Shown piece after piece: positions 1 to 64,000 of a stretch of 64,000 nt of DNA. This DNA is from Runella sp. CRIBMP (GTDB taxonomy: Bacteria > Bacteroidota > Bacteroidia > Cytophagales > Spirosomataceae): NCBI RefSeq assembly GCF_009905605.1, contig NZ_JAAAKZ010000005.1, forward strand, positions 186,001-250,000, in the 5' to 3' direction. Under the pieces are notes generated by a model, which made no database searches, was not told the DNA's origin, and saw only the letters and a list, made by a program, of their open reading frames with translations. The position numbers were made by a program, and so were the translations under genes. Positions within the stretch are counted from its first letter, which is position 1, and every line of letters begins with the position of its first letter.

Positions 1-842
1 AAAGCCCCCTGTTGAAGAACCACCCCCGCTGGATGGGTCGTGGTATAAAAAGTAGGAACTAAGTAGCTAAAAGAATGGGCTTCGGTAAAAGCCTTTGCTT
101 TATCTAAATAGTAAACCGTAAATTGCGCAAGCGTATTTCCTTCAAAAGTATCATCAGCCACAGTACCAAGCGGCTGCCCCGCTTCCACCAATTGGCCCGG
201 TTTCACCATGATTGTGCCCATTTTGAAGCGATTGTAGCGTCCAAAAGTGCCATCTTGATGAAAGATTTCGACAAAATTGGTATTGGTAGAAAACCAAACC
301 TCTTCTGAGTGCGTCGCAAATTCGTTTTTAATCTCACTAACGACCCCGCGCCGCGCCGCAAAAACGGTATCTCCTTTTTGCATTTGAAATGACATCCCAT
401 AAAAGTTAGTCACTTTCTTCCCACCCAACACTTCAACAATATTTTGGGTCTGATTGGCTCGGTGAGCTTCTTTTTTTGAAAAAGGAAATAAGTAAATAAA
501 AGGTTTGGGCGGTTTGTTGAGCAAGCGACCTTTTAGGGTTTTGTAACCAAATTGAAAAGACACTCCTTGGTTAGCCTGCGTGGGTTTAATGGTAAATAAG
601 CTCCCGTTGCCCGACGAAACAGAGTTTAAATAAGGCAATACACAAGAGCAACTTCCTCCCTGCAAACTCGTAAACTCCACCCTAACGGCGTAGTCGCAGT
701 AATTGGGGTTTTTGTATTGGAACGTGTATTCATTCTTGGTCTCGTCTCTGGTATAAGTTATTTCAATCGGATTTGATTGGCTAAAAGTCTGCGTGATTGA
801 CCAATTGCTTAAAAAAATCAGGATTAAAAGTGTCCTTTGCAT
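1..842 (-). CDS. Secreted degenerate M23-like (LytM-fold) protein, 3' end outside window
   Basis: About 280 codons are visible; the stop lies beyond the left edge. The ATG at 842 opens a signal peptide (MQRTLLILIFLSNWS...), so the product is exported. A C-terminal part resembles the LytM/M23 barrel: GDTVFAARRGVVSEI matches the family strand before the active site, and MVKPGQLVEAGQPLGTV matches the later G-Q-x-V-x-x-G-Q-x-I/L-G turn. The zinc ligands look lost: the usual H-x-x-x-D ahead of the first motif reads FYGMS. In the family such proteins often act as non-catalytic regulators or binding domains of cell-wall hydrolases; that role is inferred here. It lies 34 nt after the epimerase gene on the same strand and is probably cotranscribed with it. 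Confidence 0.7.
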   Translation of the reverse strand, partial: MQRTLLILIFLSNWSITQTFSQSNPIEITYTRDETKNEYTFQYKNPNYCDYAVRVEFTSLQGGSCSCVLPYLNSVSSGNGSLFTIKPTQANQGVSFQFGYKTLKGRLLNKPPKPFIYLFPFSKKEAHRANQTQNIVEVLGGKKVTNFYGMSFQMQKGDTVFAARRGVVSEIKNEFATHSEEVWFSTNTNFVEIFHQDGTFGRYNRFKMGTIMVKPGQLVEAGQPLGTVADDTFEGNTLAQFTVYYLDKAKAFTEAHSFSYLVPTFYTTTHPAGVVLQQGA

Positions 843-876
843 AAGTAATAAAGAGAGATTGTTTAGTAGAGGATTG

Positions 877-1893
877 TTATTTTGTCAGAAACGCACACAC
901 CCGATTCACGGTTTCATCCAATGTTTTGTAGTCAATGCCCAGGGCTTGTTTAATTTTCTGCCCGTCATAAACAAGTTTGGTTCGGGCCGTTTTGGCCGTT
1001 TCTTTGGTAATGAGCGGTTTGCTGCCCGTGAGCCACGAGCGGAGCGCTTCCACCCGCCAGATGGTCTCGGCCATGAAAGAAGATACCACTTTTGAAGGCG
1101 GTTGCTTGCCAAAGGCCGTGGCTATTTTGGTAAACAACTCCCGGTACGTCACGTGACCAGCGCTCAGGATGTAGCGTTCATTTTTAATGTCAGAAAACAA
1201 CAACTTTACAATCGACTCGGCAACATCTTCCACGTCTACGTAGTTGATTAGCCCTTCGGTGTAATATTTTTTTTCGTCGTATACGTATTTAAACAACTGC
1301 GTGCTGCTGCGTTGCCAATCGCCTTCCCCCAATACCATGCTTGGATTGACCACCACCGCCGCTAGTCCCTCTGCCACTCCTCGCCATACTTCCAGTTCGG
1401 CCAAATACTTACTTTTGCCATAGTTTGAATTCAGCGGCGATTCTTCCCATTTTTGATTTTCATCAATCACACTCACAGCCCCCGGAGCAACCTTGTTGGG
1501 GTCGGGTCTTCCCAACGCCGCCACCGAACTTACAAAGGCCAGTTTTTTGATTCCTTCTTCCAACGCAGCATTGACCACGTTGGCGGTTCCGTTTACATTT
1601 ATATCGTACATTCGGGTACGATCGCGGGGAATAAAAGAAACAATTGCGGCGGTATGAATGGCATACGTCACTCCCGCAAAAGCTTCTTCGAGCGATAGTA
1701 CGTCCAACACATCCCCTTCAATCCATTCAATCTCCGCCTGAATGTCTTTCACTAAACGCATATCGCTGTCGGGACGTTTTAACCCCCTGACACGATAGCC
1801 TTCCTTCAACAAATGATGAGCCACGACGCTGCCGATAAGGCCATTTGTGCCCGTTACAAATACAATCGGATTAGAATCAGTTAGGTGTTTCAA
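877..1893 (-). CDS. NAD-dependent epimerase/dehydratase (extended SDR)
   Basis: A 338-residue Rossmann-fold oxidoreductase. The N-terminus carries the extended-SDR dinucleotide motif VTGTNGLIGSVVAHHL (residues about 13-28) and a Y-x-x-x-K catalytic pair appears in NSNYGKSKYLAE (near residue 160). Length and architecture fit the dihydroflavonol-reductase-like branch of the epimerase family. Substrate cannot be told from sequence; a sugar nucleotide or a small ketone are both possible. The start ATG at 1893 has a TAnnTTTG-type element (TACCTTTG, complement of 1925-1932) at a suitable distance upstream. The M23-like gene follows on the same strand after 34 nt. Confidence 0.85.
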   Translation of the reverse strand: MKHLTDSNPIVFVTGTNGLIGSVVAHHLLKEGYRVRGLKRPDSDMRLVKDIQAEIEWIEGDVLDVLSLEEAFAGVTYAIHTAAIVSFIPRDRTRMYDINVNGTANVVNAALEEGIKKLAFVSSVAALGRPDPNKVAPGAVSVIDENQKWEESPLNSNYGKSKYLAELEVWRGVAEGLAAVVVNPSMVLGEGDWQRSSTQLFKYVYDEKKYYTEGLINYVDVEDVAESIVKLLFSDIKNERYILSAGHVTYRELFTKIATAFGKQPPSKVVSSFMAETIWRVEALRSWLTGSKPLITKETAKTARTKLVYDGQKIKQALGIDYKTLDETVNRVCAFLTK

Positions 1894-1924
1894 GTATCAA
1901 GCAGTTTGGTTATTTTTAGTAGCG

Positions 1925-1932
1925 CAAAGGTA
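1925..1932 (-). promoter_or_regulatory. -7 element of the epimerase promoter
   Basis: On the minus strand it reads TACCTTTG, a perfect match to the Bacteroidota -7 element TAnnTTTG, about 30 nt ahead of the start codon at 1893. No clear TTG is seen at the -33 position, so this is a half-supported promoter. Confidence 0.4.
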
Positions 1933-2171
1933 AAGAATCTAGTTCCACATCAGCCTATCTTTCTCAGGATTGACGAAGGGTTTCGTAAGAATACACAAAA
2001 ACTGTCAGCTCCAGTCTGTGAGACTGTCTACTATTTTAAGTAACTTTCCGCCCATTTTCAGAAAGAGAACAAAAGCAAGGTCTAAAAACATCGCGGCAAT
2101 TTTAACAGTTTCGGCCGTTTCATTCGTTTTTACCCTTACACTCTAACCAATTAATTAACTGATTTTTTATA

Positions 2172-3443
2172 ATGAACTTTTTTGCATCGTTGAAAGAGGC
2201 TTTGACTGAGGGGGTGATAAGTCAAATTGCAGCACAAAAACTAGAAAAACCCGAAAAGATACAAAAGATTTTTGATGCGTTGGGCGTCTCTCTTGTGGGC
2301 GGATTAATCAAACGGGTGACTACGGAATCTGGCATGAAGCTCGTGTACAACCAAGCGCAGAAAATTGAATTTGGACCCCAAAATATCGAAGGTATTTTAA
2401 AAAATGAGGCTGAATTTGAAAAGCTGAAAGCCGTTGGAGAAAAAGATTTGAATACGGTGCTGCCCGGCCTCAAAAGTGCCATCAGCAGTATGGTTTCCAA
2501 GTATGCTGGAACCCAAAATTCGTTGGTCGCTTCGCTTTGCGGCGTAGCCATGCCCATCGTGATGTCGGTCATTAAACAAAAAATAACCGAGAAAAAACTG
2601 GATGCGGAGTCGCTCGCTGCTTACTTAGGTGACCAGCGCGAAGAAATGCTCACCATACTTCCCGATTTGAATGACAAGCTAATTGAAACAATGGGCATCC
2701 AGTACCTATTGCAGAACTTTTCGGTTCCGCGTACCGAAGAATCGGGCGTGGTATCCAGAGGAGCCGGCACTGAGAAAGGAAGCGCGTCTCAGCCTTTTTT
2801 GGTAGGAGTAGATATGCAACAACAAGCTGACTATCAACCTTATCTAAAGTGGTTTGGCATTGGAGCGTTGGTCATTGGGGCCATTGCGGTGGGGGTTTAT
2901 TTCTGGAATCAGCGACAGACTGCGTTGGAAAATAGTGCTTCTGAAACCGACTCTACCATGATTGAGGCAAGAACTATTCAGGAGCCGCCCGTTACCCAAG
3001 ATTCGGTTGTTAAAGATACTACTACGGCCGTAGCAGCGACTACTCCCCCAGCAACGGCCACGGCAAATCCCATGTCGGCTTACCTCGAAAATGCTACCGC
3101 ACCAGCAGGAAAAGTATTTAAGTTTGACAATGTAGACTTCGAAGACAATACTACACAACTGAAAGCAGAGGCCAATGCACCCATCGCAGCTTTGGCTGAT
3201 TTGCTCAAAAAATACCCCAACGCGCAGGTAAAATTGGTAGGTTATGCCAACGATGCCAAGCAACCCGTAACCAACAAAGTGCTATCGGTCAAACGGGTTT
3301 TTGCCATTAAAGACATATTAATTAAATCGGGAATCAGTTACATCCGGATTGATGCCGAAGGGCGCGGCACGGGTATAAGCAAAGACAGCGCACCGGGGCA
3401 AAAGCCATTGCGTGAGATTTATGTACGTTTCGTGAAAAAATAA
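2172..3443 (+). CDS. DUF937 - transmembrane - OmpA-like fusion protein
   Basis: 423 residues in three parts. Residues 1-190 are helical and glycine-poor and resemble the DUF937 family (function unknown, often YidB-like). One membrane helix follows at about 228-247 (WFGIGALVIGAIAVGVYFW). After a Thr/Pro/Ala-rich linker, residues 310-423 look like an OmpA C-terminal peptidoglycan-binding domain: GKVFKFDNVDFEDNTTQL, LADLLKKYPNAQVKLVGYA, and a late RIDAEGRGT. The order implies a cytoplasmic DUF937 part and a periplasmic OmpA-like part, inner-membrane anchored. It is a single-gene unit ended by a strong hairpin at 3461-3496. The role is not known; a link between cytoplasm and cell wall is inference. 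Confidence 0.75.
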   Translation: MNFFASLKEALTEGVISQIAAQKLEKPEKIQKIFDALGVSLVGGLIKRVTTESGMKLVYNQAQKIEFGPQNIEGILKNEAEFEKLKAVGEKDLNTVLPGLKSAISSMVSKYAGTQNSLVASLCGVAMPIVMSVIKQKITEKKLDAESLAAYLGDQREEMLTILPDLNDKLIETMGIQYLLQNFSVPRTEESGVVSRGAGTEKGSASQPFLVGVDMQQQADYQPYLKWFGIGALVIGAIAVGVYFWNQRQTALENSASETDSTMIEARTIQEPPVTQDSVVKDTTTAVAATTPPATATANPMSAYLENATAPAGKVFKFDNVDFEDNTTQLKAEANAPIAALADLLKKYPNAQVKLVGYANDAKQPVTNKVLSVKRVFAIKDILIKSGISYIRIDAEGRGTGISKDSAPGQKPLREIYVRFVKK

Positions 3444-3460
3444 TCACCTGATACGTAATC

Positions 3461-3496
3461 AAAAAGGGAGAAGCGAGTGTTCGCTTCTCCCTTTTT
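3461..3496. terminator. Bidirectional intrinsic terminator
   Basis: Perfect 16-bp inverted repeat (3461-3476 and 3481-3496) with a 4-nt loop GTGT. The arms begin with AAAAA and end with TTTTT, so it can end transcription from both the OmpA-like gene and the convergent PolX-like gene. Confidence 0.9.
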
Positions 3497-3521
3497 AACT
3501 TCTGGTAATTCGCCTTTGCCT

Positions 3522-5291
3522 CTACCCCTTTTTTCGTTTATCGAGGTAGGCTTCTATTTCCGCCAAGCTCAATGCGTTGAATGTCATCTCTTTGGTCAGG
3601 CCACCTTTTCTGGCTACGTTTACGCCGTAATGCATGTCAAAATAGCCTTCTTTTTGGTGGGCATCAGGATTGATACTGAGCATTACCCCTTTATCCATAC
3701 AATACCTAATCCAACGCCAATCCAAATCCAATCGCCACGGACTCGCGTTGATTTCAATGACTACGCCGTGACGCGCACAAGCCTCAATAATTACCTTATG
3801 GTCAATCGGATACCCTTCCCTGGCTAGCAACAACCGCCCCGTGGGATGGCCCAATATCGTAGTGTACGGATTTTCAACCGCCGCCAACAAACGTCCAGTT
3901 GCTTTTTCGAGGCTCATGGTGAGGTTACTGTGGACCGACGCCACCACGTAATCAAAGGTTTTCAGCACCTCTTCTGGGTAGTCTAACGAGCCGTCGCCAA
4001 GGATATCAGACTCAATTCCTTTTAGGATTTTAAACGGTTTGGAGGCATTAGTAGCCAGCGCCTGATTCAAGCGGTCAATTTCTTCATGCTGCAATTTGAC
4101 ACGGTCGGCCCGGAGGCCATTGGCATAGCTTGCCGTTTGGGAATGGTCTGCAATGCCAAGGTATTCAAATCCTAATTCCTGACAATACCGCGCCATCACT
4201 TCTAAGCTGTGCTTCCCGTCGGAATAGGTGCTGTGGTTGTGTAAAATTCCCCGCAGTGCATCCCACGTAATCAGGTCTTCATTTTTATGCTGGGTCAGCC
4301 ACTCAAATTCACCCAAACCTTCGCGCATTTCGGGCACTACGTACGGCAACCCTGCTTTTTGATAAATGGCTTCGGCAGATTCTTCACGGGAATTGGTATA
4401 GGCTACTGCCAACAAAGAAGTCCCCAACGCCGTCGGATGACTTAAATGCGCTTCGGTACTTTCTAAAATAAATCGCTCACTTTCAAACTTATCGGGATAT
4501 ACAAAAACAATTTCTACCTGAATTTCCAGCGTTTTTTTTTGCTCTACTTCTTCGCCCTGTGGTGGCAACTCGGTGGTGGTACTGCGGTCAACAATCTTGC
4601 CCCGCCACGTAAAAGGAGATGATATTTTTTCATTTTGCAACAACCACCCTATTTCATTGATTTGACGTATAGCCGCCACAGGCGACTCCGTACCGACCAA
4701 CACCTGAATCGTTTCAACCGTTTCATTTTTACGCGCTACCTCTCCCGTTATCACCACATTTGGAAAGTATTTCTGAAGCTCATCTCTGATTAACTCCGCC
4801 AAAATTGCGGCCTTGTCCATACGAACCTTGCCCATTTGGCTTTGCAAAAACGCCATCGAAGCCAGAATCTTCTGCTGGGTACTTTCGCCGAATCCTTTCA
4901 ATTTTGCAATTTGACCCGTCTCACACGCTTCTTGCAAGCCCGCAATGGTGTCAATGCCCAATTGTCGCCAGATTGTCCCAATTTTTTTAGCACCAATTCC
5001 TTTTATTTTAAACATTTCGAGCACTCCCACGGGCGTTTGAGCCATGAGTTGCTCCAGCTCGTTCAAGCGGCCCGTCTGTACGATTTCCTGAATTTTGGCG
5101 GCCATGCTTTTCCCCACACCCGGCAATTGCGTCAATGCGGCGGTCGACAATGTTGCCAATTCTTGGTCATTGAGCCGACTCAGATTAAAAGCCGCCGACG
5201 AATAGGTGCGGATTTTAAAAGTATCTGCATCGTGCAGTTCAAGCAATTTGGTCGTCAGTTCAAGGATTTCTACGATTTCGTCGTTAGACAT
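3522..5291 (-). CDS. PolX-family protein: HhH domain, inactive polymerase core, intact PHP domain
   Basis: 589 residues, the usual length of bacterial PolX. Residues 1-150 hold helix-hairpin-helix motifs (LPGVGKSMAAKI, IKGIGAKKIGTI, LKGFGESTQQKI) that bind DNA. Residues 160-320 align to the X-family polymerase core, but the catalytic signature, normally G-S-x-R-R-x-x-E-T-V-x-D-x-D, reads GEVARKNETVETIQVLV (183-199), so both aspartates are gone; the third metal ligand is probably E260 in IQVEIVFV. Residues 347-560 form a complete PHP phosphoesterase domain: HNHSTYSDG, ADHS, KGIESD, ASVHS, GHPTGR, NPDAH. Activity as a 3'-5' exonuclease or AP endonuclease in repair is expected; DNA synthesis is not. 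The start ATG at 5291 opens the conserved MSNDEIVEILELT. Confidence 0.88.
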   Translation of the reverse strand: MSNDEIVEILELTTKLLELHDADTFKIRTYSSAAFNLSRLNDQELATLSTAALTQLPGVGKSMAAKIQEIVQTGRLNELEQLMAQTPVGVLEMFKIKGIGAKKIGTIWRQLGIDTIAGLQEACETGQIAKLKGFGESTQQKILASMAFLQSQMGKVRMDKAAILAELIRDELQKYFPNVVITGEVARKNETVETIQVLVGTESPVAAIRQINEIGWLLQNEKISSPFTWRGKIVDRSTTTELPPQGEEVEQKKTLEIQVEIVFVYPDKFESERFILESTEAHLSHPTALGTSLLAVAYTNSREESAEAIYQKAGLPYVVPEMREGLGEFEWLTQHKNEDLITWDALRGILHNHSTYSDGKHSLEVMARYCQELGFEYLGIADHSQTASYANGLRADRVKLQHEEIDRLNQALATNASKPFKILKGIESDILGDGSLDYPEEVLKTFDYVVASVHSNLTMSLEKATGRLLAAVENPYTTILGHPTGRLLLAREGYPIDHKVIIEACARHGVVIEINASPWRLDLDWRWIRYCMDKGVMLSINPDAHQKEGYFDMHYGVNVARKGGLTKEMTFNALSLAEIEAYLDKRKKG

Positions 5292-5743
5292 AACTAAAAT
5301 AAGAATTAAGGATGTTTACTTATTGCGAGGGTTTTTAACCAGCAAAAATATTTGTAAATAAACGCAGATAACCCAAGTAAAAGAAGATTTAACGGTCAAA
5401 TAATCCCAAAAACACTGCCCCATTAGCGTAGGCTGTCCCTTTATTCATCACCTTTTTCATATTAGTTCAACAGACTCCTTCGTTAGCAACGGTGTAAATT
5501 TATCTTTTATAGTACCCAATTAAAGGATAGAACCAGTCATTTTGGGCGAAAAATCAACGATAGTTGCCCATTTTGGGAAAAAAACACCCCACCTTATGCA
5601 CGATAACCCTCGGAAAAGTTGCAGAAACACCGTGGAACAGAATTTTATAAAAGTATTGCATCACTATCACCCCAAAAATTACGTATGATATATCACTTTA
5701 CCTTTATTTTAACTCATGTTTCACTAATCAAACAATTACAATT
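5292..5743. other. 452-bp intergenic region between divergent genes
   Basis: It separates the divergent PolX-like and coiled-coil protein genes. I see no RNA gene or strong repeat. A minus-strand TATTTTTG (complement of about 5346-5353) matches the -7 consensus for the PolX-like gene, but its nearest TTG is 23 nt away. A 23-codon open frame (5389-5460, minus) is the only coding-like trace. Confidence 0.5.
5389..5460 (-). CDS. Possible 23-residue leader peptide upstream of the PolX-like gene
   Basis: ATG at 5460 to TAA at 5389 encodes a 23-residue peptide starting MKKVMNKGTAYANGAVF and ending LGLFDR. A GGAG lies 14-17 nt upstream of the ATG. It sits on the same strand as the PolX-like gene, about 97 nt ahead of its start. 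The lysine-rich start and balanced composition make it look slightly better than a chance frame, but nothing proves translation. Confidence 0.2.
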   Translation of the reverse strand: MKKVMNKGTAYANGAVFLGLFDR

Positions 5744-6694
5744 ATGGAAAACAATCAGCAAAACAAGGGTACATTCGCTTGGGTAGGACTGGTTATCATG
5801 ACGTTGGCGGCGGGTGCATTCGGTTTTATGTACTTCGATCAAAAGGGCCAAACTGAAACAAAGGAGGTCGCGATTGTTGAAAAAGCAAAAGAACTGGCGT
5901 TTACTCAAACGAAATTAGATTCGGTATCACGTAATTTAGACGCGAAAATCGCCGAAACACAGCAACTTGGTGGCAATATTGAAGAGCTGATGAAAGTAAA
6001 GGCTCGACTAGAAGCAGACAAAGCCAACTTGAAGAAAAACTTGCGATTTGAGATTGGTAAATACACCGCAAAAATCAAAGAATACGAGCAATTTCTGGCC
6101 GATAAAGACGTCGAACTCGTAAAACTCAGAGAAGAAAATGGTGTATTGGCAGCAACCAATCAAAATTTAAGTACCGAAAATACAGGTCTTAAGACCGAAA
6201 AAGAAGCCTTGACTCAGGTAAAACAACAGCTTACCGACTCTGTAATGACTTACAGCAGCCAAAATCGGGAATTGAGCGAAAAAGTTGCCATTGGCGCTGC
6301 ACTTAAAGCCGAAAATATTAAAGTGCTAGCCGTGACTCCTAAAGGAAAAATTAAAAATGACGACAGCTATAAGGCAAAGCGCGTAGACAAAATCAAATTA
6401 CAGTTTACCCTGCCCTCTAATCCATTGACGCAGCCAGAAGAAAAAGAGATTTATGTACGTGTACTTGATCCAGATGGCGCCGTAATCTCTGACGAAGCAA
6501 TGGGCTCGGGCAAATTCAACTGGAAAGGCCAAGAAATGATGTTTACGACCAAAGACCGCGTAGCTTATCAAAATACAAATCAGATGGTTGAAATGACCTA
6601 TGACAATGCACAACGCTTTCGCCCAGGTAAATACAGCGTGGAAGTATATTCGGAAGGATTCCGCATTGGCTCAAGCAATTTCACGATTAAATAA
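5744..6694 (+). CDS. Membrane-anchored coiled-coil protein of unknown function
   Basis: 316 residues. A single membrane helix at about 13-30 (WVGLVIMTLAAGAFGFMYF) is followed by a long Glu/Lys/Leu-rich coiled coil (about 40-180) and a C-terminal beta-rich domain of about 110 residues (from KVLAVTPKGKIKN on) with alternating strands such as KLQFTLPSNPLTQ, EIYVRVLDPDG and KYSVEVYSEGF, reminiscent of a periplasmic Ig-like fold. The topology suggests a periplasmic coiled-coil spacer or envelope scaffold. I do not recognise the family; automatic labels linking it to chromosome partitioning would rest on the coiled coil alone. It stands alone and is followed by a clear terminator. Confidence 0.75.
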   Translation: MENNQQNKGTFAWVGLVIMTLAAGAFGFMYFDQKGQTETKEVAIVEKAKELAFTQTKLDSVSRNLDAKIAETQQLGGNIEELMKVKARLEADKANLKKNLRFEIGKYTAKIKEYEQFLADKDVELVKLREENGVLAATNQNLSTENTGLKTEKEALTQVKQQLTDSVMTYSSQNRELSEKVAIGAALKAENIKVLAVTPKGKIKNDDSYKAKRVDKIKLQFTLPSNPLTQPEEKEIYVRVLDPDGAVISDEAMGSGKFNWKGQEMMFTTKDRVAYQNTNQMVEMTYDNAQRFRPGKYSVEVYSEGFRIGSSNFTIK

Positions 6695-6757
6695 CTTGAC
6701 AAGGCAATTGACTCTTTAAAAAGGCTGATTCATCTTCTTGAAAGTCAAGTCTGTCAG

Positions 6758-6794
6758 AATGCGGTTGGGGAACTCCCAACCGCATTTTATTTTT
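6758..6794 (+). terminator. Intrinsic terminator after the coiled-coil protein gene
   Basis: A 12-bp perfect stem (AATGCGGTTGGG at 6758-6769 with its complement at 6775-6786), a 5-nt loop GAACT, and a T-rich tail (TTATTTTT). Confidence 0.88.
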
Positions 6795-6853
6795 GTTGCA
6801 TCAGTCAGCCGAAAACAAACAAACGGTTAATCATCCTTAAATCCTGAAATGCA

Positions 6854-7126
6854 ATGGAAACGCAACGCGACCCCCAACTTTGGAAAATGGCAAAAGCAAG
6901 AGCTTCGTTCAAAAGCCACCTTTATGTGTACCTTTTTGTCAACGCTAGCCTTTGGGCATTGTGGGCCTTTGGCCTAGTGTGGAGCCGTGGCAATACCTAT
7001 CCTTGGCCCGTATGGACATCTTTTGGTTGGGGAATCGGGCTGGTGTCTCATTATTTTTCGGTGTACACTTACAGTGAAAAAAACATGGTAGAACGCGAAT
7101 ATCAGAAGCTTTTGAACAAAGAATGA
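6854..7126 (+). CDS. 2TM domain protein, first tandem copy
   Basis: 90 residues with two hydrophobic segments (about 22-42, HLYVYLFVNASLWALWAFGL, and 52-70). The spacing, the R-A-S/H-F start and the E-R-E-Y-Q-K-L-L end match the small 2TM family, in which the pair of helices is sometimes attached to LytTR or histidine-kinase proteins. Here it is free-standing. The next gene, 21 nt on, encodes a clear paralog, so the two probably form one operon and may form a hetero-oligomer in the inner membrane. The function is unknown. Confidence 0.75.
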   Translation: METQRDPQLWKMAKARASFKSHLYVYLFVNASLWALWAFGLVWSRGNTYPWPVWTSFGWGIGLVSHYFSVYTYSEKNMVEREYQKLLNKE

Positions 7127-7147
7127 CAACTTTAACCCTGCTTTTAG

Positions 7148-7423
7148 ATGAAACCTCGTGACGAAAAGCTCTGGAGAATCGCCAAGCGAAGGGCCCATTT
7201 CCAGCGCGATTTAATGTCTTATCTGTTCACAAACGCCATTTTAATCACTATTTGGTACCTTACTTCTGGAACCAAGAGTCATTTTTGGCCAGGTTGGGTA
7301 CTTGTTTTTTGGGGTATTGGCCTCGTCACCCAATATTACCGCGCCTATATCCGCCCCAACGACGATGACCTCGCCGAACAAGAATATCAAAAGCTCTTGA
7401 AAGAAAAACAGAATGGTTTATAA
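7148..7423 (+). CDS. 2TM domain protein, second tandem copy
   Basis: 91 residues, a paralog of the upstream gene. Shared features are the start KLWRIAKRRAHF versus LWKMAKARASF, two hydrophobic helices separated by a short polar loop, a W-x-W/F-G-I-G-L-V motif in helix two, and the end EQEYQKLLKEK versus EREYQKLLNKE. It arose by tandem duplication. It ends 14 bp from the convergent ung stop, with no room for a separate terminator. Confidence 0.75.
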   Translation: MKPRDEKLWRIAKRRAHFQRDLMSYLFTNAILITIWYLTSGTKSHFWPGWVLVFWGIGLVTQYYRAYIRPNDDDLAEQEYQKLLKEKQNGL

Positions 7424-7437
7424 AATTGCTCAATCAC

Positions 7438-8103
7438 TTACCATTCAATCTCCTGCAACCCTCTCGCTTTCAAATAATTATTTGCTTGACTAAAGTGATT
7501 ATTGCCAAACCATCCACCAGAGTTGGCCGACATCGGCGAAGGGTGTTTTGATTTCAGCACAAAATGTTTTTTTGGGTCAATGATTCTGCCTTTGTCCTGC
7601 GCGTATCTTCCCCACAGCAAAAAGACCAGCCCCTCTTTATCGTCGTTTAAATGACGAATAACGGCATCAGTGAACTGTTCCCAGCCGTGCCCTTGATGAG
7701 ACCCCGGTTTGCCTTCCTGCACGGTAAGCGTGGCATTGAGGAGCAGTACTCCCTGCTCAGCCCACCGCTCCAAGTTTCCGCTGCGCGGAAAAGGCTTACC
7801 CAAGTCATTTTGGATTTCTTTGAAAATATTAATGAGCGAAGGAGGGATAGTAACACCGTCGTTGACCGAAAAACAAAGCCCGTTGGCTTGCCCTCTACCA
7901 TGGTAAGGGTCTTGCCCTAAAATGACCGCTTTGGTTTTGTCAAAAGGGCATTTATCAAATGCGTTAAACATCAGTTTACCAGGCGGGTAGATTTGCTGGG
8001 TTTTATACTCCTGCCGCACATACGCCACCAAATCGGCAAAATAAGGCTTTTCAAATTCGGTCTGCAATCGAGCCTTCCAAGAAGCTTCAATCTTAATATC
8101 CAT
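7438..8103 (-). CDS. ung: Uracil-DNA glycosylase
   Basis: 221 residues, normal for family-1 UDG. It removes uracil from DNA as the first step of base-excision repair. The water-activating motif GQDPYHG is at residues 63-69 (Asp65 catalytic). The uracil pocket Phe follows in NGLCFSVN, and the DNA-intercalation motif HPSPMSAN (catalytic His) is near residue 187. The LLLNATLTVQEGKPGSH strand is also typical. It is monocistronic between a convergent 2TM gene and the divergent apaG. Confidence 0.97.
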   Translation of the reverse strand: MDIKIEASWKARLQTEFEKPYFADLVAYVRQEYKTQQIYPPGKLMFNAFDKCPFDKTKAVILGQDPYHGRGQANGLCFSVNDGVTIPPSLINIFKEIQNDLGKPFPRSGNLERWAEQGVLLLNATLTVQEGKPGSHQGHGWEQFTDAVIRHLNDDKEGLVFLLWGRYAQDKGRIIDPKKHFVLKSKHPSPMSANSGGWFGNNHFSQANNYLKARGLQEIEW

Positions 8104-8209
8104 ACAAAATAATGACGGGTTGAAAATTTATGGTTTAAAATGACCCCATGCCTAAAACAGTATGGCAACACTGTTCGTTGTAAGCATTGAGATACTTTTT
8201 TGACAAAGA

Positions 8210-8242
8210 TTTGGTTTTTTTAACGATTAAAACCTAATTTTG
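8210..8242 (+). promoter_or_regulatory. Promoter of apaG (TTTG / 21 nt / TAATTTTG)
   Basis: TTTG at 8210-8213 and a perfect -7 element TAATTTTG at 8235-8242, spaced 21 nt. Transcription would begin near 8249, which excludes the in-frame codon at 8240 as start and supports the ATG at 8273. Confidence 0.65.
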
Positions 8243-8272
8243 GTTATAAAGTTAGTAAAGCTTCATAAAACC

Positions 8273-8659
8273 ATGACATCCGCGATTACAGAAGGCGTTC
8301 GAGTAAGCGTTTTGACGCAATATCAGCCCGAATATTCGAGCCCGATGCAGGCCCATTTTGTGTTTACGTACCGCATTACCATCGAAAATCACAGCGAGCA
8401 TACAGTACAATTGTTGCGTCGGCACTGGTTCATTCACGACTCAAACGGCACCGTTCGGGAAGTAGAAGGCGAAGGTGTAGTAGGCCAACAACCCGTGCTT
8501 GAGCCCGGCGAAGTTCACGAATACGTATCGGGCTGCAACCTCCGCACCAGCATGGGGAAAATGGGCGGCACTTACCTGATGGAGCGCATCATGGACGGCA
8601 AACAATTTAACGTAACGATACCCGAGTTTACGATGATTGCCCCCTATCGTCTCAATTAG
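8273..8659 (+). CDS. apaG: ApaG domain protein
   Basis: 128 residues from the ATG at 8273, the usual ApaG length; a longer frame from 8240 would start inside the promoter. The fibronectin-like ApaG fold shows in HFVFTYRITIENHSE, QLLRRHWFIHDSNG, the glycine-rich VEGEGVVGQQPVLEPGE and the end GGTYLMERIMDG. The protein was first linked to cobalt and magnesium resistance in enterobacteria; its biochemical role is still unclear, although pyrophosphate binding has been proposed. It is a single gene with its own promoter. Confidence 0.9.
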   Translation: MTSAITEGVRVSVLTQYQPEYSSPMQAHFVFTYRITIENHSEHTVQLLRRHWFIHDSNGTVREVEGEGVVGQQPVLEPGEVHEYVSGCNLRTSMGKMGGTYLMERIMDGKQFNVTIPEFTMIAPYRLN

Positions 8660-8805
8660 GCCTCATTAGATCTCCGTCACAATCTCAAACACTGTGTAAA
8701 GAAAACCGAAAAGAAAAAATCTAATGAACTGCAAATAAGCCATTTACCCTTTTGCAGTTTTCATTTTGCAGTTTTCCATTTTTTGGTTACTAAACCTCCC
8801 CCATT

Positions 8806-9594
8806 TTGTTCCTTAGTCCTATTTTTCGCTATTTTTTTACTGCCCAAAACGAACACGGCCTTCATTCTCCTTTTGTATTCGATCTATATCTAAATACAAT
8901 CAAAAAAGACACTTTAAAGCCTCGTTTTGAAGCCATTGAAGCGCTGCGCAACGAAATGCTTCAAAGCCGTGAAACCCTCACCATCACCGATTTTGGGGCG
9001 GGTTCAAAGGTGAATGCTTCCCCCATTAGGGAAGTGCGCGACGTGGCAAAACACTCAAAAAAATCAGCTCAGTTGGGGCGGCTTTTCTACCGACTGATTC
9101 AGCATTTTAATTATTCCACGATTTTTGATTTGGGAACATCATTGGGCCTGACCACCCTCTACTTGGCATCTGCCAAGCCCGATGCACACATTTTTACCTT
9201 TGAAGGATGCCCCGAAACGGCCAATTTGGCCCGACGTAATTTCAAAAAAATTGACGCGTTGGCCCCGATTGAAGTCATTGTCGGAAATTTAGACGAAACC
9301 CTGAATGCTCAGGTAGCCGCTACCCCTAGCATCGACTTTGCCTTTTTTGACGCCAATCATCGGTACGAGCCTACCGTCCGCTACTTCGAAACCTGCCTGA
9401 CCAAAGCCCACGAAAACAGCCTCTTTGTATTTGATGATATTCATTGGTCGCCAGAGATGGAAGCCGCATGGCAGTATATCACCCAACATTCGTCCGTTAC
9501 GGTCACGATTGATTTGTTTTCGGTCGGGTTGGTTTTCTTCCGAAAAAAACAACCCAAACAAAATTTCGTATTGCGTTGGCGATTTTGGCGTTAG
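8806..9594 (+). CDS. SAM-dependent methyltransferase
   Basis: 262 residues. SAM motif I is IFDLGTSLGLTTLYLASA (near residues 106-123), followed by the acidic strand HIFTFEGCPE and the motif IDFAFFDANHRYEP typical of class I O-methyltransferases. The N-terminal NEHGLHSPFVFDLY is a Bacteroidota-specific signature of this group. The in-frame stop at 8791 leaves only TTG 8806 (or ATT 8803) as start; the first ATG would delete 49 conserved residues, so the TTG start is firm. The substrate is unknown. The MarR gene follows after 82 nt. Confidence 0.8.
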   Translation: MFLSPIFRYFFTAQNEHGLHSPFVFDLYLNTIKKDTLKPRFEAIEALRNEMLQSRETLTITDFGAGSKVNASPIREVRDVAKHSKKSAQLGRLFYRLIQHFNYSTIFDLGTSLGLTTLYLASAKPDAHIFTFEGCPETANLARRNFKKIDALAPIEVIVGNLDETLNAQVAATPSIDFAFFDANHRYEPTVRYFETCLTKAHENSLFVFDDIHWSPEMEAAWQYITQHSSVTVTIDLFSVGLVFFRKKQPKQNFVLRWRFWR

Positions 9595-9635
9595 GTTTGC
9601 TCTTTTAAAAATCCTATCTTAATTTGCAGAGCAAT

Positions 9636-9651
9636 TATTAGCAGGCTAATA
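9636..9651. promoter_or_regulatory. Dyad upstream of the MarR gene, possible autoregulatory operator
   Basis: A perfect 7-2-7 dyad, TATTAGC AG GCTAATA, lies 25 nt before the MarR start codon. MarR dimers bind dyads of this size and often repress themselves; the pairing here is inferred from position only. Confidence 0.35.
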
Positions 9652-9676
9652 CTTTAACCTTTTGTATGATTAACTC

Positions 9677-10114
9677 ATGACTCACCCTTCCGATTCTCGT
9701 GCTTATTTTTTCAAAATTGATACTACCATCAAGAAAATCCGCAGCGTTTTACAAAAACGTTTCAACGATTCGGGCTTTGACTTGACGGTGGACCAATGGG
9801 TATTGATTGACCACGTAGCCCGAAATCAAGGAATAAGTCAAAATATGTTAGCCGAGCTCACCACCAAAGACGCCCCCACGGTGACGCGTATTTTGGATTT
9901 GCTCGTAAAAAAAGGACTGGTAGAGCGCCGTATGTCGGACGAAGATCGCCGTAAATTCAACATTTTTTTGATGCCCGAAGGTGCCAAAACATTTGAGATG
10001 GTTTTGCCCGTGGTCAAAGAAATCCGTCGTCAAGGCTGGGGAGAACTTAACGAAGAAGACTACGCCCATTTTGTTAGAATTATGGACTCTATCTATCAGA
10101 ATTTCAGCGAATAA
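9677..10114 (+). CDS. MarR family transcriptional regulator
   Basis: 145 residues with a central winged helix-turn-helix: recognition helix region DAPTVTRILDLLVKKGLVER and wing MSDEDRRKFNIFLMPEGAK, flanked by dimerisation helices. Members of the family are dimeric repressors released by small ligands. The convergent MFS transporter begins only 10 bp beyond its stop; a regulator next to an exporter is a common pairing, but their convergent layout makes direct control uncertain. A dyad at 9636-9651 could be its own operator. Confidence 0.88.
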   Translation: MTHPSDSRAYFFKIDTTIKKIRSVLQKRFNDSGFDLTVDQWVLIDHVARNQGISQNMLAELTTKDAPTVTRILDLLVKKGLVERRMSDEDRRKFNIFLMPEGAKTFEMVLPVVKEIRRQGWGELNEEDYAHFVRIMDSIYQNFSE

Positions 10115-10124
10115 CAGCTTTCTT

Positions 10125-11240
10125 CTAAGTTTCAATTTTTCGGCCCAAAACCACCATTACTCCAAACAGTAGCACCACAAACACCAACGCGGCCCGCAAT
10201 CCCTGCGAGTCTGCCAGAAACCCAATGACTGGCGGCCCAAACAAAAAACCAAAATAGCCCAGCGTACTCACCATAGCCAATCCTACGCCGTTGGGTAAGG
10301 ATGTGTTGTGACCAGCGTTGCTGTAAATAATGGGAATAACGGTTGACAGCCCCAAGCCCACCAAAAAAAGGCCCCCGATGGCCACCCACACGGAGGGAAT
10401 CATCAAAGCAACCACCAAGCCGAGCATTGCCAAAGCAGAATTTGCCAAAATAAGGCGTTTATCTCCAAAAACTGTTCGGATTTTATCCCCTCCGAAACGC
10501 CCAATTGTCATGGCAGCCGAAAACGCCGACAAGCCAAGTGGTGCCATCGCGGCATTGGTTTGGAGAACATTCTTGAGGTAATTGGTGCTCCAATCGGCCA
10601 TTGCGCCCTCCCCCAACATGGCACAAAACGCAATCAGGCCCATAAAAAGCATGGAGCGGTCAGGTAACCGAAAAGCCACGCCTTCGTTCGATGGTTTGAC
10701 CGTATCAGGAATCAAAAAGAATACACAAACCACCGCCACCACCAACGACCCCGCCGATACGACCGTAAAGTGAAACGTGGTGGTAAATGGAACAAAAAAA
10801 GAACCACTCAATGCACCAAGCATCATTCCTACGCTGAAAATGGCGTGAAAAGAAGACATCATCAGGGCATTGTAGCGTTGCTCAATCGCCACCGCTTGGG
10901 CGTTCATTGCGACATCCAGCGCCCCCATAAATGCCCCAATTATGTAAAAAAAGACCGCTATGTGCCATTTTAAGGACAGCAACGGAAACAGAAATAACGA
11001 ACAGCAAAACAGCAAAAGCGACAGCGTGGTGGCAAATTTGCTGCCACGACGCGCAATGAGCCAACCCGTGAGCGGCATTGACGTAAGTGAGCCCACTGCT
11101 ACACAAAGGAGCATCAGGCCCAAAGTGCTGTTATTGAGCGAAAAAAGTGTTTGAATACTGGGTAATCGGGTACTCCAATTGGTATAAATAAATCCACAAA
11201 TGAAGAAGATCAAACTGACGGATATTCGACTCGGAGGCAT
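10125..11240 (-). CDS. MFS transporter
   Basis: 371 residues from the ATG at 11240, about 12 hydrophobic helices. Family signs are the loop 2-3 motif GWLIARRGSKFAT (a variant of the MFS G-x-x-x-D-R-x-G-R-R) and GALDVAMNAQAVAIEQRY, which is typical of the fucose-permease-like (FucP/YbjJ) subgroup. An upstream in-frame ATG at 11297 lies inside fmt and would add 19 residues without similarity. The gene follows fmt on the same strand after 25 nt. The substrate is not deducible; sugars or drugs are both seen in the subgroup. Confidence 0.85.
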   Translation of the reverse strand: MPPSRISVSLIFFICGFIYTNWSTRLPSIQTLFSLNNSTLGLMLLCVAVGSLTSMPLTGWLIARRGSKFATTLSLLLFCCSLFLFPLLSLKWHIAVFFYIIGAFMGALDVAMNAQAVAIEQRYNALMMSSFHAIFSVGMMLGALSGSFFVPFTTTFHFTVVSAGSLVVAVVCVFFLIPDTVKPSNEGVAFRLPDRSMLFMGLIAFCAMLGEGAMADWSTNYLKNVLQTNAAMAPLGLSAFSAAMTIGRFGGDKIRTVFGDKRLILANSALAMLGLVVALMIPSVWVAIGGLFLVGLGLSTVIPIIYSNAGHNTSLPNGVGLAMVSTLGYFGFLFGPPVIGFLADSQGLRAALVFVVLLFGVMVVLGRKIET

Positions 11241-11265
11241 GAAGATGTAGGTTAAGAAAATGAAA

Positions 11266-12186
11266 TTATAGTTTAGCACCACGTAGGAATTCTTCAATTC
11301 CCATTCGTTTTTTTCCTTCTAGTTGTAACTCCTCAATCGCCAGCCAACCATGACCGGTCTTGAAATGAAGAAATGATTTATTATCGGTCACAAAATCTCC
11401 GATTTCCCGCTCACTGGATTCTTGATTGGCCACTGATGCCTTATACACTTTACAGGTTTTTCCATTCAGGGTAGTCCAAGCAGTTGGATACGGCGATAAT
11501 CCACGCACAAAGTTGCGGATAGCAGAGGCTGATTGCGTCCATTGGATTTCGCAAGTTTCCTTAAAAATTTTGGGGGCACTTTTCAACACCTCAACCTCAG
11601 GTTGTGGAATTTGGGGATAATTGCCACGCTCCACCGCCTGCACCGTTTTGACGACCAAATCCGCTCCTTTTTGCATCAAACGCTCGTAAAGGGTACCTAC
11701 CGTATCATTTTCATGAATTGGCTCGGTTTCCTGAAAAATAATTTGACCTGTATCTATCTCGTGTTGTAGAAAAAAAGTAGTTACGCCCGTTTGCGTTTCG
11801 CCGTTGATGATGGCCCAATTGATGGGGGCCGCCCCTCTATACTGCGGCAAAAGCGACGCATGAAGGTTAAATGTGCCTTTGGGAGGCATATTCCAAACAA
11901 CTTCGGGCAACATTCGAAAAGCCACCACGACCTGTAAATCGGCCTGGTAGCTCCGCAATTCCTCCAAAAAATCGGGGTTTTTAAGTTTTTCGGGCTGAAG
12001 AACAGGAATCCCCTGCGTTAAGGCGTACTGCTTCACGGGCGAAGGCGTCAATATCAAACCGCGTCCAGCGGGTTTATCGGGGGCGGTCACCACCGCCACC
12101 ACATTTGAGCCACTTTCCACGAGCTTTTGAAGACTGCTCACCGCAAATTCGGGTGTGCCCATAAAAATAATCCGAAGACCTGTCAT
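11266..12186 (-). CDS. fmt: Methionyl-tRNA formyltransferase
   Basis: 306 residues, standard length. It transfers a formyl group from 10-formyl-THF to initiator Met-tRNA. The N-terminus RIIFMGTPEFAV is the family start. The catalytic Asn and His lie in FNLHASLLPQYRGAAPINW and the catalytic Asp in HEIDTGQI; the C-terminal OB-like domain (about 205-306) includes NFVRGLSPYPTAWT. The MFS gene follows 25 nt downstream. It is transcribed divergently from the greA leader. Confidence 0.97.
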   Translation of the reverse strand: MTGLRIIFMGTPEFAVSSLQKLVESGSNVVAVVTAPDKPAGRGLILTPSPVKQYALTQGIPVLQPEKLKNPDFLEELRSYQADLQVVVAFRMLPEVVWNMPPKGTFNLHASLLPQYRGAAPINWAIINGETQTGVTTFFLQHEIDTGQIIFQETEPIHENDTVGTLYERLMQKGADLVVKTVQAVERGNYPQIPQPEVEVLKSAPKIFKETCEIQWTQSASAIRNFVRGLSPYPTAWTTLNGKTCKVYKASVANQESSEREIGDFVTDNKSFLHFKTGHGWLAIEELQLEGKKRMGIEEFLRGAKL

Positions 12187-12254
12187 AAGAAATTAATTTC
12201 TACGTTTAAAGTAGTACAATAAGGCTATTTTTTAGGATAAAGCCTTTGGAGATA

Positions 12255-12285
12255 TTGATTTCAGTTGCAAATATTGCTAATTTTG
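12255..12285 (+). promoter_or_regulatory. Promoter of the greA leader (TTG / 20 nt / TAATTTTG)
   Basis: TTG at 12255-12257 and TAATTTTG at 12278-12285, spaced 20 nt, match the Bacteroidota housekeeping promoter closely. Predicted transcription starts near 12290, 180 nt ahead of greA and just ahead of a 14-codon open frame. Confidence 0.7.
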
Positions 12286-12302
12286 TGATTCAATTCTCGA
12301 CT

Positions 12303-12347
12303 ATGAACCGACACGACGAATACTTTTCGGTCTTGCTGAAGAAGTGA
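12303..12347 (+). CDS. 14-codon leader ORF ahead of greA
   Basis: ATG to TGA encodes MNRHDEYFSVLLKK. It begins about 13 nt after the predicted transcription start and ends 22 nt before an intrinsic terminator. Position inside a promoter-terminator cassette is the only support; codon statistics mean little at this length. It could be a leader peptide coupled to attenuation, or a chance frame in a small RNA. Confidence 0.35.
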   Translation: MNRHDEYFSVLLKK

Positions 12348-12369
12348 CAGATTCTACCATCCTTTTGTA

Positions 12370-12398
12370 GAGCGGTCATTTCACCGTTCTTTTTTTTT
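12370..12398 (+). terminator. Intrinsic terminator inside the greA leader
   Basis: GAGCGGT (12370-12376) pairs with ACCGTTC (12383-12389, one G-U pair) over a 6-nt loop and is followed by nine T (12390-12398). A smaller hairpin (TCTAC / GTAGA, about 12353-12371) overlaps its left arm by two bases and could compete. It lies 69 nt before the greA start. Confidence 0.75.
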
Positions 12399-12467
12399 GT
12401 CCATAGTCCCAGAAATTTCTTTACCACTAACAAATATTCTATAACAATTAACGTACAGTAAAGCAAA

Positions 12468-12941
12468 ATGGCTAAAATACAGTACTACACCGAAGAAGGT
12501 CTCAACAAGCTTAAGGCTGAGTTGCAGGACTTAAAAACGCGGGGCCGACAAGAAATAGCAAGAGCAATAGCTGAAGCTCGCGATAAGGGTGATTTAAGCG
12601 AAAATGCCGAGTATGATGCCGCCAAAGAAGCACAGGGATTGCACGAAGCAAAAATCTCTAAGTTAGAAGAAGTCTTGGGCAATGCCCGCATCCTCGACGA
12701 ATCGTCAATCGATACGTCGCAGGTGGCGGTGTTGTCTAAAGTCAAGATAAAAAACCGTAAAAACAACGCCGTTGTAACCTACACCCTCGTGTCTGAAGAA
12801 GAAGCCGATTTGAAACTCGGAAAAATCTCCGTTGGCTCTCCCATCGGCAAAGGTCTGCTCGGAAAAAAGGTCGGCGATGTAGCCCAATTTCAGGTTCCTG
12901 CGGGAGCTATGGAGTTTGAAGTATTAGAAATATCACGGTAG
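12468..12941 (+). CDS. greA: Transcription elongation factor GreA
   Basis: 157 residues, normal length. GreA enters the secondary channel of RNA polymerase and stimulates cleavage of the 3' end of backtracked RNA. The N-terminal antiparallel coiled coil (1-75) carries the acidic tip DLSENAEYDAAKE; the C-terminal FKBP-like domain contains SPIGKGLLGKKVGD and the end AGAMEFEVLEI. No promoter consensus is visible between the leader terminator and the start, so expression may depend on readthrough of that terminator. Confidence 0.97.
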   Translation: MAKIQYYTEEGLNKLKAELQDLKTRGRQEIARAIAEARDKGDLSENAEYDAAKEAQGLHEAKISKLEEVLGNARILDESSIDTSQVAVLSKVKIKNRKNNAVVTYTLVSEEEADLKLGKISVGSPIGKGLLGKKVGDVAQFQVPAGAMEFEVLEISR

Positions 12942-12984
12942 ACCTCAAAATACCCCAGTTACGTGCTGGCATAGATTTTGAACT

Positions 12985-13022
12985 AAAAGTGGGCAGGCTT
13001 CCAAAAGCTGCCCACTTTTTTT
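12985..13022 (+). terminator. Intrinsic terminator of greA
   Basis: The stem AAAAGTGGGCAG(G)CTT / AAGCTGCCCACTTTT has one bulged G, a short loop and a T-rich end. It lies 43 nt after the greA stop. Confidence 0.85.
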
Positions 13023-13099
13023 ATTCCCAAACAAAATTTCTTATTTTAGATAATTAGTTTCAAAAACAAACCATTTATTCGTTTTTTTTGCTAAATACT

Positions 13100-13116
13100 G
13101 CCAAATATAATTTGGC
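13100..13116. repeat. 17-bp palindrome in the AT-rich region before the 13218 gene
   Basis: GCCAAAT ATA ATTTGGC is a perfect 7-3-7 dyad about 100 nt ahead of the hypothetical gene. It has no T-tract and looks more like a protein-binding site than a terminator. Confidence 0.3.
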
Positions 13117-13217
13117 TAACGGTGGTTTATGGATTTTTACTGTGTTTTCAAGTAAAATTACTTTAAAAACACACTTGATAAAATCTCAAAATAATTAAAT
13201 ATATTCTAAAAAAAATT

Positions 13218-13703
13218 ATGATAAATGAGTTTTACTTACAAGATTTGCTCAACAAAGCGCGTTTATTGAGTAATATCGCTAAGTATTCCAAAATCAGAAA
13301 AAGTAAAATGAATTATCAGCCACCAGTATATTTGACTCCTCATTTATACATGACCAACGAAGAAGTTGCGATTGTAGATGGATTGGTAGACCATCAGGAA
13401 ATGCCAAAACAATTTGATTCAAATCGAGTCATTACCTATTTTGAAGGGCAAGATTTTTGCCTTGTTCTCTACTTTGCTGACCTTAAAGACCGAGGCTTTC
13501 AGAAGTATGTTGTCAGTGATTTTTCGGTAAATGTCGAAGAAATGTGGATGCTCTCCAATTCACTTACGCAAATGATTGGAGAAGGCATCAATGTGCATCT
13601 ACTCAGTCAAGCCAAAAATCGCGTCGATAACATGATTCACATGTCAGGTACTTTTCGGGCGTTGTTTGGTAAGAAAAAAGCGGAAGAAACCGACGATTGG
13701 TAA
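13218..13703 (+). CDS. Hypothetical protein
   Basis: 161 residues if the first ATG is used. An in-frame ATG at 13308 gives 131 residues and starts MNYQPPVYLTPHLYM; the extra 30 residues are Lys/Leu-rich. The protein is mixed alpha/beta without signal peptide or membrane helix, with a charged C-terminus (GKKKAEETDDW). I do not recognise a family. The region upstream is very AT-rich and holds a 17-bp dyad. A shared convergent terminator follows at 13724-13758. Confidence 0.65.
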   Translation: MINEFYLQDLLNKARLLSNIAKYSKIRKSKMNYQPPVYLTPHLYMTNEEVAIVDGLVDHQEMPKQFDSNRVITYFEGQDFCLVLYFADLKDRGFQKYVVSDFSVNVEEMWMLSNSLTQMIGEGINVHLLSQAKNRVDNMIHMSGTFRALFGKKKAEETDDW

Positions 13704-13723
13704 ACTATAAAACGTCGAAAATG

Positions 13724-13758
13724 AACGTCGGCGAGGATGCGTAGCCCTCACCGACGTT
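13724..13758. terminator. Convergent terminator hairpin
   Basis: The 13-bp arms AACGTCGGCGAGG / CCTCACCGACGTT have one mismatch and an 8-nt loop. It lies 20 nt after the stop of the hypothetical gene and just before the stop of ychF on the other strand. Confidence 0.65.
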
Positions 13759-13764
13759 AAATAA

Positions 13765-14862
13765 TTATACGTTAAAACGGAAGTGCATGATATCGCCATC
13801 TTGCACCACGTATTCTTTTCCTTCTACCGAAATCTTACCGGCATCGCGGCAGGCCGCCTCGGTTTTGTACTTTTCGTAATCGCTCAGTTTAATGACTTCG
13901 GCCCGAATAAAACCCTTCTCAAAGTCAGTGTGAATAACCCCAGCGGCTTGCGGTGCTTTCCAGCCCCGCTGAATGGTCCACGCCCGTACTTCTTTGACGC
14001 CCGCCGTAAAGTACGTAATCAGATTTAAGATGTGATACGACGCCCGAATCAATCTATTCAGACCAGATTCTTTCAAACCGTATTCTTCCAAAAACACAGC
14101 GCGCTCTTCGGGGTCTTCCATTTCGGCAATTTCTGATTCAATGGCTGCGCAAAGTACAATCACTTCGGCATTTTCTTCGGCCACGGCCGCTTTCAATTGG
14201 TCCACGTATTCATTGCCGTTGATGATGGCCGATTCGTCGACGTTTGCCACATAAATAACCGGCTTGATGGTCAACAATTGCAAGTCAGCAATCGCCGCTT
14301 TTTCGTCTTCCGTAAGCCCTACTGCCCTTACGCTTTTACCGTGTAGCAAGGCATTTTTCACGCGCGTTATGATTTCAAGCTCGACCTTGGCTTTGGCATC
14401 TCCAACGCGGGCCGCTTTCTCAACCCGCGCAAATTTCTTCTCGATGGAATCCAAATCTTTCAATTGAAGCTCTAAATCAATGATTTCTTTATCGCTGACG
14501 GGATTGACGCGCCCTTCTACGTGTACGATGTTATCATCGGCAAAGCAACGAACCACGTGGATAATGGCATCCACTTCCCGGATATTGGCCAAAAACTGAT
14601 TCCCTAGGCCTTGACCTTTGCTCGCCCCCCTTACGAGGCCGGCAATGTCAACGATTTCAACGATGGTTGGCACCATACGCTGTGGATTCACCAGGCCTTC
14701 CAAGACTTTCATCCGCTCGTCGGGTACTTCTACCACGCCTACGTTGGGTTCAATGGTACAGAAGGGATAATTGGCTGCTTCAGCCTTTGCACTTGACAAT
14801 GCACTAAAAAGGGTGGATTTGCCCACATTTGGCAATCCGACAATACCACATTGGAGAGACAT
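13765..14862 (-). CDS. ychF: Ribosome-binding ATPase YchF (Obg family)
   Basis: 365 residues, the usual length. The P-loop GLPNVGKSTLF is at residues 8-18. The G4 motif is N-V-D-E (VIYVANVDE) rather than NKxD, which explains the ATP rather than GTP preference of YchF. A coiled-coil insertion (about 130-180) and a C-terminal TGS domain (about 280-365, with TDFEKGFIRAEVI) complete the fold. It binds ribosomes and is linked to stress and translation control. Three GTTTTGA heptads lie directly upstream of its start. Confidence 0.96.
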   Translation of the reverse strand: MSLQCGIVGLPNVGKSTLFSALSSAKAEAANYPFCTIEPNVGVVEVPDERMKVLEGLVNPQRMVPTIVEIVDIAGLVRGASKGQGLGNQFLANIREVDAIIHVVRCFADDNIVHVEGRVNPVSDKEIIDLELQLKDLDSIEKKFARVEKAARVGDAKAKVELEIITRVKNALLHGKSVRAVGLTEDEKAAIADLQLLTIKPVIYVANVDESAIINGNEYVDQLKAAVAEENAEVIVLCAAIESEIAEMEDPEERAVFLEEYGLKESGLNRLIRASYHILNLITYFTAGVKEVRAWTIQRGWKAPQAAGVIHTDFEKGFIRAEVIKLSDYEKYKTEAACRDAGKISVEGKEYVVQDGDIMHFRFNV

Positions 14863-14871
14863 TCCGGGAGT

Positions 14872-14892
14872 TTTGAGTTTTGAGTTTTGAGT
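14872..14892. repeat. Three tandem GTTTTGA heptads upstream of ychF
   Basis: Exact three-copy 7-bp direct repeat ending in a partial fourth copy, 10 nt ahead of the ychF ATG on the minus strand. Such arrays can change copy number by slippage. Confidence 0.6.
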
Positions 14893-14991
14893 TGCGGGTT
14901 AGACAGAAAGTTCATCAATAGGCAAATGCCTTATCTTCAACTTCATTTCCAACGACCTCTCCTCCCTCATTATGAACAAATAATAATATAA

Positions 14992-15005
14992 CTCACTTAA
15001 GTGAG
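14992..15005. repeat. 14-bp perfect palindrome between ychF and the DUF3276 gene
   Basis: CTCACTTAAGTGAG has no loop and no T-tract. It may be an operator; nothing else supports that. Confidence 0.25.
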
Positions 15006-15043
15006 GCTGCAAAATTAGTACATTTAGACGTACCTACAAAACC

Positions 15044-15070
15044 AAAAGGCCTCCGGTAGATACCAGAGGC
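15044..15070 (-). terminator. Terminator of the DUF3276 gene
   Basis: On the minus strand a GCCTCTGGTA / TACCGGAGGC hairpin (one mismatch) is followed by CTTTT. It lies about 30 nt after the stop codon. Confidence 0.6.
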
Positions 15071-15100
15071 AAGTTATTGGATACTTTTAGAAAACAGGTA

Positions 15101-15421
15101 TTACTCCCACTTCAAATCGCTACCGCTATAATCTTCTTCCTCACGTACGGCGTACTGCGAGAAATCAATATTTGGCATTAATTCTGTTTTGATGTGATTT
15201 ACGGTGTCTTGAAGTGCGTCAACAAATTTGTCGAAATCTTCTTTGTAGAGAAACATCTTGTGTTTTTCATACGCAAATCCGTCTCCCTGAGGAAAACGGC
15301 GACTCTCAGTGATTGTAAGATAATAATCATTGGAACGAGTCGAACGCACATCAAAAAAGTAGGTTCTTTTGCCGGCTTTTACGCGCTTAGAGTAGATTTT
15401 TTCTCGGTCTTTATCTTCCAC
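15101..15421 (-). CDS. DUF3276 family (PUR-alpha-like) nucleic-acid-binding protein
   Basis: 106 residues from a GTG at 15421. The conserved Bacteroidota core KRVKAGKRTYFFDVRSTR, SNDYYLTITESRRF and KHKMFLYKEDFDKFVDAL forms a single PUR repeat, known from Borrelia and Bacteroidota homologs to bind DNA and RNA as a dimer. The acidic C-terminus ends SGSDLKWE. An ATG at 15484 would add 21 residues (start MKGNNKTCTL) that do not resemble the family, so the GTG is preferred. A near-consensus promoter (TTTG / 20 nt / TACTTTAG) overlaps the longer start, in favour of the short form. Confidence 0.85.
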   Translation of the reverse strand: MEDKDREKIYSKRVKAGKRTYFFDVRSTRSNDYYLTITESRRFPQGDGFAYEKHKMFLYKEDFDKFVDALQDTVNHIKTELMPNIDFSQYAVREEEDYSGSDLKWE

Positions 15422-15546
15422 TATACTTAGTAGGTTTAGAGTTTTAGCAAACGCTAAAGTACATGTTTTGTTGTTGCCTTTCAAAATTTTTGTAAAATAA
15501 AGTTACCAACTTTTACGTTGATAAAAACATGCCTTTTAAAATTGGT

Positions 15547-15577
15547 TTTGTAAAAAACATAGATTATATTAAATTTG
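15547..15577 (+). promoter_or_regulatory. Promoter of the RlpA-like gene (TTTG / 19 nt / TAAATTTG)
   Basis: TTTG at 15547-15550 and a perfect TAAATTTG at 15570-15577 with 19-nt spacing. The predicted start near 15584 leaves a leader of about 105 nt. Confidence 0.7.
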
Positions 15578-15588
15578 TGCCTTATTAT

Positions 15589-15622
15589 CAACCTATAACC
15601 CTTTTTTAGGTTGCATTTTTTT
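15589..15622 (+). promoter_or_regulatory. Terminator-like hairpin in the RlpA-like leader
   Basis: CAACCTA (15589-15595) pairs with TAGGTTG (15607-15613) over an 11-nt loop; seven T follow (15616-15622). It sits between promoter and start codon and could act as an attenuator. The stem is short, so it may be weak. Confidence 0.35.
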
Positions 15623-15689
15623 GAGTAGGCTTCGAGGTGAAAGCTCTGTGGAAATCATTCTTTTAGTGGAATTAAACCCGAAAAAACCT

Positions 15690-16136
15690 ATGTATTATAC
15701 CCCATTTTATTTAATTTTACTGTTGTCGTTTTTCACATTAAATTCTGCTTCAGCACAATTGTTAGGTAAAGAAGAACAGGGAAAAGCGTCTTTTTACAAC
15801 AAAATGTTTGACGGTCGGCAGACCTCTTCTGGCGAAAAATTTAACCAGAAAGAATTAACCGCCGCACATCGTTCACTCCCAATCAACACCATGATTGAAG
15901 TAACGAATCTATCAAACAATAAATCGGTGATTGTAAGAGTTAATGACCGAGGCCCTTTTCATCATAAACGTCTGATTGACCTGACGCGCGCCGCTGCCGA
16001 ACACCTAGATTTTATTAAATCTGGTATCGCTTCGGTCAAGCTTCGAGTGGTCGGTATGGAAGGAATGATTTTGCTCGGACAAAATGAAATCATCACCGAT
16101 ACTGGAGATATCATCGAAAAGGCCAATAAACTTTAA
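15690..16136 (+). CDS. Secreted RlpA-like double-psi beta-barrel protein
   Basis: 148 residues from ATG 15690, which opens a clear signal peptide (MYYTPFYLILLLSFFTLNSASA). A TTG at 15621 would bury it behind 23 residues. The barrel shows the RlpA signature: GKASFYNKMFDGRQTSSGE, LTAAHRSLPINTMIEVTNL, VIVRVNDRGPF and RLIDLTRAAAEHL. RlpA proteins cleave or bind septal peptidoglycan; here no SPOR domain is attached, so targeting must differ. A DUF58 gene follows 18 nt later on the same strand. Confidence 0.9.
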   Translation: MYYTPFYLILLLSFFTLNSASAQLLGKEEQGKASFYNKMFDGRQTSSGEKFNQKELTAAHRSLPINTMIEVTNLSNNKSVIVRVNDRGPFHHKRLIDLTRAAAEHLDFIKSGIASVKLRVVGMEGMILLGQNEIITDTGDIIEKANKL

Positions 16137-16154
16137 CCTTTCCCAAAACTGCCA

Positions 16155-17069
16155 ATGAGCACACGAACGCTGGATGTTGCAAGAGTAAGACAATACGGTA
16201 ATTTAGAGTTTCTAGCTCGGCAGTTGGTTGAAGGTTTTATCACGGGTCTTCATAAGTCTCCCTTCCACGGTTTTTCGGTCGAGTTTGCCGAACACCGACT
16301 CTACAATACGGGCGAGAGTACACGGCATATCGACTGGAAAGTGTACGGCAAAACCGACCGGCTGTTTGTAAAACGCTACGAAGAAGAGACCAATCTACGC
16401 TGTCACTTGTTGATTGATACGTCGTCGTCGATGTATTATCCTGAGCCTAATCACGATAAGATTACCTTCAGTGCGATGGCAGCGGCGAGCATTGCCAATC
16501 TTCTCCAGCGCCAGAAAGACGCCGTCAGTCTGTGTACTTTTTCGGATACAATTGAAATTCAGACGCCGATTAAATCAACTCCTTCCCACGTCCATAAGAT
16601 TTTTTTGGACTTGGAAGGGATTCTTCAAAAACCCAAAGAACAGCGCAAAACGGCCGTGGCTGATGTGCTACACTTGATTGCTGAGAAAATCCACAAACGG
16701 TCGCTGGTTGTCATTTTCAGCGATATGTTTGAAGATATTAATCAAACAGAGCGCATTTTTTCGGCCATGCAGCACCTGCGTCACAACCTGCACGAAGTAC
16801 TGTTGTTTCACGTTACTGACCGTCGCACCGAAGAAGAATTTGCGTTTGATGACCGTCCGTACGAGTTCATCGATTTGGAATCGGGAGAAAAAGTAAAAGT
16901 TCAGCCCGGACAAGTCAAAAAGCAGTACCAAGAAGCGGTCAAAAAATATTATCAGGAGTTAAAATTAAAATGCGGTCAGTATAAAATTGACTTTATAGAA
17001 GCCGACGTAGCCAAAGGCTACGACCAAATCCTGTCGGCTTATTTGGTAAAGAGAAACAAGATGCGTTGA
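16155..17069 (+). CDS. DUF58 domain protein
   Basis: 304 residues, without membrane segments. The DUF58 core is seen in HRLYNTGESTRHIDWKVYGK and KRYEEETNLRCHLLIDTSSS; the latter is a vWA-like fold whose DTSSS resembles a MIDAS site. In many bacteria DUF58 proteins work with MoxR AAA ATPases and vWA membrane proteins (BatA/BatB), but no MoxR gene is adjacent here. It starts 18 nt after the RlpA-like gene, and its stop is 53 nt before the lipoprotein start, so the three are probably one transcript. Confidence 0.88.
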   Translation: MSTRTLDVARVRQYGNLEFLARQLVEGFITGLHKSPFHGFSVEFAEHRLYNTGESTRHIDWKVYGKTDRLFVKRYEEETNLRCHLLIDTSSSMYYPEPNHDKITFSAMAAASIANLLQRQKDAVSLCTFSDTIEIQTPIKSTPSHVHKIFLDLEGILQKPKEQRKTAVADVLHLIAEKIHKRSLVVIFSDMFEDINQTERIFSAMQHLRHNLHEVLLFHVTDRRTEEEFAFDDRPYEFIDLESGEKVKVQPGQVKKQYQEAVKKYYQELKLKCGQYKIDFIEADVAKGYDQILSAYLVKRNKMR

Positions 17070-17122
17070 GAAGGGAAATTACCAAAAACCTGTTTATTTT
17101 TGCCCCTTTACATCCAACGAAT

Positions 17123-18277
17123 ATGAAGCACTCTTTTACCGCCATTTTTGTCTTCCTTCTTTTATTTACGTTTTGTTTTATCGGTTGTAAATCCGCAAAA
17201 AAAGCCTTCAAACGCGGTGATTATGATGAATCGGTGCTAAGAGCTGCCGAAAAACTTCGTGACAGCCCAACGAATTCATCTGCTGGAGAGATTCTCAAGC
17301 AGGCCTATCCATTGGCACTTCAACAAAACTTGGACGACGTAGCTCGCTACCAAAACGCCCCTGAAGCCTTTCATTTTGAGCCAGTGGTTGACGCCTACGT
17401 ACGTCTCAATCGGCTATATGATGCCTTGCGCAAATGCCCAGCTTGCGAGCGTTTGGTTACCGTTCGGAGTTTCATTCCAGAAGAACGAGAAGCCCGCGAA
17501 AAAGCGGCATCTGAACGTTATGAAGCGGGTATGCTGTCGATGCAGAACAAAGAAAATCGACAGATGGCGCGTCAGGCGTATGAACATTTTGAATCTGCCA
17601 ACGCCTTGCTCGGCGGCTTTAAAAACGTTCAATCTATGCTGGATGAGTCGTACGAATACGCTTCGTTTAAAGTAGTTGTAGAGCAGGTATTGGTCACCTC
17701 GCGGGCGTATCAATTGAGCAACGAATACTTTCAAAATAAGGTCAACGAGTTTTTACAAACCAATAAGCGTCTCAATAAATTTGTACGGTTTTATTCTCCA
17801 CAAGAGGCCTCAAGTACGCGCCTCAAACCCGACCACGTCATAAAGCTAGAATTTGATGATTTTGTAGTGGGTCAGACCCTCATTCAATCCAATACCGACC
17901 TAGTGACCAGCAAAGACTCCGTTAAAGTGGGCGAAACGACCGTTAATGGCAAGAAAATACCAGTTTATAACAAAGTGACGGCCAAACTGACCCGCACCCG
18001 TAAATCGGTGCTGTCGTCAGGGTTGTTGGACATGCAAGTGATGGATTTCCGCAACAAGTCGGTGGTAACGCAGGAGAAATTCAGAGGAGATTTTACGTGG
18101 GTATGCGAATGGGCCAATTTTAACGGCGATGAGCGTGCTTTGACCGCTGAACAGAAACGTCTATGCAGTGTTCGAGAAATCAACCCTCCGCCCCCACAAC
18201 AGCTTTTCATTGAGTTCAGTAAGCCCATTTACGACCGCCTTACGAGCAAAATTCGGGATTATTATAAGAATTATTGA
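17123..18277 (+). CDS. Lipoprotein of unknown function
   Basis: 384 residues. The ATG at 17123 starts a signal peptide with a lipobox (FIGC, Cys22), so the protein is an outer-membrane or periplasmic lipoprotein. The first 120 residues are helical and TPR-like (AFKRGDYDESVLRAAEKL), with a C-P-A-C pair in RKCPACERL. The second half is beta-rich and contains strands such as HVIKLEFDDFVVGQ and YNKVTAKLTRTRKS. I do not recognise the family, though the pattern fits conserved Bacteroidota lipoproteins. An earlier TTG (17066) overlapping the DUF58 stop is possible but would hide the signal peptide. Confidence 0.75.
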   Translation: MKHSFTAIFVFLLLFTFCFIGCKSAKKAFKRGDYDESVLRAAEKLRDSPTNSSAGEILKQAYPLALQQNLDDVARYQNAPEAFHFEPVVDAYVRLNRLYDALRKCPACERLVTVRSFIPEEREAREKAASERYEAGMLSMQNKENRQMARQAYEHFESANALLGGFKNVQSMLDESYEYASFKVVVEQVLVTSRAYQLSNEYFQNKVNEFLQTNKRLNKFVRFYSPQEASSTRLKPDHVIKLEFDDFVVGQTLIQSNTDLVTSKDSVKVGETTVNGKKIPVYNKVTAKLTRTRKSVLSSGLLDMQVMDFRNKSVVTQEKFRGDFTWVCEWANFNGDERALTAEQKRLCSVREINPPPPQQLFIEFSKPIYDRLTSKIRDYYKNY

Positions 18278-18364
18278 GGGGGTATAGCAAAAATTTTGAT
18301 TGCGTTGGGTTGTGAGCAACCAAGCACACCAACACTGTAAGCAGCCGAGGACACAAGTATTTTC

Positions 18365-18412
18365 ATCAAAAAGCCCCCCTCTGGAAATGATTCCAGAGGG
18401 GGGCTTTTTGAT
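18365..18412. terminator. Bidirectional intrinsic terminator
   Basis: Perfect 22-bp stem (18365-18386 with 18391-18412), loop ATGA, with AAAAA and TTTTT at the arms. It separates the lipoprotein gene from the convergent carbohydrate cluster. Confidence 0.93.
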
Positions 18413-18425
18413 AAGAACAAACCGT

Positions 18426-19622
18426 TTATAGCTTCAATTTGATTCTCATTCTTCCCAAAACTGCCGCAATACCAATCACAATAAAGGCATAAATCAAGGA
18501 CTTTAGAAGCCCCACTACCCCATAACTGAGCGCTTCGGGCAGGCGGAACGGCAGTAAATTGGCCACGCTGTAATAAACGTAAGGAATCAAATAACACGTC
18601 AGCGTGGCAGTTCCCGCGACCTTAATGGGAGCAAACCACTTGGCTTTTCCCCGCAAATCCACCCAAAAATAAATCCCCGCAAACAGCATAAAGGCAATAC
18701 CACTGCATAAGAACACCCACGTAGGTGTAGCCTGAATTTTAGAAATGATAAAGAAGTTTCTCAACAATAATCCTATCAATACCATAGCCACGCCAATCGT
18801 CGTAAAAATGGAAGGAACCTGTATTTTTCTATTTTTTTTGTACAACCATTCCATCAATAGCGTAGCTAACAAGCCCGTCATGGCGAAGGCATGAAAGGCT
18901 CCGTTGCCCAATATCCAGTCTTGTGGTCCTGAAGGCCAAAGGGCTTTCAACCACCCCGCATGACCCGCAATCGTAAAAAAAGTAAAAACACCCCAGGCAA
19001 TAAGTAACCCAATGCTGCTTTTGTAAGCAAATAAATAGAGAATCGCACACGTCAGGTAGGTCCAACCGATAAGGCCCAAAATACCCCACCACTGCGGCCT
19101 CATACCTACGAGTGCGTCGGCCTCACCGCTTCTGAAAATATACGCCAGATAACACAGCAATATGATTCCCAAGATTTGTAGCCCAATAAAGAGGTACTTT
19201 TGTGCACCCTCACTTTTTGGATACACATTCCAAATCAGGAAAAAGCCCGCAACCATCAAAATCTGAAACCATTCGCTCTCCATACCCGTGGCGGCTGAGT
19301 TAATTTCAGGGACATTGACCGTAAAAACTCCCATGATAATCAGGGCAATGGAGCGCAAAATGATATGTTTGAGTATCAGCCCTTGGCTGTCTCCCTTTGC
19401 GATGCGGTTTTGAATGGCAAAAGGAATCGCCATTCCCAAAATAAACAGAAAACACGGAAAAATTACATCTGAAAACCCCAGCAAATCCTCATCGGCTTTG
19501 GCGTGTTGGAGCCAGTACGGGATTCCTGACAATAACCAAAAATCGTTGACAAAAATCATGAGAAGCATGGTCAGGGCACGAAATGCGTCGATTGACGGTA
19601 CTCGCTTTAGGGCAACTTGCAC
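18426..19622 (-). CDS. DUF5009 / HGSNAT-like membrane acyltransferase
   Basis: 398 residues with about 10-11 membrane helices. The N-terminal VPSIDAFRALTMLLMIFVND and GFSDVIFPCFLFILGMAIPF match the NagX / heparan-alpha-glucosaminide N-acetyltransferase group, which moves acetyl groups onto glucosamine ends across membranes in eukaryotes; bacterial members are mostly uncharacterised. The start is GTG at 19622, since no suitable ATG exists upstream. It follows the GH20 gene by 18 nt, so a role in amino-sugar or oligosaccharide handling is a reasonable inference. Confidence 0.82.
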   Translation of the reverse strand: MQVALKRVPSIDAFRALTMLLMIFVNDFWLLSGIPYWLQHAKADEDLLGFSDVIFPCFLFILGMAIPFAIQNRIAKGDSQGLILKHIILRSIALIIMGVFTVNVPEINSAATGMESEWFQILMVAGFFLIWNVYPKSEGAQKYLFIGLQILGIILLCYLAYIFRSGEADALVGMRPQWWGILGLIGWTYLTCAILYLFAYKSSIGLLIAWGVFTFFTIAGHAGWLKALWPSGPQDWILGNGAFHAFAMTGLLATLLMEWLYKKNRKIQVPSIFTTIGVAMVLIGLLLRNFFIISKIQATPTWVFLCSGIAFMLFAGIYFWVDLRGKAKWFAPIKVAGTATLTCYLIPYVYYSVANLLPFRLPEALSYGVVGLLKSLIYAFIVIGIAAVLGRMRIKLKL

Positions 19623-19640
19623 GTGAGATATGGGTTTTGT

Positions 19641-20750
19641 TTATTGGCTTACTTTCTTGATTTCTTCATACATGGTTTTGAAGCAATTGGAAGGCGTATT
19701 TTCACCCGCCTTTTCGTTGACTTTTATCCCGTAAAATTCATCCAAAAACGCCCCCGCAGGCGACCATACGGTTTGCATCATGCCAAAAAAGCGCGGTTTC
19801 ATTTCTTTGGTGGCCGTTGTTCTGAATTTTAGCATGTCATGGGTCTGGGCCACGGCAATTTTTGGTTTTCTCCAAGGGCACGTGATGACGTTGAAGCCTT
19901 TCATGGCAAAATACACAGCAGTTTGGTCGGGGCGTTCGTAATGCCAATCGCAAATGACCACGTCTTTGGCAATCAAATCAACCGCCTGATGCGTATTGTT
20001 CATGCTTGCCTCCCATTCACCTAGTCCCGTGGTTTTGCCGTCGATGAGGCGGTCGCCCCATATCCAAAGTTTTCGGTCTTTCAAAGCCAAATGATTCCTA
20101 ATGGCGTTGACTTCTCCCGCAAACAACTCTGCTTTATTGCGGCCGCTGCAACGCGGACATTTATCGTCGCCGATGTAAAAAACTTCGTCCATTCCCGCGT
20201 GAAAAGCATTGCTTTCAAAAACATCGCAGATTTCATCGACCAAATCAAACACCACTTTATGCACACCGGGATGCAGGGGGCAGTAGCTTTTGCAGTACAA
20301 ACCGTCGGCGTTGGGCCACACGTACTTTTCGGGCATTTTTACGTGAGGTGTTTCATCAAATTCAGGATAGACCCTCAGCAGGTTATAAGTCGTTGTAGCC
20401 CATGATTGGTGGCCCAGCAAGTTGATTTGTGGAATAATCTGGATGTTATTTTTCCGACAAGCCGCCACCAACTTTTTTACCTCTCGGCGCGACAAAGCAA
20501 TACTGTCCCGCAACTCGGGGTGGCTTTCAAATTGATAATTAAAATCCACGCGAAGAATCAGCGTATTAACTTGACGGGGAGCCAATTCTTCGTTAATAAA
20601 TTTAACGAAAGCATCCACTTGCTTCGACTGCGGAGCCCCAATGCAAAAACCCCGAATGGGCAATAAACTATCCAATTTTGTGGACTGTGCCCTCAGAATT
20701 GGGCTAAAAAAGGAAAGAAAAAAGAAGAAAGATAAAAGGCGTTTTTTCAT
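19641..20750 (-). CDS. Secreted family-20-like glycoside hydrolase
   Basis: 369 residues from ATG 20750, which starts a signal peptide (MKKRLLSFFFFLSFFSP). The barrel includes IQIIPQINLLGHQSW (substrate-binding region) and FHAGMDEVF, in which Asp-Glu is the GH20 catalytic pair for hexosaminidase with substrate-assisted chemistry. The auxiliary GH20b domain is absent, so the protein is a single compact barrel. Cysteine pairs occur at CKSYCP and CPRCSG. The likely substrate is a beta-N-acetylhexosaminide; the small size leaves this uncertain. It lies between the GH13 and DUF5009 genes on the same strand. Confidence 0.82.
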   Translation of the reverse strand: MKKRLLSFFFFLSFFSPILRAQSTKLDSLLPIRGFCIGAPQSKQVDAFVKFINEELAPRQVNTLILRVDFNYQFESHPELRDSIALSRREVKKLVAACRKNNIQIIPQINLLGHQSWATTTYNLLRVYPEFDETPHVKMPEKYVWPNADGLYCKSYCPLHPGVHKVVFDLVDEICDVFESNAFHAGMDEVFYIGDDKCPRCSGRNKAELFAGEVNAIRNHLALKDRKLWIWGDRLIDGKTTGLGEWEASMNNTHQAVDLIAKDVVICDWHYERPDQTAVYFAMKGFNVITCPWRKPKIAVAQTHDMLKFRTTATKEMKPRFFGMMQTVWSPAGAFLDEFYGIKVNEKAGENTPSNCFKTMYEEIKKVSQ

Positions 20751-20855
20751 TGATGAGAAGGGTTTGGCAAGCAAAGAATCCTGAAAATAAAAGTGAATAT
20801 AGCCCGCAAGCTACTGCTAACACTTTTCGTAACAAATGGACTTTGTATAAATACA

Positions 20856-20898
20856 TCAGGCTTTTCTCCAACCAAAAAAATCTCGGAGAAAAGCCTGA
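20856..20898 (-). terminator. Hairpin after the GH13 gene
   Basis: Perfect 14-bp inverted repeat TCAGGCTTTTCTCC / GGAGAAAAGCCTGA with a 15-nt loop, 20 nt after the GH13 stop. No T-tract follows on the minus strand, so it may be a processing or mRNA-stabilising hairpin within the operon rather than a terminator. Confidence 0.5.
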
Positions 20899-20917
20899 CA
20901 AATACGCGCTTTAAGTA

Positions 20918-22738
20918 TTATTTCGATGATTTTATCTCAAAAATCCGAACGCTGTTTTCACTCATGTTGACTGGTACACCCTGCGCGGCTTCGACGGTGA
21001 GCGTTTGGGGATGATTAAAAATTTCTGTCAGCGTGTATTTCCCCGTTGCCGAAAGTCCCATTGTTTCCCACGCATGGGCGGGGATTTTGACGGTGGTCTG
21101 TGCGCCATTATGCAAATCAAAATTACAAACAATCAACAATTTTTGTTTGTCAGAATGACGCAGGTATACATAGTGTTTGGCGTCGTTGTAACCAGCACTT
21201 TGGCCGTTGTTGTTGGCGTACTGCAAGTCGTAAAACGCTCCATTTTGGATGGCATCACTTTTGTTAATCAATTTTAATAAATCAGCGTAAAATTTACGCA
21301 GCTTTTGTTGGTCTTCGGTGAGTTTGCCACCGTCAAATTTTCCACCGTTGACCCACGCTTGGTATTCGGGCACGCCCCAATAATCAAACATCGTTGTGCG
21401 GCCGTCTTCTCCCGAAAAACCTTCGGCAACGGTGGGTGTCACGCCCACTTCCTGCCCAAAATACAACATCAAAGGCCCCGTATGAAGCGTGGCCGAAACC
21501 ACCATGGCGGGAATGGCATAAAACGGGTTTTTAGCAAAATACTGGGAGGCAATGCGCTGCTCGTCGTGGTTTTCCAGAAAACGTAGCATTCGATTGGCAA
21601 AATCGCCCGATTCTTGTTGCCACACCCGCGTTATATCAGCGGTATGCCCGTGCCCTTCCATCAAGCGGCGCAGCGAATCGTAGAGACCTACTTTGTCGTA
21701 GAGGTAATCAAACTTGCCGTTAAAAAGATAATTGCGGTACTCGGCAGGATTGTAGATTTCGGCAATAAAAATCACCGCAGGATTTGCCTTTTTAACTTCA
21801 GGAATCACCCACCCCCAAAACTCAAAAGGCACCATTTCGGCCATGTCGCAACGGAAGCCATCGACACCCTTGGCCGCCCAATAGAGCAAAATATCCCGCA
21901 TTTTGAGCCAAGTACTCGGAATCGGGTCAAAATGACGGCTGCGATTGTTGAGATAATCGACGCCGTAATTTAACTTAACGGTTTCAAACCAGTCATTGAT
22001 GCTGGGTTTAGCCGAAAACACGTCGTTTCCCGTAGCTTTGGCGGGAAATTCTTCGTACGGAAAAGTTGAAATCCCCGGCGGCACAGGCACGTTGTCGGGA
22101 ACGAGGAATTTTCGATTGGGCAGGTAGTAAAAATTATTTTGCGGATTAAACGCCTCTTCTACCTTATCGCCTTCCCCAAAGTCTTTTACGCCTTCGGGTT
22201 TCATGTCTGACTTATACTGCCGTGCCACGTGATTGGGCACAAAATCAATGATAACTTTCAGATTGGCTTTATGAGAGCGGGCCACCAACGCCTCAAACTC
22301 CGCCATTCTATTGCGTACATCTACCGCCAAATCAGGATTGACATCGTAATAATCTTTGATGGCATACGGCGAACCCGCAATTCCCTTCACTACATACGGG
22401 TTATCTTTGGGAATTCCGTAGGCCGAATAATCGGTCATGGTGGCATGTTCAATCACCCCAGTGTACCAAACGTGTGAAATACCGAACTTTTTCAGTTCTT
22501 TCAGGGCTTTGTCGGTAATGTCATTGAATTTGCCAGTGCCGTTTTCGTCACGCGTGCCGTAAAATTTATTGGTTGAATTCAGGTTACCAAACAGGCGAGT
22601 GTAGATTTGATAGAGTACAATTTTGTCAGTCTGAGGTGGGTTCATGCGAGGTTGAGAGTTAGGTGACGGCTGAGCTACTACACTTGTAACAAGCACATTA
22701 GCAGCAAGCCACAAAGCGGCTTTTATTGTAGTTTTCAT
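20918..22738 (-). CDS. Secreted alpha-amylase family (GH13) enzyme
   Basis: 606 residues with a signal peptide (MKTTIKAALWLAANVLVTSVVA). The four GH13 regions are present: VIIDFVPNHV (I), GVDGFRCDMAEM (II, nucleophile Asp), FIAEIYNP (III, acid/base Glu) and FLENHDEQR (IV). A C-terminal all-beta domain ends the protein. It cleaves alpha-glucosidic bonds, probably of starch or glycogen fragments, outside the cytoplasm. It has its own near-consensus promoter and heads the leftward cluster with GH20 and DUF5009. Confidence 0.93.
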   Translation of the reverse strand: MKTTIKAALWLAANVLVTSVVAQPSPNSQPRMNPPQTDKIVLYQIYTRLFGNLNSTNKFYGTRDENGTGKFNDITDKALKELKKFGISHVWYTGVIEHATMTDYSAYGIPKDNPYVVKGIAGSPYAIKDYYDVNPDLAVDVRNRMAEFEALVARSHKANLKVIIDFVPNHVARQYKSDMKPEGVKDFGEGDKVEEAFNPQNNFYYLPNRKFLVPDNVPVPPGISTFPYEEFPAKATGNDVFSAKPSINDWFETVKLNYGVDYLNNRSRHFDPIPSTWLKMRDILLYWAAKGVDGFRCDMAEMVPFEFWGWVIPEVKKANPAVIFIAEIYNPAEYRNYLFNGKFDYLYDKVGLYDSLRRLMEGHGHTADITRVWQQESGDFANRMLRFLENHDEQRIASQYFAKNPFYAIPAMVVSATLHTGPLMLYFGQEVGVTPTVAEGFSGEDGRTTMFDYWGVPEYQAWVNGGKFDGGKLTEDQQKLRKFYADLLKLINKSDAIQNGAFYDLQYANNNGQSAGYNDAKHYVYLRHSDKQKLLIVCNFDLHNGAQTTVKIPAHAWETMGLSATGKYTLTEIFNHPQTLTVEAAQGVPVNMSENSVRIFEIKSSK

Positions 22739-22770
22739 TCATCATAGGTTAAAAAAATAGGTACTTTTTT

Positions 22771-22801
22771 CAAAAATACGGGGATTCACCCATATTTGCA
22801 A
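22771..22801 (-). promoter_or_regulatory. Promoter of the GH13 gene (TTG / 20 nt / TATTTTTG)
   Basis: On the minus strand TTG is the complement of 22799-22801 and TATTTTTG that of 22771-22778, spaced 20 nt. It ends 1 nt before the ATG of the divergent glycosyltransferase gene, so the two may share or compete for the region. Confidence 0.65.
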
Positions 22802-22802
22802 C

Positions 22803-23927
22803 ATGCACAAACCAACCCCGCGTCCGCGAATTTTATTACTCAGTACGGTTCATACGGCCACAGATCCGCGCATTTCGGGGAAAATTGCTCCAAGCTTATC
22901 CACTCATTTTGACCTTTTTGTTGCCTTAGCTGTTGACCAAAACGACCAACGAAAATCTCCGACCAACCAACGTTTTATTGGTCTGCCCTACTTCCGTCAG
23001 CTCCTTTGGCGTGTGTTTTTTGTTCACCCCATCGTTCTGTGGAAGTTCCTATTTATCAGGCCGCAAATTGTGCACCTTTTCGTGGCTGAATTGTTGCCGT
23101 TGGCTTTTTTGTTTCGGTGGTTGGGGGCTGAAGTGGTGTATGAAGTTCAGGAGAATTTATACAAAAAATTTCCTCTCAAATCGTACAATCGAGGGTGGTT
23201 TTTCGAGCGTCTTTTTCGGTATTTCGACCACCAAGCGCGGCACGTATTCAAGTTTGTTTTTACCGAAGATGCCTATTTGAATGAGTACCAAAATCTTAGG
23301 AAGCCCCACGCCATTGTTCACAATTTTGCGTCTTCCGAATGGCTTTCATGGCCTTTTCCCGCACCAGATGTCCAACAACCCACCTTTTTTTACGCGGGTG
23401 TCATCAGTTTTGAGCGGGCGTTTGATACTCTGTTGCATGCCTTAGTCATTGTGAAAAGGAAACATCCAAGCGTACGGTTGCACCTTTTTGGCCACCTGCG
23501 CATTGCACAAAAATCCTTGGAGGAACGAAGCGACTACCGAGCAGTAAAGGAACAATTGATTTTTCACGGATACGCCCCGCAGGATGAAGCGTTTTTGTAC
23601 GCCCAAAAAGCCCTTGCGGGCATTGCCCTGCTCAAACCCGTCGGCGATTATGTCGATTCTTACCCCACCAAAATGTTTGATTACATGGCCTTGGGCTTGC
23701 CCGTTATCACATCCGACTTACCTTTATTGAAGGCGGTTATTGAGCCAAATCAATGCGGTTTTTGCGTTTCTCCCTACGACGCAGAAGCATTGGCCGCCGT
23801 AATGCTATCGAGCATTGAAAACCCTAAAACGCTACAAGCAATGGGAATAAATGGTCGTAAAGCCGTTAAAACAACGTATAACTGGGAAAATGAAGCAAAA
23901 AAATTACTGGAATTATACAGGCAATAA
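22803..23927 (+). CDS. Glycosyltransferase, GT4-like
   Basis: 374 residues of GT-B fold. The C-terminal half holds the nucleotide-sugar-binding pattern KMFDYMALGLPVITSDLP, and a G-x-x-x-x-x-R-x-F-D-like ISFERAFDTLLHAL lies before it. It transfers a sugar from an activated donor, probably in surface-polysaccharide synthesis. It is a lone gene, divergent from the GH13 gene and convergent with the oxidase subunit. Acceptor and donor are not deducible. Confidence 0.85.
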   Translation: MHKPTPRPRILLLSTVHTATDPRISGKIAPSLSTHFDLFVALAVDQNDQRKSPTNQRFIGLPYFRQLLWRVFFVHPIVLWKFLFIRPQIVHLFVAELLPLAFLFRWLGAEVVYEVQENLYKKFPLKSYNRGWFFERLFRYFDHQARHVFKFVFTEDAYLNEYQNLRKPHAIVHNFASSEWLSWPFPAPDVQQPTFFYAGVISFERAFDTLLHALVIVKRKHPSVRLHLFGHLRIAQKSLEERSDYRAVKEQLIFHGYAPQDEAFLYAQKALAGIALLKPVGDYVDSYPTKMFDYMALGLPVITSDLPLLKAVIEPNQCGFCVSPYDAEALAAVMLSSIENPKTLQAMGINGRKAVKTTYNWENEAKKLLELYRQ

Positions 23928-23955
23928 AGACTAGTCAAACTGTCACTATCGTTCA

Positions 23956-24588
23956 TTACAGCCCGTGATGATACAGCAAAAAGCCGAACAAATACAGCCA
24001 AAGCACATCTACAAAATGCCAATAGATAGTAATGAGCTTGATTTTGAGTTGATTGGGAGGGTTAACGCTAAAAACAAAAGCGTCGACATAGTTGCTATTT
24101 TTGAGCGACTGATATACGGCCCAACTCAGTACACCAATGCCAATCAAGATATGAAAAATGTGCAATCCAGAAAACAAATAAATGAACCCCGCCGAGGGGT
24201 TATTAAGGGTAGAAATACCCGCCTTGATGAGTTGATACCATCCCAAAAACTGAAGAATCACAAACAAAATTCCTAAAAAAAGCGTGGCAGCAATGTACCT
24301 TCTAAACTCAGGATAACGATCGGTGCGCAGGCTGTGATTGGCCAAATGTAGCGTGAGACTACTAACCAAAATGGCAACCGTACTGACCCAAAAAAGGCCC
24401 GGGAGCGGCACATCTGTCCAGTATACACCTGCCGATTTGCGCATGATGTAGACCGCTAACAGAATCGTAAAAATCAGAACACTCCCTCCAATGCCCAACC
24501 AAAGCATAAAGTTGAACGGCTCGCGCCGCTTAGTAAAGCGATTTTCTTTAACGATTGAAGCCTTCCCCATGATGATGCCTGCGTCCAA
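23956..24588 (-). CDS. Heme-copper oxidase subunit III
   Basis: 210 residues with five hydrophobic helices, the length of the short bacterial subunit III. The helix GFIYLFSGLHIFHILIGIG and the end ITIYWHFVDVLWLYLFGFLL carry the family's conserved H and WHFVD motif. It supports terminal oxidase assembly and turnover in the inner membrane. The start could also be the ATG at 24570. No subunits I, II or IV are near: it is an orphan copy, 9 nt behind ispE and apparently cotranscribed. Confidence 0.87.
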   Translation of the reverse strand: MDAGIIMGKASIVKENRFTKRREPFNFMLWLGIGGSVLIFTILLAVYIMRKSAGVYWTDVPLPGLFWVSTVAILVSSLTLHLANHSLRTDRYPEFRRYIAATLFLGILFVILQFLGWYQLIKAGISTLNNPSAGFIYLFSGLHIFHILIGIGVLSWAVYQSLKNSNYVDAFVFSVNPPNQLKIKLITIYWHFVDVLWLYLFGFLLYHHGL

Positions 24589-24597
24589 ACGGCTGAT

Positions 24598-25410
24598 TTA
24601 CGATGTTAACTCTCCTTGCCAAACGGTGTAGTGTGGCAAAATGTTCTGAAAATTGACCTCTTTCTCAAAAATTCCGTAAATTGTTGAACCTGACCCCGTC
24701 ATAGAGGCGTATTCCGCGCCCTGCTCATACATAAAGTTCTTCAATTCAGGCAAAATCGGATATTTCAGAAATAGACCTCTTTCAAAATCATTCTGTACAC
24801 AATGACGCCATTCCGACAGCGGGCGTTGCAAAGCTTCCAGCAAATTTACCGAAGGGGCCTGAGGTCTGACCCCCGCATAGGCTTCGGCCGTTGAAATATG
24901 AAGATTAGGATAGACCAAAACAATGTATTTCCCCTTGAGAGATAGAGAAATATCGGCAAATTGGTCGCCTTTTTCGTAGCAATAAACGGGTTTGTTTTGA
25001 ATAAAAAAGGCACAATCACTGCCCAATTTACGCGCATAATTTTCCAATGTCTCCGTTGGAAGTTGTAGATTATAGACTTGATTTAACAACGTAAGTGTAA
25101 ACGCGGCATCGGCAGAACCACCGCCCATCCCCGCCCCAATCGGAACAATTTTGAGAAGATGCATGGCCAAAGGCGGCAGTGCAAAATCATTTTTGAGCAA
25201 TTCGTAGGCCTTCACGCACAGGTTCTTGGCGGGGTCGCCAGGAATGTCAATCCCCGACGATGAAAAGCTGAATTCATGGGCGGGAATTACCTCCAGCACA
25301 TCACTCCAACCCACGGGATAAAAACAAGATTCAAGATTATGAAAACCGTCGGCACGTTTTTCGGTGATATGCAGGCCAATATTGATTTTGGCGTTTGGAA
25401 AGACAACCAT
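24598..25410 (-). CDS. ispE: 4-diphosphocytidyl-2-C-methyl-D-erythritol kinase
   Basis: 270 residues, GHMP kinase fold. ISPE phosphorylates CDP-methylerythritol in the MEP route to isoprenoids. The catalytic Lys is in the start NAKINIGLHI, the ATP loop is PIGAGMGGGSADAAF, the catalytic Asp lies in LGSDCAFF, and the late glycine motif is MTGSGSTIYGIF. The gene is followed after 9 nt by the oxidase subunit. Confidence 0.96.
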   Translation of the reverse strand: MVVFPNAKINIGLHITEKRADGFHNLESCFYPVGWSDVLEVIPAHEFSFSSSGIDIPGDPAKNLCVKAYELLKNDFALPPLAMHLLKIVPIGAGMGGGSADAAFTLTLLNQVYNLQLPTETLENYARKLGSDCAFFIQNKPVYCYEKGDQFADISLSLKGKYIVLVYPNLHISTAEAYAGVRPQAPSVNLLEALQRPLSEWRHCVQNDFERGLFLKYPILPELKNFMYEQGAEYASMTGSGSTIYGIFEKEVNFQNILPHYTVWQGELTS

Positions 25411-25426
25411 ACTTATAAAAGTGTCT

Positions 25427-25506
25427 CACGCAGAGCCGCAAAGGAGCGATAAGTTACTGCAGCAAAGTAAACTCTCTGCGTCTTTGCTCCTCTGCTTCTT
25501 TGCGTG
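25427..25506. repeat. Imperfect long inverted repeat with internal near-direct repeats
   Basis: The outer arms (25427-25448 and 25485-25506) match in 17 of 22 positions when folded. The right half is itself a near-direct 16-bp duplication (TCTGCGTCTTTGC versus TCTGCTTCTTTGC). It fills almost the entire gap between serA and ispE. It looks like a copy of a dispersed intergenic element; nothing else supports a coding or RNA gene role. Confidence 0.5.
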
Positions 25507-25513
25507 AATTTAT

Positions 25514-27421
25514 TTAATACAACATCCGAAACTTAATGGTTTCTTCCATGTCCTTGATTTCTTGCACAAAACCGTCAACGTAACTGCGCTCCACATCCAT
25601 GATAACGTAGCCAATTTGGTCGTTGGTTTTGAGGTATTGTCCCGTTATGTTGACATTGTAGCGAGCAAAAATATTGTTTAGTTTGGCCAATATCCCAGGC
25701 ACATTGCGGTGTACGTGCAACAGGCGATGAGAGCCTTTCAGCAACGGCAATTGCACTTCTGGAACGTTGACGCTCCCCGTGGTGCTGCCATTGTTTACGT
25801 ACTCCAACAACCGCTCTGGCACATAATGACCAATGCCCTCCTGTGCCTCTTCGGTGCTACCGCCGATGTGCGGAGTAAGAATGACATTGGGCAGGCCACG
25901 CAACTCGCTTTCAAAGGCTTCATTGTTGGTTTTAGGCTCATACGGAAACACGTCTAACCCCGCTCCACTTACTTTACCACTTTTAAGGGCTTCTACCAAG
26001 GCTTCCACATCCACTACGTGACCGCGTGCTAAGTTCAGAAACACTACGCCATCTTTCATGAGTCCGAATTCACGTTTGCCAATCACATTTTTATTGTCTT
26101 TCCGACCGTCGATGTGCAGGCTCAGCACGTCGGCTACTTGCAACAGTTCATCTAATGACTTGAGTTTCTTGGCGTTGCCAATGGGCATTTTATCCACTAC
26201 GTCGTAGAAATACACTTCCATCCCCAAGGCCTCTCCAATCACCGACAGCTGCGTACCGATGTGCCCGTATCCCACGAGGCCCAGTTTTTTGCCGCGTACT
26301 TCAAAGCTATTATTGGCTGATTTATCCCATTTTCCAGCGTGCATTCCCACACTTTTGGGGAATACGTTCCGAATCAACATAATCATTTCACCCACGGCGA
26401 GCTCCACCACCGAGCGGGTATTGCTATAAGGTGCATTGAATACCGCAATCCCTTTTTCGGTCGCGGTTTTCAAGTCTATCTGGTTGGTCCCGATACAAAA
26501 CGCCCCAATCGCAATCAGGCGCGGAGCATTTTCGAGCACCCGACGTGTCACCATCGTTTTGGAGCGAATCCCTAAGATGGTTACGTCTTTAATTTTCTCA
26601 ATCAATTCGTCTTCGTCCAGCGCTCCTTTCACAAACTCAACGTTAAACCCTTCACCTTCAAAGGCTTCACGGGCTACGGGGTGAACGTTTTCGAGCAATA
26701 AAATCTTAATACGACTCTTAGGATAGGATTGCGAACGGGGAAGGTTGTTCAAAAACAAAAACTCATCCAACGACGGCACAATGTGGTCGGCTACTTTGGT
26801 CACTTTTTCCCGTTCAACATTTTCCGTAAACGCATAAAAACGGCTGGCCAAACCCGACTCACGGAGTTCGTAGTCGGTATAACCGTCGCCGATGACACAC
26901 ACCTCGCCTTCAAGGTTGAGAGATTGGAGCAGTTTTACCTTTCCTTTGTCGGTCGAGAGTACATTGTCATTATCGACCCCGATGATGTTGTCCTCGGCAT
27001 CAAAACGAAATGTATTGGCGTATACGTTTTCTTCTTTGATTCCCAATTCAGTCACAATCGGCACAATAAATTCTTTAAACCCGCTCGACAGAATCAAAAT
27101 GCTGTCGGCGTAGTCGTGCAAAAAAGCCTGATTCCGCAGGAAGGAATCGGATATTTTGGTACGTAAAAAATCAACTAAAGCATCAATGTGCGAACGATTA
27201 GCCTGTAAAAGTTCGATACGACGGCGAAGTCCTTCAGCAAATGACATATCGCCATTCATGGCCGTTTCGGTCAGGTCACGAATCTGTTGTACCACTTTTT
27301 CGCGGTTGGGATTGCCGGCAAGAGCAATGTTGGCCAATTCGTCCAAGCCTTCGACCTGCGTAAAGGTGCTATCAAAGTCAATGACGTAATAGGTTTGTTC
27401 AATAGTGTTGGTGGTGAGCAT
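25514..27421 (-). CDS. serA: SerB-like phosphatase / D-3-phosphoglycerate dehydrogenase fusion
   Basis: 635 residues. Residues 1-225 form a HAD phosphatase: DFDSTFTQVEGLDELA (Asp15/Asp17), LSSGFKEF, STDKGKVK and IGDGYTDYE, very close to SerB. Residues 235-550 are phosphoglycerate dehydrogenase: NAD motif GLVGYGHIGTQL (382-393), catalytic Arg in NLARGHVVD, Glu in DVFPYEP and His in TPHIGGST. Residues 560-635 are an ACT domain (serine feedback). The two enzymes catalyse the first and last steps of serine synthesis from 3-phosphoglycerate; the middle aminotransferase SerC is not in this window. The ATG at 27421 lies 12 nt after the HEPN toxin stop, so cotranscription is likely. Confidence 0.93.
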   Translation of the reverse strand: MLTTNTIEQTYYVIDFDSTFTQVEGLDELANIALAGNPNREKVVQQIRDLTETAMNGDMSFAEGLRRRIELLQANRSHIDALVDFLRTKISDSFLRNQAFLHDYADSILILSSGFKEFIVPIVTELGIKEENVYANTFRFDAEDNIIGVDNDNVLSTDKGKVKLLQSLNLEGEVCVIGDGYTDYELRESGLASRFYAFTENVEREKVTKVADHIVPSLDEFLFLNNLPRSQSYPKSRIKILLLENVHPVAREAFEGEGFNVEFVKGALDEDELIEKIKDVTILGIRSKTMVTRRVLENAPRLIAIGAFCIGTNQIDLKTATEKGIAVFNAPYSNTRSVVELAVGEMIMLIRNVFPKSVGMHAGKWDKSANNSFEVRGKKLGLVGYGHIGTQLSVIGEALGMEVYFYDVVDKMPIGNAKKLKSLDELLQVADVLSLHIDGRKDNKNVIGKREFGLMKDGVVFLNLARGHVVDVEALVEALKSGKVSGAGLDVFPYEPKTNNEAFESELRGLPNVILTPHIGGSTEEAQEGIGHYVPERLLEYVNNGSTTGSVNVPEVQLPLLKGSHRLLHVHRNVPGILAKLNNIFARYNVNITGQYLKTNDQIGYVIMDVERSYVDGFVQEIKDMEETIKFRMLY

Positions 27422-27433
27422 TCTGCAAATTAA

Positions 27434-27769
27434 TTATAAACTGAGGTAAATATGTTGGAGTTTTCCCAACAAGGGTGGGAGATTTTGTTTTACTGTATTG
27501 TAGATGGTGTGAGATGAGATTCCGAAATATTCATGCGATAATTTGTTTCTCATTGCTTTCATAAGTCGCCATTCTATTTCGGGGTATGCTTGTCGAAGCT
27601 CTTCTGAAACATTGCCAGAAGCTTCTCCTATTATTTCAAAACGGCGATAAACCGCATCTTGAATCAACAAATTTTGGCTAAATTCATAATTCGAATTATC
27701 GCCGATATAGCTAAAAATGAGTTCTATACTTTCGATAATATCTTTCAAATAGACGCGATCGTCTCTCAT
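27434..27769 (-). CDS. HepT-like HEPN toxin (DUF86)
   Basis: 111 residues, all helical. The HEPN RNase motif R-x4-H-x-Y is perfect: RNKLSHEY at residues 74-81, within AMRNKLSHEYFGIS. HepT toxins cut or modify RNA and are neutralised when the partner nucleotidyltransferase adds AMP to the motif tyrosine. The gene overlaps the antitoxin by 4 bp (27766-27769), the typical coupling in such pairs. Its stop lies 12 nt before the serA start. Function here is inferred from the family. Confidence 0.9.
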   Translation of the reverse strand: MRDDRVYLKDIIESIELIFSYIGDNSNYEFSQNLLIQDAVYRRFEIIGEASGNVSEELRQAYPEIEWRLMKAMRNKLSHEYFGISSHTIYNTVKQNLPPLLGKLQHIYLSL

Positions 27770-28047
27770 AGCAATTTGATTATATCCTTGAAAATGTGGG
27801 GTTTCAACGATGCTTTAACAGCCCCAAACTCTACAATGTCAATCTTTCGATGGGTTAGTTTTTCTAAATCTTCTTCCATCTGTAATACTTCAAAGAAAGT
27901 TAGTCCTTCTTTTTCAATTAATAAATCAATGTCACTATGGATGTTTTCTTCTCCACGTGCAAACGAGCCAAACAAAGCTGCGCGACTCACTTTTCGTTGT
28001 TGCAAATACCCACGGACCGAATCAAAAAAAACAAAAGGCACTTCCAT
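27766..28047 (-). CDS. MntA-like nucleotidyltransferase antitoxin
   Basis: 93 residues, minimal nucleotidyltransferase fold. The signature GSFARGEENIHSDIDLLI (27-44) has G-S-x-x-R-G and the two metal-binding aspartates D39 and D41. The family AMPylates its HepT partner and blocks toxicity. It is the first gene of the pair on the minus strand; a -7 element TAAATTTG lies on the minus strand (complement of 28072-28079), 25 nt upstream. Confidence 0.9.
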   Translation of the reverse strand: MEVPFVFFDSVRGYLQQRKVSRAALFGSFARGEENIHSDIDLLIEKEGLTFFEVLQMEEDLEKLTHRKIDIVEFGAVKASLKPHIFKDIIKLL

Positions 28048-28071
28048 TAGCTTCTCTCTCTAAGTTTACTG

Positions 28072-28079
28072 CAAATTTA
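28072..28079 (-). promoter_or_regulatory. -7 element before the toxin-antitoxin pair
   Basis: Minus-strand TAAATTTG matches the -7 consensus, 25 nt before the antitoxin ATG. No TTG is placed at -33, so support is partial. Confidence 0.4.
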
Positions 28080-28278
28080 CCGTTCCTTTTTGTCATTTTT
28101 GCAGAGTTATGTGAAGTTTCGATATTTATCCATTCCCTTAAATCTTTAAAACCTCCAAAATAGGCAAAAAAGCACCCTTTTAACCCTATACTTTGGCGTG
28201 CAAATAATGCCTTCTTGCTGTTTTGGGAAACTTTAAGAACGTAAATGTCCCAGATTGGACAATTAAAAATAATTGTAA

Positions 28279-29490
28279 ATGAAAATCCTACATACAGCCG
28301 ATTGGCATTTGGGAAAACAGCTCCATAAATACAGTCTCGAAGAAGACCACCGCTTGTTTTTGGATTGGCTGGCTCTCACGATTCAGGAGCGTTTGATTGA
28401 CGTTTTACTCATCTCAGGCGATGTTTTTGATACCACCAATCCCTCCAATCAGGCGTTGGCGCAATACTACGGTTTTCTGAAAAAATTAATCGGTACGGGC
28501 TGTCAGGTGGTCGTAACGGGTGGCAATCACGATTCTCCCGGTGTGCTCAATGCCCCGCGCGAACTGCTTAAATTTCTGGATATTAAAGTAGTGGGAAACG
28601 CCCTCGAATCCATTGAAGATGAATTGCTTCACCTAACCACTCCCAGCGGCGAAATCGTGGTGGCAGCAGTGCCGTACCTGCGAGAAGCGGACTTACGTAA
28701 GTCTGTTTCGGGTGAAGGTTACGAAAACCGACTCGCGACCCTTCGGCAGGGTATTCGGGGGCATTATGAGCAACTTGCTGATTTAAAATCCTCCCAATTT
28801 GCCGATTTGCCCTCCATTGCCATGGGGCATTTATTTGTCAACGGTGCCTCCACATCTGAAAGCGAACGCGACATTCACGTGGTGGGCGGCGAGGCCGCTT
28901 TTTCAGCAGAATTTTTTCCGTCGGGGTTTGACTACATAGCACTTGGCCACATTCATAAACCCCAACGCATCAGCAATTCGGATTTTATTAGGTATTCGGG
29001 CTCTCCCATCCCGCTCAGTTTCAGCGAGCGCGACGACCGTAAATACGTCTTGGAATTGACCGTCGACAATACAAAAATCACGTCAGTGGAGGCGCTTCCA
29101 GTACCCGCTTATCGAGAATTACGTTGCTTTACGGGCAGCCTCGACGAAGTGGAAGCGGGCTTGAAAGCCTACGTTTTTACAAATCCACTACCTTCTTACG
29201 TAGAAATACACGTAACAGAGCCGTTTGCTGACCCTCACAAAGAGATGTATTTCAACGAGTTACTGCGCGAATTCAGCAATGTTCCTTTCCAAATTATTAA
29301 ACCCAGATTATCTTTTACCAACCGAACCAAAGGGGCCGACGAGCTTTTCATAACGGGAACTTCTATCCAAGATTTAACCCCGCGCGACGTGTTTAACCAA
29401 CGGCTGTTGTCCGAAAATCTCGACGAAGAAACCCGTTTACTTTTACAAGAAGCGTTTGAAGAATTGTGGCGTGATGTATCGGAAACGTAA
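28279..29490 (+). CDS. sbcD: Exonuclease SbcD subunit
   Basis: 403 residues, normal for SbcD (Mre11-like). Calcineurin-like metal motifs are complete: TADWHLG (7-11), ISGDVFDT, GGNHDS, MGHLF and ALGHIHKPQ. With SbcC it cleaves hairpins and double-strand ends. A multi-pass membrane protein gene, not sbcC, follows after 36 nt; sbcC comes third in the cluster. Confidence 0.95.
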   Translation: MKILHTADWHLGKQLHKYSLEEDHRLFLDWLALTIQERLIDVLLISGDVFDTTNPSNQALAQYYGFLKKLIGTGCQVVVTGGNHDSPGVLNAPRELLKFLDIKVVGNALESIEDELLHLTTPSGEIVVAAVPYLREADLRKSVSGEGYENRLATLRQGIRGHYEQLADLKSSQFADLPSIAMGHLFVNGASTSESERDIHVVGGEAAFSAEFFPSGFDYIALGHIHKPQRISNSDFIRYSGSPIPLSFSERDDRKYVLELTVDNTKITSVEALPVPAYRELRCFTGSLDEVEAGLKAYVFTNPLPSYVEIHVTEPFADPHKEMYFNELLREFSNVPFQIIKPRLSFTNRTKGADELFITGTSIQDLTPRDVFNQRLLSENLDEETRLLLQEAFEELWRDVSET

Positions 29491-29526
29491 TGATTTTCCA
29501 TTATTTTCATTTAAAAATACGCCCTA

Positions 29527-31083
29527 ATGTCCAACGATGAAGCAACGCTCAATCCACCAAAAACTTCGTCTGGTTTAGAGTGGGGTATCTTTCTTATCTA
29601 TTCATTTCTCATTATTTTAGGGGTATACCACCACGAAATGTGGCGTGACGAGCTGCACCTTTGGAATATTTTATCGTACTCGGGCAGTTTGACCTCGTTG
29701 GTTCACAATGCCGCTTATGAAGGGCATCCGTTGTTGTGGCACCTTATCCTGTGGCCTATCAATAAAATTTCTATTGCCCCCCATTGGATGCAGCTCATCC
29801 ACACCGCATTTGTTTTGGGAACGGCCTATTTAGTGGTTTTCAAGAGTCCGTTTAAGATGTTTGAAAAAATCCTCATCTTGGTAAGCTATCCGTTGTTGTT
29901 TGAATTTGGGTTGATTAGCCGCAACTACATCTTGGCCGTTTTTCTAATTTTTCTTATTGCCATTTATTGGAAAAACCTCCGCAAAAACATCCTGATTATC
30001 TGCCTTTTATTGACTTTACTGTTCAACACAAACGCTTATGCATTCGTGTTTGCCTGTGCGGTCAGCGCGGGAGTAATCCTTTTTTATGTCTCAGAAAAAG
30101 GGCTTCATTACCGAGATTCTAACCTTTGGATTGGCTCATTGCTTATCATCATCGGCTCGTTGATCAGTATCATCACGATTATTCCGCCAAAAGATGCGTC
30201 AGCTGAAGCTGGATTTGTCCTGAATTTTGACCTGCAACGCATCGGTTTTGTGTTAAAGAATGTGTATAAAGGCACGTTTTCTTTTCCCGAAATAGGTTAT
30301 TTTCACTTTTGGAACACGTTTTTTAGGGAGAATAAATACCGGATGGCGAGCCTTGGCATGGCCGCATGGCTAGGCCTGTGGTGGCACTTGCGAAAAGACC
30401 GGCCCGTGCTCTTACTTTCAGGATTGATATATGCTGCATTGGGTGGTTTTATTTACCTGAGCGCCTACGTGGGCAGTGTTAGACACTATCAAATATATAC
30501 CATCAGTATATTGTTTTGCTTTTGGATATTTTTGGACCGAAAAAAGAATTATGTGCCGGCAGGCACTTCTGCACCATACACACGATTTGCATTTTTAGCC
30601 ATTCTGTGTGGACAGGCAATTGCGGGTCTATTCGCCTATTCTAAAGACCTTGCCTACCCTTTTTCCAACGCCAAAGCCGCCGCCACTTTTCTTGAAACCA
30701 ACTACGCGGGCACTCCGTATCTGTTGATGGGTAATTATCATTATCTGAATACCCCCGTGGCTGGCTATTTAGGACAAAAGATATTTTCGTTGGATATTTT
30801 GCAAAACACCGCTTATTCCGTTTGGCGGGCCGACTTGTGGAACCCCTCGGTTTATGGCATGACCGATTCAACTTTACTAAAGCGGGCCGCACAAGTGGCA
30901 AATGCACAGAAAAATAAAAAAATAGTCTGGCTGTGTGAGTACAATTCGTCCGTGGCTTACACGGAAGGTCACCTCAAATCTGTAAGTTTGCAAGGGAAAA
31001 ATTACCAATTTCTTTGTGTAAAAGTTTTCAATGAATCAATCGTTCACGACGAAAACTATTATATCTACGAGTTGAAAAGGTAA
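29527..31083 (+). CDS. Multi-pass membrane protein, GT-C glycosyltransferase-like, inserted between sbcD and sbcC
   Basis: 518 residues with about 10-12 membrane helices. The first periplasmic loop contains HHEMWRDELHLWNI, an acidic D-E pair placed as in GT-C lipid-sugar-dependent glycosyltransferases, and the C-terminal 130 residues look periplasmic and soluble. The family cannot be named with certainty. Gaps of 36 nt to sbcD and 27 nt to sbcC make it part of the same transcript, although its role seems unrelated to repair. Other GT-C-like proteins of this window (52954-56382) have a different acidic motif and are not close copies. Confidence 0.65.
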   Translation: MSNDEATLNPPKTSSGLEWGIFLIYSFLIILGVYHHEMWRDELHLWNILSYSGSLTSLVHNAAYEGHPLLWHLILWPINKISIAPHWMQLIHTAFVLGTAYLVVFKSPFKMFEKILILVSYPLLFEFGLISRNYILAVFLIFLIAIYWKNLRKNILIICLLLTLLFNTNAYAFVFACAVSAGVILFYVSEKGLHYRDSNLWIGSLLIIIGSLISIITIIPPKDASAEAGFVLNFDLQRIGFVLKNVYKGTFSFPEIGYFHFWNTFFRENKYRMASLGMAAWLGLWWHLRKDRPVLLLSGLIYAALGGFIYLSAYVGSVRHYQIYTISILFCFWIFLDRKKNYVPAGTSAPYTRFAFLAILCGQAIAGLFAYSKDLAYPFSNAKAAATFLETNYAGTPYLLMGNYHYLNTPVAGYLGQKIFSLDILQNTAYSVWRADLWNPSVYGMTDSTLLKRAAQVANAQKNKKIVWLCEYNSSVAYTEGHLKSVSLQGKNYQFLCVKVFNESIVHDENYYIYELKR

Positions 31084-31110
31084 AATCCCACCAAAAAATA
31101 TTCGCCGTAA

Positions 31111-34100
31111 ATGAAGATTCTTCGTACCCGTTTTAAAAATATCAATTCGTTTTACAACGAACCTTGCTGCGTTGATTTTTCCATCAATCCATTGGCGGTG
31201 TCGGGGTTGTTTATTATCTCTGGACCGACGGGCGCGGGCAAATCTACCCTACTGGATGTGATTACGTTGGCGTTGTACAATGAAATTCCACGCTTTGGGA
31301 GTATTTCAAAAACCGACATCAAAACCCTCGGTTCCATCGTCAATCTCAAAGCCGCTGGCGAGCCCAAGTCCGAAGCTTACGCGGAGGTAGAATACGAAGT
31401 CAAAGGCCGTCAGTACCGCTCTCGTTGGAGCATTGCCCGCAACCGCAACAACGAGTGGAACAACTACCAAATGGAAATTGCGGAATTACCTTCTGGCAAC
31501 CTACTGGACATCAAGGGATTGGCGAATTTCCCCAAAAAGAACGCCGAAATCATCGGCCTTAATTATGAGCAGTTTGTAAAATCCATCGTGCTGGCACAGG
31601 GGAGTTTTGCGGAGTTTCTGCGCGCCAAAGCCCACGACCGTTCTAAGTTGTTGGAAGATATTACAGGGCAGCACATTTACCGCCAACTCGGCCGGGCCTC
31701 TTTTGAAAGAGACCGCCAACACGAAGAAAAGTTGAAGCTGAAAGAGAAGGAGTTACAACTCGTATCTATGCTAACCGATGAACAGGTAAAGCAGCTAAAA
31801 GACGAACTCAACATTGCCCAAGCGCACCGTATTCAGGCCGATAAAGACCTGATTTTTTGGGAAAAAGAAAAAAATACGCTCGACCGCTGTACCGAACTTC
31901 TCCAAAAACTGGAAAAAGTCGAAAGCAACAAACAGCTTTTGAAGCAGGAACAGGGCCTCTTTGCCCCGCAGGCACTCCGCCTTCAACACCACGAACTCGT
32001 GAGCGAATGGGCCGTTGACTTAGCAACACTTAGGGCACGACAAAATCAGTTAATCGATTTACAAAAAAAACAAAAAGCCCTTAAAGAAGAAGCCGATACC
32101 CAACAAACGATTGTAAAAGAGACGGCGGAAAAGATTGAAAATCTGATTCAAAAAACCGTTCCTTACGCACTTCTGGAGCAGGAATTGACCGCCTTTGAAA
32201 CAGAAATTTTGGGACTGGAAAAGGACATCGAAAAACTAAACGCCGAAATTCGACCCATTTTTAACACTATCCGTCAGGAAGTAGCTCAAGCGAGCAACGA
32301 CTGGCTGCAACAATTAGGGTTGGAAAAATTGGACGAAACCAACGCTCTTCTTCTCCAAAAACAACAAGAAATCCAAACCGAAGTAACACGCTTCGGACCT
32401 GATTTTGACGCACAAAATGAGCTTTCTCGATTGTCGACACGCGAAAAAGCATTGATTGAGCTGAGCGCAAAATTGGAAAAAAGAAATGACCTCGTGGCCA
32501 AGGGTCAAGATACCAGAAAAGCAGTTGCCGAAAACGCCAAAATTGTTGCCGAAAAAAAGCCTCTCTGGGAGTTGGCACAGGCAACGGCTCAAAATTTAGA
32601 ACTAAAAATCAAGGAATTACAGTTAAAAAAGGAGAAAGAACAGCAAAAATTCAATCTGGAAGACTTACGAAACGCCCTGCAAAACGGCGACGAATGTCCG
32701 CTTTGTGGCTCTACGCACCATCCATACGTACACGCCTACATCAACGCTTTGTCGCAGGTGCAGGTGGATCTGGATTTGTTGGAAAAACAAAAAAAAGAGG
32801 CTGATACGCAAGCCAAAAATTACGGCACTGAATTCAACAAAGCCGAGGCGCTCGTGACGCAGGCCGAAGCTGATTTGAAGAAACTTCGCGAAGATTTCTT
32901 AAAGGCCAAAGAAGATTGTGAAAATGCATTAGGAACGCTACAACTCCCACTTGAAACCACCCTAGAGCAATTAGTGCTTGAGCAAAACCAATTAATACAA
33001 CAGCAATCTACGGTCAACAATTGGCTAAAAATCAAAGATTTAAACAATGTCATTCAAAAAATAACGAGAAATTATGCAGCCCTATTTGAGTTACGAACCC
33101 AAAAAGTCGATAAAGAGCAAGAAAAGCTACGGCGCTACGCAGGCAAAGACATCAGAGCCGATGGTCAATCGTTAAAAAGTACACTGAGCAATGCCCAAAC
33201 TGCGCTCAGCATTGCCCAAAAAGCATGGACTGAAACGGACAAAACGCTCATGGAGGAAACCCAGAAAACTGACGCTGAGGCGGCGTCTCTGACGCAGCAA
33301 TTGCAGCAAAAAGGCATCGAAAGCATCCAAATCGCCAATGAATTGTTGCTTTCAAGCTCCGAGATTGAAACCCTAAAAAACACCCGAAAACGACTGGATG
33401 ACCGGGAAAAAGAACTGGAAATCAATCAGAAAACTTGGCATGAACAACTACACTTGCTCACGCAACAACGAGCCACCGAACTCAACGCAGAGGAAACAGA
33501 ATTTAAACTCAATTCATGCCGCCAACTGCGCGACAAATATTTAAGTGAATCGTCGGAAATAGGTACAAAATTAGACAATCACACCAAGCAAAAAGAAATC
33601 TATTCGGGGTTGCAATCTGAGCTTGAACAACTCCGTACGCAGCGTCGGAAATGGGATTTGCTCAATCGCTACATTGGCGACAGTACAGGCAATAAATTCA
33701 GCAATTTTGCCCAAAACCTGACGCTGTCAAACCTCATTGGCTTGGCCAATCAGCGCCTCAGCCACCTATCCGACCGCTATGTTTTGGATAAACCCAAAGA
33801 AGATACCGAGAGTTTGTTTGTGATTGATATGTACCAGGGCAATGCCCAACGAGCCGTAAACACGCTTTCGGGCGGCGAAACTTTTACGTTGAGTCTGGCA
33901 TTGGCATTGGCGCTGTCGGATTTGGCTTCCAAAAACGTCAGCATTGAAAGCCTATTTATTGACGAAGGTTTCGGCACCCTCGACCCCGAGTCGCTCGATA
34001 TGGCCTTGAGTATGTTGGAGCGACTTCAGTCAGAAAGTGACAAAACCATCGGTATCATTTCGCACGTGGAGGCCCTCAAAGAGCGCATCGGCACGCAGAT

Positions 34101-34152
34101 TCGGTTGTTCAAAAACGTCAATGGCCTCAGTAAGCTGGAGATTGTAGGGTAA
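31111..34152 (+). CDS. sbcC: Exonuclease SbcC subunit (SMC/Rad50-like ATPase)
   Basis: 1013 residues. The Walker A motif is GPTGAGKST (38-46). Long coiled-coil arms flank a zinc hook whose CPLC lies at 529-532 (DECPLCGSTHHPY). The signature LSGGETFTLSLA starts at 919 and Walker B ends with FIDEGFGTLD (Asp951/Glu952). The architecture is that of SbcC, which with SbcD processes DNA ends and cruciforms. The stop is 7 bp from the convergent YdcF-like stop, with no separate terminator seen. Confidence 0.95.
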   Translation: MKILRTRFKNINSFYNEPCCVDFSINPLAVSGLFIISGPTGAGKSTLLDVITLALYNEIPRFGSISKTDIKTLGSIVNLKAAGEPKSEAYAEVEYEVKGRQYRSRWSIARNRNNEWNNYQMEIAELPSGNLLDIKGLANFPKKNAEIIGLNYEQFVKSIVLAQGSFAEFLRAKAHDRSKLLEDITGQHIYRQLGRASFERDRQHEEKLKLKEKELQLVSMLTDEQVKQLKDELNIAQAHRIQADKDLIFWEKEKNTLDRCTELLQKLEKVESNKQLLKQEQGLFAPQALRLQHHELVSEWAVDLATLRARQNQLIDLQKKQKALKEEADTQQTIVKETAEKIENLIQKTVPYALLEQELTAFETEILGLEKDIEKLNAEIRPIFNTIRQEVAQASNDWLQQLGLEKLDETNALLLQKQQEIQTEVTRFGPDFDAQNELSRLSTREKALIELSAKLEKRNDLVAKGQDTRKAVAENAKIVAEKKPLWELAQATAQNLELKIKELQLKKEKEQQKFNLEDLRNALQNGDECPLCGSTHHPYVHAYINALSQVQVDLDLLEKQKKEADTQAKNYGTEFNKAEALVTQAEADLKKLREDFLKAKEDCENALGTLQLPLETTLEQLVLEQNQLIQQQSTVNNWLKIKDLNNVIQKITRNYAALFELRTQKVDKEQEKLRRYAGKDIRADGQSLKSTLSNAQTALSIAQKAWTETDKTLMEETQKTDAEAASLTQQLQQKGIESIQIANELLLSSSEIETLKNTRKRLDDREKELEINQKTWHEQLHLLTQQRATELNAEETEFKLNSCRQLRDKYLSESSEIGTKLDNHTKQKEIYSGLQSELEQLRTQRRKWDLLNRYIGDSTGNKFSNFAQNLTLSNLIGLANQRLSHLSDRYVLDKPKEDTESLFVIDMYQGNAQRAVNTLSGGETFTLSLALALALSDLASKNVSIESLFIDEGFGTLDPESLDMALSMLERLQSESDKTIGIISHVEALKERIGTQIRLFKNVNGLSKLEIVG

Positions 34153-34159
34153 ACAATTA

Positions 34160-34927
34160 TTAAATATACCCTACTATTTTGTACACTACGTACCCAATCA
34201 TTTCGTGCCAAACGAGGTAAAAATGGGCCAGAGCTTCTTCGGAAGGGAAGAGCTTATCAAACCAAATCGCGCCGCCGTCTTCCTGAAGATAATGCGCTGG
34301 GCACGCAAAAACCGTAATGCCTTCTTTTTTAAAACAACCCTCGGCCCGGGGCAGATGAAAAGACGAGGTAATCAACATGCATTTGTCGGTATTGAACTGT
34401 GTTTTTAAGATTTTGGCGGTATTGACCGCATTTTGACGCGTGTTCAACGACAAAGAATCCTGCACAATATCGGCCGCAGCTACCCCCGACTCAATGAGGT
34501 ATTGTCGGATACCGTTGTTTTCTGAATTGTTGATTCTCCCTCCTCTCAACGAGCCTTCTCCCCCGCTGATGATGATTTTCTTGATTTTACCTCGTTTATA
34601 TAATTCAAACGCTTGTAATGCTCGGTCGCCGCTTTTTCCAAACCAAACGTGTTTGGTAGGTTGATGATACCGTTTAATAATCCCGCCCGTTAAGAGGGCC
34701 GCTACTTCGTATTTTTTTTCTTCGTTAGAAGCCCTCGGCTCCCACCATTTCAGCAATTCATTAACCAAAATAGGACTACTGACCAGATAAAGCCCTACCA
34801 ACGCCCCAATCAAAACTTTTCGGCTTCGGGCACGGTTTTTGGTTAGGATGGCGTAAAGAAAAGCAATACACGCCATGGTCAGCGGCATCAGCAACACATC
34901 AATGGTTTTGGATAGAATATAAAACAT
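34160..34927 (-). CDS. YdcF/ElyC family membrane protein (DUF218)
   Basis: 255 residues with two N-terminal helices (about 5-28 and 40-56) and a soluble DUF218 domain: AALLTGGI, ALQAFELYKRGKIKKIIISGG, LNTRQNAVNTAKILK, and LITSSFHLPRAEGCF. ElyC-type members influence envelope polymer metabolism in enterobacteria. A second, soluble family member lies at 43674-44318. It is a single gene, convergent with sbcC and divergent from the thioredoxin-like pair. Confidence 0.88.
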   Translation of the reverse strand: MFYILSKTIDVLLMPLTMACIAFLYAILTKNRARSRKVLIGALVGLYLVSSPILVNELLKWWEPRASNEEKKYEVAALLTGGIIKRYHQPTKHVWFGKSGDRALQAFELYKRGKIKKIIISGGEGSLRGGRINNSENNGIRQYLIESGVAAADIVQDSLSLNTRQNAVNTAKILKTQFNTDKCMLITSSFHLPRAEGCFKKEGITVFACPAHYLQEDGGAIWFDKLFPSEEALAHFYLVWHEMIGYVVYKIVGYI

Positions 34928-34972
34928 ATAGTCTGTTTTGAGGGTAGAGACGCTAAAAGTGTAAAAAATTCG

Positions 34973-35004
34973 TTTAACTGACTAAAATAAAAGTTCTAAT
35001 TTTG
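34973..35004 (+). promoter_or_regulatory. Probable promoter of the thioredoxin-like pair
   Basis: TTTA (34973-34976) is followed after 20 nt by a perfect -7 element TAATTTTG (34997-35004), 23 nt before the ATG at 35028. The -33 part has one mismatch. Confidence 0.55.
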
Positions 35005-35027
35005 AGGCCTATAAAACGCACAAAGCG

Positions 35028-36458
35028 ATGAAATTAAAACGTATCCTTCTTCCTTTATTTTTCTGTATTACGCATTTAGTTTTTGCCCAATCTGCCTACC
35101 GAATCGAAGGCCAAATCAAAGGTCTCAACGGAGGTAGTTGCATTTTAGCCAACTATTACGCCGCCCAAATATACGCCAAAGACACCGCCCAAGCCGACAA
35201 AGACGGGCATTTTGTCATTGAAGGCAACAAACCACTTGCGGGTGGGGTGTATGAAATCGTACTGCCCGACCGAAAAACGCTCTACCGAATGCTCATTGCC
35301 GACGACCAAGACTTCAGTTTTACCGCCGATACGGTCGACATCGTGGGAAGTATGCGCGTAAAAGGAAGCCGCGACAACGAGCTTTTTTATGAGTTCCAGC
35401 GTTTCATGAAAGACAAAGAAACGGAATATCAAAAACTCAAAGCCCAAAAAGTACCCGACAGCGACAAGCGCTACAAAGATATTCAGGACCAGCGGAAAGC
35501 CTTTTACGACAATTTCATGAAGGTCAACGAGGGTACTTTTACAGTCAAACTCTTCAAAGCGTCGGCCGAACCAGAGTTACCACCTGCCCCCAGACTTCCT
35601 AATGGCAAAACGGATTCTGCTTGGGTCTTCAATTACTATAAAAGTCACTACTGGGACAACTTCGATTTTTCGGATGCTCGGATGCTTCAGACGCCGTTTC
35701 TCCACCAAAAGCTGGACCGCTACATCAAAGAATTGACTCTTCAAACAGAAGACTCACTCATCAAAGAAGCTGATTTGGTGGTCAATAAGGCCATCAAAGG
35801 AAATCAAAAAGACATCATTTCTTATTGTATTTGGTACATCACCAACCAATACGAAATGCCGAAGACCGTCGGAACAGAGGGCGTTTTTGTGCACATGGGC
35901 GAAAAATACTACCTCACTGGCATCATGCCCGTTTCTGATACGGCCACCCTCAAAAATATGTCTGAGCGTATCAAAGTGTTGAAGCCGTTGTTGGTCAACA
36001 AAATCATTCCCGACTTGGGCGTGATGAGCTACCGTGCCCCCGACAAGCTGGAGTATATTCACGGCAGCAAAGCTGACTTTCAGGTGCTGTTTTTTTACTC
36101 TCCTACCTGCGGCCACTGCCGCGAATCGGCCCCTAAGTTGAAAGCCTTTCACGACAAGATGCACGCGCAGGGCGTCGACGTAATGACCGTTGCCATTGAA
36201 GGCAAAGAAGACGAATGGCGCAAATTTATCAAAGAGTTTAAGCTCGAAGGTATGACCAACGGGTTTGGCCTGGTGGCTTCTCGTCAGGTGGTATATCGCA
36301 ACGATTATGATGTTTTTTCAACGCCAACGGTGTATGTATTAGACAAAAACAAAAAAATTATTGCGCGTCGGCTGGGTGTCGAAGATTTGGAACCATTTTT
36401 GAATGTTTATAAAAAGCGCCTTGCGTTGGAATCAAAACCCGCAGGCAGCCGGCAATAA
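35028..36458 (+). CDS. Secreted thioredoxin-like protein with DUF5106-type middle domain, copy 1
   Basis: 476 residues with a signal peptide (MKLKRILLPLFFCITHLVFA). Domain order: an N-terminal beta domain of DUF4369 type (YRIEGQIKGLNGGSC..., about 25-115), a helical DUF5106-like region (WDNFDFSDARMLQTPFLHQK onward) and a C-terminal thioredoxin fold with the active site C361-G-H-C364 in FFYSPTCGHCRE. A periplasmic disulfide or thiol role is expected. The next gene, 10 nt on, is a paralog. Confidence 0.82.
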   Translation: MKLKRILLPLFFCITHLVFAQSAYRIEGQIKGLNGGSCILANYYAAQIYAKDTAQADKDGHFVIEGNKPLAGGVYEIVLPDRKTLYRMLIADDQDFSFTADTVDIVGSMRVKGSRDNELFYEFQRFMKDKETEYQKLKAQKVPDSDKRYKDIQDQRKAFYDNFMKVNEGTFTVKLFKASAEPELPPAPRLPNGKTDSAWVFNYYKSHYWDNFDFSDARMLQTPFLHQKLDRYIKELTLQTEDSLIKEADLVVNKAIKGNQKDIISYCIWYITNQYEMPKTVGTEGVFVHMGEKYYLTGIMPVSDTATLKNMSERIKVLKPLLVNKIIPDLGVMSYRAPDKLEYIHGSKADFQVLFFYSPTCGHCRESAPKLKAFHDKMHAQGVDVMTVAIEGKEDEWRKFIKEFKLEGMTNGFGLVASRQVVYRNDYDVFSTPTVYVLDKNKKIIARRLGVEDLEPFLNVYKKRLALESKPAGSRQ

Positions 36459-36468
36459 ACAAGCTTTT

Positions 36469-37908
36469 ATGTATCCAATGCGCACTTTGTATTTTTTGCC
36501 TTTTCTGGTTTTGATGGGTCTGACCACGCTCGCCCAAAACGGCGGCTACAGCATCAAAGGAACCATCAAAGGGCTTCGACCTGAGCCGTTTACCTTGGCC
36601 CATTATTTTGGTTTTTCGCAATACGTGGTAAAAGACACGGCAGTTGCCGATGCAAATGGCCACTTGACTTTCACGGGCGACAAACCCCTTCCTGGAGGAG
36701 TTTATATGCTACTTTCATCCACCAAGCGCCGCGTCGCGGAGTTTATCATTGGCAATGAGCAGCATTTTTCGTTTAGCTCCGACACCCTCAATGTGGTCGG
36801 CAATATGAAGATTGAGAACTCGCCCGACAATGAGCTGTATTATAAATACCAACAGCAAATTGCGGGCTACAACACCGAAATAAACGTTTTGGCGGCGCAA
36901 ATGAAAATGCGCCAAGATGTGTTGACCCAAACAAAAATCAATAACCTGCGGCGACAGATATTTGACTACTACCGCAGTTTTGCGCAGGAAAATGCCACAA
37001 CCCTGACGGGCAAAATCATGAAGGCCAACGCCGAGGTGGACCTTCCACCCGCCCCTAAGCGTCCCGACGGTCGGGTGGATTCAGTTTGGTTGTTCCAATA
37101 TTATAAGGCCCATTTTTGGGATAATTTTGATTTTTCGGAAGAGCGCCTCGTTCGTACCCCTACCCTGCAACGAAAGCTAGACCGGTATATGGGCGAGCTC
37201 ACCTTTCAGCATCCTGATTCACTGATTCAAGCGTCGGATGTGGTGATTGAAAAAGCCCTTAAAGGAGGCAGTAAAGAAATGCAGGCTTACTGTATTTGGT
37301 ACTTAACCAACAAAGCCGAAAACCCGTCGGTGATGGGTATTGAGCAGGTGTTTGTGCATTTGGCCGAAAAATATTACTTGGGGGGCATCATGCCCATGAC
37401 CGATTCGAGTACGTTGCAGAATATCCGCCAAAAAGTCAACGTCATGAAGCCGCTTTTGGTGGGCAAAACCATGCCAGCACTCTCATTAACAGATACGATA
37501 GGCCAACTGCGCTCAGTAGCCGATGTGAAAGCCAAATACACCGTCGTAGTTTTCTACGATCCCGACTGCAGTCATTGCCGAAAATCTACCCCTGCATTGA
37601 AGACGTTTTACGAAAAGAACAAAAAAACGCTAGACGTTCAAATCTTTGCGGCATCGGTGGCACGAGCGCCCGACCAATGGAAAAAATACATTCGGGAGTT
37701 TGGCGTACAGGAATGGGTTCACGGTTATGATTATAGCTTCCGTATTGATTTTCGGAAAGATTTTGACGTAATCAATACGCCTATGATTTACGTCTTAGAC
37801 CAAGACAAAAAAATCATTGCCCGTCGCCTTCCTGCCGAAGAATTGGACGGATTTATGGATTTTTATGAGCAGCGGCTCGCCCGAGAGAAATCTATGAAAG
37901 TAAAATAA
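36469..37908 (+). CDS. Secreted thioredoxin-like protein with DUF5106-type middle domain, copy 2
   Basis: 479 residues from ATG 36469 (or 36478), which opens a signal peptide (TLYFLPFLVLMGLTTLA). A longer frame from 36403 runs back into the upstream gene and would mask the signal. The three-domain order of copy 1 is kept: GTIKGLRPEPFTL, HFWDNFDFSEERLVRTP, and a thioredoxin part with C367-S-H-C370 in YDPDCSHCRK. The changed residue between the cysteines may shift the redox potential. The pair is a tandem duplication with probable joint transcription. Confidence 0.8.
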   Translation: MYPMRTLYFLPFLVLMGLTTLAQNGGYSIKGTIKGLRPEPFTLAHYFGFSQYVVKDTAVADANGHLTFTGDKPLPGGVYMLLSSTKRRVAEFIIGNEQHFSFSSDTLNVVGNMKIENSPDNELYYKYQQQIAGYNTEINVLAAQMKMRQDVLTQTKINNLRRQIFDYYRSFAQENATTLTGKIMKANAEVDLPPAPKRPDGRVDSVWLFQYYKAHFWDNFDFSEERLVRTPTLQRKLDRYMGELTFQHPDSLIQASDVVIEKALKGGSKEMQAYCIWYLTNKAENPSVMGIEQVFVHLAEKYYLGGIMPMTDSSTLQNIRQKVNVMKPLLVGKTMPALSLTDTIGQLRSVADVKAKYTVVVFYDPDCSHCRKSTPALKTFYEKNKKTLDVQIFAASVARAPDQWKKYIREFGVQEWVHGYDYSFRIDFRKDFDVINTPMIYVLDQDKKIIARRLPAEELDGFMDFYEQRLAREKSMKVK

Positions 37909-37935
37909 AACGGTGATTTCAGTATAGACATAGAC

Positions 37936-37978
37936 AAGCCTGCCTTCCTATAACATTTATAAGAAGGCAGGCTTTTTT
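37936..37978. terminator. Terminator between thioredoxin-like pair and clpS
   Basis: 12-bp perfect arms AAGCCTGCCTTC / GAAGGCAGGCTT with a 15-nt AT-rich loop, followed by TTTT. It separates convergent genes and may serve both. Confidence 0.85.
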
Positions 37979-38018
37979 ACTTTTTTGGTATATTTTAATC
38001 AGTACGACGAATACCTGA

Positions 38019-38306
38019 TTAGAGCACTTCCGCAGAAATTCCTCTCCGACATATTTCCTGACGCAAGGGAACGAGTTCTTCCCACGAACCATTTTTTACT
38101 TTACATTTTCCTTTGTAGTGAATGATAATGGTACATTGCTCAGCTTGTTCGGGCGTGTGGCTACAAACCTCCATCAATGTATCAATCACCCAGTCAAACG
38201 TATTAACTTCATCATTGAAAACGACTAAACTGTACAAGTCGGTTTCTACTATCTTATCTTCAATTTCCTCTAACACGTCAATTTCGGGCATCTCAAACGG
38301 TTGCAT
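38019..38306 (-). CDS. clpS: ClpS protease adaptor
   Basis: 95 residues. ClpS delivers N-end-rule substrates to ClpAP or ClpCP. The core begins LYSLVVFNDEVNTFDWVIDTL, the substrate-pocket motif V-x-x-N-D-x-x-N-T-x-x-x-V-I, and continues with the helical HTPEQAEQCTIIIHYKGKC. A short acidic N-terminal tail contacts the ATPase in the family. It has a good promoter on the minus strand at 38343-38375. Confidence 0.93.
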   Translation of the reverse strand: MQPFEMPEIDVLEEIEDKIVETDLYSLVVFNDEVNTFDWVIDTLMEVCSHTPEQAEQCTIIIHYKGKCKVKNGSWEELVPLRQEICRRGISAEVL

Positions 38307-38342
38307 TGGGCAAAGTTTTTTTTGGTTTTAATATAGTTATAA

Positions 38343-38375
38343 CAAATTTACAAAAAACCTTAATAGGTTTGCAAA
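38343..38375 (-). promoter_or_regulatory. Promoter of clpS (TTTG / 21 nt / TAAATTTG)
   Basis: Minus-strand TTTG (complement of 38372-38375) and TAAATTTG (complement of 38343-38350), spaced 21 nt. A plus-strand -7 element TAGGTTTG (38364-38371) for the symporter gene overlaps it, so the two divergent promoters share bases. Confidence 0.6.
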
Positions 38376-38404
38376 TAAAAAAAAGTTTTAACCCATTTTG
38401 ACCA

Positions 38405-39886
38405 ATGAGCCCCTACATTGCCCTTAGTATTTTAATCGTTTATTTCATTGTTTTGATTGCCGTTTCGATTTATACCTCACGGGGAGCGGACACCAACACG
38501 TTCTTTACGGCTAATAAACAGTCGCCTTGGTATTTGGTTGCTTTTGCCATGATTGGGACCTCATTGTCGGGGGTTACTTTTATCTCTGTTCCGGGCGCCG
38601 TGGGCAAAATCCAGTTTTCCTATTTTCAGGTAGTATTGGGGTATATTTTGGGGTATCTCTTTATCGGTACGGTACTCATGCCGCTGTATTATCGTCTCAA
38701 TCTGGTCTCAATCTATAGTTATCTCGAACAACGTTTTGGCTTCTGGGCGTACAAAACGGGTTCGGCTTTTTTCTTGCTATCGCGTACGCTCGGCTCGGCG
38801 GTTCGGCTTTATGTAGCGGCGCAAGTGCTGCAATTAGCCATGTATAACGGCCTGGGGATTCCGTTTGAGGTGTCGGTGGCAATCACCATTGCGCTGATAT
38901 GGGTGTATACTTTCAAAGGCGGTATCAAAACCATTATCATTACCGATACCCTCCAAACTACTTTTTTGGTAACGGCCGTGGCACTGACCATTTATTTGGT
39001 AGCCAATCAACTTGATTTTTCGTTTGGGGGTATGGTTTCGGCCATTGCCGACAGCGAATATTCTCGAATTTTCTTCTTTGATGACCCAAAAGACAATAAA
39101 TATTTCTGGAAACAATTTTTATCGGGCGCGTTCATTGCCATCACCATGACTGGAATGGACCAGGATTTGATGCAAAAAAACCTCACCTGCAAAAACATCG
39201 GTGAAGCCCAGAAAAACATGTTTTGGTTTACCATCACGCTTACGTTCGTCAACTTAATGTTTATGAGCCTTGGGGTGCTGCTCTATTTTTACGCCCAAAG
39301 CAAAAACATTGTAATTCCTGCCAAAACCGATGATTTGTATGCAATGCTGGCGCTTAACCACTTTGGTGTGCACGAAGGGACCGCCGGCGTCATTGTGGCC
39401 ATTACGTTCCTGATTGGAATTACGGCCGCTACTTACGCTAGTTCAGATTCGGCCCTGACGGCCCTGACTACGGCATTTTGTATCGACTTCATGAACGTAG
39501 CCAACAAACCCGAAACCGAGCGCGCCCGCATCAAGCACTGGGTTCATATCGGCTTTTCGGTGTTGTTTTATATTGTCATTGTACTTTTCAACCAGATGAA
39601 CAGCAAGGAGGTCATCACGGCGATTTTTGACATTGCGGGCTATACTTACGGGCCTTTATTGGGACTCTTTGCTTTTGGCCTTTATACCAAACGCCCCGTC
39701 AATGACCGGCTTACGCCGCTGGTTTGCGTGGCGGGGCCCCTCATTACGTATATTCTCAATCAAAATTCAGAGGTCTGGTTCGACGGCTACAAAATCGGCT
39801 TTGAACGGCTCATGCTCAACGGAGCCATTGTATTTCTTGGGTTGTTGCTCATTTCCAAGCCAAAAAAATCGGTATTGGCTGGTTAG
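38405..39886 (+). CDS. Sodium:solute symporter (SSS family)
   Basis: 493 residues with about 13 hydrophobic helices. The family core is seen in NTFFTANKQSPWYLVAFAMI (helix 1-2 region), GTSLSGVTFISVPG and ITFLIGITAATYASSDSALT, the sodium-binding Ser/Thr region of the SSS fold. The substrate is not predictable; SGLT-, PutP- and sialic acid-type carriers share these marks. Single gene, divergent from clpS, followed by an AT-rich hairpin. Confidence 0.88.
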   Translation: MSPYIALSILIVYFIVLIAVSIYTSRGADTNTFFTANKQSPWYLVAFAMIGTSLSGVTFISVPGAVGKIQFSYFQVVLGYILGYLFIGTVLMPLYYRLNLVSIYSYLEQRFGFWAYKTGSAFFLLSRTLGSAVRLYVAAQVLQLAMYNGLGIPFEVSVAITIALIWVYTFKGGIKTIIITDTLQTTFLVTAVALTIYLVANQLDFSFGGMVSAIADSEYSRIFFFDDPKDNKYFWKQFLSGAFIAITMTGMDQDLMQKNLTCKNIGEAQKNMFWFTITLTFVNLMFMSLGVLLYFYAQSKNIVIPAKTDDLYAMLALNHFGVHEGTAGVIVAITFLIGITAATYASSDSALTALTTAFCIDFMNVANKPETERARIKHWVHIGFSVLFYIVIVLFNQMNSKEVITAIFDIAGYTYGPLLGLFAFGLYTKRPVNDRLTPLVCVAGPLITYILNQNSEVWFDGYKIGFERLMLNGAIVFLGLLLISKPKKSVLAG

Positions 39887-39942
39887 TTCCACAATTTTGG
39901 GCGTTGGTCGATTTTAATCCTGTTTTGTAGGTAAAATGAAAT

Positions 39943-39976
39943 AAATTAGTGGTTTATTACTGAAACCACTAATTTT
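39943..39976 (+). terminator. Hairpin after the symporter gene
   Basis: 13-bp perfect stem AAATTAGTGGTTT / AAACCACTAATTT with a 7-nt loop. The T-rich end is inside the right arm and only one extra T follows, so termination efficiency is uncertain. Confidence 0.55.
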
Positions 39977-40087
39977 CAGGATGTTTTTGAGAAAATCTCT
40001 ACTTTCATTCGCTGTATTTTTAGGGGTATACACTCTTTTTTCAACGAATACCCTTAATCAACCGTTTTTTTCTACTGCCTGCAATTC

Positions 40088-41209
40088 ATGAATATCCGCC
40101 CAAAAACAACCCTTTTCATCTGTTTGCTGCTGACAATGAGTGCTTTCTACGGTTGCGTAGAACCTTACGATATTACCTATTCACTCAATGCCAACGTCTT
40201 GAGCGTAGAAGGCTTTGTGTCTGACCAAGCAGGGACAACCGTCAGTATTAACATCGCCCGTAATTCAAACAACAGTTATTACTCAGAGCCACTAAAAAAA
40301 TGTGTTGCCGAAATCAGAGCCAACGATGGCAGCACTATACAGCTTCAGGAAGTAGCCGATGGCATCTACGCAGCCCCCGCCAATTTTAAAGGAAAAATCG
40401 GACAAACCTACCAACTCACTTTCAAAACGCCCGATGGCAAAACCTACGAGTCGTCCAAAGAACTGTTGAGCACCTCCCCTGAAATCAAAAAGATATACCA
40501 GCAATTTGACCCAAACGGGCTTTTAGACAACTTGGGCAAAAACGTGGTCAGCTCAACGGTAGATGTGTACCTCGATGTTGACGACCCCAAAGAAACCCAG
40601 AACTACTATCTCTGGCGCTGGAAACTCTACGAAGAGCAAAGTATCTGCATCACTTGTACGGGTGGGCGACTGGTGAATGGACAATGCGTAAAGATAAATT
40701 CACGCAATCCTCCCGACTACGATTATCAATGCGACAAACAATGCTGGGAACTTATCTACAACAGCACCATTAATATTCTGGACGACAAATTTGTGAACGG
40801 TAGGAGCATTACGGGCAGGCTCATCGGAAAAATCCCTTTTTATTCTCCTTCTCAGGGGTGCCTGCTCGAAATCGAGCAGTTGGCGCTCTCTCCACAGGCA
40901 TATCAGTATTTTCAATTGTTGAGTAGCCAAGCCCAAAATACGGGTACGCTGACCGATACACCGCCCGCCGCCATCATCGGTAATATCCGAAACGTAGCTG
41001 ATTCTCAGGACAAAGTGGTTGGTTTTTTTGGCGCTGCGGGCACCCGTAAAGTACAGTATTGGATCAATCGGGCGCTGTACCCCAATCCACTGGTCAAAAC
41101 CCTACTCGGGCGCGCGCCCAACTATGAAATCACCTCTTTTCCTCCGTCCGCCTATCCTTGTGTTTTGAGCAGGACACGCACCCCGATTCGCCCCGAAGGC
41201 TGGCAGTAA
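40088..41209 (+). CDS. DUF4249 lipoprotein
   Basis: 373 residues with a lipoprotein signal ending SAFYGC (Cys23). The conserved DUF4249 start is C-V-E-P-Y-D-x-x-Y, followed by LSVEGFVSDQAGTTVSI. A cysteine-rich stretch (ITCTGGRLVNGQC, CDKQC) suggests disulfides. DUF4249 proteins usually pair with the TonB receptor encoded next to them, like SusD with SusC, although without SusD homology. Here the stop codon TAA (41207-41209) directly adjoins the first ATG of the receptor frame. Confidence 0.9.
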   Translation: MNIRPKTTLFICLLLTMSAFYGCVEPYDITYSLNANVLSVEGFVSDQAGTTVSINIARNSNNSYYSEPLKKCVAEIRANDGSTIQLQEVADGIYAAPANFKGKIGQTYQLTFKTPDGKTYESSKELLSTSPEIKKIYQQFDPNGLLDNLGKNVVSSTVDVYLDVDDPKETQNYYLWRWKLYEEQSICITCTGGRLVNGQCVKINSRNPPDYDYQCDKQCWELIYNSTINILDDKFVNGRSITGRLIGKIPFYSPSQGCLLEIEQLALSPQAYQYFQLLSSQAQNTGTLTDTPPAAIIGNIRNVADSQDKVVGFFGAAGTRKVQYWINRALYPNPLVKTLLGRAPNYEITSFPPSAYPCVLSRTRTPIRPEGWQ

Positions 41210-41245
41210 ATGATTTTCTGGACTATTATTAATTTCATGTATCTG

Positions 41246-43666
41246 ATGACTTTGAAACATTTACTCCTTTTTATATTCGTACTCAGCACCAGCCTAAGCA
41301 TTTGGGGACAACAACGGCCCAAATTTCAGGCGGCCCGCCCCAATGAACTGAGTGGCATGGTACGTGATTCTCTAACGGGAGAACCCATCGCCAACGCCGT
41401 CGTCCGCGTAAATTTTGATAAAATCGGCCTTTTCACCGATACCACGGGTACATTTTCGGTCAATCTGATTGATGCCGATTATGTGGTAACGGTCAGCCGA
41501 TTGGGCTACCGGCCGTTTCGTATTAAAGTAAAAATGAATAAAAACATTCGGTTGGACATCAAGTTGATGAACATCGCCGAAGAGCTAGAGGAGGTCATCA
41601 TTTCGACCCAAGCCGTTGACCAAAACGTATCGCGGCCACTGCTGGGCGTAACCCAGATGAACATCAAAACCATCAAACGGTTGCCCGCTATCATGGGCGA
41701 AGTGGATGTGCTGCGTAGCCTGCAAATGCTACCCGGTGTAACGTCGGTGGGAGAAGCGTCAAACGGGGTCAATATTCGGGGCGGGGCCGTTGATCAAAAT
41801 TTGATTCTGCTCGACGATGCCCCTATTTTCAACCCCACGCACCTTTTCGGGCTGTTTTCGGTTTTCCCACCCGATGCTGTCTCTGGCATGGAGTTGTACA
41901 AAGGAACCACCCCCGCGCGGTTTGGCGGCCGGGCCGCGGCGGTGTTGGACGTGTCGATGTCTAACCCAAGTCTGGAAAAATTCAGTTTGCAAGGGGGCGT
42001 AAGTTTTGTGGCAAACAGACTCACGGCCGAAATCCCGCTCGTCAAAGGCAAAGTAGGGCTTTTGGTGACAGGGCGCGGGGCTTTCAATGACTTTGCTTTT
42101 CAGTGGGGCCCGCAAAAACTCAAAAATATTCGGGCGAGTTTCGGCGATGCCGCCGCCAAACTATTTTGGCGTATCAATACCAAAAACACCTTTTCGCTCT
42201 CCAATTATTACAGCACCGATTTCTTTCAGACCGACCTTCTGGGCGGCATCAACGATATTAATTCTACCTCGACCCAGTACAATTACAAAACGCTCAACTT
42301 CACGGCAAAATGGTTTCACGCGATTAGCGATAAACTCAACGTGCAAACGACGGGCGTTTATAGCAAGTACCGACCACGTATTTTGTTGCCAGAGTTAGAC
42401 AGCGACAATAAAGTGAGCATTGGCTCCGAAATCCTGCAACGTCAGCTAAAAACCAATTTTAATTATGCCCCCAACGCCCGCCATAAAATTGAATTGGGGG
42501 TCAACATGACGCATTATCAACTGCAACCAGGTACGCTTAATCCGGGAAGCAACCAACGTGTGAACCCCCAAAGTGTTCCGACCGAAAACGGGATTGAACT
42601 AGCCTTACACGCTGAAGATGAAATGACCATCAATGCCAAGATGACGGTTTCGGCGGGGTTGCGATACTCTTACTTTATGGCGCTCGGACCGAGCACCGTT
42701 CGTCTCTACGCGCCCGGCGGCCCCCGCACCGAGTTGACCATTATTGATTCCGTTTCTTACGGAGCTGGGCAAGTGACCAAAACCTACGGAGGCTTTGAAC
42801 CACGGTTGGGCCTACGTTACAACATCGACGAGCAATCTTCCATCAAGTTTGGCTACAACCTCATGCGTCAGTATTTACAGGTTGTTTCCAATACCACCAC
42901 TCCCCTGCCCACCTCGCGCTGGAAAATGAGCGACGCGCACATCCGTCCGCAGGTGAGTCAATTGTGGTCAGCGGGTTATTTCAAAAACTTGAAAAATAAT
43001 ATTTACGAGTTTTCCATTGAAGGCTACTACCGCACCACCCAAAACATCATGGATTTTAAACCGGGTGCGGATTTTTTACTCCAAAAATACATCGAAACGC
43101 AGGTACTTCAAGGCCAAAGCCGTGCCTACGGAGCCGAGCTGATGGTCACGAAGAAAAAGGGAGAAATCACGGGCTGGGTCAATTATACGTATTCAAGGGT
43201 ACTGAATCAGGTCAATGAAGGGCAGCAATTTACCGAGCAAATCAACGACGGCAAATGGTATCCCGCCAATTTTGACCGCCCCCATAACGTCAACATGTCG
43301 TTCAATTATTCCGAAAACAAGTACCACAATATTTCGCTGACATTTACTTACGGCACCGGCCGGCCCTACACGATACCAAATGGTTTTGTGAGTTTTCAGG
43401 GCAAAGCCTACCCGTATTATGCCGAACGTAACCAAGGCCGAATCAAAGATTATCACCGCCTCGACTTCTCGTGGCAAATCAATAATCCCAATCTCAAAAA
43501 CAACCGTTGGACCGGAAGCTGGATTTTTACGGTCTATAATCTATACGGACGCAAAAACCAGTACTCGGTCTTCATGCGCACCCAAGGCACCGCCTATACC
43601 ACGTACCAACTCCAAATTTTCTCGTCACCGATTGTATCTTTGGCGTACAGTTTCAAATTCATGTAA
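41246..43666 (+). CDS. TonB-dependent receptor with carboxypeptidase-like N-terminal domain
   Basis: 806 residues from ATG 41246 (upstream ATGs at 41210 and 41237 are in frame), which gives the best signal peptide (MTLKHLLLFIFVLSTSLS). Order: CarboxypepD_reg-like beta domain (GMVRDSLTGEPIANAVV...), plug (LPAIMGEVDVLRSLQMLPGV, ASNGVNIRGGAVDQNLILLD), then a 22-strand-type barrel rich in Tyr and Asn. It imports an unknown ligand with energy from TonB. The DUF4249 lipoprotein upstream is the probable outer partner. Confidence 0.9.
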   Translation: MTLKHLLLFIFVLSTSLSIWGQQRPKFQAARPNELSGMVRDSLTGEPIANAVVRVNFDKIGLFTDTTGTFSVNLIDADYVVTVSRLGYRPFRIKVKMNKNIRLDIKLMNIAEELEEVIISTQAVDQNVSRPLLGVTQMNIKTIKRLPAIMGEVDVLRSLQMLPGVTSVGEASNGVNIRGGAVDQNLILLDDAPIFNPTHLFGLFSVFPPDAVSGMELYKGTTPARFGGRAAAVLDVSMSNPSLEKFSLQGGVSFVANRLTAEIPLVKGKVGLLVTGRGAFNDFAFQWGPQKLKNIRASFGDAAAKLFWRINTKNTFSLSNYYSTDFFQTDLLGGINDINSTSTQYNYKTLNFTAKWFHAISDKLNVQTTGVYSKYRPRILLPELDSDNKVSIGSEILQRQLKTNFNYAPNARHKIELGVNMTHYQLQPGTLNPGSNQRVNPQSVPTENGIELALHAEDEMTINAKMTVSAGLRYSYFMALGPSTVRLYAPGGPRTELTIIDSVSYGAGQVTKTYGGFEPRLGLRYNIDEQSSIKFGYNLMRQYLQVVSNTTTPLPTSRWKMSDAHIRPQVSQLWSAGYFKNLKNNIYEFSIEGYYRTTQNIMDFKPGADFLLQKYIETQVLQGQSRAYGAELMVTKKKGEITGWVNYTYSRVLNQVNEGQQFTEQINDGKWYPANFDRPHNVNMSFNYSENKYHNISLTFTYGTGRPYTIPNGFVSFQGKAYPYYAERNQGRIKDYHRLDFSWQINNPNLKNNRWTGSWIFTVYNLYGRKNQYSVFMRTQGTAYTTYQLQIFSSPIVSLAYSFKFM

Positions 43667-43673
43667 TGCACCC

Positions 43674-44318
43674 ATGCTCTCCACCAACACCATGGCCTTG
43701 GCCCAAAAACTTTGGGATTACCACCACGTCAATCACACGCTTCAAAAATCCGATTGCATCTTGGTGTTGGGTAGCCATGATTTGCGGGTTGCGGAGCGCG
43801 GGGCGGAGTTATATCTGCAAGGTTGGGCTCCCATCTTGATTTTTTCGGGAGGATTGGGTAGACTCACCCAAGACCTTTGGAAAGACGCCGAAGCCGATAA
43901 ATTTGCGGCCATCGCCTTGGAAATGGGCGTCCCGAGAGAAGCCATTTACATCGAAAATAAATCTACAAACACTGGCGAAAATATCCTGTTTACGCAGCAA
44001 CTCCTCGCCACCCACGGTCTAAATCCTCAGACATTTATCGTGGTCCAAAAGCCTTACATGGAGCGCCGTAGCTATGCCACTTTTAAGAAGCATTGGCCTG
44101 ATAAACAACTCATTGTAACCTCTCCGCAAATCTCGCTTGAGCAATACCCCAATGCTGAAATCTCGCTTGAAGAAGTAATTCACATCATGGTCGGCGACCT
44201 TCAACGCGTGAAAGTCTATCCCGAAAAAGGCTTCCAGATTTATCAGGAAATCCCCAGTGATGTTTGGAACGCATATGACCAATTGGTGGCATTGGGTTAT
44301 ACTTCGCATTTGATCTAA
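43674..44318 (+). CDS. Soluble YdcF-like protein (DUF218)
   Basis: 214 residues from the ATG at 43674, 7 nt after the receptor stop; a longer open frame from 43419 only reflects overlap. The DUF218 core is complete: ILVLGSHDLRVAERGAELYL, LIFSGGLGRL, ENKSTNTGENILFTQQL and IVVQKPYMERRSYATF. Unlike the 34160-34927 member it has no membrane helices. Location behind the TonB receptor suggests cotranscription, but no functional link is known. Confidence 0.88.
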   Translation: MLSTNTMALAQKLWDYHHVNHTLQKSDCILVLGSHDLRVAERGAELYLQGWAPILIFSGGLGRLTQDLWKDAEADKFAAIALEMGVPREAIYIENKSTNTGENILFTQQLLATHGLNPQTFIVVQKPYMERRSYATFKKHWPDKQLIVTSPQISLEQYPNAEISLEEVIHIMVGDLQRVKVYPEKGFQIYQEIPSDVWNAYDQLVALGYTSHLI

Positions 44319-44363
44319 ATTCGGTAGCTCTCGGCGTGGCTCTTTCGTTTTACTGTGAACTTT

Positions 44364-44392
44364 TTTCATTTGCAACAATGTTGCAAATGAAA
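44364..44392. promoter_or_regulatory. 29-bp perfect palindrome upstream of the flavoprotein gene
   Basis: TTTCATTTGCAACA, a single central A, then TGTTGCAAATGAAA: two 14-nt arms without mismatch. A TTG of the right arm falls near the -30 position of a -7-like TATTTTTA (44399-44406), so a bound repressor would cover the promoter. There is no following T-tract, so it is not a terminator. It begins 61 bp before the ATG at 44426. Confidence 0.6.
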
Positions 44393-44425
44393 GCAATCTA
44401 TTTTTATCATTAAAACGTTAACCAC

Positions 44426-45334
44426 ATGATTGAAACTAACCATTTCGATGTTATCGTCATTGGCGGCAGTTACGCGGGGCTTTCGGCCGGCATGGCTTTG
44501 GGGCGCTCATTACGCTCAGTATTGATTATTGACAGCGGAAAACCTTGTAATCAAACCGCTCCTCATTCGCATAATTTCATCACGCAAGATGGGGAACCGC
44601 CCGCCGCCATTGCGCAAAAAGCCAAAGACCAAGTACTAGTTTATCCCACCGTTCAGTTTGTGGCCGATACCGTACAAAGCGCCCAAAAAGAGGAGAATTT
44701 ATTCAGGATTAGGACCGGGACAAATGTAGAATTTACGGCTACGAAGCTATTATTTGCCACGGGTATTCGTGATTTAATCCCCGATTTGCCCGGTTTTGCC
44801 GATTGTTGGGGAATTTCCGTCATCCATTGCCCCTATTGCCACGGATACGAAGTACACGGCACTGCGCTGGGCATCCTTGGCAACGGAGAAGTGGGATTTG
44901 AATTTGCTAAATTAATCAGCCAATGGACACCCCACTTAACATTGTTTACCAACGGCCCGTCAACGCTGAACGCAGAACAAACCCAAAAACTCCAACAGCA
45001 TCATATCGCAATCATTGAGGAGGAACTTGACCACTTGGAGCATACCGCTGGAAAACTGGAGCAGGTCATTTTTAAAAATGGCACAAAACAGGCAGTTTCG
45101 GCGATTTTTGCGCGGGTTGCCTTCCAACAACACTGTGCTATTCCCCAAGACTTGGGCTGTGAGCTCACCGAAAACGGTTACCTCAAAATTGACCATTTTA
45201 ATCAAACTACCGTGGCGGGTGTGTATGCCGCAGGCGATAATACCTCTCCGATGAGAGCCGTGTCGGAGGCAACAGCGGCGGGCACGAAAGCAGGTGCATC
45301 TATCAATAAAGCGCTGATTCAAGAAAGTTTTTAG
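44426..45334 (+). CDS. Thioredoxin-reductase-like FAD/NAD(P) oxidoreductase
   Basis: 302 residues. The FAD loop is IGGSYAGLSAGMALGRS (12-28), a redox pair C135-P-Y-C138 sits in VIHCPYCHGYE, the NAD(P) loop is GILGNGEVGFEFA and the second FAD motif is GVYAAGDNTSP. The arrangement matches the thioredoxin reductase superfamily, in the subgroup that includes HcnB-like and dithiol-containing oxidoreductases, not classical TrxB (CATC). A 29-bp palindrome lies 33 nt ahead of the start, suggesting control by an unlinked regulator. Confidence 0.88.
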   Translation: MIETNHFDVIVIGGSYAGLSAGMALGRSLRSVLIIDSGKPCNQTAPHSHNFITQDGEPPAAIAQKAKDQVLVYPTVQFVADTVQSAQKEENLFRIRTGTNVEFTATKLLFATGIRDLIPDLPGFADCWGISVIHCPYCHGYEVHGTALGILGNGEVGFEFAKLISQWTPHLTLFTNGPSTLNAEQTQKLQQHHIAIIEEELDHLEHTAGKLEQVIFKNGTKQAVSAIFARVAFQQHCAIPQDLGCELTENGYLKIDHFNQTTVAGVYAAGDNTSPMRAVSEATAAGTKAGASINKALIQESF

Positions 45335-45457
45335 CGCAATTAATACGCTCCAAACTATTTTAAATGAACTGTTTGGGAGATTTTTGGGCAAAAAGGATGC
45401 CGTACATTCGGTTTGAGTAACCTATATTCGCATTACTAAAAATCAAATAAACAGTTT

Positions 45458-45742
45458 ATGGGACAAATCAAGCACAGTCAGACCGAAAAAGGCGGCTCAT
45501 TTTTTTACGAATTAGAAGGTAAATCACTGGCGGCCATGACGTACATACTGGCCGGCGAGCACAAAATCATCATTGACCACACCGAAGTTGACCCTTCGCT
45601 AAAGGGCCAAAGCATCGGCAAAAAATTACAGGCCGAGTTGGTAGATTATGTACGAAAAAATGGCATTAAAGTGATGCCATTGTGCCCCTTCGCCAACGCG
45701 ACGTTTAAGAAAACCCCTGAATGGCAGGATGTTCTTGCGTAA
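45458..45742 (+). CDS. GNAT-like N-acetyltransferase (YjdJ type)
   Basis: 94 residues, a short form of the GNAT fold. The acetyl-CoA loop is in DPSLKGQSIGKKLQAELV, and KVMPLCPFANATFKKTPEW with a catalytic-region Cys is typical of the COG2388 group, which acts on unknown small molecules. It lies 15 nt ahead of the pirin gene on the same strand, so the two form a small operon. Confidence 0.88.
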   Translation: MGQIKHSQTEKGGSFFYELEGKSLAAMTYILAGEHKIIIDHTEVDPSLKGQSIGKKLQAELVDYVRKNGIKVMPLCPFANATFKKTPEWQDVLA

Positions 45743-45757
45743 ACTCTCCCATCGACC

Positions 45758-46654
45758 ATGTCAAACATCAATGTTATCATCGAAGAACGTCCCGCCAATA
45801 TCGGGAACTTTTTAGTGGGTCGGTTACTTCCTTTTCGCGGAAAACGCATGGTTGGCCCCTTTATTTTCATTGACCACATGGGGCCTGCTCTCCTCAAAGA
45901 GCACCAAAATATTGACGTAGGCCCGCACCCACACATTGGTCTTTCAACCCTCACGTATCTGTTTGAAGGCAGCATTATGCACCGCGACACGTTGGGCACG
46001 GCTGTCGAAATATTCCCGAACCAGGTCAATTGGATGACCGCTGGCAAGGGCATCGTACATTCAGAACGAACGCCCGAGTACCTTAGGCACTCCGACAAAA
46101 GACTTCATGGGCTTCAGATTTGGGTGGCGCTGCCCAAAGAACTCGAAGATATGCCACCCGCTTTTTACCACGCCGAAGCCGACGAGATTCCCGCGTGGAA
46201 AACCGACGGAATTTCGTACAAACTCATTGCAGGTGAAGCATTTGGTCACAAATCGCCCGTACCCGTTTATAGCAAATTATTTCTTTTGGAAATCAAGAGT
46301 CCTACCACCCAGACCATTAGCATCGGCGATGACTTATTTGGCGAAGCGGGCCTTTATATTTTGGAAGGTAGCATTGAAAGTGACGGCAATACCTACGAGC
46401 CCAAACGCATTTTGGTCGCCCAAGATAGCCAACTCTGCCAATTTACCATCCATGCCAACACCACGATTTACCTCTTTGGTGGCGAGCCTTTTCCTGAAGA
46501 ACGTTTCATTTATTGGAATTTTGTGGCCACAAGTCAGGCAATCATCCAACAAGCCAAACAAGATTGGAAAGAAGACCGTTTTCCCCGCATCGAAGGCGAA
46601 ACCGATTTGGTGCCCCTACCGCCCGAAATTCCCAATGTCAAAATGAAAAGTTAA
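45758..46654 (+). CDS. Pirin family protein
   Basis: 298 residues of bicupin fold. The iron-binding motif region is GPHPHIGLSTLTYLFEGSIMHRD, with further conserved AGKGIVHSERTP; the C-terminal cupin ends DWKEDRFPRIEGETD. Some pirins are quercetin dioxygenases, others act as iron- or redox-linked regulators. It follows the GNAT gene by 15 nt. Confidence 0.94.
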   Translation: MSNINVIIEERPANIGNFLVGRLLPFRGKRMVGPFIFIDHMGPALLKEHQNIDVGPHPHIGLSTLTYLFEGSIMHRDTLGTAVEIFPNQVNWMTAGKGIVHSERTPEYLRHSDKRLHGLQIWVALPKELEDMPPAFYHAEADEIPAWKTDGISYKLIAGEAFGHKSPVPVYSKLFLLEIKSPTTQTISIGDDLFGEAGLYILEGSIESDGNTYEPKRILVAQDSQLCQFTIHANTTIYLFGGEPFPEERFIYWNFVATSQAIIQQAKQDWKEDRFPRIEGETDLVPLPPEIPNVKMKS

Positions 46655-46803
46655 GGGTTTAAGTGGCAAGAAAACGCCCCTTTTACATTTTTGCGGTTTC
46701 GCGGTTTATCATTTTTCAGTTACCAATAAATTATTCGATACCCACGTCCAAAACATGCATTTCCACGTATGTATTTGTAGTTCCAACCCCCTTTTTCAAC
46801 CGT

Positions 46804-48279
46804 ATGAAGCTCCGCTACTTATTGGCAGCGACCGTTGGTATTTTTTCCCAATCAGCTTGGACACAGTCTGGTAAGTCAGTTAGTCCGTACCATTATTACG
46901 TTGAAATCGGCGGCGGCGCCGCTACGTCTTCCCAAACACCCTTCTGGTTACGAACCAATCAATTCGGTTTCGTTCCGTTAGAAAGCTCTTTTGGAACCGC
47001 CCGGGTGGGTAGCTACCGCGAATACCGCGTCGATTCTACCCAAAAATCAACGTTTGACTGGGGATTCGGCGCGATGGGAGTGGCCAATTTTACGGTAAAC
47101 AGGCACAAAATCTGGACACCTGACCTGTTCTTAAAAGCAAAATGGGGCAAGTTTGAAATCTTTGCGGGCAACCGACGGGAAATTTTTGGACTCGGCGACA
47201 GTACCCTGACATCGGGTTTTGTGGCGTGGTCGGGCAATGCAATGACCTTTCCCAAAATTCAACTGCAAACCATTGACTTTATTCCCCTCAAATTTCTGAA
47301 AAGTATTTTAGCTTTTAAAGCAAGCTACGCCCATGCGTGGTTCACCGTGCCCTACATTCAGGGGGCTTATCTCCATCAAAAAACCTTTTACGCACGTTTT
47401 GGCAAACCCCACTGGGGGGTTCGGTTTTATGCAGGGCTCAACCACCAGGTCCAATGGGGCGGAAAAGCCGATTATCTAAAGGGGACGTTGTTGGCGCAAA
47501 ACGGGCAACTGCCATCTACGTTTCGGGATTATATTTCACTCATCACGGGCCGCTACCCAGACGACCTCATCAATGACCGTTACACCATTTTCGACGGCAG
47601 CAATCGCATTGGCAACCATTTGGGAAGCTATGATTTTGCTTTGGAATGGCGCAAAACTACCCATACTTTTTTGCTTTATCATCAACATATTTACGAAGAT
47701 GCATCGGGCTTGGCGTTTCAAAATTTCCCCGATGGGCTAACAGGCTTGAGCATTTCTCGACGCGGCAAAAAAAATCACAAGTCATTATCAATCAGCAAAC
47801 TAACCATTGAATACTTATCTACAACCAACCAAAGTGGAGCCATTTTTGACCCCACCGCTCAGTACCAAGGCACCGACAATTATTTTAACCACGGACAGTA
47901 CAAAGAGGGTTGGTCGTATCAGAATCAAACGCTTGGCAATCCATTTATTGCTCCCCTAACAACTTTAAAACCAGAAGTTCAGGAAAAGTTTAAAGGTTTC
48001 TTCTTCCCTAATAATCAGGTCAAAGTCTGGTATTTGGGGAGCGATTGGCACTTTGGCCACCGACTCAATATCACCACCCGCAGTTCGTTCAGCCGTAATT
48101 TTGGCTCTTTTTCCTATGCTTATTCTCCAGTTATACATCAGTTTTCACATTCACTTTCTGCCCAAATCATCCTTCCAATAATCACTGGGTTCACTTTTAG
48201 TGCTTCCGCCGCCCTCGACCACGGCACCCTATTTCCTGAAGCTTTCGGGGGATTCATTGGTGTAAAAAAACAGTGGTAA
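46804..48279 (+). CDS. Wzi-like capsule assembly outer-membrane protein
   Basis: 491 residues from the ATG at 46804, which starts a signal peptide (MKLRYLLAATVGIFSQSAW). A frame beginning at 46663 adds 47 residues without purpose. The N-terminal VEIGGGAATSSQTPFWLRTNQFG and the repeated beta strands with FEIFAGNRREIFGLGDS match the Wzi family, an 18-strand barrel that anchors capsule to the outer membrane. Here no capsule biosynthesis genes are adjacent; the next gene is a glycosidase. Confidence 0.88.
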   Translation: MKLRYLLAATVGIFSQSAWTQSGKSVSPYHYYVEIGGGAATSSQTPFWLRTNQFGFVPLESSFGTARVGSYREYRVDSTQKSTFDWGFGAMGVANFTVNRHKIWTPDLFLKAKWGKFEIFAGNRREIFGLGDSTLTSGFVAWSGNAMTFPKIQLQTIDFIPLKFLKSILAFKASYAHAWFTVPYIQGAYLHQKTFYARFGKPHWGVRFYAGLNHQVQWGGKADYLKGTLLAQNGQLPSTFRDYISLITGRYPDDLINDRYTIFDGSNRIGNHLGSYDFALEWRKTTHTFLLYHQHIYEDASGLAFQNFPDGLTGLSISRRGKKNHKSLSISKLTIEYLSTTNQSGAIFDPTAQYQGTDNYFNHGQYKEGWSYQNQTLGNPFIAPLTTLKPEVQEKFKGFFFPNNQVKVWYLGSDWHFGHRLNITTRSSFSRNFGSFSYAYSPVIHQFSHSLSAQIILPIITGFTFSASAALDHGTLFPEAFGGFIGVKKQW

Positions 48280-48420
48280 TCTTCAACTCAAGCGGTATAT
48301 AGCTCCAAAAAACTTCTTTCATTTTCACGAATGCGTTTTCTGAACGTACTTTATGAATTGCTTACCTTATTTTTAATTTTTTTTACTTCACTACCTTAAA
48401 TTATTAATATTTTTTATTTT

Positions 48421-48428
48421 TACTTTTG
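48421..48428 (+). promoter_or_regulatory. -7 element of the multidomain glycosidase gene
   Basis: TACTTTTG is a perfect TAnnTTTG. The predicted transcript starts near 48434, beyond the in-frame GTG at 48428, so translation should begin at ATG 48476. No TTG at -33. Confidence 0.5.
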
Positions 48429-48475
48429 TGGTACATCATTTTATCCCGATTTTAACAAATCCCAACCCTCACACT

Positions 48476-50896
48476 ATGAATCTAAAATCATTCTTTTTAC
48501 TTGTATTCACTTTTGTAGGCACGGTGCTTCGAGCGCAGACGCCGGCTGTTTTGTTGGTCAAGGAAGAGTTTATTTTTGACAATCCGCCCGTTCCCTCCTG
48601 CCATGCCTCCAGCATTGTGCAAGTGGGCGACCAACATTTGATGGCAACTTGGTTTGGCGGTACTGCCGAAGGAAAACCCGACGTAACCATCTGGTTGTCA
48701 GAATACCAAAAAGGAAAATGGAGTCAACCTAAGCAAATGGCCGACGGTATCATCGATGCCAACAAGCGGTATCCCTGCTGGAATCCCGTTTTGTTCAAAA
48801 CACGCGAAGGAAAGCTAATGCTTTACTACAAAATAGGGCCTAACCCGCGCGAATGGTGGGGAATGGTGCGTTATTCTACCAACAACGGAAAAACGTGGTC
48901 GGCCCCCGAAAAGCTGCCCGATGGCATGTTGGGCCCGATAAAAAACAAACCTATTCAACTCGCTAACGGGGATATTTTGCACCCGACCAGCACCGAAAGT
49001 GTGACGGGAAATGTTTGGCATGTACATTTAGAAAAAACGGACAAAAACGGCAACAACTGGCAAAAAATTAGCATCGATAACGGCAATTTTGGTGCTATTC
49101 AGCCCAGTATTTTGACCTACCCTAACGGCAAAATGCAGATGCTTTGCCGCAGTCGTCAAAATGTGGTAGTAGAAACATGGTCGACCGACGGCGGCAAAAC
49201 GTGGAGCCCGGTCAGTGCAACTAGCCTGCCTAATCCGAACTCGGGCACCGATGCCGTAACCCTCAAAAACGGTACACAAATTTTGATCTATAACCCCCTC
49301 ATTCGCGGAAGTGACTGGGCAAAAGGGCGCAATAAACTGCGCGTAGCGGCCTCCAAAGACGGTATCAATTGGCAGGACATTTATTCGTTGGAAGACGAAG
49401 GCAAGGGCGAATTTAGCTACCCTGCCGTGATTCAAACCACCGACGGATTGGTGCATATTACGTACACCCACGAGCGCAAAAACGTAAAACACGTAGTGTT
49501 GAAAGTGCCCGATGTGTTGCCACCAAAACCCGTTGGGCCCACTCCTTCAAAAGCCCAAATGGGCTGGCACGAAATGGAGCAAAATGCATTTATTCACTTC
49601 ACTACCAACACGTTCACCGACTTGGAATGGGGCTACGGCGACGAGAAACCCTCTATTTTTAACCCTACCCAAACGGATGTAGACCAATGGATAAAAACCC
49701 TCAAAGACGCAGGCTTTAAGGGCGCTATCCTGACGGTCAAACACCACGATGGTTTCTGTCTGTTTCCTAGTCAATACACCGAACATTCCATCAAAAACAG
49801 TCCGTATAAAAACGGCAAAGGCGACATCGTTCGGGAAGTGGCCGATGCCTGCAAAAAACATGGCCTCAAATTCGGTATCTATTTGTCACCTTGGGACCGC
49901 AACCACCCCGAATACGGCAAACCAGGTTACGTGGAATATTACCGCAATCAGCTCAAAGAGCTATTTACCAATTACGGCCCTGCCTTTGAAATGTGGTTTG
50001 ATGGGGCCAACGGCGGCGACGGCTACTACGGCGGTGCCCGCGAAAAACGCCAAATCAAAGGCTCTACCTACTATGACTGGCCAAAAACGCTTGATCTGGT
50101 GCGCCAAATGGAGCCCAATGTCATTTTCTTTAGCGATGCTGGGCCAGGTGTACGTTGGGTGGGAAATGAGCGCGGCATAGCAGGCGAAACCAACTGGAAC
50201 AGCATTACGCCCGATACACTCTTTGCGGGCAAAGGCGGCATTGAAAAACTGTTGAATACCGGCTCAGAAGATGGCACCCAGTGGATTCCTGCCGAGGTCG
50301 ATGTATCGATTCGTCCGGGCTGGTTTTACCACGCCAAGGAAGATTCAAAAGTGCGTACCCCCGAAAATCTCTTTGATATTTACCTGACATCGGTAGGACG
50401 CGGGTCAACGCTGCTTCTAAATGTGCCACCCGATCGCCGGGGATTGATTCACGAAAATGACGTAAAAGCCCTGCAAGGCTGGCGCGCCATGATTGACCGC
50501 GAATTCAAAACCAATCTGGCGGCCAACGCCAAGACCAAAGCCAGCTCTTTCCGGGGCAATGCCGTTTATTATGCTTCTGCCAACCTCACCGATGGTAACA
50601 AAGACACCTACTGGACTACCAACGACGACGTCACTACTGGAAGCGTGGAGATTGATTTGGGCAAAACCCAAACGATAAAATACGTTACGTTAAAAGAGTA
50701 TATCGCCATGGGTCAGCGCGTTAAATCGTTTGAAATAGAAGCATGGCAAAACGGTGCATGGCAAAAAGTTGCCCAAGCCACCACCATTGGTTATAAGCGT
50801 ATATTAAAATTAACGCCCGTACAAACCAGTAAAATCCGGGTGAATATTACCGCTTCAAAAGCCTCTCCAGTGCTTTCTGCGGTTGAAGTTTATTAA
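48476..50896 (+). CDS. Three-domain secreted glycosidase: sialidase-like, GH29 fucosidase, discoidin
   Basis: 806 residues from the ATG at 48476, opening a signal peptide (MNLKSFFLLVFTFVGTVLRA). Residues about 20-355 form a six-bladed sialidase-like propeller with Asp-box variants STNNGKTW, STDGGKTW and SKDGINW. Residues about 370-665 are alpha-L-fucosidase (GH29): HHDGFCLFPSQYTEHS and the nucleophile region FEMWFDGANGGDGYYG. Residues 680-806 are an F5/8C (discoidin) carbohydrate-binding domain. It probably trims fucosylated glycans. The first module may be catalytic on another linkage. Confidence 0.88.
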   Translation: MNLKSFFLLVFTFVGTVLRAQTPAVLLVKEEFIFDNPPVPSCHASSIVQVGDQHLMATWFGGTAEGKPDVTIWLSEYQKGKWSQPKQMADGIIDANKRYPCWNPVLFKTREGKLMLYYKIGPNPREWWGMVRYSTNNGKTWSAPEKLPDGMLGPIKNKPIQLANGDILHPTSTESVTGNVWHVHLEKTDKNGNNWQKISIDNGNFGAIQPSILTYPNGKMQMLCRSRQNVVVETWSTDGGKTWSPVSATSLPNPNSGTDAVTLKNGTQILIYNPLIRGSDWAKGRNKLRVAASKDGINWQDIYSLEDEGKGEFSYPAVIQTTDGLVHITYTHERKNVKHVVLKVPDVLPPKPVGPTPSKAQMGWHEMEQNAFIHFTTNTFTDLEWGYGDEKPSIFNPTQTDVDQWIKTLKDAGFKGAILTVKHHDGFCLFPSQYTEHSIKNSPYKNGKGDIVREVADACKKHGLKFGIYLSPWDRNHPEYGKPGYVEYYRNQLKELFTNYGPAFEMWFDGANGGDGYYGGAREKRQIKGSTYYDWPKTLDLVRQMEPNVIFFSDAGPGVRWVGNERGIAGETNWNSITPDTLFAGKGGIEKLLNTGSEDGTQWIPAEVDVSIRPGWFYHAKEDSKVRTPENLFDIYLTSVGRGSTLLLNVPPDRRGLIHENDVKALQGWRAMIDREFKTNLAANAKTKASSFRGNAVYYASANLTDGNKDTYWTTNDDVTTGSVEIDLGKTQTIKYVTLKEYIAMGQRVKSFEIEAWQNGAWQKVAQATTIGYKRILKLTPVQTSKIRVNITASKASPVLSAVEVY

Positions 50897-50906
50897 CAAA
50901 ATCTGC

Positions 50907-50956
50907 TTTTTATGGCTGTTACGATGAAAAAAAACAAATCGTAACAGCCATAAAAA
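50907..50956. repeat. 19-bp perfect inverted repeat
   Basis: Left arm 50907-50925 and right arm 50938-50956, with a 12-nt A-rich loop, begin 10 nt after the glycosidase stop. The T-run precedes the left arm and the A-run follows the right arm, opposite to a classical terminator tail, so its role could be RNA 3'-end protection or another function. Confidence 0.6.
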
Positions 50957-51170
50957 ACAAACAACGTTTCTTCTACTATCCATCGCCTATATCGGGCTAT
51001 TTATAAATCAAAAGGTTATTTTAACCTGCTATTCTCTTCAACTATTTATCATACATTCGCCCATTTATGCCATTGAGCGAGTCCAATGCTTAAAATCCAG
51101 GCGTAAATTTTCTACGTAGGTACGGTTGTCCAATAGGTATCTTACTAACACTATTTAACAACCTTGTATC

Positions 51171-52724
51171 ATGTTCCACGTCAAAAAACATCTACGTTTG
51201 TTTGCCGTTGCAGCCATTACGTCGCTGCTTGCGCTCAACTCTTGCACTGATCACCGCTTACCGCCGTCGCCTCAGACACTGCCAGATGTTTCGTTTTATG
51301 CCCTTAACGACAACAACCAATTGATGTTTATCAATGTACGGGCCACGAGTACTCCCACCTCAACGGTGACCATTTCGGGACTGCCAACGGGAGAAAAAAT
51401 ACGCGCCATTGATTTCCGCCCCGCTACGGGCCAGTTGTATGGCGTTGGTAGCGACAGCCGTTTGTACGTCATTAATCCTACGTCTGGCGCAGCCCGCATG
51501 GTAGGAATGAACCCTTTGAATCCAATGATCAATGGCACCATGATTGCTTTTGATTTTAATCCAACCGTAGACCGTATTCGCTTAGTAACCAACACGGGCC
51601 AAAATTTACGCCTCCACCCCGAAACAGGCGCTGTTGCCGTAGTAGATGGAGCTATCAATGGCGCACCTGGCGCGATGATTACTGGGGGAGCATACACCAA
51701 CAACAGAGCGGGCGTAACTAGTACGACACTATTCAATATCGACCCCGTCAATGACCGCCTCTACCGCCAAAATCCGCCTAACAATGGAACCTTGGAAGAA
51801 GTAGGTACCCTTGGTCTGGACATCACGGGAACCTCAGGATTTGACATTTCCCCCAACGGCGACGCCATCGCGGCCGTAACTGTCTTTGGGCAATCCGAAT
51901 TGAATCAGGTGAATCTGTCAACGGGCCGCCTCCAAAAGCTGGGCGACCTTCCAGCCAACATCATTGGTATCGCCATTCCAACGGAGCCTGTTGCCTACGC
52001 CATTGACGACGCCAACAACCTACTCATTTTCAACCCAATCGCTGCTTCCCCCGTCACTCCCACCACCAAAACCATTATGGGATTGCAAATGGGTGAGAGC
52101 ATCCTTGGCATTGATTTCCGTCCTTCCAACGGTCAGTTGTACGCGTTGGGCAGCACGAGCCGAATCTATACACTTACGGTCAATGCCGCCAATACCGCCA
52201 CCTATACCGCTACGGCTTTAGGGGCAGGGCCTTTCACGCCTGCTTTATCAGGAACAAGTTTTGGGTTTGATTTTAACCCCGTACCCGACTTGATTCGGGT
52301 AGTGAGCAATACACGGCAAAATTTGCGCGTAAGCCCCGTAACGGGCGCTATCAATAATGTAGACACGGAATTGAGCATCATGTCGGCCAACGTCAGCGCC
52401 GCCGCTTACACCAACAACTTTGCGGGCACCATGACCACCACCTTGTATGACATTGATACGCCTGCGGGAGGCAACGCCATGCTTTATACCCAAAATCCAC
52501 CCAATAACGGAACACTAAACTTGGTAGGCTCATTGGGCATCCAAGTGGAAAGTGCCAATGGTTTTGACATAGGCGGCGCCAGCAACACGGCTTATGCGTT
52601 GCTTCGTGCGGGAGGAACAACGGGCGTTTATTCCATTAACTTGACCACGGGAGCTGCAACCCTAGGCTCTACCCTACAAGGCAATCCAACCGTGCGCGCC
52701 ATGGCGGTAGGATTAGGTTTTTAA
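51171..52724 (+). CDS. DUF4394 lipoprotein with two tandem DUF4394 repeats
   Basis: 517 residues with a lipoprotein signal (LLALNSC, Cys26). The DUF4394 unit occurs twice (about 40-280 and 285-517). Matching motifs are IRAIDFRPATGQLYGVGSDS / ILGIDFRPSNGQLYALGSTS, then FDFNPTVDRIRLVTNTGQN / FDFNPVPDLIRVVSNTRQN, and YRQNPPNNGTLEEVGTLG / YTQNPPNNGTLNLVGSLG. The unit is a beta-propeller-like fold of unknown function, exposed on the cell surface or in the periplasm. A terminator follows. Confidence 0.9.
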   Translation: MFHVKKHLRLFAVAAITSLLALNSCTDHRLPPSPQTLPDVSFYALNDNNQLMFINVRATSTPTSTVTISGLPTGEKIRAIDFRPATGQLYGVGSDSRLYVINPTSGAARMVGMNPLNPMINGTMIAFDFNPTVDRIRLVTNTGQNLRLHPETGAVAVVDGAINGAPGAMITGGAYTNNRAGVTSTTLFNIDPVNDRLYRQNPPNNGTLEEVGTLGLDITGTSGFDISPNGDAIAAVTVFGQSELNQVNLSTGRLQKLGDLPANIIGIAIPTEPVAYAIDDANNLLIFNPIAASPVTPTTKTIMGLQMGESILGIDFRPSNGQLYALGSTSRIYTLTVNAANTATYTATALGAGPFTPALSGTSFGFDFNPVPDLIRVVSNTRQNLRVSPVTGAINNVDTELSIMSANVSAAAYTNNFAGTMTTTLYDIDTPAGGNAMLYTQNPPNNGTLNLVGSLGIQVESANGFDIGGASNTAYALLRAGGTTGVYSINLTTGAATLGSTLQGNPTVRAMAVGLGF

Positions 52725-52814
52725 CCCCACAATGGAGGGATTGTTTTCCGTCAAGTCTCTTGCAAGACAGCCTTTTTGGGAAAATAACATCAACGATTTA
52801 GAATTTGATTTGAT

Positions 52815-52844
52815 AAGGGCAGGCTTTAGGTCTGCCCTTTTTTT
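52815..52844 (+). terminator. Intrinsic terminator of the DUF4394 gene
   Basis: AAGGGCAG (52815-52822) pairs with CTGCCCTT (52832-52839) over a 9-nt loop and is followed by a run of seven T ending at 52844. Confidence 0.85.
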
Positions 52845-52894
52845 GCGGGGTTTTCTCCACCCAAAATGTAACATCACAACCTGCAATAAATTCT

Positions 52895-52902
52895 TACTTT
52901 TG
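52895..52902 (+). promoter_or_regulatory. -7 element of the first GT-C-like gene
   Basis: TACTTTTG is a perfect -7 match and lies 51 nt before the ATG at 52954. It supports this start over an in-frame ATG at 52732, which would lie ahead of the preceding terminator. Confidence 0.45.
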
Positions 52903-52953
52903 TGGCTAATTGTTGAATACGCACTGTTTTTGTCTGCTACAGTCCCTTTATCT

Positions 52954-54615
52954 ATGACTCCAACGAATTGGATTTATTTTGATACCTCTCCTACCACGTG
53001 GTGGCTGCTAAACCATTTGGCACTGGGGGTCGTAAGTTTTTGGTTGATTCGCCGCCAGCAAGCCCTTCCCGATTGGGTTTTCTTACTTGCTATCGGGGCC
53101 GTCACTGGGCTGATGCGACTTCCTGTCTTTTTATATAATTTACCACTCAATCCCGACGAAAGCCAGCTCTTAGCCCAAGGCCTAACGTTGGCATACGATC
53201 CTATTCTTTACCGTTCCGTCGACCCTACCACGAGTGGACCATGTAATAGCTTTTTACTCACTTTTCTATATCTACTGGGATTCAAACTTGATTTTCATTT
53301 GGCCCATGTGCTTAGTTGGGCGCTTACATTTGCTTCTTTGGTGTTGATTTATCAATCCCTCAAACGACTGCAATTACGCCTCTACGCCCAATTGGCCTTG
53401 TTGCCAGCGGTGGTTTTTGTGAGTTTTGGGCAGGATGAAGACTATCTGCATTATTACAGCGAAAGCCTCTCCATCGTTTTGTTAAGTCTGAATGTGTATT
53501 TAATGAGTTGTTGGCACCAACAAAAAAAGGTACGTTTATTTGAGCTTACCGTTTTTGGTATATCTACCGCGCTGATTGTGCTGTGTAAAATTCAGGCTCT
53601 TCCGTTGGCTTTTGTGCTAGGCGTGGGCTGTCTTTTCTTTATTTACACCCTTCACAAACAGCAATTTTTCGTTTACGCATCTGTACTGACGTTGAGCGTA
53701 CTCGGTGTATGGGGTGCGTGGTTGGCGCACATGTGGAGCTACGGAGTGCTGGAAGATTTTTATTTTTACTACATCAAGGCCAATGCCCTGCTAAAAAAGA
53801 ATTTCGTGGCCAATTCGCCCAAGTCTCCGCTCAGGCTATTGCTTATGTTTCCCCTCATCATTTACACAAACGGCAAAGGAATCGAATATTTCTTTTTGCC
53901 TATACTCCTCTTGGGGGTAGGTTTTCTAAGTTTTGTATTTTTCAAAAGAAAGCATTGGAAAACCCTGATAATCAAACACTATTTTTGGACCATTATTGTA
54001 GCTTATGTGGTCATGGTCATCATCACAGTTATCCGCACGGGCAGTTTTTATCCCCACCATTTTACCTATTTTATTTTGCCTTGCTGCCTCCTAGCAGGCC
54101 TTTTCTTGAGTTCGTTACCTACTCAATGGAATTGGATTGTTTTACTGACCCAAGGCATCTATTTCTCGCATTTGCTTATCGGTACCATCACTAAAAAAGG
54201 CATAAATAAATATCCCACCTTTATTTCCGAAATGGAAGAATTAAGTCCCGTTGGCCGTACTATCTTAAGATATGCTAAGCCTGGTGAATACCTTGTGGTT
54301 TGGGGTTGGGATTGTCAATACTATGTTGAAACGCAGATGCTACAGGGTGTAAACGAAAATCACAGCGTCAGAAGCGCGATGGAACATTCGCTTCAAGATG
54401 TGTATTTACAGCGGTATGTTCGCGATATGACGCGCACCAAACCAGCTATTTTTGTGGATGCCATTACCACCGAGACCCTCTGGATGGAAGACCCTGATAA
54501 GTACGGTCACCAAAATTATCCAGCATTAGCCAAAGAAATTTCAACCCATTATACCCTAAAAGCCACCGTAAACGGGGTAAGAATTTATGCGCGAAATTCT
54601 AAAACAACCTTATAA
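52954..54615 (+). CDS. GT-C-like multi-pass membrane protein, paralog 1
   Basis: 553 residues from ATG 52954, chosen because it aligns with the start of paralog 2 (MTPTNWIYFDTSP / MTPIWMQFDSSP). About 11 membrane helices. The first loop carries LNPDESQLLAQGLTLAYDP with the acidic pair expected in GT-C enzymes that use lipid-linked sugars, then a soluble C-terminal part (from KPGEYLVVWGWDCQYYVETQ). The donor and acceptor are unknown. Paralog 2 follows after 99 nt. Confidence 0.75.
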   Translation: MTPTNWIYFDTSPTTWWLLNHLALGVVSFWLIRRQQALPDWVFLLAIGAVTGLMRLPVFLYNLPLNPDESQLLAQGLTLAYDPILYRSVDPTTSGPCNSFLLTFLYLLGFKLDFHLAHVLSWALTFASLVLIYQSLKRLQLRLYAQLALLPAVVFVSFGQDEDYLHYYSESLSIVLLSLNVYLMSCWHQQKKVRLFELTVFGISTALIVLCKIQALPLAFVLGVGCLFFIYTLHKQQFFVYASVLTLSVLGVWGAWLAHMWSYGVLEDFYFYYIKANALLKKNFVANSPKSPLRLLLMFPLIIYTNGKGIEYFFLPILLLGVGFLSFVFFKRKHWKTLIIKHYFWTIIVAYVVMVIITVIRTGSFYPHHFTYFILPCCLLAGLFLSSLPTQWNWIVLLTQGIYFSHLLIGTITKKGINKYPTFISEMEELSPVGRTILRYAKPGEYLVVWGWDCQYYVETQMLQGVNENHSVRSAMEHSLQDVYLQRYVRDMTRTKPAIFVDAITTETLWMEDPDKYGHQNYPALAKEISTHYTLKATVNGVRIYARNSKTTL

Positions 54616-54714
54616 ATTGGGTAATAATTCGATTTTTGGCTGCGAAATTGAGCATACTATGCAGTACTTTTAACTCTTTCTAATACCCAAAACCCTAGTA
54701 ATCCCCTTCGTTTT

Positions 54715-56382
54715 ATGACGCCAATTTGGATGCAGTTTGATTCTTCACCTACCTATTTTTGGATAACAGGACATGTACTTTTAGCCATTTTTAGTGTTTG
54801 GTTATTGCTACGACGGCAACCGCTTTCAAATGGGCTTTTTTATACAATTACGATTTTATTGACGGGGTTTATGCGTTTACCTGTTTTTCTATTCAATTAC
54901 GAACTCGACCCCGACGAGAGTCAAGTGTTAGCACAGGGATTGACGCTGGCTGTTGACCCCATCATTTATCAATCCGTCGACCCCACCACGGGCGGTCCCT
55001 TGACAAGCTATTTTTTGGCGGTTTTGGCGTACGCTGGCGTTACCCTCAATTTTCATTTAGCGCATCTATTGGGTTGGGTGATTACCCTGATTTCGTTGTT
55101 TTTCACTTATCACGCCGCCACTTTTTTGGGCCTCAAAAAAACCGCTCAGTGGGCTATGCTGCCATTTATCGCTTTTACAGGTTTTATCCAATTAGCCGAT
55201 TTTGTCAGTTTTTACAGTGAAACGACCTCCCTTTTTTTATTGAGCATAAGTCTTTGGTTTTTAGCCTATTGGTCAACCCATAAAAAATTCACTACCCTCC
55301 AACTCATCCTTTTTGGTTTTTTGCTCGGGCTGCTTCCGCTCTGTAAAATTCAGGTGTTACCCATGGCTTTTGTGGTGGGAGTGTTTGCTTTTATTCAACT
55401 ATTTCTGTTTCAGAAATCAAAAATGCTCCGCTACGGGGCAGTGCTTATGGGTAGTGTTGTAGCGGTGTGGGGCGTTTGGTGTCTGTTTCTTTTGAGCCAT
55501 AACGTTTTGGACGACTTTGTGACTTTTTATATTCAAGCCAATTTTCAATATAAAGATGCCTTAGCTACCGCCAACAGTAGAAGTCCACTCCTCAATTTTT
55601 TCCGACTTCCGTGGGTCATCATTCGGGGAGGCAGTGGTTTTGAATGGCTATTTCTTCCTTTTTGTTTGCTGGCTTTCGTTTTTGTGGTCATTGTTTTTTT
55701 TCGAAAAAAAAGCCTTCGTTCTCTTTCGTTAGATTCTTTTTTTTGGTTGATGATTGGCGCTTATTTAGTCATGGCCGACATTGCCATAACCCGCACAGGA
55801 AGTTTTTACGACCATTATAACCACTTCTTATTTCTGCCTTTTCTGCTACTGATGAGTCTATTTATGAAGTATATCCCAACGGAGGCACGATGGATTGTTC
55901 TTTCTACTCAGGTTGTTTTTTTGGTTATTTTAGTGCAAAAAACACTTCTTCATCAACCTACAAATACTTACACGCATTATCCACGCAATGAAGACGTCAG
56001 TAACGCAAAAGTGTCTTCTGCTATTTTAAAATATGGAAATAAGGGGGATTATTTAGCCGTATGGGGCTGGTCGTGTACGTTTTATGTCGATACCCAAATG
56101 CCGCAGGGAGTCAATGAAAACCATACCACCCGAAGTGCCATAAAGCAACCTCTGCAACCTATTTATCTGGAAAGATACCTAAACGATTTGAAGCGAACCG
56201 AGCCGTCAGTCTTTGTGGATGCGGTAGGAGAAAAAGCCATTTGGATCAATGACCGCTCAAAATACGGCCACGAACGTTTCCCGATTTTAGCAAAATACAT
56301 AGCCGACAACTACACGCTTAAAGAAGAATTGGAAGACGTACGCATCTATGCCCGAAACAAAAAAGGGAATCTGGCCCAATAA
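54715..56382 (+). CDS. GT-C-like multi-pass membrane protein, paralog 2
   Basis: 555 residues with about 11 helices, closely related to paralog 1: LDPDESQVLAQGLTLAVDP in the first loop, and a C-terminal GVNENHTTRSAIKQP / FVDAVGEKAIW pattern. Tandem duplication is plausible. The C-terminal soluble domain contains DYLAVWGWSCTFYVDTQ. The 3' end of the coding sequence overlaps a hairpin that serves as the terminator of the convergent YfhO gene. Confidence 0.75.
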   Translation: MTPIWMQFDSSPTYFWITGHVLLAIFSVWLLLRRQPLSNGLFYTITILLTGFMRLPVFLFNYELDPDESQVLAQGLTLAVDPIIYQSVDPTTGGPLTSYFLAVLAYAGVTLNFHLAHLLGWVITLISLFFTYHAATFLGLKKTAQWAMLPFIAFTGFIQLADFVSFYSETTSLFLLSISLWFLAYWSTHKKFTTLQLILFGFLLGLLPLCKIQVLPMAFVVGVFAFIQLFLFQKSKMLRYGAVLMGSVVAVWGVWCLFLLSHNVLDDFVTFYIQANFQYKDALATANSRSPLLNFFRLPWVIIRGGSGFEWLFLPFCLLAFVFVVIVFFRKKSLRSLSLDSFFWLMIGAYLVMADIAITRTGSFYDHYNHFLFLPFLLLMSLFMKYIPTEARWIVLSTQVVFLVILVQKTLLHQPTNTYTHYPRNEDVSNAKVSSAILKYGNKGDYLAVWGWSCTFYVDTQMPQGVNENHTTRSAIKQPLQPIYLERYLNDLKRTEPSVFVDAVGEKAIWINDRSKYGHERFPILAKYIADNYTLKEELEDVRIYARNKKGNLAQ

Positions 56383-56394
56383 CCAGATTCCCTT
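56359..56394 (-). terminator. Terminator of the YfhO gene, inside the end of the GT-C-like gene
   Basis: On the minus strand AAGGGAATCTGG / CCAGATTCCCTT is a 12-bp perfect stem with an 8-nt loop and a following T-run (complement of A at 56359-56364). It begins 23 nt after the YfhO stop and covers the stop codon of the plus-strand gene. Confidence 0.75.
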
Positions 56395-56416
56395 AAAATT
56401 AAACATTGTCTACCTC

Positions 56417-58894
56417 CTATAAATCATCAGTAGGTTTACGGCGATATTCCATAAAAATAGCCCCTACCAACAGCAATATCCAGGCAGCAGCCGCAAAGCG
56501 GTCAATCTGTTGCCCCATTTTGACGGCAGGAGGATCAAATTTAAACTCAATCTTGTGCTTACCAGCGGGCACTGTCATGGCTCTCAAAATGTAATTGGCC
56601 CTAAAATGCGGGGTTTCTTGCCCATCTACGTAAGCCTTCCAATCAATTCCTCCCCGGTAATAAATTTCGGAAAAGACCGCCACCTGCGCCACTTTTGAAT
56701 CTGACTCATAGGTCAAATGATTGGGCTTATAATCGGTCAATCGAATGGTGGCGGAGGTATCAACCTGCGGATTCACGCTTTTTAATTGATCCGCAAAACG
56801 CTTATCAACAAATGCCGTTTGACGAGGATTAAAGGCATCCAGTGCTTTCAATTCTTCATCGGCATTGTTTACCTGCTTCACTTCTTTCACAAACCACGCG
56901 TTCCCCAAGGCGTCGGGATTGCGCTGTACAGTAGGCTGCCCATCCTGAGCTGGTACTATAAAATAGCGGGTATTAAGCATATTGTACACCGCCATGTTAT
57001 TCTTAGACATCTGGGCATCTACTACCTCGCGGTACCGGCGCAGTGTAGCACCGTGATAGCCGCCCAGAGATTTATGAAAATACGAGGGTTTTGCATCCTG
57101 AAACGGACTCGTTGTCAAGTCAATGACACGGTAGTTAGGGTCAGTATCCTGCATGATTTGAAGGTTGGCAGGGCTAGGCTGAAACAGGTCGTCGTATGAA
57201 TAATATTTTTGTTGGAAGCTATCGTTATTCAGATAACGACGGTCAACGGCCCACATATCTATCAAAACCAAGCCTGCCAATAGCACCGCCACGGCAGTCA
57301 CATTTTTGAGCATTTGGTTGGCATACGCCCACACCAAACCCGCCCCGAGGAGAATAAAAATGAGGCTCCGAAAGGCATCTGCTCTCAACATATCACTACG
57401 GTCGGCCAATAATGCCGTGTAGATTTCATTGGCAGCGGCCCGGTTATTGCCAAACTGCTGCGTAAGATTTTCTACAAAACGGGGGTCGTTTTCGCTTCTA
57501 AAATCAAACAAGCCAGGTATCAGCGCAAACAAGAGCGCGACGCCTCCTGTCAGTCCTAAACTAATATAAAAAGGACGCTTTAGCTCCGACCAATTGGGCT
57601 TATTTGCCAACAAACTTTTTACCCCCAAGGCCGCAATAACCGCCACACACAGCTGCACCAACGACATAGCCATGCTCACCGCCCGAAATTTGTTAAACAT
57701 CGGAACGTAGTCAAACAGGGTATAATTGAAAATGGCAAGGTTTTTACCCCACGAAATAAACAGGAAGAACACAAAAGCTACCGCAAAAGGGTACTTGTAG
57801 CGGTTGTCGGCAATGAAAAGCCCCAGCACAAACAAGAAGCAAATGATGGCCCCAGCGTAGATACCTCCGCCAACAAATGTCTGGTCGCCCCAGTACGTAG
57901 AGATTTGACGCACAAATTGCGAAGCGGTTTCGGGAGGGATATTGTACCGACCGAGGGTTTTATATACTTCCGATTTTTCGTCTAGCTCGCCCCCCGACGC
58001 TCCCCCCGAAAAATTCGGAATGAGCAACGTCAACGATTCCAATTTGCCGTAACTCCAGTTGAAGGCATAGTCACGGTCGAGGCCGTCACTGGTACTTTTC
58101 TGGCCCGGTTTAGGGCTTAATTCCGATTTGCCCCGGATAGTTTCTTTGGTATATTCCAATGTCGTCCACAACGTAGAAGTGTTGTTTGCCACAATGATTA
58201 GGCCGAATACCGCGATAAAAACCGTAGCGAGGATAAACTTACCAATGTAATTTTTACGAAAAGCCCTTACCAGTTCAAACAGCCCTAAAATAACCATTAA
58301 AAGCCCCGAATAGAAGGTGATTTGCGCGTGGTTTGCCCATAAATCCAGCCCCAATCCAAAACTAAATACCGAAGCACCCAGCCAACTACGCCCCCGATAG
58401 GCCCACACCATACCCGCAATCATGATAGGTGCAAAAGAGAGTGCATTTACTTTAGAAATATGCCCCGCTTCAATGATTTGGATATTGTACGAAAAAAAAG
58501 CGAAGGCAACAGCCCCCAAAACACTCGCCCACAGACCGCATTCGAGGGCAATAAGCAGCAAATACGCCCCCAACAGATAAAAGAAGATATAGCTGCCTTG
58601 TCCGAATTGACTGGTAAACATCCCGATGGGTGCCACTGCCCCCTTTGAAAGTCGCCCCCAAATAAAATACGTTGGCATTCCACCAAATGTGCTGTTGGTC
58701 CACCCCGACCATTCACCCGTTTTTTTGAAATAGTCTGCTACTTCATGCGACGAAGCGGCGGCTTGTAGTGGGTCAGTCTGAATCAGTACTTTTCCTTTAA
58801 AAACTGGGCTCATGTATCCCCACGACAAAATGGCAAAGCCCAAAATAACCAACAGGTGCGGCACTAATGATTTAAAATTTATTCCTTTTTTCAT
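56417..58894 (-). CDS. YfhO family membrane protein
   Basis: 825 residues with about 13 membrane helices and a soluble periplasmic C-terminal part (residues about 590-790). The start KSLVPHLLVILGFAILSWGYMSPVF and LIQTDPLQAAASSHEVADYFKKTG are typical of YfhO. In Gram-positives YfhO glycosylates lipoteichoic acid; here a surface polymer is likely, but this is inference. It resembles the GT-C fold of the two neighbouring genes, so the three may act on the same polymer. Confidence 0.88.
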   Translation of the reverse strand: MKKGINFKSLVPHLLVILGFAILSWGYMSPVFKGKVLIQTDPLQAAASSHEVADYFKKTGEWSGWTNSTFGGMPTYFIWGRLSKGAVAPIGMFTSQFGQGSYIFFYLLGAYLLLIALECGLWASVLGAVAFAFFSYNIQIIEAGHISKVNALSFAPIMIAGMVWAYRGRSWLGASVFSFGLGLDLWANHAQITFYSGLLMVILGLFELVRAFRKNYIGKFILATVFIAVFGLIIVANNTSTLWTTLEYTKETIRGKSELSPKPGQKSTSDGLDRDYAFNWSYGKLESLTLLIPNFSGGASGGELDEKSEVYKTLGRYNIPPETASQFVRQISTYWGDQTFVGGGIYAGAIICFLFVLGLFIADNRYKYPFAVAFVFFLFISWGKNLAIFNYTLFDYVPMFNKFRAVSMAMSLVQLCVAVIAALGVKSLLANKPNWSELKRPFYISLGLTGGVALLFALIPGLFDFRSENDPRFVENLTQQFGNNRAAANEIYTALLADRSDMLRADAFRSLIFILLGAGLVWAYANQMLKNVTAVAVLLAGLVLIDMWAVDRRYLNNDSFQQKYYSYDDLFQPSPANLQIMQDTDPNYRVIDLTTSPFQDAKPSYFHKSLGGYHGATLRRYREVVDAQMSKNNMAVYNMLNTRYFIVPAQDGQPTVQRNPDALGNAWFVKEVKQVNNADEELKALDAFNPRQTAFVDKRFADQLKSVNPQVDTSATIRLTDYKPNHLTYESDSKVAQVAVFSEIYYRGGIDWKAYVDGQETPHFRANYILRAMTVPAGKHKIEFKFDPPAVKMGQQIDRFAAAAWILLLVGAIFMEYRRKPTDDL

Positions 58895-59504
58895 GTGATT
58901 ATGATTCCTTATTCGATTTGAAGGGCGAAAATAGTGATTTGTTAAAGAGGTTTAGTAAACGGTTTGGTTTGCTCAAAAGCCAAGGTAATAATTACCCCTA
59001 GGGACCAATGATTTGGGCGAACTTTATGAAAATAAAAAAACTTGCAATTTGTTTTTAACGCAAATTCGTAAAGTTTGGTATTGAAATGAATCCACATGAT
59101 GGCGAGATATTTACAAAACTCTGCCCCACCCTACTACGGTATAAATCAGCAATAATTGCCTAATCAGAGGTAGTTTAGCAATGTTTCTCTACATAATTTA
59201 AAGTTTATAGCATTCAGGCAAAAGTAGTAATTTTACGAATTGGGTTTGTTTAATACCAAAAAAGTTTTCGTTGGATTTGATGAATATACAAAGCCCAAAA
59301 ATGGGCAAAACAAGACGATAAAATCCTGCTTCACAGCACTGTGCTGGGGTTCATCCCAAAGGAAAGCAAGTTAAATTTTCAAGAAAATTTCAAAATATTC
59401 GGTTTTTCATCGAAATAGAAAATAAATTTGTGTGTTTTTAGTAGAATGCGGTTTGGTATATACTGCGCCCTGCCAAAATAAGCAACCACCTTAATGCCTA
59501 ACTT
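58895..59504. other. 610-bp intergenic region between YfhO and pfkA
   Basis: It contains no open frame of credible length. A plus-strand -7 element TAAATTTG (59423-59430) is the best promoter for pfkA. Small dyads (GCCCAAAAATGGGC at 59292-59305 and CAGCACTGTGCTG at 59335-59347) are noted but not assigned. I see no RNA gene. Confidence 0.5.
59423..59430 (+). promoter_or_regulatory. -7 element of the pfkA promoter
   Basis: TAAATTTG, a perfect -7 match, 75 nt before the pfkA ATG. No TTG at -33. Confidence 0.4.
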
Positions 59505-60482
59505 ATGATTAAAAAAATTGCGGTTTTTACCTCCGGCGGTGACGCCCCCGGTATGAACGCCTGTATCCGCGCTGTGGTCCGTACTGCTATGTACTACGGA
59601 ATAGAAGTATACGGTATCCGTCGCGGTTACAATGGGATGATTGCCGGCGATATTTATCAGATGACTTCTCATTCTGTTAGTAATATTATACAGCGTGGCG
59701 GAACCATTCTTAAATCGGCCCGCAGCAAAGAGTTTATGACCAAAGAAGGTCGTCAAAAAGCGTTTGAACAACTACAGAAATTCGGAATTGAAGGACTCGT
59801 TGCCATCGGCGGAAACGGAACGTTTACGGGTGCCACTATTTTTTACGACGAATACGGCATTCCTACCGTAGGCGCGCCAGGAACCATCGACAATGACCTC
59901 TATGGCACCGACTACACCATTGGCTACGATACCGCCGTAAACACAGCGTTGGAAGCCATTGATAAGATCAGAGATACGGCCGATTCACACGACCGCGTGT
60001 TCTTCATTGAAGTAATGGGCCGTGACTCTGGCTACATTGCCATCCAATCAGGAATTGCGGGCGGGGCCGAAATCGTAATGGTGCCCGAAGTACTGACGCC
60101 AATCTCGGAGGTTGTCGAAACCCTTAAGCAGGGCTGGAACCGGTCAAAATCTTCGTCTATCATTGTGGTTGCCGAAGGAGATGAAGAAGGCAACGCCGCC
60201 GAAGTAGCCGAAAAAATCAAATCAAGGGTTGAAATCGACATTGATATTAGAGTAACCACGCTAGGGCACATCCAAAGGGGCGGTATTCCGACGGCTTATG
60301 ACCGGATTTTGGCAAGCCGTCTAGGGTTAGGAGCCGTGGAAGGCCTCATGAACGATCACAAAAACGTGATGGTCGGAATTATCCACAACGAAATCGTTTA
60401 TACTCCTTTCAGGGATACCATTCGATTACCAAAACCCATTAACGAAGATATGCTTCGAATGGTAAAAATTCTGAGCACCTAG
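59505..60482 (+). CDS. pfkA: ATP-dependent 6-phosphofructokinase
   Basis: 325 residues, the size of the bacterial PfkA subunit. ATP-site motif TSGGDAPGMNACIRAVV, substrate motif PGTIDNDLYGTDYTIGYDTAVNT with the catalytic Asp, GGNGTFTGA, and EVMGRDSGYIA. Key control step of glycolysis, allosteric in the family. The gene stands alone, with a near-perfect 36-bp palindromic terminator downstream. Confidence 0.95.
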   Translation: MIKKIAVFTSGGDAPGMNACIRAVVRTAMYYGIEVYGIRRGYNGMIAGDIYQMTSHSVSNIIQRGGTILKSARSKEFMTKEGRQKAFEQLQKFGIEGLVAIGGNGTFTGATIFYDEYGIPTVGAPGTIDNDLYGTDYTIGYDTAVNTALEAIDKIRDTADSHDRVFFIEVMGRDSGYIAIQSGIAGGAEIVMVPEVLTPISEVVETLKQGWNRSKSSSIIVVAEGDEEGNAAEVAEKIKSRVEIDIDIRVTTLGHIQRGGIPTAYDRILASRLGLGAVEGLMNDHKNVMVGIIHNEIVYTPFRDTIRLPKPINEDMLRMVKILST

Positions 60483-60548
60483 TTCTCGTATATTATTGAA
60501 GCATGAACCACTACAAAATACCCGTGCTTCAAATACACACAACCCTAC

Positions 60549-60595
60549 AGAATAAGTTTTAGGGCGCGCCCAAAAACTTATTCTTTTCAATTTTT
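60549..60595 (+). terminator. Terminator of pfkA, 36-bp near-perfect palindrome
   Basis: 60549-60584 is self-complementary except for one A-A pair, with a GGGCGCGCCC centre, and is followed by TTCTTTTCAATTTTT. A weaker dyad at 60496-60532 (TTGAAGCATG / CGTGCTTCAA) precedes it. Confidence 0.75.
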
Positions 60596-60802
60596 CGGTG
60601 GTTATGTCCTTTACCCACAATAACCTCGTGTCTTCTAAGCAGCCCATTGAAGTGATAACAACATTGTTGTATAAAATAATCTATGTGGCTTTTCCTCAAG
60701 TTTTTCATTCAGAATACTGATAATCAACGAAAATCTGTATGCTCAAATAGATGTTTGTACATTAATAATGACTTAAATCATTATTTTAAATATACCATAT
60801 CG

Positions 60803-60821
60803 TTACATTTGTGAAATGTAA
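60803..60821. promoter_or_regulatory. 19-bp palindrome in the intergenic region before the small membrane protein
   Basis: TTACATTT GTG AAATGTAA is perfect. Its left half with the centre reads TACATTTG, which also fits the -7 consensus. It could be an operator over a promoter; position is the only support. Confidence 0.3.
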
Positions 60822-60887
60822 TAGTCTGTCGTTCAGTTATTGCAGGTAGCCAATCTAGTTTTGTGGAGGTTTCGGCTGGCTATTCTC

Positions 60888-60895
60888 TACTTTTG
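60888..60895 (+). promoter_or_regulatory. -7 element before the small membrane protein
   Basis: TACTTTTG, 63 nt before the ATG at 60958; a second candidate TAGTTTTG lies at 60856-60863. Neither has a TTG at the normal distance. Confidence 0.4.
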
Positions 60896-60957
60896 GCATA
60901 AATAGAGGAATAGAAAACCTACTCATTTTGTTTTCAGCTCATTCTATTACCTGACCT

Positions 60958-61356
60958 ATGAAACCTTCAAACGCGGCTTCTGAACTTTCAAAATCTTATG
61001 TTAGTACCAATGGGAAGCTGGTTTTGGTCGACCCACCTCTGAAGCATGTTTTTAAAACAGCAAAAGCCATCCTGAAAGAGCTGCCAATTTCCGTAATAAG
61101 CATGGTGACGGCAATGTTTTTATCCCAGCTATATTTACTTTTCCATATTTCCCAAACTCTTCAATCGACTGTCCATCGGTCAAATGTAAAAGCGTCCTTT
61201 TTTCTGTTTGTTATGTTAGGCGTATTTATTTGCATTGCTTTCAAGCTCGGTTGGTCGTTGGTGACCGAAAAAGAGGAAGCCTTACACAAAGCCGCCCTGC
61301 TCAGAAAAGCCCAGAATTTACAGAAAAACTCCGCTAAATTATCTTCAAAAAAATAA
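60958..61356 (+). CDS. Small membrane protein, two helices, unknown function
   Basis: 132 residues. Two hydrophobic segments are evident (about 43-65 VISMVTAMFLSQLYLLF and 80-100 FFLFVMLGVFICIAFKLGW), both ends likely cytoplasmic, with a Lys-rich C-terminus (KAQNLQKNSAKLSSKK). I recognise no family. A 475-bp region upstream (60483-60957) holds the pfkA terminator, a 19-bp palindrome and two -7-like elements. It may be lineage-specific. Confidence 0.55.
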   Translation: MKPSNAASELSKSYVSTNGKLVLVDPPLKHVFKTAKAILKELPISVISMVTAMFLSQLYLLFHISQTLQSTVHRSNVKASFFLFVMLGVFICIAFKLGWSLVTEKEEALHKAALLRKAQNLQKNSAKLSSKK

Positions 61357-61690
61357 GAGGCCATTTTTTCTACCACAGAGATGCCGTAGATGCTGCTTCT
61401 AGCACTTGTAAAACTCAAACGAGCCCCGAATTTTGCTTGCTACACAGGAGTCAGCTTACGTAGTTGATGAAAAGTTATAGGCCAAGTAACCCCTGCTAAA
61501 TATCACAGTACACCGTCACAGCCCTGCAGGATGAGACTTTATTGAACTGGTAGTCAGATGTTTGAAAAAAAATCAATATATTTATTTTTTCTGCTGAGCT
61601 ACTTGATAGATAGAATTTAAGACTTCCTCTCCTATGATTTGCACACCGCCTTTAAAGTGCTCTTTTTAAAGTGATAACTTAGTTTTTCAT

Positions 61691-61715
61691 TTTATTTAAA
61701 ATTAATCTAAATAAA
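61691..61715. promoter_or_regulatory. AT-rich 25-bp dyad next to the FecA-like promoter, possible metal-responsive operator
   Basis: TTTATTTAAAATTAATCTAAATAAA is symmetric at 10 of 12 pairs around its centre. It ends 2 nt before the -33 TTTG. Similar AT-rich dyads are found at iron-regulated promoters; the regulator is not shown here. Confidence 0.45.
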
Positions 61716-61717
61716 TA

Positions 61718-61748
61718 TTTGCACAACAATATCTGTCCTATACCTTTG
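61718..61748 (+). promoter_or_regulatory. Promoter of the FecA-like receptor (TTTG / 19 nt / TACCTTTG)
   Basis: TTTG at 61718-61721 and TACCTTTG at 61741-61748 with a 19-nt spacer, an exact match to the Bacteroidota housekeeping promoter. The leader would be about 38 nt. Confidence 0.8.
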
Positions 61749-61792
61749 TGACTTCATTTATAATAAGTCTAAACAAAGATAAGAATACAAAA

Positions 61793-64000
61793 ATGAAGTC
61801 TTCAATTAGTACAATTTTACTTCTCTTGGTTGTGTGGATAACCGCTTTTGGACAGAAAACTATGATTATAGGGAAGGTTAGGGATAAAGCGCAACAAGCC
61901 ATCATCGGAGCGAGTGTAACATTAAAAGGAACAGTGAGAGGGGTTCAATCCAATTCAAACGGTGAGTACATCATTAAAGGATTAAAAGCTGGGAATTACG
62001 TAGTAGTAGTTTCGGGGGTTGGGTTAAAAAATCAAGAAATAGCGACATCTCTTCAAGAAAACGAATCAAAAACCCTAGATTTTACCGTAGAAGAGGAAAT
62101 ATACACGCTCAAAGACGTTAAAGTCGCTGGTAGTAAAGGTGTAAGAGGCAACGAACATTTAGCTGAGGTGGATGGCTATACAATTAATGCTACAAAGAAG
62201 AATGAGGTGATAAAACTTGACAACATCAATGCCAATTTAGCAATGAACAATAGCCGCCAGATTTTTAGCCGTACACCAGGCATCTCGGTATGGGAAAATG
62301 ACGGCTCGGGTGTGCAGCTTGGGGTAGCATCACGGGGTTTGAGCCCTAATCGCTCTTGGGAGTTCAATACACGAATGAATGGTTACGACATTACTCCCGA
62401 CCCAATGGGCTATCCCGAAGCTTATTATACCCCACCCATGGAGGTAGTTGACCGCATAGAAATCGTGCGGGGAGCTTCTTCACTTCAATACGGCTCTCAG
62501 TTTGGGGGTTTGATGAACTTTGTGCTTCGTAAGCCAGATATTTCTACGCGTTTTACGGTTGAGTCGCAGAATACTACGGGCAGCAATGGGCTTTTCAGTA
62601 CATTTAATTACATCGGTGGTACCGAGGGCCGTTTAAGTTATACGGCTTATTATCAGAAGCGTATGGGAAATGGCTGGCGTGAAAATAGTCGTTTTGATAC
62701 CGATCATGCTCACCTTGAGTTGAGCTATGCAATATCAAACAAACTGAAGGTGGGCGTTGAAGCCACATATATGATGACCGAAATCCAGCAGGCGGGCGGT
62801 TTGACTGATGCTCAGTTTGCCCAAGATTCTCGTCAGAGTTTACGTTCGAGAAATTGGTTCAGCACGCCCTGGTTTATTCCGAGTATAAACGCTGAGTATA
62901 TTTTTAGTCCCAAAACTAAACTTAGTTTCAAAGCCTTTTCAACCATCGCAGAGCGTAATAGTGTGGGCAATGTTAGAGCCATTACTGAGGACGATAACTT
63001 AACTTCTCTTCGTCAAGTAGACCGAGATTTTTATACGACTTTCGGCTCGGAACTCAGGCTTTTGAGTGATTATAAATTTCTCGGTAAAGAAAATACATTG
63101 GCAACGGGCTTGCGTTACTTCCGTGGCCACATTGACCGTAAACAACAAGGAAGAGGCACCAGCAAAACAACGATGGATTTTGACCTTTCAGAAGGGGTCT
63201 ATCCGAGAGATTTAGATTTTACGAATACCAATCAAGCGGCTTTTGTGGAGAATATTTTCAGATTTAACAACAAATTTTTAATGACTTTGGGTGCTAGAGT
63301 AGAAAATATTACTTCTACAATGGAAGGCCAATTTGGTCTTACCAATGGCAACCCAACTTTGCTGAGCCCCATCACTCGTAATCGTAGTTTTATGATTTTT
63401 GGCGGTGGACTCGAGTACCATATTACCCCACAAACAGAGTTTTACTCAAACATTTCGCAGGCGTATCGCCCAGTTTTGATTTCAGACCTGACACCACCCG
63501 CTACTACAGATATTATTGATGAAAACTTAAAAGATGCTCGTGGGTATAATTTTGACTTTGGGTATCGCGGAAAAGTAGGCAATTATTTAAACTTTGATGT
63601 TGATTATTTCTACGTAAACTATGATAATCGCATAGGGACCATCACACAAACAAACGCAGAAAATCAACGTTATCAATTCCGTACAAATTTGGGCCGATCA
63701 GTGAGTCAAGGTTTTGAGGGATATGTAGAGTTTGACCCCGTAACTGCATTCTTTAAAAAATCTAAAATAGGTTATGTAAGCGTGTTTGCTTCGGTAGCTT
63801 ACATTGATGCAACCTACCGTGATTTTAAAACTACTTCGGTGGTCAATGGGCAGGTAGTAGAAGGAAATCTTTCAGGAAAAAGGGTAGAAAACGCCCCCCG
63901 AAAAATCAACCGTTTTGGCGTGACATACAACAAAAAAGGATTTTCGGCAACTTGGCAATTGAGCGATATTGGAAAGGCTTACGCCGATGCCTCCAATACG
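61793..64000 (+). CDS. FecA-like TonB-dependent receptor, 3' end outside window
   Basis: The first 736 codons are present without a stop. Signal peptide MKSSISTILLLLVVWITAFG, then a carboxypeptidase-like beta domain (GKVRDKAQQAIIGASVTLKG, about 25-105), a plug (NSRQIFSRTPGISVWENDGS, MEVVDRIEIVRGASSLQYG, QFGGLMNFVLRKP) and many barrel strands. The plug sequence matches receptors for ferric citrate or other ferric siderophores (FecA type). The promoter and the AT-rich dyad upstream fit iron control. Only the start of any operon is seen. Confidence 0.88.
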   Translation, partial: MKSSISTILLLLVVWITAFGQKTMIIGKVRDKAQQAIIGASVTLKGTVRGVQSNSNGEYIIKGLKAGNYVVVVSGVGLKNQEIATSLQENESKTLDFTVEEEIYTLKDVKVAGSKGVRGNEHLAEVDGYTINATKKNEVIKLDNINANLAMNNSRQIFSRTPGISVWENDGSGVQLGVASRGLSPNRSWEFNTRMNGYDITPDPMGYPEAYYTPPMEVVDRIEIVRGASSLQYGSQFGGLMNFVLRKPDISTRFTVESQNTTGSNGLFSTFNYIGGTEGRLSYTAYYQKRMGNGWRENSRFDTDHAHLELSYAISNKLKVGVEATYMMTEIQQAGGLTDAQFAQDSRQSLRSRNWFSTPWFIPSINAEYIFSPKTKLSFKAFSTIAERNSVGNVRAITEDDNLTSLRQVDRDFYTTFGSELRLLSDYKFLGKENTLATGLRYFRGHIDRKQQGRGTSKTTMDFDLSEGVYPRDLDFTNTNQAAFVENIFRFNNKFLMTLGARVENITSTMEGQFGLTNGNPTLLSPITRNRSFMIFGGGLEYHITPQTEFYSNISQAYRPVLISDLTPPATTDIIDENLKDARGYNFDFGYRGKVGNYLNFDVDYFYVNYDNRIGTITQTNAENQRYQFRTNLGRSVSQGFEGYVEFDPVTAFFKKSKIGYVSVFASVAYIDATYRDFKTTSVVNGQVVEGNLSGKRVENAPRKINRFGVTYNKKGFSATWQLSDIGKAYADASNT

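Follow-up and report, generated by a model that had tools for sequence, protein, structure and literature searches.

Attenuators of the trp type carry a short leader ORF, and a ribosome positioned at its stop codon blocks an antiterminator and frees a terminator. The leader analyzed here precedes greA, which encodes a rescue factor for stalled RNA polymerase. In the sections of PMC6829880 that deal with GraL, about two thirds of E. coli greA transcripts are reported to end at the GraL terminator, 19 nt lie before that terminator, and active GreA increases termination there in vivo and not in vitro. In the survey of Naville and Gautheret (2010), greA/rnk takes seventh place in the list of gene families that have premature terminators, and antiterminators are proposed (PMC2965389). 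For Bacteroidota, a paper on F. psychrophilum names other conserved 5' elements (PMC9723704), and a word search of its main text and of the main texts of two papers on B. thetaiotaomicron returns no mention of greA. Leader termination of greA is already known in other phyla; no report of the ribosome-read form proposed below was found in the literature searched, which included few subscription journals.

The locus considered here lies in a 64-kb stretch of Runella DNA, analyzed at its full length and referred to as the window. Its greA leader is like GraL in that an intrinsic terminator lies in the leader, a short terminated RNA would be released, and the gene would depend on read-through (PMC6829880); the likeness is one of layout, not of sequence kinship. 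Unlike the Runella leader, GraL as described there is transcribed from two overlapping promoters and lacks a leader ORF, its GreA-dependent termination has been shown in vivo, and its terminator lies about 20 nt from the start of transcription, whereas in the window about 80 nt separate the hairpin from the predicted start; further, the candidate antiterminator strand of Runella holds a stop codon. With the greA/rnk leaders of Naville and Gautheret the locus shares a premature terminator and a proposed antiterminator, but the groups named in the main text of that paper are Proteobacteria, bacilli, and Clostridia, the string 'bacteroid' occurs there 0 times, and no ribosome-read ORF appears in the passages on greA that were consulted (PMC2965389). 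With attenuators of the trp type it would share a putatively translated leader ORF and the logic of a ribosome at the stop codon, although greA is not a biosynthetic gene, the ORF lacks a series of codons for any single amino acid, and the stop codon is itself part of the candidate antiterminator strand.

Sampling of greA Loci

The genus sample supplied greA loci from 13/13 genomes. Matches came from 198 of 200 genomes in the family sample (36 genera) and from 148 of 148 in the phylum sample (83 genera), at least 30 loci being taken from the matches listed in each case; the named-contig sample consisted of the best 80 of 589 relatives, and 120 longer stretches were added, 80 from the phylum sample and 40 from the family sample. 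greA is present in all 261 of the 261 loci used. Nine of these, in which the ORF rule left an upstream stretch shorter than 60 nt, were omitted from the terminator counts, and the 252 loci counted include the window twice (it is also L016) as well as near-duplicates, there being 248 unique upstream sequences. The controls were 811 genes from 220 of the loci, defined by a mechanical ORF call and not by annotated gene sets. The tests of the proposed switch began with 73 family loci (L016 and L249 left out). The terminator core was matched by 67, and an ORF was present in 61 of them; removal of duplicates left 53 leaders and 46 strand pairs. The six without an ORF, partly shortened at spurious neighbors, were reread at full length. 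Leader ORFs were counted in all 74 family loci, without a cut at the neighbor. Among the best 80 of 589 relatives, the closest named ones are Larkinella and Dyadobacter, with 79-80% GreA identity. Both are placed in Spirosomataceae at NCBI, a family spelled Spirosomaceae here, and we infer that the sampled family (f1) is the same one.

The greA Leader in the Window

The features of the locus are collected in Table 1. The nearest upstream ORF is divergent from greA in 73/73 family loci counted (ORFs called mechanically), and because the upstream gene in the window, which is presumably fmt-like, is divergent as well, the terminator in the greA leader cannot belong to it.

Table 1. Coordinates of the features read in and around the greA leader of the window.
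Feature	Position	Strand	Description and basis
Presumed fmt-like gene	11266-12186	-	Divergent from greA; ORF; context only
Bacteroidota-type promoter, predicted	12255-12285	+	TTG at 12255-12257 (presumed promoter element), 20-nt spacer, -7 box TAATTTTG at 12278-12285
Leader ORF, putative	12303-12347	+	14 codons, MNRHDEYFSVLLKK; ATG at 12303, TGA at 12345-12347; position kept, peptide not
Antiterminator 5' strand, candidate	12341-12348	+	GAAGUGAC; holds the stop codon; pairs with 12375-12382; fold, strand-swap, and shuffle tests
P1 hairpin, predicted	12352-12372	+	UUCUAC (12352-12357)/GUAGAG (12367-12372), nested in the antiterminator; folds
Intrinsic terminator, predicted	12369-12398	+	AGAGCGGT (12369-12376), loop CATTTC, ACCGTTCT (12383-12390), T-run to 12398; scan, null tests, consensus fold of 31 leaders
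Antiterminator 3' strand, candidate	12375-12382	+	GUCAUUUC; end of terminator 5' arm plus loop; folds, strand-swap test
Read-through leader	12399-12467	+	69 nt, without a TAnnTTTG box; sequence
greA	12468-12941	+	157 aa, transcript cleavage factor; putatively controlled gene; TIGR01462 match over cut-off

A first-pass annotation of this DNA had read a near-consensus promoter at 12255-12285, a transcript of about 108 nt containing a 14-codon frame at 12303-12347, and an intrinsic terminator at 12370-12398, and these readings hold up well. The -7 box is an exact fit to TAnnTTTG and is kept across the 13 aligned genus loci, the coordinates of promoter and frame are right, and the hairpin occupies 12369-12390 with its T-run extending to 12398. 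Given that 5'-end mapping in F. psychrophilum places the TAnnTTTG box at -12 to -5 (PMC9723704), transcription is predicted to start at 12290; this start and the end of the T-run agree with the length proposed, so that the terminated RNA would extend from 12290 to about 12398. The predicted terminator points in the orientation of greA, 69 nt upstream of its ATG at 12468. A scan for promoters of the sigma-70 type returned none on the + strand at this site, a miss that is expected because the Bacteroidota consensus differs, and TAnnTTTG was used instead. Upstream of the promoter lies a T-rich block, ATTTTTTAGGATA at 12227-12239, which is largely kept in the genus alignment and is possibly an upstream promoter element. 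A second hairpin with a T-run, AAGTGGGCAG...CTGCCCACTTTTTTT at 12985-13023, is seen by eye 3' of greA and is absent from the list of the terminator scan; it probably ends the greA transcript.

A Premature Terminator Conserved before greA

Taken alone, the window holds no excess of terminators, with three found against 2.5 expected by chance in the 2.1 kb scanned. The comparative scan, which called a hairpin of dG <= -8 with a U-run in the stretch between the neighbor and greA, found a terminator before greA in 236/252 Bacteroidota loci (94%), as against 161/811 other genes of the same loci, 91/1008 dinucleotide shuffles, and 42/252 reverse strands. Among loci with divergent neighbors, whose upstream gene a terminator here cannot serve, it is present in 137/149 greA loci versus 32/374 controls; with tandem neighbors it precedes greA in 98/101. 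The combination of a terminator with an exact TAnnTTTG box no more than 130 nt ahead is found at 141/252 greA loci versus 7/811 controls and 5/1008 shuffles. Counting unique upstream sequences leaves the terminator at dG <= -8 in 232/248, and in 162/178 outside Spirosomaceae. Eight of the 252 loci are without a hairpin at dG <= -6 and eight more fall between -6 and -8, while five of the excluded loci (L138, L158, L218, L234, and L249) have a hairpin and T-run by eye. Other families of the order have a terminator in 33/40 loci, in stretches not cut at neighbors and with no matched control. Ten GreA-like paralogs constitute a weak control, their upstream stretches being uncut at neighbors and unscanned for promoters: four are without a hairpin and U-run, five have one at dG <= -8, and one has a weak one. 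In a consensus fold of 31 leaders the terminator pairs are near-invariant, with 1/8 changed on both sides; covariation is weak and says little because the terminator hardly varies. Comparison of sequences strongly supports leader termination of greA, with a premature terminator conserved across the Bacteroidota loci sampled.

That greA is controlled by leader termination had been proposed in the first-pass annotation, with conservation among relatives as a test. The comparison with other genes and with shuffled sequence supports the proposal, and the relatives keep the promoter, the position of the ORF, and the terminator without a second TAnnTTTG promoter. The same annotation saw no second promoter before greA, and a scan restricted to TAnnTTTG likewise finds none between hairpin and gene in the window. 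Given that such a box follows the hairpin in only 2/244 loci, greA appears to be dependent on read-through.

What sets the read-through is a separate question. GreA itself may tune the terminator, more active GreA giving more termination as at GraL, with translation of the leader ORF incidental. In E. coli, catalytically active GreA represses greA by way of the GraL leader (PMC6829880), and the terminator before Bacteroidota greA is kept with divergent and tandem neighbors alike. Such autoregulation would leave unexplained the conserved ORF of Spirosomaceae leaders, its frame, and the overlap of its stop codon with the candidate antiterminator strand. As a full account of the locus we hold it to be a serious possibility, though not the probable one; it could also act jointly with ribosome-read attenuation.

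Two Leader Architectures

The distance from box to hairpin divides the loci. Outside Spirosomaceae the median is 7 nt, and in 62 of 98 loci with an exact box it is at most 12 nt; the hairpin starts at about +4, and the terminated RNA would be about 30-40 nt long. A short, GraL-like spacing between start and terminator is present in many of these leaders, and most of them are too short for an ORF, a point in favor of autoregulation by GreA. The first base of the hairpin falls at about +3 to +4 of the predicted transcript in L176, L181, L188, and further loci outside Spirosomaceae, which is unusually near the start for an intrinsic terminator. In L211 a tRNA-like sequence apparently lies between box and hairpin (by eye). 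Within Spirosomaceae the median distance is 95 nt (56 loci), about 90 nt being inserted between box and hairpin.

A hairpin within a few nucleotides of the predicted 5' end, as in many Bacteroidota, might be expected of a 5' structure that stabilizes greA mRNA, with the U-run incidental. We consider this highly improbable: hairpin and U-run are kept together in 94% of loci (in a scan that required the U-run and left hairpins without one uncounted), and in Spirosomaceae some 95 nt separate it from the box and a conserved alternative structure competes with it. The sequences suggest a phylum-wide core consisting of a promoter-proximal terminator only, to which Spirosomaceae would have added an ORF and an antiterminator. 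A few other Cytophagales loci carry similar leader ORFs. Three such loci, L306, L308, and L063 (the last named as a Microscillaceae MAG), have a short ORF between the promoter and the greA terminator, and since they lie elsewhere in Cytophagales the attenuator would be older than Spirosomaceae or have arisen more than once. In the outgroup L063 a 20-codon ORF accompanies the same switch, with the predicted terminator probability going from 0.0 to 1.0.

A Short Open Reading Frame in the Leader

A terminator of the kind looked for is present in 72 of the 74 family loci. An exact box accompanies it in 70, and 67 of these 70 also have a leader ORF, taken as a frame of at least nine codons with an ATG start and a stop 20-45 nt before the terminator. 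Counted over unique family leaders, an ORF like that of the window is found in 64/67, compared with a mean of 7.4 and a maximum of 17 of 67 in shuffled leaders. Its ATG lies 17-20 nt after the box in 48/67 and its length is 14 or 15 codons in 39/67. The frame is kept as well. Reading from the first ATG after the box, one meets the first stop within the zone 25-40 nt ahead of the terminator in 49 of 52 leaders for frame 0, in 0 for frame +1, and in 3 for frame +2, a count in which near-duplicates are included and frame +1 often stops at once, the ORF beginning ATGA. UGA, UAG, and UAA all serve as stops, and the peptides differ between genera, so that position and frame are conserved and the product is not. 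Lysine and arginine together make up 0.255 of residues in frame 0 versus 0.19 and 0.154 in the other frames, a mild excess.

Four of the 13 genus members (L022 and L024-L026) have a 1-nt shift that produces an 11-codon ORF; L256, L260, and L262 have the box and no qualifying ATG-ORF; L242 and L261 are without an exact box, and L240 and L247 without a terminator of the type sought. By eye, L256 and the outgroup loci L054 and L068 have, in place of the ATG-ORF, a frame that starts with GTG and is about nine codons long (ACGTG...TAG). Attenuation specific to an amino acid was considered and dropped, inspection of 21 representative leaders having revealed no common run of regulatory codons.

That the leader is a small RNA was the other option of the first-pass annotation. 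The complete unit from promoter to terminator is also what an independent or dual-function small RNA would require, or an RNA that encodes a functional peptide of 14 residues, and E. coli GraL acts in trans too (PMC6829880). Against this, the peptide sequences diverge freely between genera, the leader was met through or beside greA and occurs once in its own genome, the 64-kb window has 0 Rfam matches at the curated threshold, and the strands described below covary with each other, as a switch acting in cis needs. An independent role for the 108-nt RNA is consequently regarded as unlikely.

A Predicted Pairing That Competes with the Terminator

The antiterminator is an addition to the earlier annotation and would give the short ORF a role. 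Its candidate 5' strand pairs with the end of the terminator 5' arm and the loop across P1, the 3' arm of which shares 12369-12372 (AGAG) with the terminator; in the alignment P1 occurs as CTAC/GTAG and as CTGC/GCAG. P1 alone was dropped as the antiterminator, its overlap with the terminator being four bases only and the enclosing pairing explaining the folds better. The same enclosing pairing is found with other bases as AUUGAC/GUCAAU in L027, CUGAC/GUCAG in L045, ACACUGAC/GUCGGUGU in L272, and UCUAACC with GGU and UAGA in L030.

Sequence by sequence, the pairing is not significant against shuffles, with p <= 0.05 in 5/53 leaders. Two further tests, by strand swap and by terminator probability, are later tests of the same idea that followed this uninformative pair count. 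In 20 divergent leaders a strand paired with its own partner gives -9.79 kcal/mol versus -7.90 (sd 0.46) with swapped partners (P=0.00015 in 20,000 permutations), and over all 46 strand pairs the values are -10.2 versus -8.48 kcal/mol. The predicted probability of the terminator in free RNA is 0.215 (n=53) versus 0.687 when ORF and strand are shuffled, the lowest of 60 shuffled sets being 0.600; for 21 representative leaders the values are 0.353 and 0.72. Masking the RNA as a ribosome would reverses the outcome. A mask that ends three codons short of the stop gives a terminator probability of 0.40, one through the stop codon 0.88 (above 0.5 in 46/53 leaders), and one through 12 nt from the first base of the stop 0.98 (52/53). 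For the window leader the predicted probability goes from 0.02 free to 1.0 masked.

Not every leader behaves in this way. The terminator is already favored in free RNA in 10/53, and with the full upstream stretch L037, L236, L255, and L266 favor it at 0.77-0.94. The mask through the stop fails to favor it in 7/53 (L022, L024, L235, L239, L248, L259, and L268), among which L022 and L024, with the 11-codon ORF, go from about 0.1 when masked to the stop to 1.0 at 12 nt. At 12 nt L268 is the only failure left, which may reflect a wrong choice of CGG by the script. As modeled, terminator and antiterminator would be mutually exclusive, with the choice between them set by the position of a ribosome.

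Biological Implications

The arrangement that we favor, and consider fairly probable, is one in which a single promoter, a terminator in the leader, and a short ORF with its antiterminator together set read-through into greA. Transcription from the promoter would produce a leader ending in the intrinsic terminator, greA would be reached by read-through, and the leader ORF would set how often polymerase passes. In free nascent RNA 12341-12348 would pair with 12375-12382 over P1 and polymerase would enter greA; if left uncovered the antiterminator should win because it is complete at 12382, before the terminator 3' arm (12383-12390) has been made. With prompt translation, a ribosome presumed to stand at the stop codon would cover the 5' strand, the terminator would form, and an RNA of about 108 nt would be released. 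The expected direction of the effect is that brisk translation of the leader gives less greA and slow or absent translation more. Translation probably decides whether greA is transcribed, by way of a leader ORF and an RNA switch. Of this scheme, comparison of sequences shows the promoter, the terminator, the position and frame of the ORF, the placement of its stop codon, and the alternative pairing, whereas the transcript ends, the presence of a ribosome, and the direction of the effect are predictions.

Why translation should govern greA invites speculation. The purpose might be to supply more GreA wherever no trailing ribosome is present to prevent backtracking. A more specific reading, offered tentatively and with considerable doubt, is that the leader senses the coupling of transcription and translation, GreA being made when the ribosome is late or absent and shut off when it keeps up; the ORF would then serve as a test track, with one reading for each transcript and no amino acid as its cue. 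In the parts of PMC7165469 drawn upon here, in vitro work indicates that uncoupling can arrest polymerase by backtracking, that a translating ribosome can push polymerase forward, and that Gre factors reactivate backtracked complexes. Production of GreA when the ribosome lags would fit those observations.

The implications extend beyond a single leader. Premature termination before greA, known in other phyla, is near-constant in the Bacteroidota loci sampled, and at this one gene the loci form a natural gradation that begins with a terminator standing alone and ends with a complete attenuator. In one family, an apparent ribosome-read switch would link translation to the supply of a polymerase-rescue factor, and it makes testable whether, and how, Bacteroidota sense the loss of contact between ribosome and polymerase.
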